From Oscillospiraceae bacterium (GTDB lineage: Bacteria > Bacillota > Clostridia > Oscillospirales > Oscillospiraceae): a DNA stretch of 49,419 nt. The notes under the pieces are model-generated. The model had not been told where the DNA came from. It was given only the letters and a program-made list of their open reading frames with translations, and ran no database searches. The stretch covers positions 1 to 49,419 of the forward strand of contig JAFVZT010000012.1 of the NCBI GenBank assembly GCA_017508045.1, given 5' to 3'. The position numbers and the translations under genes were made by a program. This document shows, piece by piece, positions 1-49,419 of this stretch; position 1 is the stretch's first letter, and each line of letters begins with the position of its first letter.

Positions 1-60
1 CTCGAACCGTCGACCTCCAGCGTGACAGGCTGGCGTGCTAACCGACTGCACCACCGGGCC
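1..60 (-). tRNA. tRNA-Asp (GTC), 3' end cut by window edge
   Basis: Read on the minus strand this gives a tRNA 5' half with a GGCCCGG acceptor arm, a D-arm, and an anticodon stem-loop CCAGC-CTGTCAC-GCTGG whose anticodon is GTC. The sequence runs into the T-arm (GGTTCGA) and then leaves the window, so the 3' acceptor strand is not seen. It lies 5 bp downstream of the tRNA-Val gene on the same strand, and the two are surely one transcript. Confidence 0.93.
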
Positions 61-65
61 AAATT

Positions 66-141
66 TGGTGGGAACAACAGGGCTCGAACCTGTGACCCCA
101 TGCTTGTAAGGCATGTGCTCTCCCAGCTGAGCTATGCTCCC
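66..141 (-). tRNA. tRNA-Val (TAC)
   Basis: Complete cloverleaf on the minus strand: acceptor GGGAGCA pairs with TGTTCCC, the anticodon stem-loop is CATGC-CTTACAA-GCATG (anticodon TAC, valine), the T-loop is GGTTCGAGCC, and CCA is encoded at the 3' end (66-68). It is the first gene of the tRNA-Val/tRNA-Asp transcript. Confidence 0.95.
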
Positions 142-183
142 AAACATCCGCCGAATTGCCTTCGCATCTCAGCGACGGGTATC

Positions 184-212
184 ATTATACCCAACGATGT
201 CTTATTTGTCAA
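184..212 (-). promoter_or_regulatory. Sigma-A promoter of the tRNA-Val/tRNA-Asp unit
   Basis: On the minus strand a perfect TTGACA (207-212) stands 17 bp from a perfect TATAAT (184-189). Transcription would start near 177, about 36 bp before the tRNA-Val gene. A fully consensus promoter fits a stable-RNA operon. Confidence 0.9.
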
Positions 213-287
213 GGGTTTTTTCTTATTTTTTCATAAGGAATTTTAAGACTGTAATTCTATAATTTTTTCCTAAAATTCCCTTAATTT

Positions 288-1163
288 TTAAAGCTCTTTG
301 AGAATTTTTTCAATGTCATCCGGGGTAAAAGTATAAATCTCATCGCAGAACTGACACTCTACAGGAAAGGGCTTGTTCTCTTGGGCAATCTGTTCCAATT
401 CCTTTCTGCCCAAGCTAATCAGCGCAGCTGTTACTCGGTCACGGCTGCAATAGCACTTATATTCCACCTCAGTGGTTTCCATAAATACAACACCCAAGTC
501 TCCGCAGACCTGGCCGAGAATATCCTCCGGCGTCATCCCCTGCACCAGCATAGCGGTAACCGCACCGGAGCGCTGGATGCCCCGTTCAACCGCCTGTATA
601 GTTTCCTCCGTTGCGCCGGGCAGCAGCTGAATAAGATAGCCTCCGGCGACCTTTACACTCTGATCCCGATCTACCAGTACGCCCAGGGCGCATGCTGTAG
701 GTGTTTGCTCACTTTGGGCAAAGTATGCTGTCACATCATCTCCGATTTCACCGGAAGCAAGGGCAATAGAGCCGACATATGGCTCTTTCATTTGCAAATC
801 CCGAATAATTGTCAGCGTCCCGTTACCCACAGTAGCACCAACATCCAATTTACCGGGGTGCTTTTCCACCAAGGGTACATTCGGCTCATAGACATAGCCG
901 CGAACATTTCCCACAGAGTCTGCCACGCAGACAAGACCTCCGATTGGCCCATCGCTGCGTATTTGCAGTGTCATAGAGCCGTTTTCAACCTTTTGCATAT
1001 TCCCCATCATTGAGGCAGCTGTCAAGGCTCTGCCAAAAGCCGCTGTTGCATTTGGGGTTGTTTTTTGTATTTCCGCGGCTCTGCGGACAAGCTCTGTAGA
1101 ATGGATAGCGACAACCTTTACAAGGCCATCCATACTCATTCCCCGAACTAAATAATCCTTCAT
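288..1163 (-). CDS. hslO: Hsp33 redox-regulated chaperonin
   Basis: A 291-residue protein of usual Hsp33 length. Hsp33 is a cytosolic holdase chaperone that is switched on when oxidative stress forms disulfides in its C-terminal zinc site. The four zinc cysteines are visible as a CYC pair near residue 237 and a CQFC pair near residue 271. The N-terminal substrate-binding domain aligns along its length with the family (G-R-A-L-T near residue 45, then the SIALASGEIGDD stretch). The start codon overlaps the stop of the upstream methyltransferase gene as ATGA, so the two are translationally coupled. No clear intrinsic terminator follows; an AT-rich stretch leads to the tRNA promoter. Confidence 0.95.
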   Translation of the reverse strand: MKDYLVRGMSMDGLVKVVAIHSTELVRRAAEIQKTTPNATAAFGRALTAASMMGNMQKVENGSMTLQIRSDGPIGGLVCVADSVGNVRGYVYEPNVPLVEKHPGKLDVGATVGNGTLTIIRDLQMKEPYVGSIALASGEIGDDVTAYFAQSEQTPTACALGVLVDRDQSVKVAGGYLIQLLPGATEETIQAVERGIQRSGAVTAMLVQGMTPEDILGQVCGDLGVVFMETTEVEYKCYCSRDRVTAALISLGRKELEQIAQENKPFPVECQFCDEIYTFTPDDIEKILKEL

Positions 1164-1909
1164 TCCATTCTACCCTTTCTGGCTTTAATATAAATGCGCT
1201 GCTCACCGGGATCCGGCGCTGTCATTTTCCGGTCTGCAAACACTTCAATTGCGGTAAATCCCGCGGATTTTAAATATTCCGTCAATTGCAGCGCGCTGTA
1301 AGCGTATTCCCGGTGCTCCTCAAAGAAGCGATGCCACACAGACCCCTGTCGTTGAAATAAGTCCATACCATAGGCGCATATATTTGTGTTTTCGTCAAAC
1401 TCGCCCCGCCAAACACAATATACGTCCTCATCCTCATCCAAAAAGACCTGTCCATCCATAGCCCGGAGCTTTTCAGGAGTATTAACATCGAAGATAAAGC
1501 AGCCGCCGGGGTTAAGCACCCGATATACACGCTGAATTACTTTTTCGCAATCGGCAGGGTCTGTAATATAATCCATACTGTCAAGGGCGCATACAGCCAA
1601 ATCTACGCCCCGTGGCAAGGACAACCTCTCCAAACGCTGGCAAACGAACAATGGCGGGTTATCCAGGCTCTGTGCCTTTTGGGAGGCAATACAAAGCATT
1701 TCCTGAGACATATCCACCGCTGTAACCCTAAGCCCCTCCTTTGCCAGCAGCAAAGCAACAGAGCCTGTTCCGCAAGCTAAGTCCACAGCCGTTCTTGGCT
1801 GCAGACCTTCTTTAGCAAGTATTTGCTTATAAAAATCAACAACGGCCTGATAGTCCACATCGTTCGTCAGTCGATCATAGCTCATTGCCAAATTGTGATA
1901 GGCATCCAT
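1160..1909 (-). CDS. Class I SAM-dependent methyltransferase, substrate unknown
   Basis: A 249-residue protein with the SAM-binding motif I (VDLACGTGSVALLLA, near residue 40), the acidic motif II ending AVDMS and a post-I motif ALDSMDYI. It belongs to the Methyltransf_25/11 type; the substrate cannot be read from sequence. The start at 1909 (MDAYHNLAMSYDRL) is chosen because AAGGAG lies 7-8 nt before it; the longer frame to 1942 would start inside the ftsZ terminator hairpin. It is downstream of ftsZ and coupled by a 4-bp overlap to hslO. The position suggests expression by read-through from ftsZ or from an unseen promoter. Confidence 0.85.
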   Translation of the reverse strand: MDAYHNLAMSYDRLTNDVDYQAVVDFYKQILAKEGLQPRTAVDLACGTGSVALLLAKEGLRVTAVDMSQEMLCIASQKAQSLDNPPLFVCQRLERLSLPRGVDLAVCALDSMDYITDPADCEKVIQRVYRVLNPGGCFIFDVNTPEKLRAMDGQVFLDEDEDVYCVWRGEFDENTNICAYGMDLFQRQGSVWHRFFEEHREYAYSALQLTEYLKSAGFTAIEVFADRKMTAPDPGEQRIYIKARKGRME

Positions 1910-1922
1910 AGGCTGCTCCTTT

Positions 1923-1956
1923 GCAAAAAGCATCCCGGACAAACTGTCCGGGATGC
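1923..1956 (-). terminator. Intrinsic terminator after ftsZ
   Basis: A perfect 12-bp stem (1930-1941 with 1945-1956) closes a 3-nt loop and is followed on the minus strand by TTTTT. It sits 16 bp beyond the ftsZ stop. The ribosome binding site of the next gene (AAGGAG) begins almost at once after the T-run, so any expression of the methyltransferase-hslO pair from the ftsZ promoter must pass through this hairpin. Confidence 0.9.
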
Positions 1957-1971
1957 TGAAAATGATGTGTT

Positions 1972-3009
1972 TTAGCGGTTGAAAATGCTGAAGATATCGT
2001 CAATGTCATCAGCAACCTTTGCAGCAGTTCCGGATGCGGACTTGCTGTCCTCAACAACCTTCTGCTCAAAGCCGGTAGCAATAACGGTGACCCGCATCTC
2101 ATCCTCAAAGCTCTCATCCCAGGTAGCACCGAAGATAATATTTGCCTCGGGATTTGCTTCCTCCTGCACAATGCCGGCAGCAGTCTCAACATCATCCAAG
2201 GTCAGCTCGGAGGAGCCGGTAACATTTACCAGAACACCGGTAGCACCCTTGATAGAGGTTTCCAGCAGAGGACTTGCAACAGCCGCCAAAGCAGCCTGCT
2301 CAGCCTTTTCACGGCCGGAAGCAGTACCAACACCCATATGTGCGCGGCCTGCATCCTTCATGATTGCGGAAACGTCGGCAAAGTCCAGGTTAATTACAAC
2401 ATTACCGGAATCGCCAACCAGCTCGGAGATAGAGGTAACAGCCTGCTTCAGAACATCGTCAGCAATACCGAATGCGTTAGCAAAGGTAATCTTCTGGTCA
2501 GTGACATATTTCAGGCGGTCATTCGGAATGATAATCAAGGAGTCGACCTTGCCGGACAGAGCAGCAATGCCCTGCTCAGCCTGACGCATACGGTTAGCAC
2601 CCTCAAACTTGAAAGGCTTAGTCACAACACCGACGGTCAGGATACCGGCTTCGTGAGCCAGGTCTGCCACAATGGGTGCTGCGCCGGTGCCGGTACCGCC
2701 GCCCATACCTGCAGTAATGAAGACCATATCGGTGCCTTCCAGGACCTTAGCAATGGCTGCTCTGGATTCCTCTGCGGATTTCTGACCCACCTCAGGCTTT
2801 GAGCCAGCGCCCATACCGCCGGTAAGCTTTTCACCAATCTGAACCTTGTTTGCACATTTGGATTTATTCAGATCCTGCTTATCTGTATTGATTACCACGA
2901 AATCAACGCCGTTAACGCCTGCGCCAATCATACGATTAATGACGTTGTTGCCGGCACCGCCGACACCGATTACCTTAATTTTAACTACGCGATCCTGAAA
3001 ATCAGACAT
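1972..3009 (-). CDS. ftsZ: Cell division GTPase FtsZ
   Basis: 345 residues. FtsZ is the bacterial tubulin homologue that forms the Z-ring. Visible signatures are the GVGGAGNNV nucleotide-binding start (residue 15 on), the tubulin signature [12 protein letters not shown] (near residue 101) and the FANAFG/NLDFADV stretches. The C-terminal linker is short and ends in [12 protein letters not shown], a plausible conserved tail for binding partners. The ATG is preceded by GGAGGAG at good spacing. It has its own promoter at 3084-3112 although the upstream ftsQ gene is close, so it may be expressed both alone and with the dcw operon. ftsA, the usual neighbour, is absent. Confidence 0.98.
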
Positions 3010-3083
3010 GTATTTCTCCTCCTATGTATAGTTGCAGCTGCAGGCCGCGCCCACTTCTGCCATAATTACAATGTTACTTGTAT

Positions 3084-3112
3084 ATTCTACAGCCAAAAAA
3101 GCATTTGGTCAA
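3084..3112 (-). promoter_or_regulatory. Promoter in front of ftsZ
   Basis: TTGACC (3107-3112) and TAGAAT (3084-3089) stand 17 bp apart on the minus strand. The predicted start near 3077 leaves a leader of about 67 nt that contains the palindrome TGCAGCTGCA. A separate ftsZ promoter in a dcw cluster is common. Confidence 0.75.
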
Positions 3113-3150
3113 TAGAAATTCTCATTTTTTGTCAAAGTTTTTATTATTTT

Positions 3151-4230
3151 TTAAGGAAAGGGTGTGTAAATCACTTCATTTGGCTTAATTGTGAAGCTTA
3201 CATCCAAAATTCCGCTTTGATAATCACCCATTTGGTCAACGGCAGACTTCATGCTGCGAATTTTGTAGCCCAATTCAAGGCTGTCACCCAATGTCACCTG
3301 AAATCGCTTCCCAAACCACAGCTCCAAATTTCCCATACTGGTAACGTCAATACTCGCCGCCTCGCCGATAACTCCGCTATCTTCAAGAAATTGCGCAATG
3401 GTGATTGCTGTTTGCAGCTGTTCCTTTGCCAAAACGGTAATTGGCTGTGTCTCCCCTTCCGGAAGCTCCGGCTGAAATGCTTTAGCCTGTTCTCCAACCA
3501 CGGGATTCTCCAGCTGAATACCAATAATAACCGTATGCTGTTCAGCATCGGCGCTGTTGGTCTTATCAACGATTTTGCCATCTGATCGCATAAGCCACCA
3601 GGATTTGTCTGTGGCTTCCACTGCGTAGACAACATCCAATTCCACTATTTCAATTCTTACCGTATCCGGCAATTTTATTCCCACACGAACCTTTAAAACA
3701 TAGGGTAATTTACTTGTAATATTGTTGCTGATTTTTGCTTCGTTAATTGTCAGGAGGTTTTCTCCGTCTTTAATACCAGCTGCCTCCCGGATATCCCATG
3801 CAGTATATTTTTCATTTCCTGCAACCGTAACGGTAGAAACCTTAAAAAAGATTGACATACCAAACAAAATTGCAAGAACGATTGCAACAACAGTTGCAAG
3901 ATGCAGCAAAAACCGATATTTATAAAACGGCCCGGGCTGGGTGTATACAACATCCGGTGCAGGGACGTTTTCCTGGGCTTTTCTTCTGGTACGCGGACGC
4001 GGCGGAGCATTATTTTCGCGCACCGGATTTTTCGGTGCCGACACAGCACGCTGTCCGGTGCGGGCAGACGGTGCTCTTCGGTTTTGTGTAGCCGTACCGG
4101 TAGGGGCTGTACTGCTTCCGGCCCCGCCGCTGCGAATCGGCTGATTGCCATCACTGCGACGCCGCGTACCTTGTTTCGTAGCTGTTGCCTTTGAACGTCC
4201 CGTAGGGCGATTGGTTTCTTTGGTATCCAT
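3151..4230 (-). CDS. ftsQ: Cell division protein FtsQ/DivIB
   Basis: 359 residues. FtsQ/DivIB is a bitopic septal protein that recruits FtsL/FtsB partners. It has a long basic, Ser/Thr/Pro/Arg-rich cytoplasmic tail (residues 1-104), one membrane helix (about 106-128, FLLHLATVVAIVLAILFGMSI), then a POTRA domain beginning VSTVTVAGNEKYTAWDI and a beta domain. The tail is much longer than in E. coli FtsQ, which is usual for many Firmicutes. The ATG has AAGGAG in front and lies 3 bp after the murG stop, so it is in the dcw operon. Confidence 0.9.
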   Translation of the reverse strand: MDTKETNRPTGRSKATATKQGTRRRSDGNQPIRSGGAGSSTAPTGTATQNRRAPSARTGQRAVSAPKNPVRENNAPPRPRTRRKAQENVPAPDVVYTQPGPFYKYRFLLHLATVVAIVLAILFGMSIFFKVSTVTVAGNEKYTAWDIREAAGIKDGENLLTINEAKISNNITSKLPYVLKVRVGIKLPDTVRIEIVELDVVYAVEATDKSWWLMRSDGKIVDKTNSADAEQHTVIIGIQLENPVVGEQAKAFQPELPEGETQPITVLAKEQLQTAITIAQFLEDSGVIGEAASIDVTSMGNLELWFGKRFQVTLGDSLELGYKIRSMKSAVDQMGDYQSGILDVSFTIKPNEVIYTPFP

Positions 4231-4233
4231 GGT

Positions 4234-5361
4234 TTACTCCTTATTTCCCAATGCTTCCATAATATCGCAGACACGCTCTGCAGAATCGGGAATGCACAGT
4301 TTATGAAGCGCTTTGCTCATCCTTTCACGGATGCTTGTGTCCTGAAGCAATGATGCGATTTGTTCCATCAGTGCCTCAGCCGTACAGTCCTTTTCCAACA
4401 TCAGAATTGCTGCACCCACATCCGCCAAGGCTCTTGCGTTTTTTTCCTGGTGGTTATCCGTTACATTCGGTGACGGAATTAAAATACAGGGTGTCCCGGA
4501 GGCGGCAAGCTCATTGCAGGTAGATGCACCGGCACGGCTGATAATCACATCCGCCGCCGCCATAACCGTGGGCATATTGTAAATATACTCCTGCATAGAT
4601 ATGCCTTTATTCTCAGACAAATCTACACCCTTTTTCAAGACTAAATCCGGCATCCAGTCACTTCCGTAGCTGCCGGTTGCATGGATATGCCGGTAGGGAT
4701 ATCCCGCGTTTTGCTCCAAGGCAAACAGATCCGCCATTGTTTCGTTCATCACCTTTGCGCCTTGACTGCCAAAGGCGGATACAATTAAGGGTCGCTCGTC
4801 CAAGTCAAGCTCCCTGCGGGCAGCTTCCCGCCCGGTAAAAATAAATTCCTTACGCACCGGCATACCCACTACCTCTACCCTGTCGGGATGACGGTAATAT
4901 TTTGCGCTCTCAGAAAAGCAAACCAGAACCTTATCCGCCCGTTTTGCAATCATTCGGGTTGTCAGCCCCGGCATAGCGTTGGCCTCGTGTACGCAAATCG
5001 GCACACCCAAACAGCTGGCCGCCAAAAGCGCGGGAAAGCTGGCATAACCGCCGGTACCCACAACCACATCTGCTTTAAACTCCCGAATAATCTTCTTGCA
5101 GGCAGAAACAGACTGTAAAACATAACCGATTGATTGCAGATTGTGCTTAATTGCCTGAAGATTCTTCCCTCTCGACATTCCGGTTGCAGGAATGGTGCGC
5201 AAATCGTAACCAGCTTGGGGAACCAATCGTTCTTCCATACGGTTTTTCGCGCCGATAAAAAGAATCTTGCTGTCCGGATGCCGTTGCTTCCACACATTGG
5301 CGACAGCAATGGCAGGATTAATATGTCCGCCTGTTCCGCCGCAGGTAAAAATCACATTCAT
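4234..5361 (-). CDS. murG: UDP-GlcNAc:lipid I GlcNAc transferase MurG
   Basis: 375 residues, normal MurG length. The enzyme adds GlcNAc to undecaprenyl-PP-MurNAc-pentapeptide to give lipid II at the inner membrane face. Seen: the N-terminal GGTGGHI loop (residues 8-14), the HEANAMPG stretch, and a C-terminal donor site with ISRAGASTCNELAA followed by IPSPNVTDNHQEKNA. The open frame runs further upstream, but the ATG at 5361 overlaps the ftsW stop as ATGA and starts the conserved domain, so it is the start. Confidence 0.97.
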   Translation of the reverse strand: MNVIFTCGGTGGHINPAIAVANVWKQRHPDSKILFIGAKNRMEERLVPQAGYDLRTIPATGMSRGKNLQAIKHNLQSIGYVLQSVSACKKIIREFKADVVVGTGGYASFPALLAASCLGVPICVHEANAMPGLTTRMIAKRADKVLVCFSESAKYYRHPDRVEVVGMPVRKEFIFTGREAARRELDLDERPLIVSAFGSQGAKVMNETMADLFALEQNAGYPYRHIHATGSYGSDWMPDLVLKKGVDLSENKGISMQEYIYNMPTVMAAADVIISRAGASTCNELAASGTPCILIPSPNVTDNHQEKNARALADVGAAILMLEKDCTAEALMEQIASLLQDTSIRERMSKALHKLCIPDSAERVCDIMEALGNKE

Positions 5362-6521
5362 TGTATAGCCTCCTGTCGAGCCTGCTGATTTCTGTAACGG
5401 GAGATGCTTAATATAACCCCCATTTCCCCGAGATTTACGGCCAACGCCGTTCCTCCATAGGAGAAGAAGGGCAACGCAATTCCGGTAGAGGGCAAGAGGT
5501 TGGTCACAACCCCCAAATTCAGCACTGTTTGAACAGCAATCAAGGTAATCAGCCCGGATGCCAGAACCGTGGAAAATCGATCCGGCGCCCGCAAGGCAAT
5601 CCAATAGCCTCGCAAAAGCATTGCGGCAAACAATGCAATAATCAATGCGGCACCGATCAATCCGAGCTCTTCACATATAATGGCAAATATATAGTCGTTG
5701 TACTGAAATGGTAGATAAAGATACTTCTGTCTGCTTTTTCCAAACCCCCGACCGAACAGTCCGCCGGAACCAATGGCGTACAAGGACTGCAGAATTTGAT
5801 AACCGGTATCTCCGGGGTCTTGCTCCGGGTGCAGCCATGCCGTTACACGGTCACCGGCGTAACCCATAAAGCTGATATAAATTACAACAAACACCGCTGC
5901 GGCGCCTGCCCCTGCCAAAAGCCATTTGGGATTTGTTCCGGCAACAAACATCATCACCACTGCCACCATACCCATCAGCATTATGGCAGACAGGTGCTTT
6001 TCCAATGCCAGCGGCACCAAAATTCCCAAAAGCGCACTGCCGAAGCCTAAAACACCGTAGCGAAATTCCCTTGCGGATGTTCCAAACCCCTTTGTCAGTC
6101 TTGCAAAAAGTACAATCATAGTAAATTTGGCAATCTCTGACGGCTGAAATTGCAGGCCGGCTATGTTAATCCACCGCCGCGCGCCGTTGACAGATTCGCC
6201 AAACAGCAGCACCGACAACAGAAGCGCTATGCTCACTCCGTACAAAGGCCAAGCTGTGCGCAGCCAGAAATCCGGCGGTATCCGGCTTAATAAAATCATT
6301 GCCGCAATACCGATTACAGCACAAACACCTTGTTTCTGAAGATATCGCGTGGATATTGTATATCCCGTATCATACTCGCTTTGGGCGTAGCTTGCTGAAT
6401 ACAGCATAATAAGCCCCACCGCAAGCAGCAGCATAAGTAACAGTAAAAATGGAATATCGACACTCGTACCCGTCCGTAAACGGCGGTTCTCTTTGGTGCG
6501 CAGAACCTTCTGCCCACCCAT
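5358..6521 (-). CDS. ftsW: FtsW/SpoVE-type SEDS glycosyltransferase
   Basis: 387 residues with about ten hydrophobic segments. SEDS proteins polymerise lipid II into glycan strands together with a cognate class B PBP, here probably the FtsI gene of the same operon. Family marks seen are GVNGARRWI-like VNGARRWINIAG, the FQPSEIAKF motif, and the C-terminal GxTNLLPSTGIALPFFSYGG. The dcw position between mraY and murG favours FtsW; the paralogue SpoVE cannot be excluded from sequence alone. AAGGAG precedes the ATG. Confidence 0.93.
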   Translation of the reverse strand: MGGQKVLRTKENRRLRTGTSVDIPFLLLLMLLLAVGLIMLYSASYAQSEYDTGYTISTRYLQKQGVCAVIGIAAMILLSRIPPDFWLRTAWPLYGVSIALLLSVLLFGESVNGARRWINIAGLQFQPSEIAKFTMIVLFARLTKGFGTSAREFRYGVLGFGSALLGILVPLALEKHLSAIMLMGMVAVVMMFVAGTNPKWLLAGAGAAAVFVVIYISFMGYAGDRVTAWLHPEQDPGDTGYQILQSLYAIGSGGLFGRGFGKSRQKYLYLPFQYNDYIFAIICEELGLIGAALIIALFAAMLLRGYWIALRAPDRFSTVLASGLITLIAVQTVLNLGVVTNLLPSTGIALPFFSYGGTALAVNLGEMGVILSISRYRNQQARQEAIQ

Positions 6522-6532
6522 AAAATCGCTCC

Positions 6533-7510
6533 TTATACTACTTTACCGGCAATGCCAAACCAAGCCAATACGCACATCAATGCAGTAATTCCGGCAAAAA
6601 TCAACACAATTTTTTCTTCCTTCCAGCCACTCATTTCAAAATGGTGGTGGATCGGTGCCATTTTAAAAATCCGCTTGCCGTGGGTTAGTTTAAAATACCC
6701 AACCTGCAAGATAACCGACAACGTTTCCACAATGTAAACGAAGCCTACCAAAATCAATATTAACGGCATGTCCAAAGCAAAGGCAAGGGCGCACACCACG
6801 CCGCCGAGGAACAGTGAGCCGGTATCACCCATAAACACCTTGGCCGGATGCCAGTTATAGAAAAGATATGCTATCAAACCGCCTGTCAAAGATGCCGGAA
6901 GCAGCGCCATATCCAACCGTTCCATAGCAAATGCCGCCACTGTAAAAAATGCCATAACCGGAATGGTGACAGACCCGCACAAACCATCGATGCCGTCTGT
7001 CAGGTTAACCGCATTTACACAGCCAACCATAACAAACATAGCAAAGAAAATATATACAAGGGGATGGATTTGGTAAGTTACATTGGCAAACGGGATGTAT
7101 AGGTCGCAGGACATAACCCCCTGCTTATAAAGCAGATACAGATACAGTGCCGATACCGCCATCTGCAGCATTGCTTTCTGTAAAGATGTAAGTCCGAGAT
7201 TTCTTTTGAATTTTAATTTAAAAAAATCATCCAAAAACCCTACCAGGCCAAAGCACAAAGAAAGCGCTAAAACATAGAAAACCGTATAGTCCTCCATGAC
7301 GATAATATTGGATACAAGGCAAATAATTGTGGCCAAAATAAACATCAAACCACCCATCATAGGTGTTCCGGCCTTATAATTGTGCCAAGTAGGTCCGACG
7401 TCACGAATAGACTGACCGGCCTTTAATGCCCGCAACACAGGCAACAGAAGCCAACCGATGCCACCGCTTAACACAGCGCCTACCACAGCTGTTACTAATA
7501 TTCTCGTCAT
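6533..7510 (-). CDS. mraY: Phospho-MurNAc-pentapeptide transferase MraY
   Basis: 325 residues, polytopic. MraY transfers phospho-MurNAc-pentapeptide from UDP to undecaprenyl phosphate, making lipid I. Seen: GTPMMGGLMF (near residue 49), GFLDDFFK with the catalytic aspartates (near 88), NLTDGIDGLCG (near 168), the KVFMGDTGSLFLGG loop and the C-terminal MAPIHHHFE histidine motif. GGAGGGAG precedes the ATG. murD, normally between mraY and ftsW, is missing; ftsW follows after 11 bp. Confidence 0.97.
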   Translation of the reverse strand: MTRILVTAVVGAVLSGGIGWLLLPVLRALKAGQSIRDVGPTWHNYKAGTPMMGGLMFILATIICLVSNIIVMEDYTVFYVLALSLCFGLVGFLDDFFKLKFKRNLGLTSLQKAMLQMAVSALYLYLLYKQGVMSCDLYIPFANVTYQIHPLVYIFFAMFVMVGCVNAVNLTDGIDGLCGSVTIPVMAFFTVAAFAMERLDMALLPASLTGGLIAYLFYNWHPAKVFMGDTGSLFLGGVVCALAFALDMPLILILVGFVYIVETLSVILQVGYFKLTHGKRIFKMAPIHHHFEMSGWKEEKIVLIFAGITALMCVLAWFGIAGKVV

Positions 7511-7524
7511 GGTGCTCCCTCCGA

Positions 7525-8883
7525 CTATTTCTCTTCCTGTAAAAACATATCCAGAGCAATTTCCATATGCATTCCGTGGCTGCCCTTAAACAGCAGTACA
7601 TCTCCCGGCCGGGCTGTCTGCTTCAACGCATCCACCAGCTTTTGCCTGTCCTCAAAGGCGTTGACCATCGCAGCAGGCATTCCTCCGGTAATTGCGCCGC
7701 TGAGCATACGGTCACTGTTCGGTCCATAAGCAAACAGCATATCCGCCTTTTCGGCAGCAATTCTTCCTACCTTATAATGCTCCGCCTGGGTGCAAACGCC
7801 AAGCTCCAGCATATCTCCCAGAACCGCAATGCGCCGTCCTTCTTTTCCACTCAGCACAGCCAGGGCTGCCGCCATGGATTCCGGACCCGCGTTATAGCAA
7901 TCCTTAATAATTGTGTATTCGCCTGCTTTGAAAATTTCCTGTCTGCCATCCATGTTTTGAAAAACGGACAGCACTTTTTGTATATTCTCCGCAGAAACGC
8001 CATAATGCAGGCCGACGGCAACTGCTGCCAAGGCATCCGGAACGTAATGCTCTCCCTCCAGAGGCAATTCTATGGAGAAGGAATGATTTTTCCAAGAAAC
8101 TTCAAATTGCAGTTTATCATTATTTTGGACAATATTCTGACCCAAAACCTCACTGTGTGTATTGCTTGTTCCAAAGTAGGTAACCCCGGGAATGCTTTTG
8201 TGCAGGTTCCACAGAAGCGGATCATCTCCATTGAGTATAATACCGCCGCGTTCACTCATGCCCTCCAAAATTTCAAGCTTCGCCTGAAGAATGCCCTCCA
8301 TAGAGCCAAGGTGTTCAATATGCATCGTTCCGATATTGACAATAATGGCTACATCAGGCTTTGCAATTCCGCTTAAATAGGCAATTTCTCCAAAATGGTT
8401 CATACCCATTTCCAAAACAGCAATTTGCGTATCCTCGGGCATAGCAAGAATTGCCATAGGCATTCCGATGTCGTTGTTATGATTTACAGGTGTTTTGCTG
8501 ACAGCATATGTACTGCTTAAAACAGCGGCAACCATTTCCTTCGTTGTACTTTTTCCCACAGAGCCGGTGATGCCTACAACCTTCACGCCCAGCCTTTGGC
8601 GCTCCTGTCTTGCAATATCTCCAAGGGCAATTCGGGTATCCTTTACAACAATGGCCGGGTAATCTCCGTCACATTTGGTACACAGCACTGCTGCCGCGCC
8701 CTTTTCAAAGGCCGCAGGAATAAAATCATGTCCGTCCCGTGCCCCCTGCAGCGCCACAAACAGCTCTCCGGAATTTAAGTTCCGTGTATCATTGTTGGCG
8801 CCAAAAAAGGTGATGTCTTTATATTTGGGATTTATCTGACCGCCACACCAAGCAGCGGCTTGTTCCAGTGTAATCCTGCCCAT
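7525..8883 (-). CDS. murF: UDP-MurNAc-tripeptide:D-Ala-D-Ala ligase MurF
   Basis: 452 residues. MurF adds D-Ala-D-Ala to the cytoplasmic precursor, using ATP. The ATP loop reads GSVGKSTTKEM (near residue 110) and the HNNDIGMP and EMGMNHFGEI motifs follow; the C-terminal domain has CYNAGPESM. The start MGRITLEQ at 8883 is 1 bp after the murE stop and has GAGGAA in front; the longer upstream frame only covers the end of murE in another frame. Confidence 0.96.
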   Translation of the reverse strand: MGRITLEQAAAWCGGQINPKYKDITFFGANNDTRNLNSGELFVALQGARDGHDFIPAAFEKGAAAVLCTKCDGDYPAIVVKDTRIALGDIARQERQRLGVKVVGITGSVGKSTTKEMVAAVLSSTYAVSKTPVNHNNDIGMPMAILAMPEDTQIAVLEMGMNHFGEIAYLSGIAKPDVAIIVNIGTMHIEHLGSMEGILQAKLEILEGMSERGGIILNGDDPLLWNLHKSIPGVTYFGTSNTHSEVLGQNIVQNNDKLQFEVSWKNHSFSIELPLEGEHYVPDALAAVAVGLHYGVSAENIQKVLSVFQNMDGRQEIFKAGEYTIIKDCYNAGPESMAAALAVLSGKEGRRIAVLGDMLELGVCTQAEHYKVGRIAAEKADMLFAYGPNSDRMLSGAITGGMPAAMVNAFEDRQKLVDALKQTARPGDVLLFKGSHGMHMEIALDMFLQEEK

Positions 8884-8884
8884 G

Positions 8885-10336
8885 TTATTTCCTCGTTTCC
8901 TCCAAATACGCCGCAACCACTTCCCGTTCGTCCAAGTGGTGCTTAATGCCATGGATTTCCTGATATGTTTCATGACCCTTACCGGCCAATACAATTATAT
9001 CATTTTTTTGCGCAATGTCCATAGCCTGTCTGATCGCTTGGGGTCGATTTTCAATAACTTCATAATTTTTCTTATTGGAGTCCACACCTTTAAGGATGTC
9101 TTCAATAATCGCCATCGGCGCTTCCGTGCGGGGATTGTCGGAGGTAATAATAGCATAATCGGCAATATCTACACCGATTTTACCCATAATCGGTCGTTTT
9201 ATGGGATCGCGGTCACCGCCGCAGCCAAACACCGCGATCAGTCTGCCTTTGCAAAAACCACGGACAGAGCTGAGAACATTTTCCAATCCGTCGGGGGTGT
9301 GGGCATAGTCGATTAAGACGGTATAGGGCTTTCCGGGTGTCGGCACAACCTCTACCCTGCCCTTTACGCCCTTTGCCGTTTTCAATGCTTCGGCAGCTTC
9401 TTTCAGGGAAATTCCCAATTGGCGCGCTATACCCAATACCGTTAAGGCATTATATACTGTAAACCTTCCTGGAATTGGAAGCCTTACCCGCGCACTATCT
9501 TCGTCGCAAACCGCCTTAAAGGATATTCCGTCAGATAATAGCTCCAAATCTGTTGCATATAAGTCAGCAACACCCTTTGCTGAAGTTGTTAAAACAGTCT
9601 TATCCGTCTTGGCACATATTCTTGCAAACCAAGCATCGTCCATATTCGCAACGCATTTGTCGCTGCGGCAGAAAAGCTCCGCCTTGGTATCGCAATAATT
9701 TTCCATAGTCTTATGAAAATCCAAATGGTCCTCTGTCAGATTGGTAAACGCCGCGACATGAAAATGCACGCCCCCAACTCGTTCCAAGGCAATTGCGTGG
9801 GAGGAAACCTCCATAATTACATGGCTGCAGCCTTCATCCCGCATACGGGCAAACAGCGCCTGTAGGTCTAAGCTTTCCGGGGTAGTGCGTTCTGTTGGAA
9901 CAACCTCTGCACCAATCAAATTCTCCATTGTGCCGATGAGGCCTACCTTGGCGCCCCGGGTTGTCTCTAAAATATGCTTTAGAATGAGCGTAGACGACGT
10001 TTTTCCGTTGGTGCCTGTGATGCCGATTAAGGTCATAACCTCCGCCGGATTTCCATAGTAATTGCTTCCGATAAGCGCAAGAGCCAATCGGTCAGAAGCA
10101 ACCAGAATATACGGCACATCCCCATCGGGTTTTTTCGCAGTAACCACAGCCACCGCACCCTTTTCCAAGGCCATCGGAATATACTGATTTCCGTCCGTTA
10201 CAAAGCCGGAAACTGCTACAAACAGGCTGCCCGGCGTTACCTTTCGGGAATCATAGTTGACAGCTGTAATTTCTGTCTCCAAATCCGCCCAGTATTGAAT
10301 AACATCTACGCCCTTCAGCAAATCTTTTAATTTCAT
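8885..10336 (-). CDS. murE: UDP-MurNAc-tripeptide synthetase MurE, meso-DAP type
   Basis: 483 residues. MurE adds the third residue of the stem peptide. Seen: the P-loop GITGTNGKTSSTL (near residue 108), TTPESLDLQ, EVSSHAIALERV, and the DNPR motif at TSDNPRTE, which in this family marks selection of meso-diaminopimelate rather than L-lysine. The ATG at 10336 (MKLKDLL) follows AAGGAG by 6 nt and is preferred over the in-frame start 21 bp upstream. Confidence 0.96.
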   Translation of the reverse strand: MKLKDLLKGVDVIQYWADLETEITAVNYDSRKVTPGSLFVAVSGFVTDGNQYIPMALEKGAVAVVTAKKPDGDVPYILVASDRLALALIGSNYYGNPAEVMTLIGITGTNGKTSSTLILKHILETTRGAKVGLIGTMENLIGAEVVPTERTTPESLDLQALFARMRDEGCSHVIMEVSSHAIALERVGGVHFHVAAFTNLTEDHLDFHKTMENYCDTKAELFCRSDKCVANMDDAWFARICAKTDKTVLTTSAKGVADLYATDLELLSDGISFKAVCDEDSARVRLPIPGRFTVYNALTVLGIARQLGISLKEAAEALKTAKGVKGRVEVVPTPGKPYTVLIDYAHTPDGLENVLSSVRGFCKGRLIAVFGCGGDRDPIKRPIMGKIGVDIADYAIITSDNPRTEAPMAIIEDILKGVDSNKKNYEVIENRPQAIRQAMDIAQKNDIIVLAGKGHETYQEIHGIKHHLDEREVVAAYLEETRK

Positions 10337-10357
10337 AGGTGTCTCCTTAAGCAACAT

Positions 10358-12691
10358 TTAATGTGCCTTGGTGTCTGAAAATTGTACTTCTATGGTTGTA
10401 CCCATTTCTACCAAAGTATCCTTGGGAATGGATTGGGCTGTTGCAACCACATTGGGCGACAGCTCGGTATTTCCCAGTATCCGAATATACAAGCCAAGTG
10501 TGCCTGCCAAATCATGCGCCTGTTGTTGTGTCATATCATTAAAATCCGGAACCTTCACCGTTTCTTGTTCCGGGGTTTCCCCCATATACAAAATCACCTG
10601 ACTGTCGCCGGGTACGGATTGCCCTGTGCCGGGAAGCTGAGAGGTTACAGTTTCTCCGGTACCGCGAACAACGCAAGACAACCCCTGCTCCTTTAAAAGC
10701 TTTTCTGCCTGCTTCCGGGTCAGTCCGGTCATATCCTCCAGCACGATTATTTTACCAGCAGCATCCTGCTGAGTATAGTTTGTCTTGACTCCCAAATACG
10801 GCAGAATATCTGACATCACTGCGCCTACAGTGGGCGCTGCCATAACACCGCCGGAAATATAGATACCGGTAGACCGCGAGGGTGTATCCAAGGCTACTAA
10901 TACAATATACTCCGGATTGTCCATTGGCGCAATACCCACAAATGATACGATTTTGTCCAACACACGCTGACCATTTCCGTCAAAAACATCAATTTTTTCG
11001 CTGGTTCCGGTCTTACCCCCAATGGCGTATCCCGAAACCTTGGCATTTTTGGCAGTGCCTTCCACAACAACGGATTCTATCAGGCTACACATCGTTTTGG
11101 ATGTCTCCGGGCTGATAACCTGCCGCACAACGGTGGGTTCTTGCTTTAATACAGTGTTGCCCTCGGCGTCAATCACCTCTGATACAATATACGGCTCCAT
11201 AAGATTGCCGCCATTGACCACCGCACTGATGGCCCGCACCAACTGCAATGGTGTAATTTTAAAGGTCTGACCGAAGGAACCGGAGGTCAAGGACGCTGTG
11301 CCCCATTTATTTGTATCTGTGACCAGCGCTTTATCGAAGAAGACACCTTTGCTCTCTCCCGCCAAATCCACACCAGTTTTTTCCAATATTCCAAAGCGTT
11401 GAACGTAATCGTAAAACCGGTCGCCGCCTATTTTTAGTGCAATATGGGCGAACGCAATATTACAGGAATTTTGTAGCGCCTGGGGTGTCTTCTCCGAGCC
11501 GTGGCCGGTAGAACGCCAGCAGTGCAGTCGTTGAGAACGGCCGGGTATTTGTTCTGATCCGGAACAATGAAAGCCGGTATTTAAGTCGATCGCTCCGCAA
11601 TCCAGCGCAGCTGCCATAGTCAGCACCTTAAAGGTAGACCCGGGCTCGTAGCCATCGGATATCACACGGTTCCGCCACTGCTTCAGCCGTGCCGCTGTCA
11701 AAGATTCCTGATATGCCGCTTTTCCATCTGTATAGGCTTGGCTGTTTTCTGGGTTCATCAAATAACTAAGCCGCATCTGCTCCAATGCGTAGGCTGTTTC
11801 CGGGTCAGCTATTTCTGTATACTGATTTGGATCATAGCTCCCCAGAGTTGCCATTGCCAGAATTTCTCCGGTATTCACATTCATCACAATGCCGAATGCA
11901 CCGTTTTGAACATCATAGCGGGCAATTGCCGTTTCCATCTGCTTCTCAAGACACGCCTGCACGGTTGCGTCAAGGGTCAAGATCACACTGCAGCCCTTTT
12001 GGGATTCCACATATTTTTCATAGGAAAAGGGCATATCCATTTCGTTATTACCCTTTGTTGTAATAACCTTTCCAACACTGCCCTCTAAATAGCTATTGTA
12101 TGACGCTTCAATCCCCTCAGAACCAGTATTGGAGGCATTGGTAAAACCGATAACCTGCGCTGCCAGAGAGCCATAGGGATAGTATCTTTGGGAATTTGGC
12201 TCCAAATGGATACCGGATATGTTATTTGTGTTGATATAGGTGCGAATTTTAGCCGCAGTTTCCTCATCCACCCGGGACGCTATCTGCTTGTACCGCTTTG
12301 TAATATCCCTTCCCTGCTCAGCAATCCAGGCAGGGTCTAGGTTTAAAATCGTTCCAAGAGTCTTCCCGATACCCTCCAGGTCTGCTTTGGACTGTTTCAG
12401 TTCGTGAGGGTCCAGATATACATTCTCCACAGTTTTTGAAGCAGCAAGAATGTTCATATTGCGATCGTAGATTTCTCCCCGATCTGCCGTAACCCGTGTA
12501 GTACGAGTCTGATTTCGCAATGCAAGATTTGAATAGTATTCAAAGTCCGTAATCATTAGGTTATACAGACGAAAGATCACGGGGATAAATGCCGTGATGC
12601 CCAACACAAGACTGATTATAATAATTCTTTTGTGCTGTCCAGTATCCCCACGAACACGCTGATATTTTTTGCCGGACGGCTTTCTTTGCAT
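10358..12691 (-). CDS. ftsI: Class B penicillin-binding protein with two PASTA domains (FtsI/PbpB/SpoVD type)
   Basis: 777 residues. A septal D,D-transpeptidase: one N-terminal membrane helix (about 24-46), a PBP dimer domain, then the transpeptidase with GSTFKV (nucleophile Ser and Lys), SCNIAF (SxN) and GGKTGTSEK (KTG). Two PASTA domains close the protein (from about residue 645 and 712), as in B. subtilis PbpB. It is the probable partner of the SEDS protein FtsW of the same operon. The vegetative FtsI role is inferred from the dcw position; SpoVD is the alternative. The Shine-Dalgarno is weak (GGAAAGG, about 11 nt upstream). Confidence 0.92.
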   Translation of the reverse strand: MQRKPSGKKYQRVRGDTGQHKRIIIISLVLGITAFIPVIFRLYNLMITDFEYYSNLALRNQTRTTRVTADRGEIYDRNMNILAASKTVENVYLDPHELKQSKADLEGIGKTLGTILNLDPAWIAEQGRDITKRYKQIASRVDEETAAKIRTYINTNNISGIHLEPNSQRYYPYGSLAAQVIGFTNASNTGSEGIEASYNSYLEGSVGKVITTKGNNEMDMPFSYEKYVESQKGCSVILTLDATVQACLEKQMETAIARYDVQNGAFGIVMNVNTGEILAMATLGSYDPNQYTEIADPETAYALEQMRLSYLMNPENSQAYTDGKAAYQESLTAARLKQWRNRVISDGYEPGSTFKVLTMAAALDCGAIDLNTGFHCSGSEQIPGRSQRLHCWRSTGHGSEKTPQALQNSCNIAFAHIALKIGGDRFYDYVQRFGILEKTGVDLAGESKGVFFDKALVTDTNKWGTASLTSGSFGQTFKITPLQLVRAISAVVNGGNLMEPYIVSEVIDAEGNTVLKQEPTVVRQVISPETSKTMCSLIESVVVEGTAKNAKVSGYAIGGKTGTSEKIDVFDGNGQRVLDKIVSFVGIAPMDNPEYIVLVALDTPSRSTGIYISGGVMAAPTVGAVMSDILPYLGVKTNYTQQDAAGKIIVLEDMTGLTRKQAEKLLKEQGLSCVVRGTGETVTSQLPGTGQSVPGDSQVILYMGETPEQETVKVPDFNDMTQQQAHDLAGTLGLYIRILGNTELSPNVVATAQSIPKDTLVEMGTTIEVQFSDTKAH

Positions 12692-12724
12692 ATCATCCCG
12701 ACCTTTCCATAGCCCTCTAGTTTG

Positions 12725-12761
12725 GCAATGGGCAGCAAGGGAACCCCTCGCCGCCCATTGC
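12725..12761 (-). other. Long hairpin between ftsL and ftsI without T-run
   Basis: The 104-bp gap between two dcw genes holds an almost complete inverted repeat. GCAATGGGCGGC pairs with GCTGCCCATTGC (one G-T pair), the stem continues through AGGG/CCCT and is capped by GTT. No T-run follows, so it is not a standard terminator; an RNA-processing or stability element is possible. Confidence 0.75.
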
Positions 12762-12795
12762 AGCTGCTATTTAAGTCTATTGGTCGGAACAAGCT

Positions 12796-13260
12796 TTATG
12801 CAAACAAACCTGTTAAGAATATGTACAGTCGCTCCCACGCACCCGGCTCTTCCTCGGTTTGTGCTTCAGGTACACGGATTGTAATGTGCTGAACCTGCTC
12901 CTTGGGTACCAAGCCCAATGCCAAAGCTGTACGCTGGATTTCCTCCAAATCATAGCCTTGGCTGAATGTCTGCTCCAAGGATACCTTTTCCTCCTGCAGA
13001 GCTTCTACGTATTCAGTCATCGTCTGCAGTTCCTTGCGGGAGTTATTTAACTGCACTACGCCCACTGTCATCAGCACGAGCATAACTGCAGCCATAACAA
13101 TACCCATAATCGCTACCGGATCAATGGCAATTACCAGCCTCTTGTGCTTCTTTACCTTGGGAAGCTTTATTGTTTTTAGAGGTGCAACAGGATTCACCTG
13201 CTTTGCTGCACTGCCGTCAGTATAAAAACGCACATACTGTACATCGAATTGCCGTGCCAT
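12796..13260 (-). CDS. ftsL: FtsL-like septum protein
   Basis: 154 residues. A short basic cytoplasmic N-terminus (1-45), one membrane helix (about 46-70, MGIVMAAVMLVLMTVGVVQL), then a coiled-coil-like segment (about 72-105, with LQTMTEYVEALQEEKVSLE) and a short tail. Topology, size and place between rsmH and ftsI fit FtsL, whose sequence is poorly conserved, so the name rests mainly on context. It would bridge FtsQ and FtsW/FtsI at the septum. Confidence 0.8.
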   Translation of the reverse strand: MARQFDVQYVRFYTDGSAAKQVNPVAPLKTIKLPKVKKHKRLVIAIDPVAIMGIVMAAVMLVLMTVGVVQLNNSRKELQTMTEYVEALQEEKVSLEQTFSQGYDLEEIQRTALALGLVPKEQVQHITIRVPEAQTEEEPGAWERLYIFLTGLFA

Positions 13261-13284
13261 CGTATCGCTTCCCTTCTTAGTAAT

Positions 13285-14220
13285 TTATAATTTCTCACAA
13301 ACCCGAAGCTTTGCACTCCGGGAACGGGGGTTTTCTTCCAGTTCCTTCTCACCGGCCACAATCGGCTTGCGGCTGATGAGCTTAACCTGCGGTTTCTTTC
13401 CGCAAACACATACCGGAAATTCCGGGGGGCAGGTGCATCCCTTTGCCGCTGCGGCCATCGCTGTTTTTACAATTCGATCCTCAAGAGAATGGAATGTAAT
13501 AACCGCCAGTCGTCCGCCGGGATTTAATAGGGGGATCGCATCCTTCATTACCTTCTCTACCGCACCAAGCTCATCATTTACGGCAATGCGTATTGCTTGA
13601 AAGCTTCGTTTTGCCGGATGCTGCTTTTCGCGCAATGCTACCGGCGGCATTGCCCCACGGATAATATCCACAAGCTCCAGGGTTGTTTTTATCGCCTTTT
13701 CTTCTCTGCGGCGGCAGATTGCCGACGCAATCTGCGGCGCATAGCGTTCCTCACCATAATCATATAATATGCGGCGAAGCTCCTCGTATGACCACGTGTT
13801 AACCACAATTTCCGCGTTCAGCGCATCCTGTACGTTCATACGCATATCCAGCGGTGCGTCTGCCATATAAGAAAAGCCTCGATTGCCGTCATCCAGCTGT
13901 GGAGAAGAGACACCCAAATCCAGCAAAATCCCATCTGCGCCAGAAATATTTTCCCGCCGGAGTACATCCTTAATTTCCGAAAAATTGGAATGCACCAAGG
14001 TAACCTTACTCTGATAGGGCTCCAAACGCTTCCAGGCCGCCGCCAAGGCAACCGTATCCCGGTCAATGCCAATCAGTCGGCCGGTGGTTAATCGGGCCGC
14101 TATTTGGCTGGAATGACCGGCTCCGCCTAAGGTGCCGTCTACATAAATGCCGTTGGGCTTAATATTCAGTCCCGCAAGACACTCCTGTAAAAGGACAGAC
14201 ACATGATAAAACTCACTCAT
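13285..14220 (-). CDS. rsmH: 16S rRNA m4C1402 methyltransferase RsmH (MraW)
   Basis: 311 residues. It N4-methylates C1402 in the decoding centre of 16S rRNA. The SAM motif is YVDGTLGGAGHS (near residue 26), with IGIDRD, LDLGVSSPQLDD and a C-terminal VITFHSLEDRIVK. Its start overlaps the mraZ stop as ATGA (4 bp). mraZ-rsmH at the head of dcw is the standard order. Confidence 0.97.
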   Translation of the reverse strand: MSEFYHVSVLLQECLAGLNIKPNGIYVDGTLGGAGHSSQIAARLTTGRLIGIDRDTVALAAAWKRLEPYQSKVTLVHSNFSEIKDVLRRENISGADGILLDLGVSSPQLDDGNRGFSYMADAPLDMRMNVQDALNAEIVVNTWSYEELRRILYDYGEERYAPQIASAICRRREEKAIKTTLELVDIIRGAMPPVALREKQHPAKRSFQAIRIAVNDELGAVEKVMKDAIPLLNPGGRLAVITFHSLEDRIVKTAMAAAAKGCTCPPEFPVCVCGKKPQVKLISRKPIVAGEKELEENPRSRSAKLRVCEKL

Positions 14221-14654
14221 AGACCTATGGCCTCCAGAGAAGCCAGCAGTTTTTCGGGAGTGAGATTTTCGGCTTCAAATTCTGCGAAGGCCTTGGCATC
14301 CCAAATTTCCGCCTGCCCTGCTCTGCCGACAATCATCACATCTTTTCCAATACCGGCATAGTCCAGCAAAAATTGTGTCAACGAAAAACGAAACTGTTTA
14401 TCCGGACTGCACTGATTTGCATTCATAAAAATCAAGCTGGTAGCAGCTGAGCGCTGAGAAATAGGCAGGGCGTTATAGTTTTGCACCAAGGTTTCCCAAT
14501 CCTGAGCAGTATAGATCGTCAAGCAGCTGCGACCGCAGTTAACGCCAAGGGTTACATAAAAGTCACCATCCAATTCTGCCCGCAGCTTTGCAGGGACGAA
14601 CAGGCGGTTCTTATCATCCAATTTTGCAGGGTATTTACCGATCACAGCGCTCAC
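14217..14654 (-). CDS. mraZ: Transcriptional regulator MraZ
   Basis: 145 residues with two SpoVT/AbrB-like halves; the DDKNRLFVPAKLR motif (near residue 12) is the family signature. MraZ binds short repeats in front of its own operon and represses dcw in the bacteria where this has been tested. The frame opens with GTG at 14654, but a second GTG at 14645 gives M-I-G-K-Y, closer to the usual MraZ N-terminus, and better spacing to AGGTGAG; that may be the true start. Four operator-like repeats lie just upstream. Confidence 0.93.
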   Translation of the reverse strand: MSAVIGKYPAKLDDKNRLFVPAKLRAELDGDFYVTLGVNCGRSCLTIYTAQDWETLVQNYNALPISQRSAATSLIFMNANQCSPDKQFRFSLTQFLLDYAGIGKDVMIVGRAGQAEIWDAKAFAEFEAENLTPEKLLASLEAIGL

Positions 14655-14656
14655 CT

Positions 14657-14697
14657 CACTCCATTTAGCTCCACTTTGCTACCATTTTGCTCCCTTT
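14657..14697 (-). promoter_or_regulatory. MraZ operator: four tandem repeats
   Basis: Reading the minus strand, four units follow one another every 10-11 bp: AAAGGGAGC, AAAATGGTAGC, AAAGTGGAGC and TAAATGGAGTG (plus positions 14689-14697, 14678-14688, 14668-14677, 14657-14667). The AAAGTGG-type unit in tandem at one helical turn is the known MraZ recognition pattern. They lie between the -10 box and the mraZ start; the last one overlaps the Shine-Dalgarno region, so binding would block early transcription of the dcw operon. Confidence 0.85.
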
Positions 14698-14703
14698 AGT
14701 GAC

Positions 14704-14732
14704 AGTATAACGGATCGTTTCTCAAAAATCAA
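14704..14732 (-). promoter_or_regulatory. dcw operon promoter (PmraZ)
   Basis: TTGATT (14727-14732) and TATACT (14704-14709) stand 17 bp apart on the minus strand, with an A/T-rich upstream region. The start would fall near 14697, at the first MraZ repeat. Confidence 0.8.
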
Positions 14733-14752
14733 TATTTTTTATCACTTTTTTC

Positions 14753-14782
14753 TAAAAATTTTCACAAAAAACCGTGAAAAAA
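14753..14782 (-). terminator. Weak intrinsic terminator after clpC
   Basis: On the minus strand TTTTCAC pairs with GTGAAAA (7 bp, 8-nt loop) and is followed by TTTTT. The stem is AT-rich, so efficiency is uncertain, but it lies between the clpC stop and the dcw promoter. Confidence 0.5.
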
Positions 14783-14807
14783 CGAATTTTAGAACAGCTG
14801 TTCGATA

Positions 14808-17132
14808 TTAATTGTAGAAATGCAGTACATTTTCTTCTAAACAGGCACTAATTGTTTCCGGTTTCTTGGCGCATTGCAGCAAATACACCGAAAGAGGCGC
14901 CTCTACCTGCTCCCGGACAATGCGTCGAAGCTGCCTTGCCCCATCCTTCTTCCCTGCAATGCGTCCCAGCTTCCCTGCAAGTTCCTCCGGCAGGTGCAGC
15001 TGCATACCGTTTGCCGCAACACGCTGCTTAAGCTGCTGCAAATATTTTTCAGCAATTTTCTCCATTGCCGCTTCTTTTAATGGTGCAAAGTTGACCACAG
15101 CATCCAATCTGCCTAAAAATTCCGGTGTAAACCGCTGGCGAAGCAGTGTATCGGTCTCTCCGGCCCGACCGGTGGGGTTAAAGCCTAAACCATCTCCTTT
15201 GAGTTCACCGCCAATATTGGTAGTCATTACAACAATGGCATTTTTAAAGCTGACACACCTTCCGGTAGAATCTGTTAAGACGCCCTCTTCCATAATCTGC
15301 AGCAAAATGCCCGCCACATCCGGATGCGCCTTTTCCAGTTCATCAAATAATATCAGGCAATAGGGTCTGCGTCTGACCGACTCCGTCAGCTTGCCGCCGT
15401 CCTCGTATCCCACATAACCGGGAGGGGCGCCGATTAGACGCGCAACAGACTGTTTTTCCATATACTCTGTCATATCCAGCCGTATTATGGCCTCTTTACT
15501 GCCATACAACTCCTGTGCCAGTGCCCGGCACAATTCTGTTTTGCCCACGCCGGTTGGTCCGGAAAATAAAAGGCTTGCCACCGGCCTGTTTTCATCCCGG
15601 AAACCGGACAAGCCCTGACGTAAAATTCGCGCCACCTGGCCAACAGCCTCGGGCTGACCAATTACGTGCTTTTGCAGAAGCTCCTCCAGCTGCAGAAGCT
15701 GCTCCCGTTCATCTGCTGTTAAGCGCCCGGTGGGAATCCCGGTTCTGGCACTGACTGCCCAGGCAATATCCTCACCGCTTACAACCCTGCTGCGGCGTAT
15801 CTCTGCCGGCCGCGACGCCATTCGCTGCATTTTATCCCGCAGCTGGGCGGCCTTTTCAAAACGCCCCTCCCGAACCGCCTCCTGCAGCTCCGCTTCCAAT
15901 TCCTTTCTTGCACCGGTTTTGCCGGCACACATTTCCTCCATCCTGGCGTGGGCTGCGCCCTCGTCCAGTAAGTCAATTGCCTTATCCGGCAGGTATAAAT
16001 CCGGTAGGTATCGTACAGAAAGGCGTATCGCCTCCTTCATGGCCTCCTCGTGGATGCGCAAATGGTGATGCCGTTCCAGTCCCGGCTTTAACCCGCGAAG
16101 AATTGCCATAGTTGCCTCTTGCGTCGGCTCCTCCACAATAACGGGGCGAAAACGCCGTTCCAGCGCAGGATCTTTTTCAATATACTTGCGATACTCCGTA
16201 AGAGTTGTAGCCCCAAGCATTTGCAGCTCGCCCCGTCCCAGAGCCGGCTTAAAAATGTTGGAAGCATCGATTGCGCCTTCTGCTGCACCGGCACCAACAA
16301 TAGTGTGCATTTCATCCACGAACAAAATGACATCCGCGCTGCGCTTAATTTCTTCCAGAAGATCCCGCAAACGTTCCTCAAATTCACCGCGATACTTTGT
16401 TCCGGCAACCAAATTAGCCATATTAAGGCATACCAGCCGCTTGTCTTTTAGCTGCAGCGGTACATTCCCAACTGCCATTCTCTGAGCAAGCCCCTCTGCA
16501 ATTGCTGTCTTGCCCACTCCCGGCTCCCCTATAAGTGCAGGATTATTTTTATTTTTACGGCACAAAATCCCGATTACCGTTTCAATTTCCCGATCTCTGC
16601 CGATTACAGGCTCCATAGACACTGCCTTTAACAGTAAGTCCTCACTGAATTGTTCCAAAAGCTTCGTGTTAACCGCCTCCTTAACGCGTTTATATGGTGC
16701 TGTCGTTTCCCGTTGTAAATATTCCACGGTATGACTAAATAAACCTTCCACATCTACACTGCTCAGGATTAACAGCTCTTTGGCAGCTGTTTTTTCCATG
16801 CGCAGCAGAGATATAAGAATATGAACACACCTTAACTGACGATGTCCAAATTGTCGCGCCTCATTTCCTGCTCCCCGCAATATTCGACGCGCCTGCCCGG
16901 AAAAGCCTTGGGGTAACGGTAACCCCGGCGTCCCCATACCGTACAGCACCATTGCCATATTCTGTGCGATTGCAAATTCAAATCCCGCGCCACGAAGCAG
17001 CTGACCCGCAAGACCGCAATCCTGAGCCAACGCCAAGAGTAAATGAACACTGCCAACATAGCTGTGACCCATTCTTCGTGCAACAGCTCCGGCAGACAAA
17101 ATCAATCCCTGAGCATCTGTTTCATACTGCAT
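14808..17132 (-). CDS. clpC: AAA+ unfoldase ClpC
   Basis: 774 residues. An Hsp100 unfoldase that feeds proteins to ClpP. It has a double Clp-N domain (1-140), a first ATPase with [13 protein letters not shown] (near residue 202) and VDEMH, a UVR-like helical insert ([20 protein letters not shown], near 425), and a second ATPase with [10 protein letters not shown] (near 525) and LFDELEKAH, followed by the D2-small domain. The UVR segment marks ClpC rather than ClpB. It stands alone: ctsR, mcsA and mcsB, often linked to clpC, are not present, and no clear CtsR operator is seen upstream. GGAGGAGG precedes the ATG. Confidence 0.93.
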
Positions 17133-17201
17133 ACGCCTCCTCCTTTATCCAAAAATTTTTCCCTTATGACGGAAAAATATACACATCCATAAAAAAAGGA
17201 A

Positions 17202-17229
17202 TTGCAATTTTAAAAATCCATGTTAGAAT
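17202..17229 (+). promoter_or_regulatory. Promoter of the ferredoxin gene
   Basis: TTGCAA (17202-17207) and TAGAAT (17224-17229), 16 bp apart, lie about 55 bp upstream of the ferredoxin ATG. It is the only good plus-strand promoter in the divergent clpC-ferredoxin gap. Confidence 0.6.
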
Positions 17230-17283
17230 AAAGGTGCATCCGGTTACGGTTGCACGAAATTACTTATTATTGGAGGGAAAATC

Positions 17284-17454
17284 ATGGCTTATAAGATTAC
17301 TGACGCTTGCGTCAAGTGTGGTAGCTGCGCAGACAACTGCCCTGTCGACGCTATCTCTGAGGGTGACGAGCAGTATGTCATCGACGCCGATATCTGCGTA
17401 AGCTGCGGCACTTGTGTTGACAACTGCCCGGTTGAAGCGATCGTAGAAGATTGA
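17284..17454 (+). CDS. 2[4Fe-4S] ferredoxin
   Basis: A 56-residue protein with two complete cluster motifs, CVKCGSCADNCP and CVSCGTCVDNCP, in the classic clostridial ferredoxin layout (MAYKITDAC at the start, VEAIVED at the end). It is a soluble low-potential electron carrier for fermentative enzymes such as pyruvate:ferredoxin oxidoreductase and hydrogenases. TTGGAGGGA precedes the ATG. It has its own promoter and a strong terminator, so it is mainly monocistronic. Confidence 0.97.
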   Translation: MAYKITDACVKCGSCADNCPVDAISEGDEQYVIDADICVSCGTCVDNCPVEAIVED

Positions 17455-17470
17455 TTCTCCGATTCTGCAG

Positions 17471-17512
17471 TCTGCCTGCGCAGCCGGTTTTCCGGTACGC
17501 AGGCAGATTTTT
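17471..17512 (+). terminator. Terminator after ferredoxin
   Basis: TCTGCCTGCG (17471-17480) pairs with CGCAGGCAGA (17498-17507); an inner CCGG-TTTT-CCGG extends the hairpin, and TTTTT follows. The next gene starts 26 bp later with no room for a full promoter, so trmN6 and rsmI may depend on read-through. Confidence 0.88.
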
Positions 17513-17537
17513 ATACATCCCATAGGAGAATGCCTAT

Positions 17538-18227
17538 ATGGAACAACTGCATAACGGCTATACACTGGAATTATCCGAGGGCGCTTTCCCCTTAAGTACC
17601 GACTCTATTGCCCTTGCCGATTTTGTAAAGCTTAAGCCAAGGGCTTCCGTTTTAGATTTAGGCGCAGGCTGTGGCACATTGGGACTTTTATTATGCGCAA
17701 AAGATAGCACTTGCCGAATTACCGGCATAGAAATCGACCCTTTTGCCCATGATATGGTATTAAAAAACGCAGCTGCAAATGGATTGGGTAACCGTTTAAA
17801 TAGTATATGCGCAGACCTTACCAGCATCCACTCCCTTATAAAAGCCGGTAGCTTTTCCTGCTGTATTTCTAATCCCCCCTACTTTTCCGGCGGACCGGAA
17901 AGTAAAACATTGTCCTTTGCCCGCAGAGACGACCTGTGCAGTATGGAAGCGCTTATTTCCGGCGCCGCATGGGGACTGAAATACGGAGGAGATTTTTTTC
18001 TTGTTCACCGTCCGGAACGACTTGCCGAAATATTTTCCATTTCCTGCAAGCACAAATTGGAGCCGAAAAGGCTTCGCCTGCTGCGGCATAATCTGTCCGG
18101 TCCTGTTAGTCTTGTGCTGATTCAATGCAGAAAAGGCGCAAGCCCCGGTCTTATCTGGGAGGAAAAAGCGCTTTACAATTCTGATAATCAACCAACTGAG
18201 TACTATCGCAGGTTATATCATTTATAG
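17538..18227 (+). CDS. TrmN6-like tRNA (adenine-N6) methyltransferase (YabB)
   Basis: 229 residues. A Rossmann methyltransferase with VLDLGAGCGTLGLLL (near residue 39), GIEIDP and the NPPY catalytic motif at CISNPPYF (near 110), which marks N6-adenine or related base methylation. The same pair, yabB-like followed by rsmI, is found in many Firmicutes, supporting the tRNA1-Val A37 N6-methyltransferase name; the exact target is inferred. It is 11 bp from rsmI, with AGGAG before its own start. Confidence 0.85.
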   Translation: MEQLHNGYTLELSEGAFPLSTDSIALADFVKLKPRASVLDLGAGCGTLGLLLCAKDSTCRITGIEIDPFAHDMVLKNAAANGLGNRLNSICADLTSIHSLIKAGSFSCCISNPPYFSGGPESKTLSFARRDDLCSMEALISGAAWGLKYGGDFFLVHRPERLAEIFSISCKHKLEPKRLRLLRHNLSGPVSLVLIQCRKGASPGLIWEEKALYNSDNQPTEYYRRLYHL

Positions 18228-18238
18228 GAGGAAGGCAT

Positions 18239-19069
18239 ATGCCCGGAATGTTATATTTGGTCCCCACCCCTATTGGCAATCTGGGAGATATCTCCATACG
18301 CTGTCGGGAAACCTTGGAGCAAGCGGACTTTATTGCTGCCGAAGACACCCGTGTCAGCTTAAAGCTACTAAATCACCTGGGGATTAAAAAGAGCCTTGTC
18401 AGCTACTATGAGCATAACAAGGCGCAAAAAGGCAATATCATCGTCGATCGTATTCTGGCGGGAGAAACCTGCGCACTGGTGTCCGACGCCGGCAGTCCTG
18501 CCATTTCCGATCCGGGTGAGGATTTGGTTAAACAGTGCGCCGAAGCGGGTATTACAGTTTGCGCCATACCCGGTCCTTGTGCCGTCATTACCGCATTAAG
18601 CATTTCCGGTCAGTCCACGGGTAGGTTTTGCTTTGAAGGTTTCCTCTCCACCTCCAAGAAAAGCCGTCGGGAGCATTTAGAGGCTTTGGTACAAGAGCAA
18701 AGAACGATGATATTTTATGAAGCGCCCCATAAGCTTTTAAACACGCTGGAAAGTATGGCTGAGGTATTCGGTACTGACAGGTCAATCAGTCTGTGCCGGG
18801 AACTGACAAAGCTCCACGAGGAGGTTGTGCGCACAACGCTGGGTGGCGCAATCACGCTTTATACTCAGCAACCGCCTAAGGGTGAATTTGTTCTGGTTGT
18901 TGCAGGCGCTGCCCCGGAAGAAAAGCCGGCTGCCACCGCCGAAGATGCTGCTGCCCGGGTTGCCGAATTGGTCGCCGGCGGCATGAGTCGCAAGGATGCC
19001 GTCAAACAAACCTCTGCAGAATTAAACCTGCCGAAAAATGTTGTTTACGATGCTTCTTTGTCACAATAG
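18239..19069 (+). CDS. rsmI: 16S rRNA 2'-O-methyltransferase RsmI
   Basis: 276 residues. It methylates the 2'-O of C1402 in 16S rRNA, the same nucleotide whose base RsmH (13285-14220) modifies. Seen: N-terminal LYLVPTPIGNLGDIS, ADFIAAEDTR, the SDAGSPAISDPG glycine loop (near residue 82) and PGPCAVITAL. GGAGGAAGG precedes the ATG. Standard partner of the gene upstream. No obvious terminator follows. Confidence 0.96.
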   Translation: MPGMLYLVPTPIGNLGDISIRCRETLEQADFIAAEDTRVSLKLLNHLGIKKSLVSYYEHNKAQKGNIIVDRILAGETCALVSDAGSPAISDPGEDLVKQCAEAGITVCAIPGPCAVITALSISGQSTGRFCFEGFLSTSKKSRREHLEALVQEQRTMIFYEAPHKLLNTLESMAEVFGTDRSISLCRELTKLHEEVVRTTLGGAITLYTQQPPKGEFVLVVAGAAPEEKPAATAEDAAARVAELVAGGMSRKDAVKQTSAELNLPKNVVYDASLSQ

Positions 19070-19119
19070 TTTACAATTACTTTTACGCTTACTATCAGTT
19101 AAGCAACACAAATAAATGC

Positions 19120-19148
19120 TTGCATTCTGAATGTATGCTTGTTATAAT
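19120..19148 (+). promoter_or_regulatory. Promoter of the first DUF4886-type lipoprotein gene
   Basis: TTGCAT (19120-19125) and TATAAT (19143-19148) with a 17-bp spacer. The stretch around the -10 box (TTGTTATAATT...TTATAAAA) recurs in front of the paralogue at 21374-21402. Confidence 0.8.
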
Positions 19149-19183
19149 TGTGTTGTTATAAAATCATATTCGAGGGGATACAT

Positions 19184-20131
19184 ATGAAACAATTTAAAAC
19201 TATTATTGCAATTCTACTTTGTTTATGCACTCTGGCGCTCTGTGCTTGTAACGGAACACCAAGTACGCAGGACCCGGAGAATAACAAGCCCTTGTGTGAC
19301 GGAAAAAATTTGAAGATTTTGGCTATCACCAGCAGCTTTGGCTTAAACACCACCCAGCATCTGGGCGATATTGCTATGGCAGAGGGCTGCACAAATGTGG
19401 TGGTTGGCAGACTTTACGCCAGCGGCTGCACCCTGCTCCAGCACGTCAGCAATGCCCAAAACAACACAAAGTTCTACGAATATACGAAATATGTAAATGG
19501 TTCTTGGGCCGCTACAAAGGCAAATACATCTATGCAGGAGGGATTGCAGGACGAGGATTGGGATGTTATCTTTATTCAGCAGGGCGCTGCCCAGGCACCT
19601 CTTGCAAACACCTATCATACGGGCGGAAATAGCCATGTAAGCAAGCTGATACAGCTGATACAGGATAAAATTCAAAAACCTGATATCCCCTTTGTTTGGA
19701 ATATGGTTTGGGCATACCAAAGCGATAGCACGCAGCCGGTTTTTGCCACCACCTTTAAAGGCGATCAGACGGCAATGTACAACTCCATCATCAACACAAC
19801 GAAAGAGCAAATTGTACCCATCAAAGAAATTGATGCCATCATCCCCTCCGGCACTGCTATCCAAAATGCACGGACCAGCTTCATTGGCGACACATTAACG
19901 AAGGACACCTATCACCTGAACAATTTGGGTCGTGTCATTGCTGGTTACACCTTGTATTCCATTTTAACCGGAAAAGAAATTACTGCTGTAAATGTAGAAT
20001 TTGTATCCAGTTATGATATTTCCGGCTATCACGTGCTAACAGATGAAGAAAAGCAGGTTATCGTGGAAGCAGTAAATGCTGCCATTGCAAAGCCATATGA
20101 GGTTACTCAGTCTAAATTTGTGAACCAATAA
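19184..20131 (+). CDS. DUF4886-type SGNH-like lipoprotein, copy 1
   Basis: 315 residues. An N-terminal signal peptide ends in a lipobox (LALCAC, acylated Cys near residue 20), so the protein is expected on the outer face of the membrane. The body resembles DUF4886, an SGNH-hydrolase relative: the first block reads ILAITSSFG with a candidate nucleophile Ser, LYASGC follows, and a DTYHLNNLG block supplies the D-x-x-H pair. Substrate unknown; an esterase-like action on a glycan or lipid is inference. The ATG at 19184 is chosen because GAGGGG precedes it and the signal peptide begins there. A paralogue of the same length lies at 21437. Confidence 0.75.
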   Translation: MKQFKTIIAILLCLCTLALCACNGTPSTQDPENNKPLCDGKNLKILAITSSFGLNTTQHLGDIAMAEGCTNVVVGRLYASGCTLLQHVSNAQNNTKFYEYTKYVNGSWAATKANTSMQEGLQDEDWDVIFIQQGAAQAPLANTYHTGGNSHVSKLIQLIQDKIQKPDIPFVWNMVWAYQSDSTQPVFATTFKGDQTAMYNSIINTTKEQIVPIKEIDAIIPSGTAIQNARTSFIGDTLTKDTYHLNNLGRVIAGYTLYSILTGKEITAVNVEFVSSYDISGYHVLTDEEKQVIVEAVNAAIAKPYEVTQSKFVNQ

Positions 20132-20145
20132 TTCTATAATAGTCA

Positions 20146-20180
20146 CTGGGGTCAGGCATTTCGCCTGACCCCAGCTTTTA
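20146..20180 (+). terminator. Terminator after lipoprotein copy 1
   Basis: A 12-bp perfect stem CTGGGGTCAGGC/GCCTGACCCCAG with a 5-nt loop, followed by CTTTTATT. The same stem recurs after copy 2, so the terminator was duplicated with the gene. Confidence 0.88.
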
Positions 20181-20244
20181 TTGTGCTGCTTTACCGTGTC
20201 AAGTTTTTTCTTCTTCAGCATAGGGTTAAGCAGGAGGGATAATT

Positions 20245-20823
20245 ATGGTTATGAGTTGGATTTTTACAGGAATTGTAGCCATCGCATTAGTTGCGGCAAT
20301 TGCCTTAGGTCGGGGCAGCGAACTGGCTGCGGCAGTGCCGACAGGCGCGCAAGCAGGTATTGCGCTGGTTATTTCCATGGCAGGCTCCATCTGCCTGTGG
20401 ACAGGAGTCGGCGCGCTGATGGACAAGGTCGGCCTCACCGACTGTTTGTCAAAACTATTGAAGCCACTGCTTAAAAGACTATTTCCTTCCACGCAGAAAG
20501 ACACCCAATTGTCCCAGCATCTCAGCGCCAATATCTGTGCAAATTTTCTTGGTCTGGGAAACGCGGCAACACCGATGGGTATCCAGGCAGCGCAAAGGCT
20601 TTCCATTAAAAGTAACCACGTCGCAAGTGACGAGCTGTGCAGACTGATCGTCTTAAATACCGCATCCATTCAACTCATTCCCGCAACGGTTGCCGCTATA
20701 AGGGCATCGTTAGGCTGTACCACGCCCTTTGACATTTTACCGGCTGTCTGGATAACCAGTTTGTGTTCTGCGGGCTTGGGCCTTACTGCCGCATGGCTGA
20801 TGGGAAAGCTGTGGCGCAGATGA
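20245..20823 (+). CDS. spmA: Spore maturation protein A
   Basis: 192 residues, an integral membrane protein of the nucleoside-recognition (Gate) family. SpmA with SpmB is needed for spore core dehydration and heat resistance in Bacillus and Clostridium. Seen: LGRGSELAAAVPTGAQAGI-type start, WTGVGALMDKVGL, and FLGLGNAATPMGI, the family motif. AGGAGGG precedes the ATG. It overlaps spmB by 4 bp. No convincing sigma-E or sigma-G promoter was found in the short gap after the upstream terminator. Confidence 0.93.
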   Translation: MVMSWIFTGIVAIALVAAIALGRGSELAAAVPTGAQAGIALVISMAGSICLWTGVGALMDKVGLTDCLSKLLKPLLKRLFPSTQKDTQLSQHLSANICANFLGLGNAATPMGIQAAQRLSIKSNHVASDELCRLIVLNTASIQLIPATVAAIRASLGCTTPFDILPAVWITSLCSAGLGLTAAWLMGKLWRR

Positions 20824-21329
20824 CCGATTATCTTGTTCCTCTGATATTGCTGACAGTTTGCTGTCTTGCACTGCGAAAAAAGGAAAATGCCTATAACATA
20901 TTGATCGGCGGCGCAGCAGACGGTCTCAAACTCCTCCTTACCTTAACCCCAACCTTAATCCTGTTGCTAACTGCCGTAACTATGCTGCGTGCATCCGGTG
21001 CTGTTGAAGTCATCAGTGCTTACCTAGCCCCAATTTTCCGGTGTTTTGGAATACCCCCGGAAACTGCAATTCTTGTGCTGATCCGACCCATCAGCGGAAG
21101 CGCCGCCTTGGCCATCGGTGCAGATTTAATGACCCGCCATGGTGTTGACTCCATAATCGGCAGAACTGTCGCCGTAATGCTCGGCTCTACAGAAACCACA
21201 TTTTACACCATCAGTGTTTATTTCGGTGCAGCCGGAATTAAAAAGACCCGGTATACCGTTCCGGCAGCATTAATTGCGGATTTTGTAGGATTTACCGTTG
21301 CTTCATTAACTGTCCGCCTTTTATTTTAA
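20820..21329 (+). CDS. spmB: Spore maturation protein B
   Basis: 169 residues from MTDYLVPL. A membrane protein with the Gate domain: GLKLLLTLTPTLILLLTAV, LIRPISGSAALAIGADLM and MLGSTETTFYTISVYFGA are characteristic of SpmB. The ATG at 20820 overlaps the spmA stop as ATGA, the usual coupling of this pair; the longer open frame upstream merely overlaps spmA. Confidence 0.94.
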   Translation: MTDYLVPLILLTVCCLALRKKENAYNILIGGAADGLKLLLTLTPTLILLLTAVTMLRASGAVEVISAYLAPIFRCFGIPPETAILVLIRPISGSAALAIGADLMTRHGVDSIIGRTVAVMLGSTETTFYTISVYFGAAGIKKTRYTVPAALIADFVGFTVASLTVRLLF

Positions 21330-21373
21330 ACTCCAACAGTAAAATTCTTCATAATGATAACATGATGAAACCC

Positions 21374-21402
21374 TTGTTTTTTGAAGACCGGTTTGTTATA
21401 AT
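21374..21402 (+). promoter_or_regulatory. Promoter of the second DUF4886-type lipoprotein gene
   Basis: TTGTTT (21374-21379) and TATAAT (21397-21402), 17-bp spacer. The downstream sequence is like that before copy 1, showing that the duplication included the promoter. Confidence 0.8.
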
Positions 21403-21436
21403 TAAGTCATTATAAAACAATACTAGAGGAGTTCAT

Positions 21437-22384
21437 ATGAAACGATTTAGAGCTGTCGCCTTAATATTGCTCTGTCTAAGCACCTTGTCGCTGTATGCTT
21501 GTACCGGAACTCCAGGTACACAAAACTCGAGAGACGGCAAGCCACTGTGTGACGGGAATACATTGAAGATTTTGGCAATTACCAGCAGTGCCGGCTTGAA
21601 CACCACTGAGCTTTTGGGAGATATTGCCTTAGCAGAAGGCTGCACAAATGTAATCGTCGGTAGACTGTATGCAAGTGGCTGCAGCTTAATCCAGCATATC
21701 AGCAACGCTCTAAACAGCACCAAATTTTATGAATACACCAAATTTACAAATGGCACCTGGGCATCGGTAAGAAAAAACACCTCCATGCAGGAGGGTCTCC
21801 AGGATGAAGATTGGGATATTATCTTTATCCAGCAGGGTGCTGCCCAGGCACCGCTGGCATACACCTATCATATGAATGGAAAAAGCTATGTAAACACACT
21901 GATAAAACTGATACGGGATCAAATCCAAAGATCCGATGTTCCTTTTGTTTGGAATATGACTTGGGCTTTTCAAAGCGATAGTACACAACCGGTTTTTGTC
22001 GACAACTTTAAAAAAGATCAAATGGCAATGTACAATTCTATCTTAAATGCAGTAAAAGAGCAGATTGTACCCATTAATGAGATCCATGCCATTATCCCCT
22101 CCGGCACTGCCATTCAAAATGCCCGAACCAGCTTCATCGGAGATACCTTAACAAAAGATACGTATCATCTAAATAACCTAGGCCGTGTGATCGCAGGTTA
22201 CACCTTATATTCCATATTGACCGAGAAAGAAATTACCGCTGTGAATGTAGATGTTGTTTCCAGTTTTGACATTTCCGGCTATCACGTCCTGACAGATGAA
22301 GAAAAGCAAGTCATTGTGGAAGCGGTCAATGCAGCCATTGCAAAACCCTATGAAATAACTCCCTCTAAATTCATTGAACAATAG
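21437..22384 (+). CDS. DUF4886-type SGNH-like lipoprotein, copy 2
   Basis: 315 residues, gap-free alignment with copy 1 and roughly 80% identical by eye. The lipobox is LSLYAC. The first SGNH-like block reads ILAITSSAG (Phe to Ala against copy 1). The region from IIPSGTAIQNAR through the DTYH block to YTLYSIL is identical in both, which points to the active-site part; differences cluster in the middle (about 105-200), perhaps the substrate or partner face. GAGGAG precedes the ATG. Function unknown. Confidence 0.75.
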   Translation: MKRFRAVALILLCLSTLSLYACTGTPGTQNSRDGKPLCDGNTLKILAITSSAGLNTTELLGDIALAEGCTNVIVGRLYASGCSLIQHISNALNSTKFYEYTKFTNGTWASVRKNTSMQEGLQDEDWDIIFIQQGAAQAPLAYTYHMNGKSYVNTLIKLIRDQIQRSDVPFVWNMTWAFQSDSTQPVFVDNFKKDQMAMYNSILNAVKEQIVPINEIHAIIPSGTAIQNARTSFIGDTLTKDTYHLNNLGRVIAGYTLYSILTEKEITAVNVDVVSSFDISGYHVLTDEEKQVIVEAVNAAIAKPYEITPSKFIEQ

Positions 22385-22398
22385 TTCTTATAATAAAT

Positions 22399-22436
22399 AC
22401 TGGGGTCAGGCAATAAGCCTGACCCCGGTATTTATT
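22399..22436 (+). terminator. Terminator after lipoprotein copy 2
   Basis: A 13-bp stem around TGGGGTCAGGC/GCCTGACCCCG with a 5-nt AATAA loop, then ATTTATT. Nearly the same hairpin as at 20146-20174. Confidence 0.8.
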
Positions 22437-22512
22437 ATAGTAACATAATGCTGTAAAGAACAACCAATGATTGTGTTTTGTTCTCTCCAATTGTCCAGCT
22501 AAATTTAATCAC

Positions 22513-22551
22513 AGAAAAAAGCCAGCCGAAGGAATTCCTTCGGCTGGCTTT
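22513..22551 (-). terminator. Terminator of rpsU
   Basis: A 34-bp perfect inverted repeat (22518-22551, AAAGCCAGCCGAAGG and its complement around AATT) followed on the minus strand by a run of six or more T. It also faces the lipoprotein gene from the other side, so it may stop both strands. Confidence 0.92.
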
Positions 22552-22572
22552 GAGCAGCAAAATCAAGAGGGA

Positions 22573-22755
22573 TTAGAAGAACTTTCTCTTGTTCTTACGG
22601 GCAGCTTCAGACTTCTGCTTACGCTTCAGGCTGGGGCTGACATAATGCTCGCGCTTCTTAACTTCAGCAATAACACCCTCCTTGGCGCAACTCCGCTTAA
22701 AACGACGCAGGGCGCTTTCCAGGGTCTCATTTTCCTTAACGCGAATTTCAGACAT
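22573..22755 (-). CDS. rpsU: 30S ribosomal protein S21
   Basis: 60 residues from [11 protein letters not shown]21 binds the 30S platform and helps mRNA binding. Seen: [16 protein letters not shown] and the basic tail [16 protein letters not shown]. The start at 22755 has GGAGGGAGGG in front; the longer frame to 22779 would put the start upstream of this site. Own consensus promoter and terminator, in the same direction as leuS. Confidence 0.97.
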
Positions 22756-22826
22756 TGTTTTCCCTCCCTCCGATAGCATCCGGCTAGTTCCAGGATGCGT
22801 TCAGGACTTGATAATCAAGCTAGAGT

Positions 22827-22855
22827 ATTATACGCCAAATCACCGCAAATGTCAA
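22827..22855 (-). promoter_or_regulatory. Consensus promoter of rpsU
   Basis: A perfect TTGACA (22850-22855) and TATAAT (22827-22832) with a 17-bp spacer. The leader of about 65 nt contains two small inverted repeats, CTTGA-TTA-TCAAG (22807-22819) and GCATCC...GGATGC, just before the Shine-Dalgarno. Confidence 0.9.
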
Positions 22856-22894
22856 GCAGGTTTCCGGCATTTTCATAGGATTCTGCAATTTTTC

Positions 22895-25318
22895 TTACTT
22901 GACAATCAAATTAACCAGTTTGTTCTTTATGACAATGGTTTTTATAATGCTGCCACCCTGCTTCTCCAGAAACGCGGCAATTTTTGCGTCCGCTACAACC
23001 TTGGCAATTACCTCATCATCGGAAAGGTCAGCCTCCATCATCACCGTACCGCGCATTTTTCCGTTAACCTGAACGGCCACGGTAACCTCAGTATCCTTGC
23101 ACTTTTCCTCACTGTAGGCAGGCCAACTCTCATAGGCAATGGTCTTGTCATGACCCAACGCCTGCCAAATCTCTTCGCCGGCATGAGGAATAATACAAGA
23201 AATCATTTTCACAAAGCCCTCAGCATATTCTCTGGGACATGTTCCGTTTTTGTAGACCTCATTAACAAAGACCATCATCTGAGCAATCGCCGTATTAAAT
23301 GCCAGCTGCTCAAAGTCACCGGTGACCTTCTTTACCGTCTGATGATAAATCTTGGTAAGCCTGCCGTCATCGGTATCTGTGATGTTGGCGCCTTCCGTAA
23401 AGAAGTTCCACACACGGTTGATAAACTTTCTTGCGCCGGCAACTGCAGCTGTACTCCAAGGCTTGGAGACCTCCAGCGGACCCATAAACATTTCATACAA
23501 ACGCAGGGTATCTGCACCGTATTCCCGTACAATATCGCTGGGATTTACCACAAATTCCGGGAAACGCTTGCCCATTTTAATGCCATTCTCACCCAAAATC
23601 ATACCCTGGTGAACCAGCTTCTTAAAAGGCTCTTTCACTGGAGAAATGCCAATATCATAGAGGAAGCGATTCCAAATTCGGGAGTAAATCAAGTGACCTA
23701 CCGCATGCTCCGGACCGCCGATGTACAAATCTACAGGCATCCAGTGCTTCATAAGCTCTGGGTCGCAGAGGGCATTTTCATTTTTCGGGTCAATATACCG
23801 CAGAAAATACCAGGAAGAGCCGGCAGAGCCGGGCATGGTAGAGGTTTCCCGGACACCTTGAATTCCGTTTTGATTGTACTGTTTCCACTCGGTGGCATTT
23901 TCCAAGGGCGCTTGTCCGTTACGACCCTTGTAGTCTTCCAGTTCCGGCAGGATTAAAGGAAGCTCCTCGTCGGGCAAAAATACAGTCTTACCGTCCTCGG
24001 TGTATACACAGGGAACAGGCTCGCCCCAATATCTCTGACGGGCGAAGATCCACTCGCGGAAATGGTAATTGATCTTTCTTCTGGCAACACCGGCCTTTTC
24101 CAGCTTGCAGGTAATGGCTTCCTTAGCCTCCTCCACCGTTAAGCCGGTAAACTCCTCGGAGTTAATCAAGCGGCAGCCCTTGCCCAAATAACTTTGCTTT
24201 TCAAAGGCTTTCTGGGTCACATCTCCACCGTCAATAACCTGAATCATAGGGATATTATGGACCTGAGCATATTCAAAGTCACGCTGGTCGTGGCTGGGAA
24301 CTGCCATAACTGCACCTGTGCCGTAGTTTGCCAGTACAAAGTCGCCGATAAATACGGGAACTTCTTTGCCGTTAACCGGGTTAATGGCATACACGCCCTT
24401 TAAAGGACAGCCAGACTTGGTTTTATTCAGCTCCGTGCGGTCCATATCGCTCTTTTTCGCAGTCTCTGCGATATAAGCCTCAACCTCTTGCCTATTTTCT
24501 ATCCGGTCCATTAGGCTCTGGACTATTTTACCGTCGGGAGCAAGGACCATAAAGGTAATGCCGTAAATTGTTTCGATGCAAGTAGTGTAAATAGAGAAAT
24601 CACCGCCGCCAACCAACTTGAAGTCGACCTCCACGCCGGTGCTCTTGCCAATCCAGTTGCGCTGAATTTCCTTGGTGGATTCCGGCCAGTCTATCTCCTC
24701 AAGACCCTCCAACAGCTTTTCCGCAAAGGCAGGCTGGTCAATGACCCACTGCATCATATTCTTCTTAACAACCGGGAATCCGCCGCGCTCGGACTTTCCG
24801 TCGATAACCTCATCGTTGGAAAGCACCGTACCCAGCTCTTCGCACCAGTTTACAGGCATTTCAATCCGCTTGGCGTACCCTGCCTCATAAAGCTTTTTGA
24901 AAATCCACTGGGTCCACTTATAGAAATCCGGATCGGAGGTTGCAATCATTTTGGACCAATCGTAATCAAAGCCAAGCTCCTTCAGCTGCTTGGAGAAGGT
25001 TTCAATATTCTTCTGCGTAAAACCATTGGGATGATTGCCGGTGCTGACTGCATACTGCTCAGCCGGCAAACCAAAGGAATCATAACCCATGGGATGCAGC
25101 ACATTATAACCCTGCATCCGCTTCATGCGGGACATAATATCCGTGGCGGTATAACCTTCCGGGTGTCCTGCGTGCAGACCTACTCCGGAGGGGTACGGGA
25201 ACATATCCAACACATAATACTTAGGCTTGGAAAAATCCCATACATCTGTATGAAATGTATTATTCTCCTGCCAGTATTTTTGCCATTTTTCTTCCACCTT
25301 TGCGTGTACGTAATCCAT
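22895..25318 (-). CDS. leuS: Leucyl-tRNA synthetase
   Basis: 807 residues, normal bacterial LeuRS length. Class I synthetase charging tRNA-Leu, with the CP1 editing domain (about 220-400). Seen: FPYPSGVGLHAGHPEGY, where HAGH is the HIGH motif (near residue 49), and a KMSKS-position loop reading KMGKR (near 568). The catalytic EWIFARQRYWGEP and GGPEHAVGHLIYSR stretches are typical. The gene follows rsfS by 20 bp, so there is no T-box leader; it is probably expressed with the smc-to-rsfS genes. Confidence 0.97.
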   Translation of the reverse strand: MDYVHAKVEEKWQKYWQENNTFHTDVWDFSKPKYYVLDMFPYPSGVGLHAGHPEGYTATDIMSRMKRMQGYNVLHPMGYDSFGLPAEQYAVSTGNHPNGFTQKNIETFSKQLKELGFDYDWSKMIATSDPDFYKWTQWIFKKLYEAGYAKRIEMPVNWCEELGTVLSNDEVIDGKSERGGFPVVKKNMMQWVIDQPAFAEKLLEGLEEIDWPESTKEIQRNWIGKSTGVEVDFKLVGGGDFSIYTTCIETIYGITFMVLAPDGKIVQSLMDRIENRQEVEAYIAETAKKSDMDRTELNKTKSGCPLKGVYAINPVNGKEVPVFIGDFVLANYGTGAVMAVPSHDQRDFEYAQVHNIPMIQVIDGGDVTQKAFEKQSYLGKGCRLINSEEFTGLTVEEAKEAITCKLEKAGVARRKINYHFREWIFARQRYWGEPVPCVYTEDGKTVFLPDEELPLILPELEDYKGRNGQAPLENATEWKQYNQNGIQGVRETSTMPGSAGSSWYFLRYIDPKNENALCDPELMKHWMPVDLYIGGPEHAVGHLIYSRIWNRFLYDIGISPVKEPFKKLVHQGMILGENGIKMGKRFPEFVVNPSDIVREYGADTLRLYEMFMGPLEVSKPWSTAAVAGARKFINRVWNFFTEGANITDTDDGRLTKIYHQTVKKVTGDFEQLAFNTAIAQMMVFVNEVYKNGTCPREYAEGFVKMISCIIPHAGEEIWQALGHDKTIAYESWPAYSEEKCKDTEVTVAVQVNGKMRGTVMMEADLSDDEVIAKVVADAKIAAFLEKQGGSIIKTIVIKNKLVNLIVK

Positions 25319-25338
25319 GGTCTTTTCTACCTCTTTCC

Positions 25339-25701
25339 TTATTCGGGAATAATAATTTCGCTTAAATCAATTTCCTCGGCATCCGCCCACAGGCGCTCCA
25401 AAGAGTAAAACTCCCGAGCCTCCTGGGTAAACACATGCACAACCACTGAGCCAAAGTCCAGCAGCTCCCATGTGTTGCCGCGATGTCCCTCACGCCCCAG
25501 CATGGGCTCACCCAGCTGCTCGAACACATACTCTGCATTGTCACACAGTGTTTTTACGTGGGTATTGGAGGTGCCGGTACAGATAATAAAATAATCCGCT
25601 AGACTGGACACCTTATCAATTTTCAGAAGCTTGATATCCATACCTTTTTTGCTGTCCAATGCCTTTGTAACCTCATAGGCTACTTCCTTTGCAGTTAACA
25701 T
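25339..25701 (-). CDS. rsfS: Ribosomal silencing factor RsfS
   Basis: 120 residues, the Iojap family. It binds L14 on the 50S subunit and blocks subunit joining in starvation. The family core SLADYFIICTGTS (near residue 33) and the GNTWELLDFGSVVVHVF stretch are clear. GGAAG precedes the ATG; one base separates it from the nadD-yqeK gene, the normal neighbour in Firmicutes. Confidence 0.96.
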   Translation of the reverse strand: MLTAKEVAYEVTKALDSKKGMDIKLLKIDKVSSLADYFIICTGTSNTHVKTLCDNAEYVFEQLGEPMLGREGHRGNTWELLDFGSVVVHVFTQEAREFYSLERLWADAEEIDLSEIIIPE

Positions 25702-25702
25702 A

Positions 25703-26677
25703 CTATTCTTCCTTTCGTTGCAACCACATCAGTGCTTGCTGAGATTCCGGAGAAATCTCCCTGCCTTGCCGCCAAAGCATGGTTAATGTCATTTCCAAAC
25801 CTAATTTTAATGCTTGATCGATATCGGAATACGCCAGTTTGCGAAGCTCATCCACGCCGTCAAAATTACGGTTGGGTTCCATATAGTCTGCCACATAAAT
25901 CACTTTTTCAAGCATATTCATATCCGCTTTTCCGGTGGTATGGCTGGCAATGGCGCTTACCACCGCATCGTTTTCACCAAATATCCGCCTCGCCACCAGG
26001 CTGCCGGTGAGAGCATGGAGGGTTTTGGGATTTTGTTTGGAAAAATTGTCTAAAATTATACCATACGCACGACATAAAGTCAATTGCAGAGGGCCGTCCA
26101 GTGCCTTCGTAATATCGTGCAGCAGCCCTGCCCTGGCTGCGTCAGTTTCATCTACACCCCAAATACGAGCCAGCTCAACGGCCGTATCCCGGCAGCCTAA
26201 AACATGGGCAACCCGATTGGGCTTCAGCAAGCTGATGACCGCCTGTTCCAGCTTATCCATAGGCAGGTGACGCAGACTTTTTCCTGTGCCGTACAGGTTG
26301 TTCATCTGAATATATCGGGAAACACCCTCCGGCAGAAAATCATCCCCACAGCGAAACGCCAGCAATCTGCGAATATCCGCCCGGGTTAAAACCGGCGCTA
26401 TTTCCTCGATACGCTGATCATCCGGACACGTGCTTTCCAGATGTTCATCCGGGGATATAATCTCCACATTGGGAATTTGCGAAAAGCAAAGCCGGAGCAT
26501 ATCCAGGCGCTGCTCTAAAGTCGCCGCGTCTGCAAGGGAAAGTTCCTTAGGCGCGGCATAGGAAGGAATGATAAGCAATTTATCCAGGCTGCGCTCCCGG
26601 ATCGCCTGCAGAGCCACTTGTAAGTGACCCAAATGGGGAGGATCAAAGCTGCCACCGTAAATGCCAATATGTTCCAT
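25703..26677 (-). CDS. Shortened NadD-like domain fused to YqeK HD hydrolase
   Basis: 324 residues. The N-terminus has the nucleotidyltransferase signature GIYGGSFDPPHLGHL (residues 5-19, HxGH type) of NadD. After about residue 75 the region that normally carries the SYT-D-TL, GAD and W-K-binding segments is missing; the text jumps to a stretch like the NadD C-terminus (LTRADIRRLLA, where ISSTxIR is expected). From about residue 140 a complete YqeK domain follows with H-and-HD metal motifs (RVAHVLGC, LLHDITKAL, ASHTTG, YVADYMEP); YqeK hydrolyses Ap4A. Fused NadD-YqeK proteins are expected near 390 residues, so about 65-75 are lost. The NMN/NaMN adenylyltransferase activity is doubtful; the HD part looks intact. 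Confidence 0.85.
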   Translation of the reverse strand: MEHIGIYGGSFDPPHLGHLQVALQAIRERSLDKLLIIPSYAAPKELSLADAATLEQRLDMLRLCFSQIPNVEIISPDEHLESTCPDDQRIEEIAPVLTRADIRRLLAFRCGDDFLPEGVSRYIQMNNLYGTGKSLRHLPMDKLEQAVISLLKPNRVAHVLGCRDTAVELARIWGVDETDAARAGLLHDITKALDGPLQLTLCRAYGIILDNFSKQNPKTLHALTGSLVARRIFGENDAVVSAIASHTTGKADMNMLEKVIYVADYMEPNRNFDGVDELRKLAYSDIDQALKLGLEMTLTMLWRQGREISPESQQALMWLQRKEE

Positions 26678-26697
26678 AACATTCCCTCCTTATGTCA

Positions 26698-27168
26698 TTA
26701 TTGCTTTTGTCTTAACTGACGCTCCCGATCCCGTTCAATTGCTTTGTCGATGGCCTGCTGCCGGAAATACTCGTTGCGCTGCTCCCGCACTTTCTTGGCT
26801 GCCTGACGGCGCGCCTGCGCGCCCTTTCGCACAGGATTTGCTTTGGCAACGGAGATCGGTTTTTTCTTGGCGCGCCCGGTTTCATTGCGTTGCTCCTGGA
26901 GCTTTGGGCTAAACCGATACAAAACAAATTTTGTGCCGATTACGGAAACGCCGTCAGCGCCGGTTTCGGCACAGATCACATCGCAAACCTCACGGGGGGT
27001 CATCATTGCGCCCTCCAAAACCTTACCTTTTACCAGTTCCCGTGCAGTTAGCTGGTTGTCTGCCTCGGCAATAACCGCTTCCGTAACGCCGCCCTTGCCT
27101 ACGATTAAGGTTGTTTCCAGCGTATTTGCCTGGGATCGCAGCTCTGCTCTTTCCTTACTTGTCAGCAT
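26698..27168 (-). CDS. yhbY: YhbY-type (CRM domain) RNA-binding protein with basic tail
   Basis: 156 residues. The first 96 form a CRM/YhbY domain (LRSQANTLETTLIVGKGGVTEAV, with the GKGG loop), which binds pre-50S ribosomes. A Lys/Arg/Gln-rich tail of about 60 residues follows, which the usual 95-100-residue YhbY lacks; it may add RNA affinity. It overlaps rdgB by 14 bp and has AAGGAGG at its start. rdgB-yhbY-nadD/yqeK-rsfS is the familiar ribosome-maturation neighbourhood. Confidence 0.92.
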   Translation of the reverse strand: MLTSKERAELRSQANTLETTLIVGKGGVTEAVIAEADNQLTARELVKGKVLEGAMMTPREVCDVICAETGADGVSVIGTKFVLYRFSPKLQEQRNETGRAKKKPISVAKANPVRKGAQARRQAAKKVREQRNEYFRQQAIDKAIERDRERQLRQKQ

Positions 27169-27760
27169 AGCCGGCCTCCTTCATCTTTTCATAAAACAGC
27201 TTTAATGCATTTGCCCGATGGGAAACAGAATTCTTCTGTTCAGGACTAACCTCCGCCAGGGTCTTGCCAAAGGGCGGATAATAGAAAATAGGGTCGTAGC
27301 CAAAGCCGCCTAACCCTGCCGGCTCTCTGGTCAAAAAGCCGTGGACTGTTCCCCTTGCCTGAATGGTCTGCCCTTCCGGGGTGACCATGGTAATAACGCA
27401 GACAAACTGCGCCTGGCGTTGCTCGTCCGGAACATGCTCCGTATTTTTTAAAAGCAGGAAAACCCGTCCCCAATCGTCCAAGCTCTCGTCAAAGCCATAC
27501 CGCGCTGAATAAATGCCCGGCTCGCCATTTAATGCGTCTACAGCAATACCGGAATCGTCAGCCAGTGCCGGTAAGCCGGTGGCTTTCATCACCGCTTCGG
27601 CCTTTAAATAAGAGTTTTCCTCAAAGGTCGTGCCGGTTTCCTCTACATCGATATCCACACCAAGCTCGGACTGTAACACCAGCTCAATACCGAACTTCTC
27701 GGTAATTTTACTGATTTCTACAAGCTTATGCTTATTTTTGCTTGCCAATACAACCTTCAT
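27155..27760 (-). CDS. rdgB: XTP/dITP pyrophosphatase
   Basis: 201 residues, Ham1/RdgB family. It hydrolyses non-canonical purine triphosphates (XTP, ITP, dITP) and keeps them out of nucleic acids. Seen: N-terminal VVLASKNKHKLVEI, the FEENSYLKA motif, LADDSGIAVDAL, GIYSARY and GGFGYDPIFYYP, and SHRANAL near the end. The ATG overlaps the ftsY stop as ATGA. Confidence 0.97.
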   Translation of the reverse strand: MKVVLASKNKHKLVEISKITEKFGIELVLQSELGVDIDVEETGTTFEENSYLKAEAVMKATGLPALADDSGIAVDALNGEPGIYSARYGFDESLDDWGRVFLLLKNTEHVPDEQRQAQFVCVITMVTPEGQTIQARGTVHGFLTREPAGLGGFGYDPIFYYPPFGKTLAEVSPEQKNSVSHRANALKLFYEKMKEAGYADK

Positions 27761-28665
27761 TGCAGCAGTGCCTCCACAAAATCCTTGGCTTCAAAGACCA
27801 TTAAATCCTCAGCCTGTTCGCCAACACCCACAAATTTCACCGGAATTTGCAGCGCATCGGCAACGGCAATTACAATGCCGCCCTTGGCTGTTCCGTCCAG
27901 CTTCGTCAGCGCAACCGCGGTTACGCCGGCAATTTCCTTAAACTGTTTTGCTTGAATTAAGCCGTTCTGTCCGGTTGTTCCGTCCAGCACCAAAAGTACC
28001 TCCTTGGAGGCCTCCGGCAGCTCACGCTCGACAATACGACTGATTTTATTCAGCTCATTCATCAAGTTCTGCTTATTGTGCAGGCGTCCGGCAGTATCCA
28101 CCAGGATAACATCCACGCCCTTTGCCTTGGCAGACTGTATTCCGTCAAATACCACGGATGCTGGATCTGCCCCCTCGTGCTGACGAACAATAGCTGCACC
28201 GGAACGGTCTGCCCAGATTTCCAGCTGATCGGCAGCTGCCGCCCGGAAGGTGTCACCGGCTACCAAAAGCACCGATTTACCCTGCTTTGTCAGCTGAGTG
28301 GCGATTTTCCCGATGGTGGTGGTCTTTCCCACGCCATTGACGCCGATTACCAAAACGACGGAAGGCGTGCTGCTTAAGTTTAAAGCGGTATCGGCAACAT
28401 TCAGCATGTCCACCAAAATCTCTTTTAAAGCCGCCTTGGCATCTTCCGTGGTTTTAAGGCGTTGCTCCCGAACAGCCTTGCGCAGCTGTTGGGTGGCCTT
28501 TGTGGCTGTTTCTACGCCTAAATCTGCCAAAATCAAGCATTCCTCAAGCTCATCATAAAAATCGTCATCGATTTCCGAAAAACCGGAAAACACACCTGAC
28601 AGCGTGCTGCCCAAAGCATCCCGGGTCTTGGAAAGTCCGATTTTAATTTTATCAAAAAAACCCAT
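27757..28665 (-). CDS. ftsY: Signal recognition particle receptor FtsY
   Basis: 302 residues, the short Gram-positive form without an acidic A domain. FtsY docks SRP-ribosome complexes at the membrane. GTPase motifs: GVNGVGKTTTIGKIA (G1, near residue 112), DTFRAAAADQL, VDTAGRLHNKQNLM (G3), TKLDGTAKGG (G4). It follows smc by 10 bp, as in many Firmicutes. Confidence 0.97.
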   Translation of the reverse strand: MGFFDKIKIGLSKTRDALGSTLSGVFSGFSEIDDDFYDELEECLILADLGVETATKATQQLRKAVREQRLKTTEDAKAALKEILVDMLNVADTALNLSSTPSVVLVIGVNGVGKTTTIGKIATQLTKQGKSVLLVAGDTFRAAAADQLEIWADRSGAAIVRQHEGADPASVVFDGIQSAKAKGVDVILVDTAGRLHNKQNLMNELNKISRIVERELPEASKEVLLVLDGTTGQNGLIQAKQFKEIAGVTAVALTKLDGTAKGGIVIAVADALQIPVKFVGVGEQAEDLMVFEAKDFVEALLQ

Positions 28666-28675
28666 GGTTACTCCT

Positions 28676-31600
28676 TTACTCCGAAATCCTCAACTGCTGC
28701 TCCATCTGATTCAAATCCAGACGCAAAAGCTTGGAAATTCCCTGCTCCTGCATGGTAACACCGTACAACACATCGGAAGCCTCCATAGTGCCGCGACGGT
28801 GGGTAATGACAATAAACTGGGTCGTTTCGCTAAGTCCCCGCAGGTATGTGGCAAATCGTTCCACATTTCTATCGTCCAATGCCGCATCAATTTCGTCCAG
28901 CAGGCAAAACGGCGTGGGCCGCACCTTCAGAATTGCAAAATAAAGGGCTGTTGCCACAAATGCCTTCTCGCCACCGGAGAGCAATGTAATTGTTTTAACC
29001 TGTTTTCCGGGAGGCTGTACCCGAATTTCAATGCCGCAGGTCAAAGGCTCCTCCGGATTCTCCAGTAGCAGCTGACCCTTACCACCGCCAAACATTTCCT
29101 CAAATACAATACCAAAGTGGTGGTTGATTTTCTGGAACTCCGTTACGAAAATGGTGGTCATTTCCTGGGTGATGTTCCGGATAATGCTCTCCAGCTCCCG
29201 TTTGGACACCAACACATCGTCCCGTTGCTCCACCAGATAGCTGTAGCGTTCGTTTACTCTTGCGTATTCCTCAATTGCGCCCAGATTGGGGGTTCCCAAA
29301 GCCGCAATCTTGCGTTTCAGTTCGGCAATTCGGCGGTTGCCGGCAGCTACCGACTCAATTTCACCCCGTTTTTCCACTGCTGTGCCGGGTGTCAGCTCAT
29401 AGAAGTCCCACAGCTTGTCAACAATCTGCTTTTCTTCCATATCTGCAGAGTTTTTCTTATTCTCCAGTCGGGCAGCTTCCCGTTCCATATCCAGAATAAG
29501 CTTACCCTTTTCCTGGGCTTCCCGTTCAGAACGCGTTTTGCTTGCCTCCGCCTCGGCGCGCTGAGCAAGGGCAGCTTCCATGCCCTTACGCATCCGGTCG
29601 GTTTCCCTATCGTTACTTTCCTGCTTAGCAAGAAGCGCTTCTATCTGGTTACCATACTGTCGATTTTCTTCCCGGAAAGCCTCAATAAGCGTCATCTTTC
29701 TGTCCCGATCGCCCTCCATATCAGAACGCAGGGCTATCAAATCAGAAATATGGTTTTCGGCAGTAGTACGTTCTGCCGTCAAAGCTGCTTCATCAGTTTT
29801 AAGGACCGTCATCTTTTCGGTAACGTCGTTCATAACCTTAGACGCTTCCTCCTGGCTGCCCTCCAGTGTGGCGATCTGCGCCCTGGTCTGGGCAAGCTGG
29901 GTGCTCAGCACCTGCAGCTTTGCCTGCTGCGATACGAAACGCTCACGGTCGTTGCGCTGCCTTGTCTCCAGGACATCTTTTTCCCGGTTGGCAGATGCCA
30001 TAGCCTCCACAACCGCCTGCAGCATAATTTCATACTGCTTTTCCTGCCCCTGCATCCGCAGAACCTGATCCTCAGCTTCCCGGAGCTGATCCTTTGCAGC
30101 ATTTAACTGGAATTCCACTTGGTCGACTTGCCGTTGGGCTTCCTGCAAATCATTTTCGCAGGATTGCACCTTGCTGTGAAGTTCCTTTTCCTGGGCCGTC
30201 AGCTTCTCCAGTTCATTGGCGCGGCTTAGGATGCCGGCTTCCTTGTTGACAGAGCCGCCGGTCATAGAGCCGCCGGGGTTAATCACCTGACCGTCCAGTG
30301 TTACAATCTTAAAGCGGTTTTGATACTGCTTTGCCATGGCAATCGCCGTATCAATATCCTGTGCAATGACCGTTCTGCCCAGCAGGTTGTCAACAATGCC
30401 CTGATAGCGCTTTTCTGTTTTAACAAGTATCGAAGCGATACCTACACAGCCACGGCATTGCTCCAAGCCCTTTTCCTGAAGCTCCTTGCCCCGTACCGAG
30501 GAAATGGGCAAAAAGGTTGCACGTCCGCCACCTGTCCGTTTTAAGTAGGAAATGCCGGCCTTGCCGTCTTGTTCCGTATCAACAACAATATGCTGCATTG
30601 CTCCGCCTAAAGCGATTTCGATGGCAACGGTATATTCATCATCTGTACGAATCAGTCTGGAGACCGGACCGTGGACATTTTTCAGAGCGCCCCTTTGCGC
30701 CTCCTGCATCACCATACGCACGGATTTTTGATAACTTTCAAAATCCCGTTCCATTGCCCGGAACACTGCGGTTTTTGCGCTGATACTGTCCAGCTTTGCC
30801 TTCTCATCCCGAAGCTGCTGGCTCAGCTCGTCCCGGCGCTTCATACGGGTTGTCTGCCGAAGGGTATAGCCGGAAATGGTATTGTTTGCGGCAGTAACAT
30901 CCTCCTGCGCCTTGCGCAGCTGTTTCTGGCAATCCTGCAATTCTGTTTTTGCCGCTTCCTGTCTTTCTTCACCGGTCTGCAGGTCGCCGAGCAGCTGAGT
31001 TAAGCGGTCTGCATTTTCCTGCATACTCACTTCCAAGCCGCGGATATCCGCTTCCCTGCCTGCAATATCCGCAGTCAAAGTACTTTCTGTGGTGCGCAGT
31101 TCCAAAAAACGGCGAGTAATACCTTGGGCGTTGGCAGTCATTGCCGCCATTTCCTGCTGTAAAAGTGTCAGGGCCTGCCGCTTTTGCTCCAGATCAATCT
31201 CAATCTGAGCGATGCGCTGGTTTGTCTGCTCCAATTGGGCAGTAATACCGCCGCTGCGATCCTCCTGACCCCGAAGCTCATCCTCCACACGCTGGATATT
31301 TTCCTCGTTGTTGCGGATATTTCCCTGCAGCACCGCCATTTGTCCGTCTAACTGCTGGTGTGTCTGCTCCAAAAGGTTCACCTGCAGACGAATATTCTCC
31401 AATTCCGAATCCCGATGCCGCAAATCCACACCAAGCTGCTCGGACTGAGTATAGAGCTTGTCCAAATCCTCATGGGCCTGCTGCAGCACAAAGCTGGCAG
31501 AGGCATAGTCCTCCTCCGCCTTTTGGGCAGCCGCCGAGAGCTTCTCCAGAGTATCCAGCCAGACAGCCACCTCAACACCCTGAAGCTCTTCCTTCATTTC

Positions 31601-32248
31601 CAGATACTGCTTTGCCTTCTCCGATTGATGCTTTAACGGCTCCAGCTGCAGCTCCAATTCCGAAACCTTGTCACCAATACGCAGCAGGTTGTCCTCTGTA
31701 TGCGCCAGCTTGCGTTCAGTTTCCTCCTTGCGGTGACGGTATTTAGAGATACCGGCCGCCTCTTCAAAGATTTCCCGGCGGTCTGCGCTCTTTAGGGAAA
31801 GGATTTCGTCAATCCGCCCCTGTCCGATATTGGAATAGCCCTCGCGGCCCAAGCCGGTATCCATAAACATCTCGTGGATATCCTTCAGACGGGCAGTCTG
31901 GCGGTTAATGTAGTATTCACTGTCTCCACTGCGATAATAACGGCGGGTGACCATAACCTCATCCGCATCGTAGGGCAAAGCGCGGTCAGTATTGTCTAAC
32001 GTCAAGGTTGCTTCTGCAAAGCCAACCGCTGCGCGCTTCTGTGTGCCACCGAAAATCACGTCTTCCATTTTTGCACCGCGAAGGGTCTTAGTGCTTTGTT
32101 CGCCCATAACCCAGACAATCGCGTCAGAAATATTCGATTTTCCGGAGCCGTTGGGTCCGACAATGGCGGTAATATCATCGCCAAAGCGGATTACCGTCTT
32201 ATCCGGGAAGGACTTAAAGCCCTGCACTTCCAATGATTTTAAATACAC
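28676..32248 (-). CDS. smc: Chromosome segregation ATPase SMC
   Basis: 1190 residues. The SMC head, long antiparallel coiled coil and hinge are all present: Walker A GPNGSGKSNISDAI (near residue 32), a hinge at about 500-650 (ALGGAMQHIVVD, GGRATFLP, TLDGQVINPGGSMTGG), and the C-terminal LLSGGEKAF signature and LLDEIDAALDD Walker B. It acts with ScpA/ScpB (not in this window) to compact the chromosome. The start is GTG. Its promoter is divergent from that of the ZIP transporter. Confidence 0.98.
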   Translation of the reverse strand: MYLKSLEVQGFKSFPDKTVIRFGDDITAIVGPNGSGKSNISDAIVWVMGEQSTKTLRGAKMEDVIFGGTQKRAAVGFAEATLTLDNTDRALPYDADEVMVTRRYYRSGDSEYYINRQTARLKDIHEMFMDTGLGREGYSNIGQGRIDEILSLKSADRREIFEEAAGISKYRHRKEETERKLAHTEDNLLRIGDKVSELELQLEPLKHQSEKAKQYLEMKEELQGVEVAVWLDTLEKLSAAAQKAEEDYASASFVLQQAHEDLDKLYTQSEQLGVDLRHRDSELENIRLQVNLLEQTHQQLDGQMAVLQGNIRNNEENIQRVEDELRGQEDRSGGITAQLEQTNQRIAQIEIDLEQKRQALTLLQQEMAAMTANAQGITRRFLELRTTESTLTADIAGREADIRGLEVSMQENADRLTQLLGDLQTGEERQEAAKTELQDCQKQLRKAQEDVTAANNTISGYTLRQTTRMKRRDELSQQLRDEKAKLDSISAKTAVFRAMERDFESYQKSVRMVMQEAQRGALKNVHGPVSRLIRTDDEYTVAIEIALGGAMQHIVVDTEQDGKAGISYLKRTGGGRATFLPISSVRGKELQEKGLEQCRGCVGIASILVKTEKRYQGIVDNLLGRTVIAQDIDTAIAMAKQYQNRFKIVTLDGQVINPGGSMTGGSVNKEAGILSRANELEKLTAQEKELHSKVQSCENDLQEAQRQVDQVEFQLNAAKDQLREAEDQVLRMQGQEKQYEIMLQAVVEAMASANREKDVLETRQRNDRERFVSQQAKLQVLSTQLAQTRAQIATLEGSQEEASKVMNDVTEKMTVLKTDEAALTAERTTAENHISDLIALRSDMEGDRDRKMTLIEAFREENRQYGNQIEALLAKQESNDRETDRMRKGMEAALAQRAEAEASKTRSEREAQEKGKLILDMEREAARLENKKNSADMEEKQIVDKLWDFYELTPGTAVEKRGEIESVAAGNRRIAELKRKIAALGTPNLGAIEEYARVNERYSYLVEQRDDVLVSKRELESIIRNITQEMTTIFVTEFQKINHHFGIVFEEMFGGGKGQLLLENPEEPLTCGIEIRVQPPGKQVKTITLLSGGEKAFVATALYFAILKVRPTPFCLLDEIDAALDDRNVERFATYLRGLSETTQFIVITHRRGTMEASDVLYGVTMQEQGISKLLRLDLNQMEQQLRISE

Positions 32249-32287
32249 AGCAAAACCTCTTATATAGTAGTTATATTAAATCAATTT

Positions 32288-32316
32288 ATTATACCGATAT
32301 TCTGCAAAAAAAGCAA
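32288..32316 (-). promoter_or_regulatory. Promoter of the smc operon
   Basis: TTGCTT (32311-32316) and TATAAT (32288-32293), 17-bp spacer, minus strand. The start near 32281 leaves a leader of about 33 nt. It probably drives smc, ftsY, rdgB, yhbY, nadD-yqeK, rsfS and leuS, which are all closely spaced or overlapping. Confidence 0.8.
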
Positions 32317-32360
32317 GTACTCACCACGGTTTTTTCAGAGTATGACATAGGTTTTCTACA

Positions 32361-32389
32361 TTGACACACGCTGGAGAAAACCATATAAT
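32361..32389 (+). promoter_or_regulatory. Consensus promoter of the ZIP transporter gene
   Basis: A perfect TTGACA (32361-32366) and a perfect TATAAT (32384-32389) with 17 bp between. The start would fall near 32396, giving a leader of only about 17 nt that is little more than the AAGGAG site. No Zur-like inverted repeat was found across it. Confidence 0.88.
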
Positions 32390-32412
32390 AAACATACAAG
32401 GAGATGACACAT

Positions 32413-33168
32413 ATGGAAATGGTTTTATTAACCGCCCTGGGTGTAGGTGGCGCCACCGTATTTGGCTCGGTTCTGGGCTTTATTTTCAAAAAAATATCCC
32501 ACCGGTTTAGTGATATTGTTTTGGCTTTCGCCGCCGGCGTGATGCTCTGCGCAGCGGTAACCGGCTTAATTCTCCCCTCTTTGGAGCATGACAGCTTTTC
32601 CCCCCTTGTTATGACAATCAGCGGTATCTTCTGCGGCGCGCTGTTTTTGAATGTTTTGGACAAGCTGGTGCCCCACCTGCACCGCCTGGCCGGTATTGAC
32701 CAGGAGCAGCATCAGGATAATGCCGCGAAGCTTAATAAGGTGCTTTTGTTTGTTTTGGCAATCGCAATTCACAATCTGCCGGAGGGCATTGCAGCCGGTG
32801 TGGGCTTTGGAAGCGGAAATAACGCGCAAGCATTTACCATTGCCGCCGGTATTGCCCTGCAAAACATCCCCGAGGGTATGGTAATCATTGCCCCTATGTT
32901 GGCCGCCGGCATGAGTCCCGGACGCACCTTTGTGTGTGCTATGGCAACAGGGGTTGTGGAGGTGCTGGGCACTCTGCTCGGCTACTTTGCCGTCAGCCTT
33001 TCTTCCGCTATTTTACCCTTTGCCCTTGCCTTTGCAGGCGGCACAATGCTTTATGTCATTAGCGATGAAATGATTCCCGAAACCCACCACTCCGATGCCC
33101 AAGGCGTAACCTATTCACTGCTTGCAGGCTTTTGCCTCATGCTGGCTATGGGATATTTTCTCGGTTAA
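32413..33168 (+). CDS. ZIP-family metal transporter
   Basis: 251 residues with about eight membrane helices. ZIP proteins import zinc and other divalent metals; the metal here is inferred. The two signature helices are HNLPEGIAAGVGFG and QNIPEGMVIIAPMLA with the paired His/Asn/Glu ligands; a His-containing loop (HLHRLAG, EQHQD) precedes them. The start at 32413 has AAGGAG at 9 nt; the ATG at 32404 touches the Shine-Dalgarno. Single gene behind a consensus promoter. Confidence 0.92.
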   Translation: MEMVLLTALGVGGATVFGSVLGFIFKKISHRFSDIVLAFAAGVMLCAAVTGLILPSLEHDSFSPLVMTISGIFCGALFLNVLDKLVPHLHRLAGIDQEQHQDNAAKLNKVLLFVLAIAIHNLPEGIAAGVGFGSGNNAQAFTIAAGIALQNIPEGMVIIAPMLAAGMSPGRTFVCAMATGVVEVLGTLLGYFAVSLSSAILPFALAFAGGTMLYVISDEMIPETHHSDAQGVTYSLLAGFCLMLAMGYFLG

Positions 33169-33202
33169 AAAAAGATGACCTCTCGCAAGATTGCGAGAGG
33201 TC
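33167..33202 (-). terminator. Terminator shared by lysozyme and ZIP genes
   Basis: A 12-bp perfect stem GACCTCTCGCAA/TTGCGAGAGGTC with a 2-nt centre (33177-33202). On the minus strand it is followed by ATC and a run of seven T, ideal for the lysozyme gene; on the plus strand the following GCTTGTTTATTTT is weaker but may serve the ZIP gene. Confidence 0.88.
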
Positions 33203-33208
33203 GCTTGT

Positions 33209-34417
33209 TTATTTTGTGTAAGAAAGGCAAATCCAGCCATTGGAAATCCTTCCCCAGGTGGTTTTGCCCACCTTTTTGGTTTCCAAAATTTCTACCTTTG
33301 TACCCTTGCGCAAATAGCCAACTGTTTTATATTTCGTGCCGGCATTTTTGCGGATGCGCAGGCGGTAGGCAGTGACTGTTTTAATAACCTTTTCCGGCTC
33401 ATTGGTTTGTCCGTCCAAAACCACATAGTCTAAGCATATCCAACCCTGCTCTATTTTTCCCCATGGGGTATTCCCCACCAGCTCCACAGCTGAAACGGTT
33501 ACCTTTGTGCTATTTTTTAAGTGGGCTACTGTCTTTGACGACGTGCCAGGACCGCTGCGTACACGCAGACGGGTTTTGACCTTAACCTTTCCCGTAAGAG
33601 TTTTGGGGGTTTCCTCCGCCGGAGGGGGCGCTGTGCTGCCATTGTGCCATTGGGCGTAGAGCTTGGTGTTTCTCACAGTTGCATCCAATACCGTCACCTT
33701 TTTGCCGCCCACAGGCTGGGTGTACCACCCCAGGAAGGTGTAGCCCGCATAGGTGGGTACAGGAATAATCGGAGATGTCAGGCTGACATCGTAGCCCTGT
33801 ACATCCGTGGTAATACTGCCACCCCGTGGATCAAAAATCACATAGCCGAGGCTTTGTGAAATCTCTTGAGAATAAATACCGTTTAAATACATATTCGCCT
33901 CACTTAACCGGCGTCTAAGTAAAAAAGTCTTTACTTCTCCCCCAGCATGACACCAACGGGCAAAGGCATCCACCAGTGCATTACCGGTCGCACCGCTGAC
34001 CACCGCGTTATACAGCATTCCGGTACTGGTGTACATCCATTTACTGCCGCAATTGTAGGTAAGCAGCAACAATGCATCATACTGATTTTGGGTTAAGTTC
34101 ACCCCGGTTTTTGCAATGAACTGATTTAATTCTTTTTCAAAACCGGTTATGTAGGTCTTTAAAAGTGCTTCTGCCTCTGCCTCGGTAATGCCGTTGGCTT
34201 TGTAACGCTCCAGCTTGTCATCCGGACATCTTGTGCCGTAGCCTACTGTCCATTGGGAATAATCCCAATAGGGCTTTTTACTGAAGCCCTCCTCAAATTT
34301 TAGGATGCGAATAGCATCTGCACTGGTTTTGAGGGAAGCTGCAGCACGAACAGTCACCGGCAACGCGCTTACCAAAATTACCACAGCCAGAATAAGGCCT
34401 GTAATTCTATGTTTCAC
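33209..34417 (-). CDS. Secreted GH24 lysozyme with InlB-type repeat and two SH3b domains
   Basis: 402 residues. A signal peptide (cleaved after about VRAAA, residue 27) leads a GH24 phage-type lysozyme domain (about 35-165) with the catalytic E...D...T set in FEEGFSKKPYWDYSQWTVGYG and a QYDALLLLTYNCG stretch. A Listeria-Bacteroides (InlB) beta-repeat follows (YTFLGWYTQPVGGKKV...LYAQW, about 225-255), then two bacterial SH3 domains (about 275-335 and 342-402) that probably bind cell wall. GTG start with AAAGGAG. No phage genes surround it, so a role in own-wall remodelling, spore or mother-cell lysis, or attack on neighbours is open. Confidence 0.88.
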   Translation of the reverse strand: MKHRITGLILAVVILVSALPVTVRAAASLKTSADAIRILKFEEGFSKKPYWDYSQWTVGYGTRCPDDKLERYKANGITEAEAEALLKTYITGFEKELNQFIAKTGVNLTQNQYDALLLLTYNCGSKWMYTSTGMLYNAVVSGATGNALVDAFARWCHAGGEVKTFLLRRRLSEANMYLNGIYSQEISQSLGYVIFDPRGGSITTDVQGYDVSLTSPIIPVPTYAGYTFLGWYTQPVGGKKVTVLDATVRNTKLYAQWHNGSTAPPPAEETPKTLTGKVKVKTRLRVRSGPGTSSKTVAHLKNSTKVTVSAVELVGNTPWGKIEQGWICLDYVVLDGQTNEPEKVIKTVTAYRLRIRKNAGTKYKTVGYLRKGTKVEILETKKVGKTTWGRISNGWICLSYTK

Positions 34418-34449
34418 AAACTGATCTCCTTTCTTAAAATTTCGTTGTC

Positions 34450-34478
34450 ATTTTAGCAATAGAAAATTTATAATTCAA
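34450..34478 (-). promoter_or_regulatory. Promoter of the lysozyme gene
   Basis: TTGAAT (34473-34478) and TAAAAT (34450-34455), 17-bp spacer, minus strand; start near 34443, leader about 26 nt. Confidence 0.6.
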
Positions 34479-34551
34479 CCGGAAAATCTTGGGTTATTTG
34501 AATTTTTAAAACTAATTATATATCGAAAGTTTGATAATTTTCTTTAAACTA

Positions 34552-34624
34552 AGGAAATTTGCAACATTTTTACCCTATTTTTCTTTGCGGTTTACATAAA
34601 TTTCCTAAGGATACGGATGTTGCA
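34552..34624 (+). other. Interlaced inverted repeats upstream of mnmA
   Basis: Two complementary pairs are interlaced: AGGAAATTT (34552-34560) with AAATTTCCT (34598-34606), and TGCAACAT (34560-34567) with ATGTTGCA (34617-34624). This A-B-A'-B' order could fold as an RNA pseudoknot or give two exclusive hairpins if transcribed, or be a DNA site. The rest of the gap between the lysozyme and mnmA genes is plain AT-rich sequence. Confidence 0.45.
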
Positions 34625-34626
34625 GA

Positions 34627-34655
34627 TTGCTTTTATGCATTTCCTATGATAAAAT
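34627..34655 (+). promoter_or_regulatory. Probable promoter of mnmA
   Basis: TTGCTT (34627-34632) and TAAAAT (34650-34655), 17-bp spacer, 29 bp before the start codon. The boxes are moderate matches. Confidence 0.5.
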
Positions 34656-34684
34656 TGCTCTATCACAAAAAAGGGGGTGTATCT

Positions 34685-35752
34685 ATGGCTGAACAAAAAG
34701 CGCTGATCGCTATGAGTGGCGGTGTAGACAGCTCGGTTGCCGCTTATCTTATGCAGCAAGCCGGCTATGACTGCGCCGGTGGAACGATGCTTTTGTGTGA
34801 CGAGGCGCTTCTGGGATATACGCCCACAGGCGTGCAGGATGCTGAAAGCGTCGCCAACAGGCTGGGTATGCCCTTTTACGCTTTCCCACAAACAGAGGAT
34901 TTCAAAAAGCTGGTTGTAAATGCCTTTATAAAAAGCTATGAGCTGGGCGATACGCCCAACCCCTGTATAGAATGTAACAAGCACCTTAAATTCTCCGCAT
35001 TTCTTAATAGGGCAATTGCCTTGGGCTATGACTGCATCGCTACCGGACATTACGCCCAAATTCAAAAAGACCCTGCCACCGGGCGATACCTGCTGTACCG
35101 CGCGGCAGACAGAGCCAAGGACCAGAGCTATTTTCTTGCAGGTTTAAATCAGCACCAGCTATCACATACCCGTTTTCCCCTGGGCGGGCTGAGCAAGGAA
35201 CAGGTACGGCAAATTGCTCAGGAGCAAGGCTTTATTACTGCTAAAAAGCGGGATTCCCAAGACATTTGCTTTATTCCCGACGGGGATTACAAAGCTTTTA
35301 TGGAGCGCTACACCGGAAAGCAATATCCGGCAGGTGTCTTTCTGGATACATCCGGCAAAGTTGTGGGACGCCACGCCGGTGCGGTGGGCTACACTCTGGG
35401 TCAGCGCAAGGGATTGGGCATTGCCATGGGTGAGCCGGTGTATGTGTGCAGCAAGGATATGGAAAAAAATACCGTTACCGTCGGCAGTGATGCACATCTG
35501 TACCGCAAAGCACTTTTGGCTGACAGCTGGAACTTCTTGCCCTTTGCGGAACTAAACGCACCTATCCGCGTACACGCCAAGGTGCGGTATCGCCATACCG
35601 AACAGCCGGCTACGGTGTATCCCATGGAAAACGGATATGCCAAGGTGGAATTTGACGAGCCGCAGCGGGCCATTACCACCGGACAGGCCGTTGTCCTGTA
35701 TGACAAGGATATGGTCATCGGCAGCGGAACAATACGACAAGTCCTGCCCTAA
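34685..35752 (+). CDS. mnmA: tRNA-specific 2-thiouridylase MnmA
   Basis: 355 residues. It makes s2U34 in tRNA-Lys, -Glu and -Gln using a relayed persulfide. Seen: the PP-loop AMSGGVDSSVAA (near residue 9), the first catalytic Cys in TPNPCIECNKHLKF (near 96), ATGHYAQ, the second Cys in SQDICFIPDGDY, and a C-terminal beta domain starting GYTLGQRKGLGIA. The ATG at 34685 follows GGGGGTG; the frame extends upstream without a site. Single gene with its own terminator. Confidence 0.96.
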   Translation: MAEQKALIAMSGGVDSSVAAYLMQQAGYDCAGGTMLLCDEALLGYTPTGVQDAESVANRLGMPFYAFPQTEDFKKLVVNAFIKSYELGDTPNPCIECNKHLKFSAFLNRAIALGYDCIATGHYAQIQKDPATGRYLLYRAADRAKDQSYFLAGLNQHQLSHTRFPLGGLSKEQVRQIAQEQGFITAKKRDSQDICFIPDGDYKAFMERYTGKQYPAGVFLDTSGKVVGRHAGAVGYTLGQRKGLGIAMGEPVYVCSKDMEKNTVTVGSDAHLYRKALLADSWNFLPFAELNAPIRVHAKVRYRHTEQPATVYPMENGYAKVEFDEPQRAITTGQAVVLYDKDMVIGSGTIRQVLP

Positions 35753-35760
35753 TTAGAATC

Positions 35761-35800
35761 CCCCACACCTGCCTTTCGGCAGGTGTGGGGGTGTTTATTT
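35761..35800 (+). terminator. Terminator of mnmA
   Basis: A perfect 13-bp stem CCCCACACCTGCC/GGCAGGTGTGGGG with a TTTC loop, followed by GTGTTTATTT. It lies between convergent genes. Confidence 0.9.
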
Positions 35801-36497
35801 ACCCTATGGGATAACTACGCTGAACGCCGATTGCCATAACCAGACCAACTGCTCCCGATTCTGTTTTGGAGACGCGAACCTCCAGTCCGTATTGCGGCAT
35901 ACTGCTTGGGTTTATTAAGTGCTGCCAGTGGGGGGCGTTTTTCACTTCCTGCAAATAGGCTTTTTGAGAATCTGTTGCAAGCTCACGGCAGTCCCAATAC
36001 AGTGTCATACTGCCACTTTTTTCTTTTTCGAACCATTCGGTCAGTTCTTCCTGCATCATATCCGGATTAGAAGCTTCCGACAAAAATGCTTTTTCTCCCA
36101 AGGCTTTAACAAGCTTGTTTACAAGCTTATATACTTCTTCGCCTGCGGTCTCGGGCTGGTTCGTATAAGCTACGCGGTACTGAACCGTCGACACCTTTTT
36201 AGTAGCAATATCCAAACCCAAATAGACTGTCATTGGAACGCCTTCATACTCTACCTTCAGCGGTGTTTCCCAGTAACCGGTGTTCTGCTCATCATCTGTC
36301 CATGTATTTTTCTGCCACCCCATTTGAGAATAGGCTTCTTCCCAAGACATTCCAATTAAGGAGGTTAATGCCCCGTAATTCGGCAATTTTTTAACTGTTC
36401 TTGTTTTTCTGGTTAGCGCAAATACCGAAATCACAGCTACAGCCACAAGCAAAATTGCCAGCAATCCGATTATCCATAATTTCTTGCTTTTTTTCAT
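35799..36497 (-). CDS. Membrane-anchored protein of unknown function
   Basis: 232 residues. A basic start (MKKSKKLW), one membrane helix (about 8-28, IIGLLAILLVAVAVISVFAL) and an extracytoplasmic domain of about 200 residues without a lipobox. The domain has a SWEEAYSQMGW segment, a YEGVPMTVYLGLD strand and a long helix (KLVNKLVKALGEKAF). I do not recognise the family. AAGGAG precedes the ATG, and a strong promoter is divergent from the PadR operon, so joint control by PadR is possible. Confidence 0.75.
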   Translation of the reverse strand: MKKSKKLWIIGLLAILLVAVAVISVFALTRKTRTVKKLPNYGALTSLIGMSWEEAYSQMGWQKNTWTDDEQNTGYWETPLKVEYEGVPMTVYLGLDIATKKVSTVQYRVAYTNQPETAGEEVYKLVNKLVKALGEKAFLSEASNPDMMQEELTEWFEKEKSGSMTLYWDCRELATDSQKAYLQEVKNAPHWQHLINPSSMPQYGLEVRVSKTESGAVGLVMAIGVQRSYPIG

Positions 36498-36520
36498 ATT
36501 TGAACACTCCTTTCATATTT

Positions 36521-36549
36521 ATTATGACATAGCGACACACTCTTGTCAA
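36521..36549 (-). promoter_or_regulatory. Promoter of the membrane-anchored protein gene
   Basis: A perfect TTGACA (36544-36549) and CATAAT (36521-36526) with a 17-bp spacer on the minus strand; start near 36514. Confidence 0.8.
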
Positions 36550-36572
36550 TAAATATTTTTGTTATATAGGTA

Positions 36573-36601
36573 TTGTAATACAAATGGTTTTCTGTTATAA
36601 A
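36573..36601 (+). promoter_or_regulatory. padR promoter with candidate PadR operator
   Basis: TTGTAA (36573-36578) and TATAAA (36596-36601), 17-bp spacer. The -35 box is inside the perfect inverted repeat TTGTA-A-TACAA (36573-36583), a plausible operator for autorepression by the PadR protein encoded just downstream; 24 bp separate it from the divergent -35 box. Confidence 0.6.
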
Positions 36602-36629
36602 TAATATGAATCAGTAAGGAGGTGTGTGC

Positions 36630-36968
36630 ATGCCCCCGGAACAAAACAATTTTCGCAGAGGCGTTATGCCTCTTGTAATCCTTTCCCTTTTGAGCCGTGA
36701 GGACATGTACGGCTATCAACTGGTACAGGAAACCCAAAACGCCACAGGCGGACGGATTGTCACACAGGAAGGCTCATTATACCCGGTTTTATATAAGCTT
36801 TTGGAGCAAGGTTTGATTTCTGACCGGAAAGTTCCCGTTGGCAAGCGCATGACCCGCATCTATTATCACATAGAGCCTGTCGGCGCAGTCCGCCTGCAGG
36901 AGCTGATAAGCGAGTATGAACAAATCACTACCGGAATCCATATGCTTATAAAGGAGAAATCTGAATGA
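36630..36968 (+). CDS. PadR-family transcriptional regulator
   Basis: 112 residues with a winged helix typical of PadR: RRGVMPLVILSLLSREDMYGYQL, GSLYPVLYKLLEQGLI and RIYYHIEPVGAVRL. PadR proteins usually repress envelope, drug-efflux or stress operons and their own gene. TAAGGAGGTG precedes the ATG at 36630. The stop overlaps the next start (ATGA). Confidence 0.93.
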   Translation: MPPEQNNFRRGVMPLVILSLLSREDMYGYQLVQETQNATGGRIVTQEGSLYPVLYKLLEQGLISDRKVPVGKRMTRIYYHIEPVGAVRLQELISEYEQITTGIHMLIKEKSE

Positions 36969-37330
36969 AAGAGTTAAAAGGTTACTACCGCAGTATAAAG
37001 CGCGCTCTCCCGGTAGGTGGTAAGCTGAAATGCCAGCTTCTGGAACAAACCCGCCAGTCCGTCACAGAATATTTAGCAGAAAACCCTGACGTTCAATACG
37101 ATGATGTTGTAAAGCATTTCGGTACACCGGAAGAAATTGCCGATGCTTACATAGCAGAAATGGCTACCCCGGAAATGCTCAGCAAATTCAAAATTCAGAA
37201 AATCGTTCTCATCATTTTGTGCATCATCGCCGCAACAGCCCTTTTTATCTGGGGAACTGCAATTGTTGTTACTTTGATAAATGAACTTAGCCGAGGCGAA
37301 GGCTATGTTTACATCGTTGGGCCTTCTTAA
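36965..37330 (+). CDS. HAAS/DUF1700-like membrane protein
   Basis: 121 residues. The cytoplasmic part (1-75) resembles the HAAS domain often paired with PadR: a helical start KELKGYYRSIKRALP, then FGTPEEIADAYIAEM, as in DUF1700 proteins. One membrane helix (about 79-103) and a short outside tail. In this pairing the HAAS protein is thought to sense or signal with the PadR regulator; the signal is unknown. Coupled to padR by a 4-bp overlap. Confidence 0.8.
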   Translation: MKELKGYYRSIKRALPVGGKLKCQLLEQTRQSVTEYLAENPDVQYDDVVKHFGTPEEIADAYIAEMATPEMLSKFKIQKIVLIILCIIAATALFIWGTAIVVTLINELSRGEGYVYIVGPS

Positions 37331-37343
37331 AGGAGGAGTTGTT

Positions 37344-37802
37344 GTGAAAAAATGGTTGATCGTGCTTACCCCTACCCTGCTAATTCTTGTCCTGCTGCAA
37401 TTTATAACCCCAACTGCGTCTGCTTTTACAGAACCAAGCGGCTCCATTGCGTTATCTTATTGTCAAGCAAACGCCACATCCTCCCAAGACGAAAACCAAG
37501 CTGACAACACCATAACCTGCCGTAAGGGCTATAACTACTATAACGACTATAATAAAAAAGAATGGCGGGTTTCCCTAGCCGCTACCTTCGTTCTCACCGA
37601 CGGCACGGCTGAATGCATTGATGTATTCTATACTCCGGATATTTTTGATAAAAACTGGCATATTCTATCGGAAAGCACGCAAATCTCCGGCAATACAGTT
37701 TTGGTTAGTATCACTTTTGGCAGAGAGTTTTTAGGCATCCCGGTTGGACAAAAAACGCTAAATATGGCACTCGCCTGCGACAAAAACGGAACTATCTACT
37801 AA
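37344..37802 (+). CDS. Secreted protein of unknown function, third gene of the PadR operon
   Basis: 152 residues from a GTG start with AAAGGAGG 7 nt upstream. A signal peptide (KKWLIVLTPTLLILVLLQFI, cleavage after ASA near residue 27) leads a beta-rich domain of about 125 residues with two cysteines (Cys near 40 and 59) and a late Cys in ALACDKNG. No family recognised. The gene starts 13 bp after the HAAS gene, so it is very likely the output of the PadR-controlled operon. Confidence 0.72.
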   Translation: MKKWLIVLTPTLLILVLLQFITPTASAFTEPSGSIALSYCQANATSSQDENQADNTITCRKGYNYYNDYNKKEWRVSLAATFVLTDGTAECIDVFYTPDIFDKNWHILSESTQISGNTVLVSITFGREFLGIPVGQKTLNMALACDKNGTIY

Positions 37803-37811
37803 TTGTGCAAT

Positions 37812-37860
37812 GCCCCCGGAGCTTTGGACGATGTCCAGAGCTCCGGGGGCTTGTTTTATT
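37812..37860 (+). terminator. Terminator of the PadR operon
   Basis: A long stem from GCCCCCGGAGCT pairing with AGCTCCGGGGGC, extended by TGGAC/GTCCA, followed by TTGTTTTATT. The T-run overlaps the 3' end of the convergent rluD-like gene. Confidence 0.88.
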
Positions 37861-38821
37861 CATAGAACTTTGGGAAATATTCCTTTACAAAATCCACTTC
37901 ATTAACCTGAAAGCTTTTGCCGTTCAGGTAAGAAAGGCTTCCGGCGTCGGTGGTAAATAAGAAGGTCAGCCGATAAGAATACAGCGCCTGATAGCTACGG
38001 TCAAAGCGCTTATCCAGCTTGCCGTATTTTCCGTCTCCCAGCAAAGGGTGTCCCGCGTGGGCAAACTGTGCGCGGATTTGGTGGGTTCTTCCGGTAATCA
38101 GCTCACATTCCACCAGGGAAAGGCCCTGCCGGCTGGCTAAGGTGACATAGTTCGTCTGGCAGGTTTTTGCGCCGGGCTTTGGGGCATCGGAAACAAACAC
38201 CCGATTGGCCTTTGCATCTTTAAACAGATATCCCTTCAAGCTGCCCTTAGGCGGCTTTGGTGTACCCTCCACAATGGCTAAGTACCGCTTGTCAAGCTCC
38301 CGGTCCTTAATTTTTTGGTTCATGACCCGAAGTGCCTCAGCGGTTTTTGCGGCAATGACAATGCCGCCGGTGTTGCGGTCAATCCGATTGCACAGAGCCG
38401 GCGTAAAGGCGTTTTCTCCTCTGGGATTCCACTCCCGGTTTTGGTACAGATATGCCTGTATATGGTCAATCAGTGTTCTGCCGTACTCCGCCCCGTCATG
38501 GGGATGCACAGCAAGCCCGGGACGCTTATCCACAAGAAGGATCTGGTCATCCTCATAAACAATGTTCAGCTTGGGTGCGGCAACCGTCAGATAGGCATTA
38601 TCCTCACGGGGTTTATCAAAAAACTCGTCATTGATATATAGCTGCAGAACATCGCCCTGCTGCAATCTGGTATCCCGCTCTACCCTGCCGCCGTTGCATT
38701 TTATACGCTTAATGCGGATATACTTTTGCGCCAGGGATGCCGGAAGCAGGGGTACAGCCTTTGCAAGAAACCGGTCCAGCCGCTGACCTGCGTCGTTGCT
38801 GCCAATGGTAAATTCCTTCAT
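37856..38821 (-). CDS. RluC/RluD-type 23S rRNA pseudouridine synthase
   Basis: 321 residues. An S4 RNA-binding domain (about 12-75) precedes the catalytic domain with the aspartate in CNRIDRNTGG (near residue 138), the usual HRLDxxTSG position with small changes. ITGRTHQIRAQFAHAGHPLLGD is also typical. It isomerises uridines in 23S rRNA; which site cannot be told. It follows hprK by 2 bp. Confidence 0.93.
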   Translation of the reverse strand: MKEFTIGSNDAGQRLDRFLAKAVPLLPASLAQKYIRIKRIKCNGGRVERDTRLQQGDVLQLYINDEFFDKPREDNAYLTVAAPKLNIVYEDDQILLVDKRPGLAVHPHDGAEYGRTLIDHIQAYLYQNREWNPRGENAFTPALCNRIDRNTGGIVIAAKTAEALRVMNQKIKDRELDKRYLAIVEGTPKPPKGSLKGYLFKDAKANRVFVSDAPKPGAKTCQTNYVTLASRQGLSLVECELITGRTHQIRAQFAHAGHPLLGDGKYGKLDKRFDRSYQALYSYRLTFLFTTDAGSLSYLNGKSFQVNEVDFVKEYFPKFYE

Positions 38822-38823
38822 GC

Positions 38824-39762
38824 TTACTCCTGATTTTGGGCAAAGTGCCTGTCCATTTGCTCTGTAAACTCCAGAGCGGGGTTGTAGCCCATTTTGCGTT
38901 GACGGTTATTCATGGCCGCAACCTCCAAAATCACCGCTAAGTTTCTGCCCGGGGTGATAGGAATGGTATTCATAGGGATTTTTACACCCAGAATATCCAT
39001 ATACTGATCCTCCAGACCCAGCCGGTCATAGACCTTCTGCTTGTCCCAGGGGACAATATTGACAACCAGATTAATTTCATTTTCCGCCTTAACAGCGCCC
39101 ATGCCGTAAAGCTTTGCCACATTGATGATACCAATGCCCCGCAGCTCCACATAGTTGCGAATCAGTTGGGGCGCTGTACCCACCAACGCCTTTTCGGAAA
39201 TCTTGCGAATCTCTACCGCATCGTCAGCAATCAAGCGGTGTCCACGCTTTAAAAGCTCGATAGCCGCCTCACTCTTACCGATGCCGCTGTCACCAATTAA
39301 AAGCAAGCCCTCACCGTAGACCTCCATCAAAACGCCGTGGCGAGTAATTGAAGGCGCCAGGGCAGACTTCAAATAAGCAATAATGTCCGATACAATGGTG
39401 CTGGTAGCCTCTTTACTGCGCAGCAAGGTCACATTATGCTTTTTTGCCATCTCCATGCACTGGGCGTCCGGCTCAATATTGCGGGCAATCAGCAAGGCGG
39501 GAGATTTGTAAGAAAACAGCCGGTCGAAGGTCATAGCACGCTCAGCGTCGGTAAGCTTTTGCAGGTAACTGGTTTCCACGTTGCCCATAACCTGCAGCCG
39601 TACCGGTTCAAAATGGTCATAGTAGCCCGCCAGCTGCAAGCCGGGTCTTGCCACATCCACAACTGTCAGGCGAATATCTTCATAATCCGTAGCAGCAAAT
39701 ACTACCTCTAAGCCAAATTCCTTTACAAGTGTTGTCAAATAAACACTGTGAACATCAAACAT
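38824..39762 (-). CDS. hprK: HPr kinase/phosphorylase
   Basis: 312 residues, normal length. It phosphorylates HPr at Ser46 and removes the phosphate, the switch of carbon catabolite control in Firmicutes. Seen: the P-loop GDSGIGKSEAAIELL (near residue 157), HRLIADDAVEI and the C-terminal LRGIGIINV and PGRNLAVILEVAAMN stretches. The ATG follows GGGGTGG and a clear promoter. Confidence 0.97.
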   Translation of the reverse strand: MFDVHSVYLTTLVKEFGLEVVFAATDYEDIRLTVVDVARPGLQLAGYYDHFEPVRLQVMGNVETSYLQKLTDAERAMTFDRLFSYKSPALLIARNIEPDAQCMEMAKKHNVTLLRSKEATSTIVSDIIAYLKSALAPSITRHGVLMEVYGEGLLLIGDSGIGKSEAAIELLKRGHRLIADDAVEIRKISEKALVGTAPQLIRNYVELRGIGIINVAKLYGMGAVKAENEINLVVNIVPWDKQKVYDRLGLEDQYMDILGVKIPMNTIPITPGRNLAVILEVAAMNNRQRKMGYNPALEFTEQMDRHFAQNQE

Positions 39763-39791
39763 ACTGCCACCCCTTTTTGGATATTAAAACC

Positions 39792-39820
39792 ATTATACCG
39801 GGATAGGCGGCGAATATCAA
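39792..39820 (-). promoter_or_regulatory. Promoter of hprK
   Basis: TTGATA (39815-39820) and a perfect TATAAT (39792-39797), 17-bp spacer, minus strand; the start would be near 39785, about 23 nt before the ATG. Confidence 0.82.
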
Positions 39821-39858
39821 CATTATTTTCAAAAAACAAAAAAATTCCAAAAAAACAC

Positions 39859-39887
39859 TTGCTTTTTTTTGAAATATCTGCTATCAT
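39859..39887 (+). promoter_or_regulatory. Promoter of rpmB
   Basis: TTGCTT (39859-39864) and TATCAT (39882-39887), 17-bp spacer, about 60 bp before the rpmB start and divergent from the hprK promoter. Confidence 0.7.
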
Positions 39888-39947
39888 AGCTAAGCGCCTG
39901 TGTGGGCGTAGTTTTGAGTTTTTGATTTCGGATTGGAGGTGCAGTGA

Positions 39948-40136
39948 ATGGCTAAGTGTGATTATTGTGGCAAGGGTGTTGCCTTCGGCATTCAGGTTTC
40001 CCACTCTCACAGACGTTCCAACAGAACTTGGAAGCCCAATGTAAAGCGGGTCAAGGCTATTGTGAACGGTACTCCGTGCCATGTGTACGCCTGTACCAGA
40101 TGCCTCCGTTCTAACAAGGTTGAGCGAGCTGTCTGA
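39948..40136 (+). CDS. rpmB: 50S ribosomal protein L28
   Basis: 62 residues. Seen: MAKCDYCGKGV, the basic HSHRRSNRTWKPN core and a second CTRC pair, so this is the zinc-binding (four-cysteine) form of L28. GGAGGTG precedes the ATG. Single gene with a strong terminator. Confidence 0.98.
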   Translation: MAKCDYCGKGVAFGIQVSHSHRRSNRTWKPNVKRVKAIVNGTPCHVYACTRCLRSNKVERAV

Positions 40137-40154
40137 TATTTCCCGGCAACCATT

Positions 40155-40184
40155 AACGGCATTGCGTTTGCAATGCCGTTTTTT
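40155..40184 (+). terminator. Terminator of rpmB
   Basis: A perfect 11-bp stem AACGGCATTGC/GCAATGCCGTT with a GTTT loop, followed by TTTTGTTT. Confidence 0.92.
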
Positions 40185-40239
40185 GTTTGACGCAGCAAAA
40201 AAGAGCTGTCACATCAAGAGCCTTTCATCAAAACAACAG

Positions 40240-40356
40240 GGCTGTCATTCCGAGTGAAGCGAAGCGAAATCGAGGAATCCGCGCATTATATCACTGCTAA
40301 GCAGCCATATAGTGCCAAGATCCTTCGACTCGCTGCGCTCGCTCAGGATGACAGCC
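40240..40356. repeat. Palindromic interspersed repeat (REP/MITE-like)
   Basis: Two arms of about 38-41 bp face each other: left GGCTGTCATTCCGAGTGAAG... (40240-40280) and right, read in reverse, GGCTGTCATCCTGAGCGAGC... (40319-40356). Both share the GAG-GAAGCG-AGCGA-TCGA-GGATC skeleton with a few mismatches and gaps. The 38-bp centre is unique. Arms of this type are scattered in intergenic regions of many bacteria, including Clostridia. It occupies most of the gap between rpmB and the ltaS-like gene; it has no coding capacity. Confidence 0.8.
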
Positions 40357-40420
40357 TTTTTAGAACTACCGTTTCAGGGTTGTTTGTGCATATTTAGCTT
40401 AAAGAGACAACCCCTTTTAT

Positions 40421-42424
40421 TTATCCAAACAACAAACGGAAATAGTCGGTATTCAGTGCGCCGGAGCAATAATTCCGTTTATTCTTCACAATTGCCTTTA
40501 CTGCCGCAACGTAACCCTCCGGTATTACGGTATCCTCGGATACGGGGACAAACTTGCCGGAAGAAGCATAATAAGTGCCCAAATCTGTCTTCCAGTCGTA
40601 ATTGGTATTAAACACCAGAGGCATTGCATCGGAAAAGACATCTCTTCCCACCATCAGACGGGAATCAAATTCTGTGCCAAACAAATTAGACAAGGTAGGC
40701 AGAATATCCAGACTGAAGGTGGGTGAGCTGACAACAATCGGCTCATCATCCTCCAAACTGCCACACCACAAAATCAAACGGGAATGGTCGCGCTGGAAAT
40801 AGTTCTCTACATTGTAGCCGTAAAGCTCAGAAAGGTAGGGGAAATTTCCCAGCTTTCCGCCGCTGTCCAAACCATAGGGGAAGTGGTCTGTGGAAATGCA
40901 GATTACCGTATCGTCTGCAATTCCAGCCTTCTCCAATTCCGCGACCAGGTGCGCCAAAGCATCTTCAAAATCCAGGTTGGCTGCAAAATAACCCTTAACC
41001 AAATCGGAGTACGGCAGATCCTGCACCCTGTCCCAATGGCGCTTTGTCATAGAGTTGCCGGTTTTGGTATAGTTGCTGTGACCGCTAACGGTCATATAAT
41101 ACACATTAAAGGGCTGCTTATCGATATAGGTGGGCAGTGTGCCGCTGAACATCTCAAGATCGCTTTGAGGCCAACGCTTTGTAACATACTGCTCCATGCC
41201 GTTGCCATAGCCCATGAAGCCGTCGGAATAGCCGAGATTATTGTGGGTCTTATTCCGGTCATAGTAGGTGTAGGAGTTGTTGTGGAACGCCTTTCCGTAA
41301 TAACCTAAACGGTTAAGCTGAGCGCCGATGGTAAAGTAGTTCAAATGGTCCGCCGTGTTTTTAAAGGATTTACCGCCCGCCGTGGGAAGCATGCCGAAAA
41401 TGTTCTGGTATTCACCGCCGGTAGTTCCCGCGCTGGCAGGCTGATAATAGTCGGTAAACTGAATTCCCTTGGTTGCCAAACGGTACAGCGTGGGCGTCAG
41501 GACGGGGTCAATCAGCTCTGCGCTAAAGGCCTCCGCAGAAATCATAATCAAATTCTTTCCTTTAAATAAGCCGGTATAGGCATTTTGCTTGGATGCCGTT
41601 AAGCCACTGACATAGTTGTTTAACTTCTTCTGCTCGGAGGATGCCTTTTTATTCAGCGCATCAAAGTCAATATCCATAATATTATAGCCGTATTCAATGG
41701 GCTGTGTAGTCGTCTCCGAGCCATCTGTGGATGGTGCTGGTGGGAGCGTGGGAATATCCGGCTGTTCAAACTCGTACTCCTCGCCAAAAAGCTGCTGTTT
41801 CACATCCAAGCCCAGTCCGGTAATCAAGCCGAAGCTGGAAACCGCAGACTGAAAATTATACTGCTCATCAAAGACTAGACTGTAAATGGGATTTGCCATA
41901 ATTAGAATCAGAGACAGCACATAAGACAGCGCCGCAATAGAAGCCGACAAGACCCGCACCTTAAGGTTTGAAACTCTTGTGCGCATCCAGTTTTTGCTAA
42001 AAATCCAGAACAACACAGCAGGCACAAACATCAAAATCATAATGATAATGCCGCCCTGCTCAAAGATAAGGGACAAAAGCTCCTTATAATAGCTGGTCAA
42101 AGCATCTCCAGCACCGCCGGTCATGGTGTTGATGTCATAAAACTGCTTAAACTGCTTGTAGATTAAATACTGCACTTCATAAACAACCGTCGTGACAACA
42201 AGCAAAACCAATCCTATAATCCGGTTTGTCTTACGGTTTTTAAATATGGAGGACAGCAAATACCCCAGCATGCCGTAACCAATACTTAAAAACAGCGTGT
42301 AAATCAAGCCCATATTGAACAAATTGCCCACTGTTGCAAGACGGAACAAGATTTCCAGATACAGAACAGACATGCTGAAATAAAAAATGAATAAATAGGG
42401 ATTTGCCCTTTTTTTCTGTTCCAT
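40421..42424 (-). CDS. LTA synthase family (sulfatase-fold) membrane enzyme
   Basis: 667 residues. Five N-terminal membrane helices (about 8-190) lead an extracellular alkaline-phosphatase/sulfatase-fold domain (about 285-640) with metal and active-site stretches ISAEAFSAELID, SAGTTGGEYQ (candidate catalytic Thr), TVSGHSNYTKTGN and ISTDHFPYGLD. LtaS-type enzymes transfer glycerol phosphate from phosphatidylglycerol to a glycolipid chain. Related phosphoethanolamine or glycerophosphate transferases remain possible. It follows plsY and der, so the operon mixes membrane lipid and envelope polymer synthesis. TAAGGAGG precedes the ATG. Confidence 0.88.
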   Translation of the reverse strand: MEQKKRANPYLFIFYFSMSVLYLEILFRLATVGNLFNMGLIYTLFLSIGYGMLGYLLSSIFKNRKTNRIIGLVLLVVTTVVYEVQYLIYKQFKQFYDINTMTGGAGDALTSYYKELLSLIFEQGGIIIMILMFVPAVLFWIFSKNWMRTRVSNLKVRVLSASIAALSYVLSLILIMANPIYSLVFDEQYNFQSAVSSFGLITGLGLDVKQQLFGEEYEFEQPDIPTLPPAPSTDGSETTTQPIEYGYNIMDIDFDALNKKASSEQKKLNNYVSGLTASKQNAYTGLFKGKNLIMISAEAFSAELIDPVLTPTLYRLATKGIQFTDYYQPASAGTTGGEYQNIFGMLPTAGGKSFKNTADHLNYFTIGAQLNRLGYYGKAFHNNSYTYYDRNKTHNNLGYSDGFMGYGNGMEQYVTKRWPQSDLEMFSGTLPTYIDKQPFNVYYMTVSGHSNYTKTGNSMTKRHWDRVQDLPYSDLVKGYFAANLDFEDALAHLVAELEKAGIADDTVICISTDHFPYGLDSGGKLGNFPYLSELYGYNVENYFQRDHSRLILWCGSLEDDEPIVVSSPTFSLDILPTLSNLFGTEFDSRLMVGRDVFSDAMPLVFNTNYDWKTDLGTYYASSGKFVPVSEDTVIPEGYVAAVKAIVKNKRNYCSGALNTDYFRLLFG

Positions 42425-42441
42425 TTTTTCCTCCTTACGCC

Positions 42442-43053
42442 TTATTTAAAAAGATTTGTTTTGCGTTCCTCACCCTTTAACAGGCGAAGGATGTTTTGTC
42501 TGTGCATGAAGATTGCAAGCAAACTCATAAATATGCCACAGACCATGACCACAGAATTATCAAAATAAAATACAATAAATCCAATTCCAAATGCTGCCGC
42601 TGCCAAAACAGAGCCTAAGGACACATACCATGTAATCAAGTAGGCAGCTGCAAAAACAGCCAGTATGAGCAGCGCGATCCTATAGTCAAGCATCAAGGCA
42701 ATGAAAAAGCCGCTTAAAATACCTTTTCCGCCATGGAAACCCAGAAATAACGGAAGCACATGCCCCAGCATCACTGCTGCGCCGCCCAGTGCAGCTCCGG
42801 CTTGATAGCCGAGATATTGCTTTAAAAGCAAGCCGCCCACCAGGCAGGCAGCAACCGCCTTGCCGCTGTCAATCAGGATAACCGCAAAGGACCGTCCTGC
42901 TCCGTAATTGCGAATAAAGTTGGTCAGACCCGCATTGCCGCTGCCATGGGCGCGTACATCGTCACCCATTACCTTGGACACGCAAACCGCACCGTTCAGG
43001 TTGCCCAACAGATACCCGGCAATAACGGTAATTACCGCAAATAGCCACATCAC
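42442..43053 (-). CDS. plsY: Glycerol-3-phosphate acyltransferase PlsY
   Basis: 203 residues, five or more membrane helices. PlsY acylates glycerol 3-phosphate from acyl-phosphate, the first step of phospholipid synthesis. The family motifs are clear: GSGNAGLTNFIRNYG (near residue 37, normally GSGNxGATN), the lysine-containing DSGKAVAA (near 62), and GHVLPLFLGFHGGKGI (near 97). It is 3 bp downstream of der. Confidence 0.96.
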   Translation of the reverse strand: MMWLFAVITVIAGYLLGNLNGAVCVSKVMGDDVRAHGSGNAGLTNFIRNYGAGRSFAVILIDSGKAVAACLVGGLLLKQYLGYQAGAALGGAAVMLGHVLPLFLGFHGGKGILSGFFIALMLDYRIALLILAVFAAAYLITWYVSLGSVLAAAAFGIGFIVFYFDNSVVMVCGIFMSLLAIFMHRQNILRLLKGEERKTNLFK

Positions 43054-43056
43054 GGC

Positions 43057-44388
43057 TTACTCCTCCTTATCGCCCTTCTGCCGGATTGTAATCCGCACAG
43101 GTGTGCCCTTTAAACCGAAAATCTCCCGTATCTGGTTTTCCAGATACCGTTGGTAAGAGAAGTGGAACAGCCGGGCGTCGTTGCAGAAAATAACGAAATG
43201 AGGCGGCTTTGTTCCCGCCTGGGTCATATAATAAATCTTCAGACGTCTGCCTTTATCTGTGGGAGGCTGTACCCGGGCGGTTGCTTCCGCCAGCACACTG
43301 TTAAGTGCGCCGGTGGTAATACGGCTGGTGTTCTGAGCGAATACCTCTTGAATTACAGAAAACAGCCTGTCTACACGCTGACCGGTTAAGGCAGATAAAA
43401 ACACAACCGGCGCATAGGTCATATAGCTCAGTCCGTTACGGACGCCTGCCTCTTTATCCCGCATGGTATTGGTCTGCTTATCTTCCACCGCATCCCATTT
43501 ATTAACGACGATGATTGCAGCCTTACCGGCCTCGTGGACAAGACCGGCAATCTTTGTATCCTGTTCAGTAACGCCTTCGTTGGCATCCACCAAAATCAGG
43601 CATACATCCGCACGCTCAATGGCGTTAATGGTGCGCATATTGGAGTAGCGTTCAATCATGTCATCGACCTTGCTCTTGCGGCGCATACCGGCAGTATCGA
43701 TAAAGCAATACTTTCCGGTTTCGTTTTCAAAGTTCGTATCGATGGCATCCCGGGTCGTACCGGCAACATTGGATACGATGACCCGTTCTTCCCCGAGAAT
43801 ACAGTTTAAAAGGCTGGATTTTCCAACATTGGGTTTTCCCACAATGGCAACCTTAATAACATCAGACTCCTCGTCCTCCACATCCTCATCCGGCATATTT
43901 GCAAGACACCAATCCAGTAAATCACCTGTGCCGTGACCGTGAACAGCAGAAACCTCAAACAAATCACCGATGCCAAGAGAATAAAACTCATACACATCCG
44001 GATTCACAGGACCGATAGAATCGCATTTATTTACCGCCAAAGCAACGGGTTTTCCGGATTTGCGCAGCATAGTTGCCACGTCTACATCCGCAGCGGTTAC
44101 GCCGGTACGGACATCGGCAACCATAACAATACAGTCCGCCAGCTCGATGCCGATTTCCGCCTGCCGGCGCATAAACTTTAGCATATCGTTTTCCGTTCCC
44201 GGCTCAATACCGCCGGTATCTACCATGGAAAACTGCCGACCGCACCATTCGCAATCACCGTATATACGGTCCCGGGTCACACCGGGGGTATCCTCCACAA
44301 TGGAGGTTCGGTGACCGGTTAGCTTATTAAAAAGCATAGATTTTCCCACATTGGGTCTTCCCACAATCGCGACCAAAGGTTTCGCCAC
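43057..44388 (-). CDS. der: Double-domain GTPase Der (EngA)
   Basis: 443 residues. Der has two tandem GTPase domains and a KH-like tail and is needed for 50S assembly. Domain 1: GRPNVGKSMLFNKL, DTGGIEP, NKCD. Domain 2: GKPNVGKSSLLNCIL, DTAGMRRKS, NKWD. The KH-like part holds VQPPTDKGRRLKIYYMTQ. The GTG at 44388 (VAKPLVAIV) has GGAG at 8 nt; the GTG at 44397 is too close to that site. Confidence 0.97.
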   Translation of the reverse strand: MAKPLVAIVGRPNVGKSMLFNKLTGHRTSIVEDTPGVTRDRIYGDCEWCGRQFSMVDTGGIEPGTENDMLKFMRRQAEIGIELADCIVMVADVRTGVTAADVDVATMLRKSGKPVALAVNKCDSIGPVNPDVYEFYSLGIGDLFEVSAVHGHGTGDLLDWCLANMPDEDVEDEESDVIKVAIVGKPNVGKSSLLNCILGEERVIVSNVAGTTRDAIDTNFENETGKYCFIDTAGMRRKSKVDDMIERYSNMRTINAIERADVCLILVDANEGVTEQDTKIAGLVHEAGKAAIIVVNKWDAVEDKQTNTMRDKEAGVRNGLSYMTYAPVVFLSALTGQRVDRLFSVIQEVFAQNTSRITTGALNSVLAEATARVQPPTDKGRRLKIYYMTQAGTKPPHFVIFCNDARLFHFSYQRYLENQIREIFGLKGTPVRITIRQKGDKEE

Positions 44389-44423
44389 CGCAAACACTCC
44401 TTTCAGTAAAACGCTTTCTTACT

Positions 44424-44452
44424 ATTATGCCACAAAGCGGTACGCAAATCAA
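44424..44452 (-). promoter_or_regulatory. Promoter of der-plsY-ltaS
   Basis: TTGATT (44447-44452) and CATAAT (44424-44429), 17-bp spacer, minus strand, start near 44417. It probably drives the three tightly spaced genes. Confidence 0.75.
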
Positions 44453-44483
44453 CATAAATTCTGTAAACATTTAAAGAAAAAGG

Positions 44484-44512
44484 AAAAAGAGGAAGGCAAA
44501 CAGCCTTCCTCT
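44484..44512 (-). terminator. Terminator of yceD-rpmF
   Basis: A perfect 10-bp stem (44488-44497 with 44503-44512, AGAGGAAGGC type) with a 5-nt loop, followed on the minus strand by TTTTTCC and more T. Confidence 0.88.
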
Positions 44513-44532
44513 ATGCTTACGCTTTTCCTGCC

Positions 44533-44718
44533 TTAGTCAGCCTTGGCAGCCAGAACCTGACGACCATTGTAGTTGCCGCAAGCCTTGCAAGCTCTATGGG
44601 GCATGACGGGCTCACCGCACTTGGAGCAAACTGCTACGCTGGGAGCAGCCAGCTTCCAGTTGGAACCACGGCGCTTATCGCGACGGGCCTTGGATACTTT
44701 ACACTTAGGGACAGCCAT
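44533..44718 (-). CDS. rpmF: 50S ribosomal protein L32
   Basis: 61 residues from MAVPKCKVSKARRDKRR. The zinc-ribbon cysteines (CSKCGEPV and CKACGNY) are present, so this is the zinc form. The start at 44718 follows AAGGAGGTG; the upstream in-frame codon at 44739 has no site. It is co-transcribed with yceD, the usual partner. Confidence 0.98.
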   Translation of the reverse strand: MAVPKCKVSKARRDKRRGSNWKLAAPSVAVCSKCGEPVMPHRACKACGNYNGRQVLAAKAD

Positions 44719-44763
44719 GGATGACACCTCCTTGGTCAAACTGCTTTAACAGCATTTTCTTAC

Positions 44764-45264
44764 TTACTTATCGAGAAGCTGCCGTAAAGCAGCAAAACGG
44801 GGATCCGGTTCCTTTTGGCATCCGCAAGGACCGTCGTTCAGATTTTTTCCGCACCGGCAGCAAAGTCCTTGACAATCCGGCTTGCACAAAAGCTTGGAGT
44901 CTACATTCAATACGAACACAGTCCGTATAATTTCCTCCATATCCGCCGTGCCTGCCTCCAGTGGGAACACCCATTCATCTTCACTGTCTTCGTTGGACAA
45001 TTCTTCCACCAATACCACATCAATGGGAATTTTCACATCCCGGGTAAAGTCTGCGGCGCAGCGGTCGCACACACCGTGCAGGCGTGTTGTAACCAAGCCC
45101 TTCATAACCAACACATCGGCGGTATTGCGCACCGTGCCTTCGGCGCAAACAGGCTCAGTAACCGGAAAGCTTGTACCATACTGAAGATCGCTTAGATCCA
45201 CACTGTCAGAAAAGTTGACCGACGCGCCCGGAGTGTGAATAATCTCTTTTAACTCCAGCTGCAT
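44764..45264 (-). CDS. yceD: YceD/DUF177 family protein
   Basis: 166 residues. YceD is linked to 23S rRNA accumulation and almost always precedes rpmF. The family core with cysteines is seen as VCDRCAADF (near residue 74) and LCKPDCQGLCCRCGKNLN near the end, a likely zinc site. The ATG at 45264 (MQLELKEI) has GAGGGGG in front; the longer frame to 45324 runs through the promoter. Confidence 0.93.
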   Translation of the reverse strand: MQLELKEIIHTPGASVNFSDSVDLSDLQYGTSFPVTEPVCAEGTVRNTADVLVMKGLVTTRLHGVCDRCAADFTRDVKIPIDVVLVEELSNEDSEDEWVFPLEAGTADMEEIIRTVFVLNVDSKLLCKPDCQGLCCRCGKNLNDGPCGCQKEPDPRFAALRQLLDK

Positions 45265-45295
45265 AGTATCCCCCTCTTCACAGTCGTGCCTAGAT

Positions 45296-45324
45296 ATTAT
45301 ATAGGTTATTATGGAATTTGTCAA
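45296..45324 (-). promoter_or_regulatory. Consensus promoter of yceD-rpmF
   Basis: A perfect TTGACA (45319-45324) and TATAAT (45296-45301), 17-bp spacer, minus strand; start near 45289, leader about 25 nt. Confidence 0.88.
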
Positions 45325-45367
45325 ACATTATTTTTCATAAAATGCAGGATTTTCACATTGGTAATTT

Positions 45368-45396
45368 GCATATTTCAAACCCCGTGGACATACATT
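45368..45396 (+). promoter_or_regulatory. Sigma-E promoter of spoIVA
   Basis: GCATATT (45368-45374) and CATACATT (45389-45396), 14-bp spacer, match the mother-cell sigma-E consensus (GHATATT, 13-15 bp, CATACAHT) at every defined position. It lies just in front of AAAGGAGG and the spoIVA start. Confidence 0.9.
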
Positions 45397-45423
45397 GAAG
45401 CAAACCGCAAAAGGAGGCTGGCT

Positions 45424-46887
45424 ATGGAAAACATTTACGCGGACATCGCCGCCCGGACAGGGGGCAATATCTATATCGGCGTGGTAGGTCCGGTACGTAC
45501 CGGCAAGTCCACACTTATCAAAAGAATAATGGAGGAATTGGTCATACCCGGCATCAGCGATCCCTATCGGATCGAACGGGCAAAGGATGAGCTTCCCCAA
45601 AGCGGCTCTGGCAGAACGATTATGACCAGCGAGCCGAAATTTGTACCGGAGGAGGCCGTGGAAATATCCCCCGACGGAACTGCCAAGCTTCGGGTGCGTA
45701 TGATTGACACGGTGGGATATATGGTAGACGGTGCTGTAGGTTCGGAGGAAGACGGCGAGCCAAGAATGGTAACCACTCCCTGGTACGATTACGAAATCCC
45801 TATGACGGAAGCTGCAGAGCTGGGTACTAAAAAGGTTATGGAGGAGCATTGCTCCATCGGTCTGGTTGTCACCACAGACGGAACTATTACAGATATCCCC
45901 CGGAACGATTATGTTGCCGCCGAAAAGCAGGCCATATCCGATATGAAAGCCACAAACAAGCCCTTTCATGTGATTATTAACAGCCGCAATCCCAACGGAG
46001 AAGCTGCCAAAGCGGTCAAGGAAGAAATTTACAGAGAAACCGGCATTCTTCCGACCATTGCAGATTGCCAAGCCTTAACTACAGAAGACATCTGCGACCT
46101 GCTGCGCCAAATTCTTTACGCCTTCCCTATGCAGCAGCTGCATGTACATATGCCGCGCTGGCTGGACGCGCTGGAAGCAGAGCATCCGGTAAAGGCCTCC
46201 CTATATGAAGCGCTTATAAAGCGGGCAGAGGAAATTTCCGCCTTAGCCGAAGCAGAAAGCACACTAATGCAATTAAAGGAGCTTGAACAGGTTCTGGACT
46301 TTTCAATTCGCAAAATCGATCTTGCCACAGGTACTGTAATCTGCGCATTGAATTTCCCGGAAAAGCTGTTCTATGAAATTCTCAGCAACAAAGCCGGAAT
46401 ACCCATTTCGAACGATTCCCAATTGCTGTCCCTGCTGACAGAGCTTTCCGCCATAAAGCAGGAATATGATAAGATTTCCGACGCTCTGTCCTCAGTAAAG
46501 GCAACCGGCTACGGTATTGTTATGCCCACTGCCACCGAAATGAAACTGGAAACACCGGAGCTTTTGCGCAAAAACGGCTCTTTCGGTGTGAAACTGCGGG
46601 CAGGCGCGCCCTCCATACATATGATGCGCGTAGATATTGACACGGAAATCAGTCCCATTGTCGGTGACGAAAAGCAATCCCAGGATTTGATTAACTATCT
46701 GTCCGGCGAAGAGCCTGAAAAGCTATGGCAAAGCAATATTTTCGGAAAATCCGTATACGCAATGATACAGGAAGGGCTGACCTCCAAGCTTCTGCGTACG
46801 CCGGAGGATGTCCGGGATAAATTCCGGGGCAGTCTGACCAGAATTGTAAACGAAGGCGCAACCGGCTTAATTTGTCTCATTTTGTAA
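45424..46887 (+). CDS. spoIVA: Stage IV sporulation protein A
   Basis: 487 residues, close to the B. subtilis protein in length. SpoIVA is a mother-cell ATPase that polymerises on the forespore surface as the base of the spore coat. Seen: MENIYADIAARTGGNIYIGVVG-type start, Walker A GPVRTGKSTLI (near residue 25), RTIMTSEPKFVPEEAVEI, IDTVGYMV (near 99) and the conserved C-terminal end GATGLICLIL. The ATG has AAAGGAGG and a sigma-E promoter in front, so expression in the mother cell after engulfment starts is expected. Confidence 0.97.
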   Translation: MENIYADIAARTGGNIYIGVVGPVRTGKSTLIKRIMEELVIPGISDPYRIERAKDELPQSGSGRTIMTSEPKFVPEEAVEISPDGTAKLRVRMIDTVGYMVDGAVGSEEDGEPRMVTTPWYDYEIPMTEAAELGTKKVMEEHCSIGLVVTTDGTITDIPRNDYVAAEKQAISDMKATNKPFHVIINSRNPNGEAAKAVKEEIYRETGILPTIADCQALTTEDICDLLRQILYAFPMQQLHVHMPRWLDALEAEHPVKASLYEALIKRAEEISALAEAESTLMQLKELEQVLDFSIRKIDLATGTVICALNFPEKLFYEILSNKAGIPISNDSQLLSLLTELSAIKQEYDKISDALSSVKATGYGIVMPTATEMKLETPELLRKNGSFGVKLRAGAPSIHMMRVDIDTEISPIVGDEKQSQDLINYLSGEEPEKLWQSNIFGKSVYAMIQEGLTSKLLRTPEDVRDKFRGSLTRIVNEGATGLICLIL

Positions 46888-46895
46888 TATTGGTC

Positions 46896-46938
46896 AAATG
46901 GGGTCTGCAAAAACTTTTGCAGACCCCATTTCTTTGAT
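46896..46938 (+). terminator. Terminator of spoIVA
   Basis: A 17-bp perfect stem (46896-46912 with 46915-46931, AAATGGGGTCTGCAAAA type), 2-nt centre, then CTTTGATT. It may work in both directions. Confidence 0.85.
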
Positions 46939-47027
46939 TAAACCCTATGTATTATATAATTATTTGCTGCCACGGATATAGCGACGTATGCTCCCGGATA
47001 CGAAAGTGCTATTACCTTAGGTATCTA

Positions 47028-47440
47028 GGCGGGGACAACCGTGTCCCCTTGCCCCACAAATTTCTCCGTAAAAGCAACTGAATAAATACTGCCCCAAATT
47101 CATTTTTTAAACCGAGGGATTGCGGTTATTTGTTGTGCGCGTTTTTGACTGCTGCTTTTCAAAAGGGTTCACGCAAACCGTCACCTGTCTTGTTTGGTTG
47201 ATGTGGGTTTTTCTTAGGAGACAGGAGAACCGTCCCTCCGTCCCTAATTTAATTTTTAAGCCGAGGGATTGCGGTTACTTGTTATGCGCCTTTTTAAGCG
47301 TTACTTTTCAATAGGGTTCACGCAAACCGTCCCCTGTCTTTCCGCTTTCTAATAGGGTTCACGCAAACCGTCCCCCTGTCCTCCTGTGCTAGGACGTCCC
47401 GTGTGATTTGGGCCAACACACAGTACCGTCCCCTGTGTTA
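47028..47440. repeat. Cluster of ACCGTCCCC-core repeats
   Basis: The non-coding stretch from 46939 to 47451 is largely repeats. Two 88-bp units (47104-47191 and 47253-47340), from TTTTTAARCCGAGGGATTGC to AAACCGTCMCCTGTCTT, differ at about 11 positions. A shorter copy (GGGTTCACGCAAACCGTCCCCC) is at 47354-47380. Related short tags are GAACCGTCCCTCC (47228-47240), GTACCGTCCCCTGTG (47423-47437) and the hairpin GGGGACA-ACCG-TGTCCCC (47031-47048). From 46939 to 47027 I see nothing else. The same family flanks the Rhs gene on the other side. They look like REP-type sequences. Confidence 0.85.
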
Positions 47441-47451
47441 TGCGCTACAAG

Positions 47452-47712
47452 TCACATAACCACCGTCATAACCATAAGGAATAAGAGTACACTCATGAAC
47501 AAAAAGTAGCCGTATGTTAATTTGTCATATACTAACTTTTTTTTATTTTTAATTTCTTCCTTGCTGAATCCAAGATGACCTTGTTTTTTGTGCCACTTAT
47601 TGTCATCCTCCAAAGCCCATACAATAAACCTACGTGCAAGAAAATATGCAATTGTAATCACAATCATCAATCCAATAATGAGAAAGAGATCAAAAAAGTC
47701 GATAACGTTCAT
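47452..47712 (-). CDS. Small two-helix membrane protein, candidate immunity protein of the Rhs toxin
   Basis: 86 residues. Two membrane helices (about 6-32, FFDLFLIIGLMIVITIAYFL, and 66-86, YGYFLFMSVLLFLMVM) flank a charged cytoplasmic loop (DDNKWHKKQGHLGFSKEEIKNKKK). ATTGGAGG precedes the ATG. It lies 105 bp downstream of the Rhs C-terminal gene on the same strand and shares its AT-rich composition, the usual place for the cognate immunity gene. No family recognised; the immunity role is inferred from position and from the membrane-active look of the toxin tip. Confidence 0.7.
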   Translation of the reverse strand: MNVIDFFDLFLIIGLMIVITIAYFLARRFIVWALEDDNKWHKKQGHLGFSKEEIKNKKKLVYDKLTYGYFLFMSVLLFLMVMTVVM

Positions 47713-47817
47713 ATAGTGTCCTCCAATTATCTGCCTAGCCTAAACACTTGAAAAAAGTAAAAATATAATCCTTGGGTTTAAAGGTATAGATGTTCACTTT
47801 GGTTGCATATTTACATG

Positions 47818-48894
47818 CTATTTTTCTGCCCTGGCCTCAAAATAATTATCCAAAAAACTGCCAATTATTTCACCTAAAAGGTAACCTGCAACACCGCCTA
47901 AAGCGGGTATAAATTTGGATATAAATTTAATTCCCTTATTAACGCACCAACTGAGCAATGCCGAAAGACCTTCTGCAATTTTTTTGAATAATTTAGTTGC
48001 AATTTCCTTTACAAAAGATGTTACCTTCTTTAAAGAGTCAATAATTGATGTGACAAACAAGACATAGGTCAACGCTTTAAAAATCTTTCCGACTTTGGTT
48101 TTTAACTTATCTACTTTACCGGCAACCCAATTAAAGCACTGCCTAACACGATGGGGACTTCGTTTTACATCCTTTGCAATCTTACTTATATCTTTCCAGC
48201 GCAAATTTGCTTTAACTCCCAAAAGCCAACTTGCGCCATCAATAAGCTGTTCTAATATACTTTTCGCCTTTTCTCCTAATCTATTAAACACTGAGAGGAT
48301 TTTGCTCCACGAAATTGCTCCGTTACTATCAAAATTATTAATGACATTATTCTCACAGTATGAATACAGGTTAACTTCAAGCACATCATGTGTTGCAACA
48401 ATATTCACAATCGTATCAGAGGAAAGAAATCTACCCACAATCGGGTCATAATATCTACTTTGGAGGTAGTACAAGCCCGTCTCGGTGTCGTAGACATAGC
48501 CCCGGTAGCGCAGGGGGTTAATGGCACCCAGGGTGGCTGCCATAGTGCCGGTGGTGGAAAGCAGGTTGCCCCAGGCGTCGTAGCTGTAGCTGACTACAAG
48601 CTGTCCCGCAGCATTGAGGATGCCTACCACATCACCCTGGAGGTTGGTTACATAGTAGTATGCTGTGCCGTTATAGAACACCTTCATGGGCTGTCCCACA
48701 GCATCGTAGATAAAGTCCAGGGTGTCCGTTCCCATGGTCATACGGCTCAGGGTACTGCCGTTGTAGATGTACCGGTAGGTGGTTGTGCCGTTGGAGCGCT
48801 GGGTGCGCATACCGTCGGCGTTGTAGGGGTAGTTCCAGGTAGTTGTGCTATTGGACACGGCTGCCATGCTCCCAGGACGGCTCCGTGTCAACAC
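47818..48894 (-). CDS. Orphan Rhs C-terminal fragment with a putative membrane-active toxin tip
   Basis: 358 residues. Residues 15-192 are the end of an Rhs/YD-repeat shell: YD-type repeats (YNADGMRTQRSNG, FIYDAVGQPM), then the conserved core ending RYYDPIVGRFLSSD and NLYSYCENNVINNFDSNG. The variable tip (193-358) has no catalytic motif I recognise; it is Lys-rich and helical with hydrophobic stretches at 274-288 and 309-352, the last glycine-rich (IPALGGVAGYLLGEIIGSF), like a pore-forming peptide. The shell part is GC-rich and the tip AT-rich, typical of swapped Rhs tips. The reading frame begins (GTG) inside a repeat unit, with no signal peptide or N-terminal Rhs part, so it is probably a 5'-truncated, displaced cassette. 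An alternative GTG start lies at codon 13 (VSNSTTTWN), with no Shine-Dalgarno seen. Confidence 0.85.
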   Translation of the reverse strand: MLTRSRPGSMAAVSNSTTTWNYPYNADGMRTQRSNGTTTYRYIYNGSTLSRMTMGTDTLDFIYDAVGQPMKVFYNGTAYYYVTNLQGDVVGILNAAGQLVVSYSYDAWGNLLSTTGTMAATLGAINPLRYRGYVYDTETGLYYLQSRYYDPIVGRFLSSDTIVNIVATHDVLEVNLYSYCENNVINNFDSNGAISWSKILSVFNRLGEKAKSILEQLIDGASWLLGVKANLRWKDISKIAKDVKRSPHRVRQCFNWVAGKVDKLKTKVGKIFKALTYVLFVTSIIDSLKKVTSFVKEIATKLFKKIAEGLSALLSWCVNKGIKFISKFIPALGGVAGYLLGEIIGSFLDNYFEARAEK

Positions 48895-49104
48895 ACAGAA
48901 CCGTCCCCTGTGCTAAAAGGCACAAAATGTAACGTTATTCAGCTGATTTTGGACATTGGAGCATTTTTGCTCCAATGTCCAAGATTCAAATCAATAAAAC
49001 AGCTTAACTTCGCTTAAAACACCCACTTTTTCAGTGGTTTCAAACCGTCCCCTGTCTTAACTACTGCTTTTCAAAAGGGTTCACGCAAACCGTCCCCTGT
49101 CTTG
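48868..49104. repeat. Repeats and hairpins at the 5' side of the Rhs fragment
   Basis: Between the Rhs fragment and the next gene are GAACCGTCCCCTGTGC (48899-48914), AAACCGTCCCCTGTCTT (49042-49058) and a longer copy ending ...GGGTTCACGCAAACCGTCCCCTGTCTT (to 49103), all of the family at 47028-47440. GACACGGAGCCGTCCTGGGAG (minus strand, about 48869-48890) runs into the Rhs frame. A perfect 15-bp stem with a TTTT loop lies at 48949-48982 (TTGGACATTGGAGCA and its complement), without a clear T-run on either side. Confidence 0.8.
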
Positions 49105-49111
49105 TTGTCCC

Positions 49112-49419
49112 TTAAATAACACTCATCTTCGTTCTTGTGTCATTATCATCCTTAATATAGCGCACATTTTGGAAACCACTACTAACTACATATTGATATG
49201 TTTCCTCAATCATAGCTCGATCTTTTATGTATAGATCGACATAACAGCAATCATGTGCCAACAAAAGAATCTGGCACTTACTTTTTTGGAAATCGCTATA
49301 TGACAGTATTTCATCATATTTGTCATGTGGAAAGTAAGCCTGAAGCTTGAGAAAAATCACAAAATGCTCCTGTTTTATTGTCTCATAAAATTCGGAACCA
49401 TCGTATATAAAATTGTCGA
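49112..49419 (-). CDS. Partial gene resembling DUF2691, cut by the window edge
   Basis: The minus-strand frame is open to the window edge, so at least 101 codons are seen and the true start lies outside. The 3' part reads FLKLQAYFPHDKYDEI, then CQILLLAHDCCYVDLYIKD, and ends GFQNVRYIKDDNDTRTKMSVI, which I recall as the pattern of the DUF2691 family of small soluble proteins. It sits directly upstream of the repeat-bounded Rhs fragment; genes at such places are often immunity genes left from an earlier Rhs tip. Function not known. Confidence 0.6.
   Translation of the reverse strand, partial: DNFIYDGSEFYETIKQEHFVIFLKLQAYFPHDKYDEILSYSDFQKSKCQILLLAHDCCYVDLYIKDRAMIEETYQYVVSSGFQNVRYIKDDNDTRTKMSVI

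Follow-up and report, generated by a model that had tools for sequence, protein, structure and literature searches.

An orphan Rhs cassette encoding a candidate membrane-active tip and a putative two-helix immunity protein in a relative of Oscillospiraceae

Introduction

What might the variable tip of an Rhs protein do to a target cell when it resembles no known enzyme, and is the small membrane protein encoded next to it the partner that protects the producer? The question is raised by a locus on the minus strand near the end of contig C3, the whole of which (49,419 bases) was analysed here and is called the window below. The contig comes from a genome of 1.46 Mb in 31 contigs, about 76% complete, and the host is an uncultured bacterium related to MAGs labelled Oscillospiraceae. 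A preliminary description of this DNA had proposed an undescribed pair of an Rhs toxin, thought to form pores, and a membrane immunity protein.

Results

A truncated Rhs gene with an AT-rich tip

The Rhs reading frame (47818-48894, minus strand) starts with GTG and encodes 358 residues; its limits, like those of the 86-residue frame considered below, agreed exactly with the preliminary description. The first 192 residues (48319-48894) are a GC-rich, truncated C-terminal piece of an Rhs core. TIGR03696 (Rhs_assc_core) matched residues 105-192 with 75 bits (E 5e-21) and ends at DSNG, bearing out both the core and the junction after DSNG that had been described there; the RHS_repeat model scored 24.7 bits on the core piece in one scan, over the cut-off, and 21.2 bits in another, just below it. 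Residues 193-358 (47821-48318) form the variable tip, which is Lys-rich, amphipathic and AT-rich. The GC content is 57.6% in the core (48461-48894), 35.9% in the tip and 32.6% in the small gene, with 48% for the window. Since an N-terminal domain is missing and the start codon sits inside a flanking repeat, the fragment is an orphan cassette rather than an intact Rhs gene.

A longer Rhs gene is present in the same genome on contig C21. It encodes at least 1446 residues with a signal-like start, judged by eye, and its 3' part lies off the contig end; the main gene and the cassette may therefore be one locus split by the assembly. Beside the main gene (locus L043, C21 1-12000, at 5038-7956) are genes for a LytTR response regulator, a GHKL sensor kinase and AgrB, an agr-like quorum-sensing set adjoining a contact toxin gene.

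When the core was searched in the genome collection, 77 loci were obtained out of 148 confirmed matches. The best belong to MAGs labelled Oscillospiraceae and others to Lachnospiraceae, Clostridia and Bacilli, with animal guts as the source of many. The Rhs fragment was matched in 32 of the 136 genus genomes (its own included), several of which hold at least two core-tip cassettes on a single contig. For comparison, 137 distinct tips of at least 60 residues were collected from 116 sequences. A gene with a Shine-Dalgarno-like site follows within 200 nt in 108 of the 137, at a median gap of 12 nt, so that a tip with a small gene after it is the usual unit, and the 86-residue frame occupies that slot. 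Upstream of the cassette, a DUF2691 gene (49112-49417, minus strand; Pfam PF10903, E 5.8e-23) is cut by the contig end. From its position it possibly closes a further cassette upstream, whose immunity slot it would fill, and DUF2691 may be an immunity family; a literature search for DUF2691 together with 'immunity' gave no paper.

The tip matches no enzymatic toxin family

The preliminary description had noted that the tip shows no nuclease, deaminase or ART signature, and had proposed profile searches of both proteins. In these, neither the tip nor the 86-residue protein reached a Pfam or NCBIfam cut-off, and the tip matched no enzymatic toxin family in Pfam, NCBIfam, PADLOC or PDB sequences (E <=1 for the last); identity with a known enzymatic toxin, which would have spoken against the proposal, was thus not observed. 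Two sub-threshold results for the tip were read as helix composition and rejected: RIX1, at 21.7 bits against a cut-off of 27.4, and matches to phage tape-measure profiles, of which the best had E 8e-5.

Homologues were sought in 394 order genomes, 400 family genomes (the order, family and genus sets overlap), plasmids, viral contigs and, by pattern search, the genome contigs, and none was convincing. The whole Rhs fragment, searched against the 136 genus genomes, gave matches that cover the core and reach at furthest residue 236. Four matches of the tip search, L007 (a 385-residue membrane frame) and L084-L086, were rejected as chance helix similarity; we take them to resemble a transporter, a membrane-bound enzyme, a repeat protein of the tape-measure type and a membrane subunit. 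The best foreign match among 11,669 reading frames of the 116 sequences was L143 (E 0.69). No clear match was found among the 136 other tips either, where the best alignment, to L143_+_2855 (z 6.0, E 0.69), is suggestive only.

It was also observed that two Rhs tips, L048 8253-8735 and L163 986-1537, are alike by eye, that both stand before two-helix membrane genes, and that they have in common with the window's tip a C-terminal segment of the form IPVVG...G/A...D. This motif, which was built post hoc, occurs in three of the 137 tips, against a shuffle mean of 0.10, and in none of 2050 other frames. In whole-tip alignments with the window's tip, L163 was weakly supported (z 3.0) and L048 unsupported (z 0.1), and given these scores and the post hoc motif no homology is claimed. 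When the L163 tip was used to look for a wider family, one weak match turned up in 133 class genomes and none in plasmids or viral contigs.

Physical properties of the tip

The zipper, the helical moment and the hydrophobic windows were compared with 2000 composition-preserving shuffles. A perfect GxxxGxxxGxxxG, formed by Gly 333, 337, 341 and 345 of 358, lies within the C-terminal segment IPALGGVAGYLLGEIIGSFLD (residues 329-349; 47848-47910, minus strand) and begins 26 residues from the end. The motif arose anywhere in the shuffled tip in seven of the 2000 cases. It is present somewhere in 18 of the 137 tips and within the last 45 residues in the window's tip alone (1/137), a count that depends on the 45-residue limit since the L141 tip, which is followed by a soluble gene, has its motif beginning 47-48 residues from the end, just outside. 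Under a looser definition, seven of the 14 C-terminal zipper tips, the window's among them, stand before genes with at least two hydrophobic helices, compared with 34 of the 94 other tips, which is no clear difference.

The net charge of the tip (K+R-D-E) is +17, a value reached by 12 of the 137 tips including this one, and its mean helical moment is above that of all 2000 shuffles, a score that a soluble helical bundle would also achieve. These values agree with the earlier view of a Lys-rich, helical tip. The glycine-rich hydrophobic segment said to close the tip is likewise present, with its perfect zipper, but no 19-residue window of the tip attains the usual transmembrane threshold; the maximum is 1.38, which 1700 of the 2000 shuffles also attain. 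'Hydrophobic segment' is accordingly a correct term, and one that falls short of demonstrating a membrane helix.

Neighbouring genes and the mode of toxicity

The 137 tips were divided by the gene that follows: 41 precede a gene with at least two hydrophobic helices, 26 a gene with one and 41 a gene with none, and 29 have no neighbour and were left out of the enzyme scan (Pfam at E <=0.001, and NCBIfam). Among the 41 tips whose neighbour has at least two helices no enzyme family was found; Pfam gave two matches there, RIX1 (in the tip of the window itself, under the family cut-off) and a beta-sandwich domain. If these two matches are distinct members, 39 of the 41 have no Pfam match at E <=0.001; to judge by such scans, the family-less state is common among the Rhs tips of this set. 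Tips before soluble genes matched GIY-YIG (2), T5orf172, Ribonuclease, EndoU, AHH, Tox-WTIP, AXH and Hint/intein-type domains (two members per model) in Pfam. NCBIfam added two intein-like members to this group and nothing to the group with membrane neighbours. The 26 tips before one-helix genes gave Ntox44 (2), phospholipase C, peptidase M7 and two DUFs.

Toxin-family matches before soluble genes thus amount to five or six of 41, namely five nuclease members (GIY-YIG 2, Ribonuclease, EndoU, AHH) and one Tox-WTIP. Against 0 of 41 this gives a Fisher p of 0.055 for the five and 0.026 for the six, on the assumption of distinct members, which the tally itself does not show. The distribution fits the idea that membrane immunity proteins accompany tips outside the known enzyme families. 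The single Tox-WTIP member (E 1.1e-4) belongs to a family predicted to form pores (Zhang et al. 2012) and stands before a soluble gene, so the type of neighbour is no strict guide to the mode of a toxin.

The same considerations bear on another explanation, in which the cassette is genuine and the tip is a soluble helical toxin, for example nucleic-acid-binding or a divergent enzyme, with the membrane protein blocking its uptake or docking. The charge of +17 would suit a nucleic-acid target as well as a membrane, no window of the tip is hydrophobic enough for a transmembrane helix, and the Tox-WTIP case shows the opposite combination of a predicted pore former and a soluble neighbour. Moreover, two-transmembrane immunity proteins may act by preventing uptake, as suggested by Zhang et al. 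2012, and a two-helix membrane immunity protein is accordingly no proof of a pore. The absence of any enzyme family above cut-off in the tip, the lack of enzyme matches throughout the 41 tips with comparable neighbours and the C-terminal glycine zipper all argue the other way, and a soluble toxin is considered unlikely. Membrane action of the tip is the likely reading, drawn from the zipper, the cationic amphipathic helices and the membrane neighbour, with a pore as the preferred and plausible mode. On these three features the pore-forming mode proposed earlier is plausible, with insertion itself a putative step.

Short cationic Rhs tips were also seen at L132 6508-6807, L146 3400-3759 and L166 6340-6753 (Bacillus testis, Sporosarcina and Lysinibacillus). 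Each is followed by a membrane gene of 56-79 residues and has no C-terminal zipper. Neither these tips nor their neighbours had a Pfam match at E <=0.1.

Repeats and cassette architecture

The Rhs fragment and the small gene are bracketed by 27-nt direct repeats, 25 of 27 positions identical, on the minus strand. The upstream copy (48889-48915) forms the cassette edge and includes the GTG start codon of the fragment; the downstream copy (47414-47440) lies just past the stop of the 86-residue gene. The best ungapped match between the flanks scores 21, whereas none of 1000 mononucleotide shuffles exceeded 12. Around this pair is an outer repeat of the ACAGGGGACGGTTTGCGTGAACCC type (minus strand), with an upstream copy at 49057-49106, a downstream copy at 47294-47343 and others at 47145-47194 and, weaker, 47335-47384; its 24-mer, with two mismatches allowed, occurs three times in the assembly, each time in the surroundings of this cassette.

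The motif ACAGGGGACGG was sought near the stops of immunity-slot genes with one mismatch allowed, on either strand and up to 1500 nt away. It was found at 10 of the 108 cassettes, a count made with no position control. At seven of the ten the copy begins 5-28 nt after the stop (the window's at 15 nt, the six others at 5-28), and at the remaining three the nearest copy is 62-117 nt after it. Dispersed palindromic repeat elements are often located just past genes. The repeat, itself a palindromic element of this dispersed sort, is present in 24 of the 136 genus genomes, and an Rhs core in 7 of 30 of its loci examined, the window included. A dedicated cassette recombination site was considered for the flanking repeat and dropped in view of this dispersal and of DNA folding that is not unusual. 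Being dispersed in the genus, the repeat indicates where a real gene ends and where recombination might take place, rather than a special cassette site.

A dispersed palindromic, REP-like repeat, ACAGGGGACGGTNCTGTGT, was noted across 47145-49106 of the window. In the relative G441 this repeat forms many inverted pairs with starts 29 bases apart, an arrangement that resembles REPIN-type elements. Promoter-like sites occurred at chance level.

That the tip and the small gene form one toxin-immunity cassette is well supported by this architecture, that is, by the repeat bracket, the shared base composition, the immunity slot and the repeat just past the stop. The toxin-immunity pairing of the preliminary description is supported to this extent, as a bracketed AT-rich unit with the small gene in the right position, and the mode of the toxin is the more tentative part.

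The same architecture could also belong to functionless leftovers of a displaced cassette. The core is truncated inside the repeat, which now supplies the start codon, and the N-terminal part is missing. The gap between the Rhs stop and the small gene is long (105 nt; only 4 of 108 cassettes, this one included, have 105 nt or more), and in Streptococcus suis an orphan, truncated WapA tip was not delivered (PMC12704120). Against decay, both reading frames are open, the tip has a near usual length (166 residues; median 181, quartiles 167-191) and the small gene retains a good ribosome-binding site, GGAGG at 47720-47724, 7 nt before its ATG. Orphan Rhs tips can, furthermore, be re-expressed in evolved Salmonella (PMC3967940). 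A decayed remnant is regarded as quite improbable.

The 86-residue protein

The small gene (47452-47712, minus strand, ATG start) encodes 86 residues with two hydrophobic windows (KD19 >=1.6) and a Lys-rich loop between them. A next gene of 86 residues with two membrane helices had been described and is confirmed, with the reservation that two such windows also appeared in 206 of the 2000 shuffles, so that the result follows partly from composition. No Pfam or NCBIfam family was found above cut-off and none in PADLOC; cytochrome b561 (17.2 bits, cut-off 30.1) and lipoprotein signal peptidase (17.4 bits, cut-off 199) were rejected as sub-threshold.

No convincing homologue was found in 394 order genomes, 136 genus genomes, 264 phylum genomes and viral contigs. 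Fifteen weak matches were rejected, 13 of which fall in one conserved membrane family; of the other two, one is what we take to be YcxB-like and one a low-complexity frame. Among the 11,669 frames of the 116 sequences, the best foreign match, L082 (E 5.9e-4), is also of that membrane family. The small protein was therefore not seen to be widespread, whereas wide occurrence with no Rhs gene would have weighed against the pairing, and 'undescribed' is a fair word for both proteins within the libraries searched.

That the frame is an ordinary small membrane protein or a chance reading frame with no relation to the tip is very improbable, for the weak likeness of its helices to the one genus family and the frequency of two windows in shuffles are answered by the greater length of that family's open frames (157-199 residues), whose matches (E 1e-4 to 1e-2 per genome) cover mostly helix segments, and by the repeat bracket, immunity slot and base composition.

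Discussion

Taken as a whole, the locus is explained with moderate confidence as a displaced, orphan WapA-like Rhs cassette of a Gram-positive bacterium, with a membrane-inserting tip and an 86-residue membrane immunity protein. Until recombination joins it to the main gene, such a cassette would probably stay silent. Recombination in the common core could place the tip on the main Rhs protein, and the secreted protein would then deliver it to a neighbouring cell. There the tip might bind the target membrane through its cationic amphipathic helices, after which the C-terminal glycine zipper could insert, oligomerise and leak ions. The 86-residue protein, situated in the membrane of the producer, would stop insertion or assembly of the tip.

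By this comparison, the immunity slot seems to hold a membrane protein in about two in five of the Rhs cassettes that have a neighbour gene (41 of 108), and none of these tips matched a Pfam or NCBIfam toxin family. If the explanation given here is true, the window's pair is a small case of that uncharacterised group and an example of a glycine-zipper toxin being stopped by a protein with two helices; if it is not, the locus is one further orphan Rhs tip. It is possible, and put forward tentatively, that the pair represents a new family of pore-forming tips, cationic and with a glycine zipper, on secreted WapA-like Rhs proteins of Gram-positive bacteria, with tiny two-helix immunity proteins and shuffled as repeat-bracketed AT-rich cassettes; the L132, L146 and L166 pairs would then be further cases of this mode, unrelated in sequence.

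Comparison with known systems

Among described immunity families, Imm17 and Imm-CdiI are also proteins with two transmembrane helices associated with polymorphic toxins (Zhang et al. 2012). Imm17 has a WxW between its helices that the 86-residue protein does not have; the Pfam scan gave no Imm family for the latter, and Imm17 did not match at E <=1.

The arrangement of the locus recalls WapA of S. suis, where a secreted-type Rhs gene is accompanied by truncated duplications that each carry a separate tip and immunity gene; the difference is that the parts of that report consulted (PMC12704120) mention no WapA tip acting on membranes. More generally, a limited search of the literature, partly from excerpts, gave no Gram-positive example of a membrane-active Rhs or WapA tip.

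For the toxin itself, likeness is found in the LXG (type VIIb) systems TelE-TipE and EsxX-ExiAB/ExiCD (PMC10434224, PMC12744356), which also combine a C-terminal extended glycine zipper with no enzyme family. The zipper of TelE, in which glycines have been replaced by valine, is needed for toxicity, and that of EsxX, a membrane-depolarising toxin, lies close to the C terminus. The C-terminal GxxxGxxxG that characterises this group is present in residues 333-345 of the 358. EsxX is, moreover, neutralised from outside by membrane proteins, as could be the case in the window's pair. The carrier differs, being LXG and not Rhs, and so do the partners: TipE and ExiAB are soluble, and ExiC and ExiD are a polytopic pair. 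No LXG match was found in the window with Pfam or NCBIfam, and a relation to the TelE and EsxX toxin domains was judged by family and PDB searches.

The closest functional precedent is Tse5 with Tsi5 (PMC9637101). In Tse5 the Rhs-borne C-terminal tip, for which no enzyme activity is predicted, forms ion pores; the immunity protein Tsi5 has two predicted transmembrane regions, as the 86-residue protein seems to have. The predicted membrane and amphipathic helices of the Tse5 tip are counted as a further likeness. Tse5 is, in contrast, a Gram-negative type VI secretion (T6SS) effector of Pseudomonas aeruginosa encoded by an intact gene, and the window holds an orphan Gram-positive Rhs cassette with a zipper; the term 'glycine zipper' does not occur in the main text of the Tse5 paper. 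A PAAR-like N-terminus, as a feature of T6SS delivery, was absent from the fragment, and the available part of the main Rhs gene matches only RHS_repeat in Pfam. Family and PDB searches gave no sequence relationship between the two tips. The present pair is new in sequence, the kind of system being one already known.
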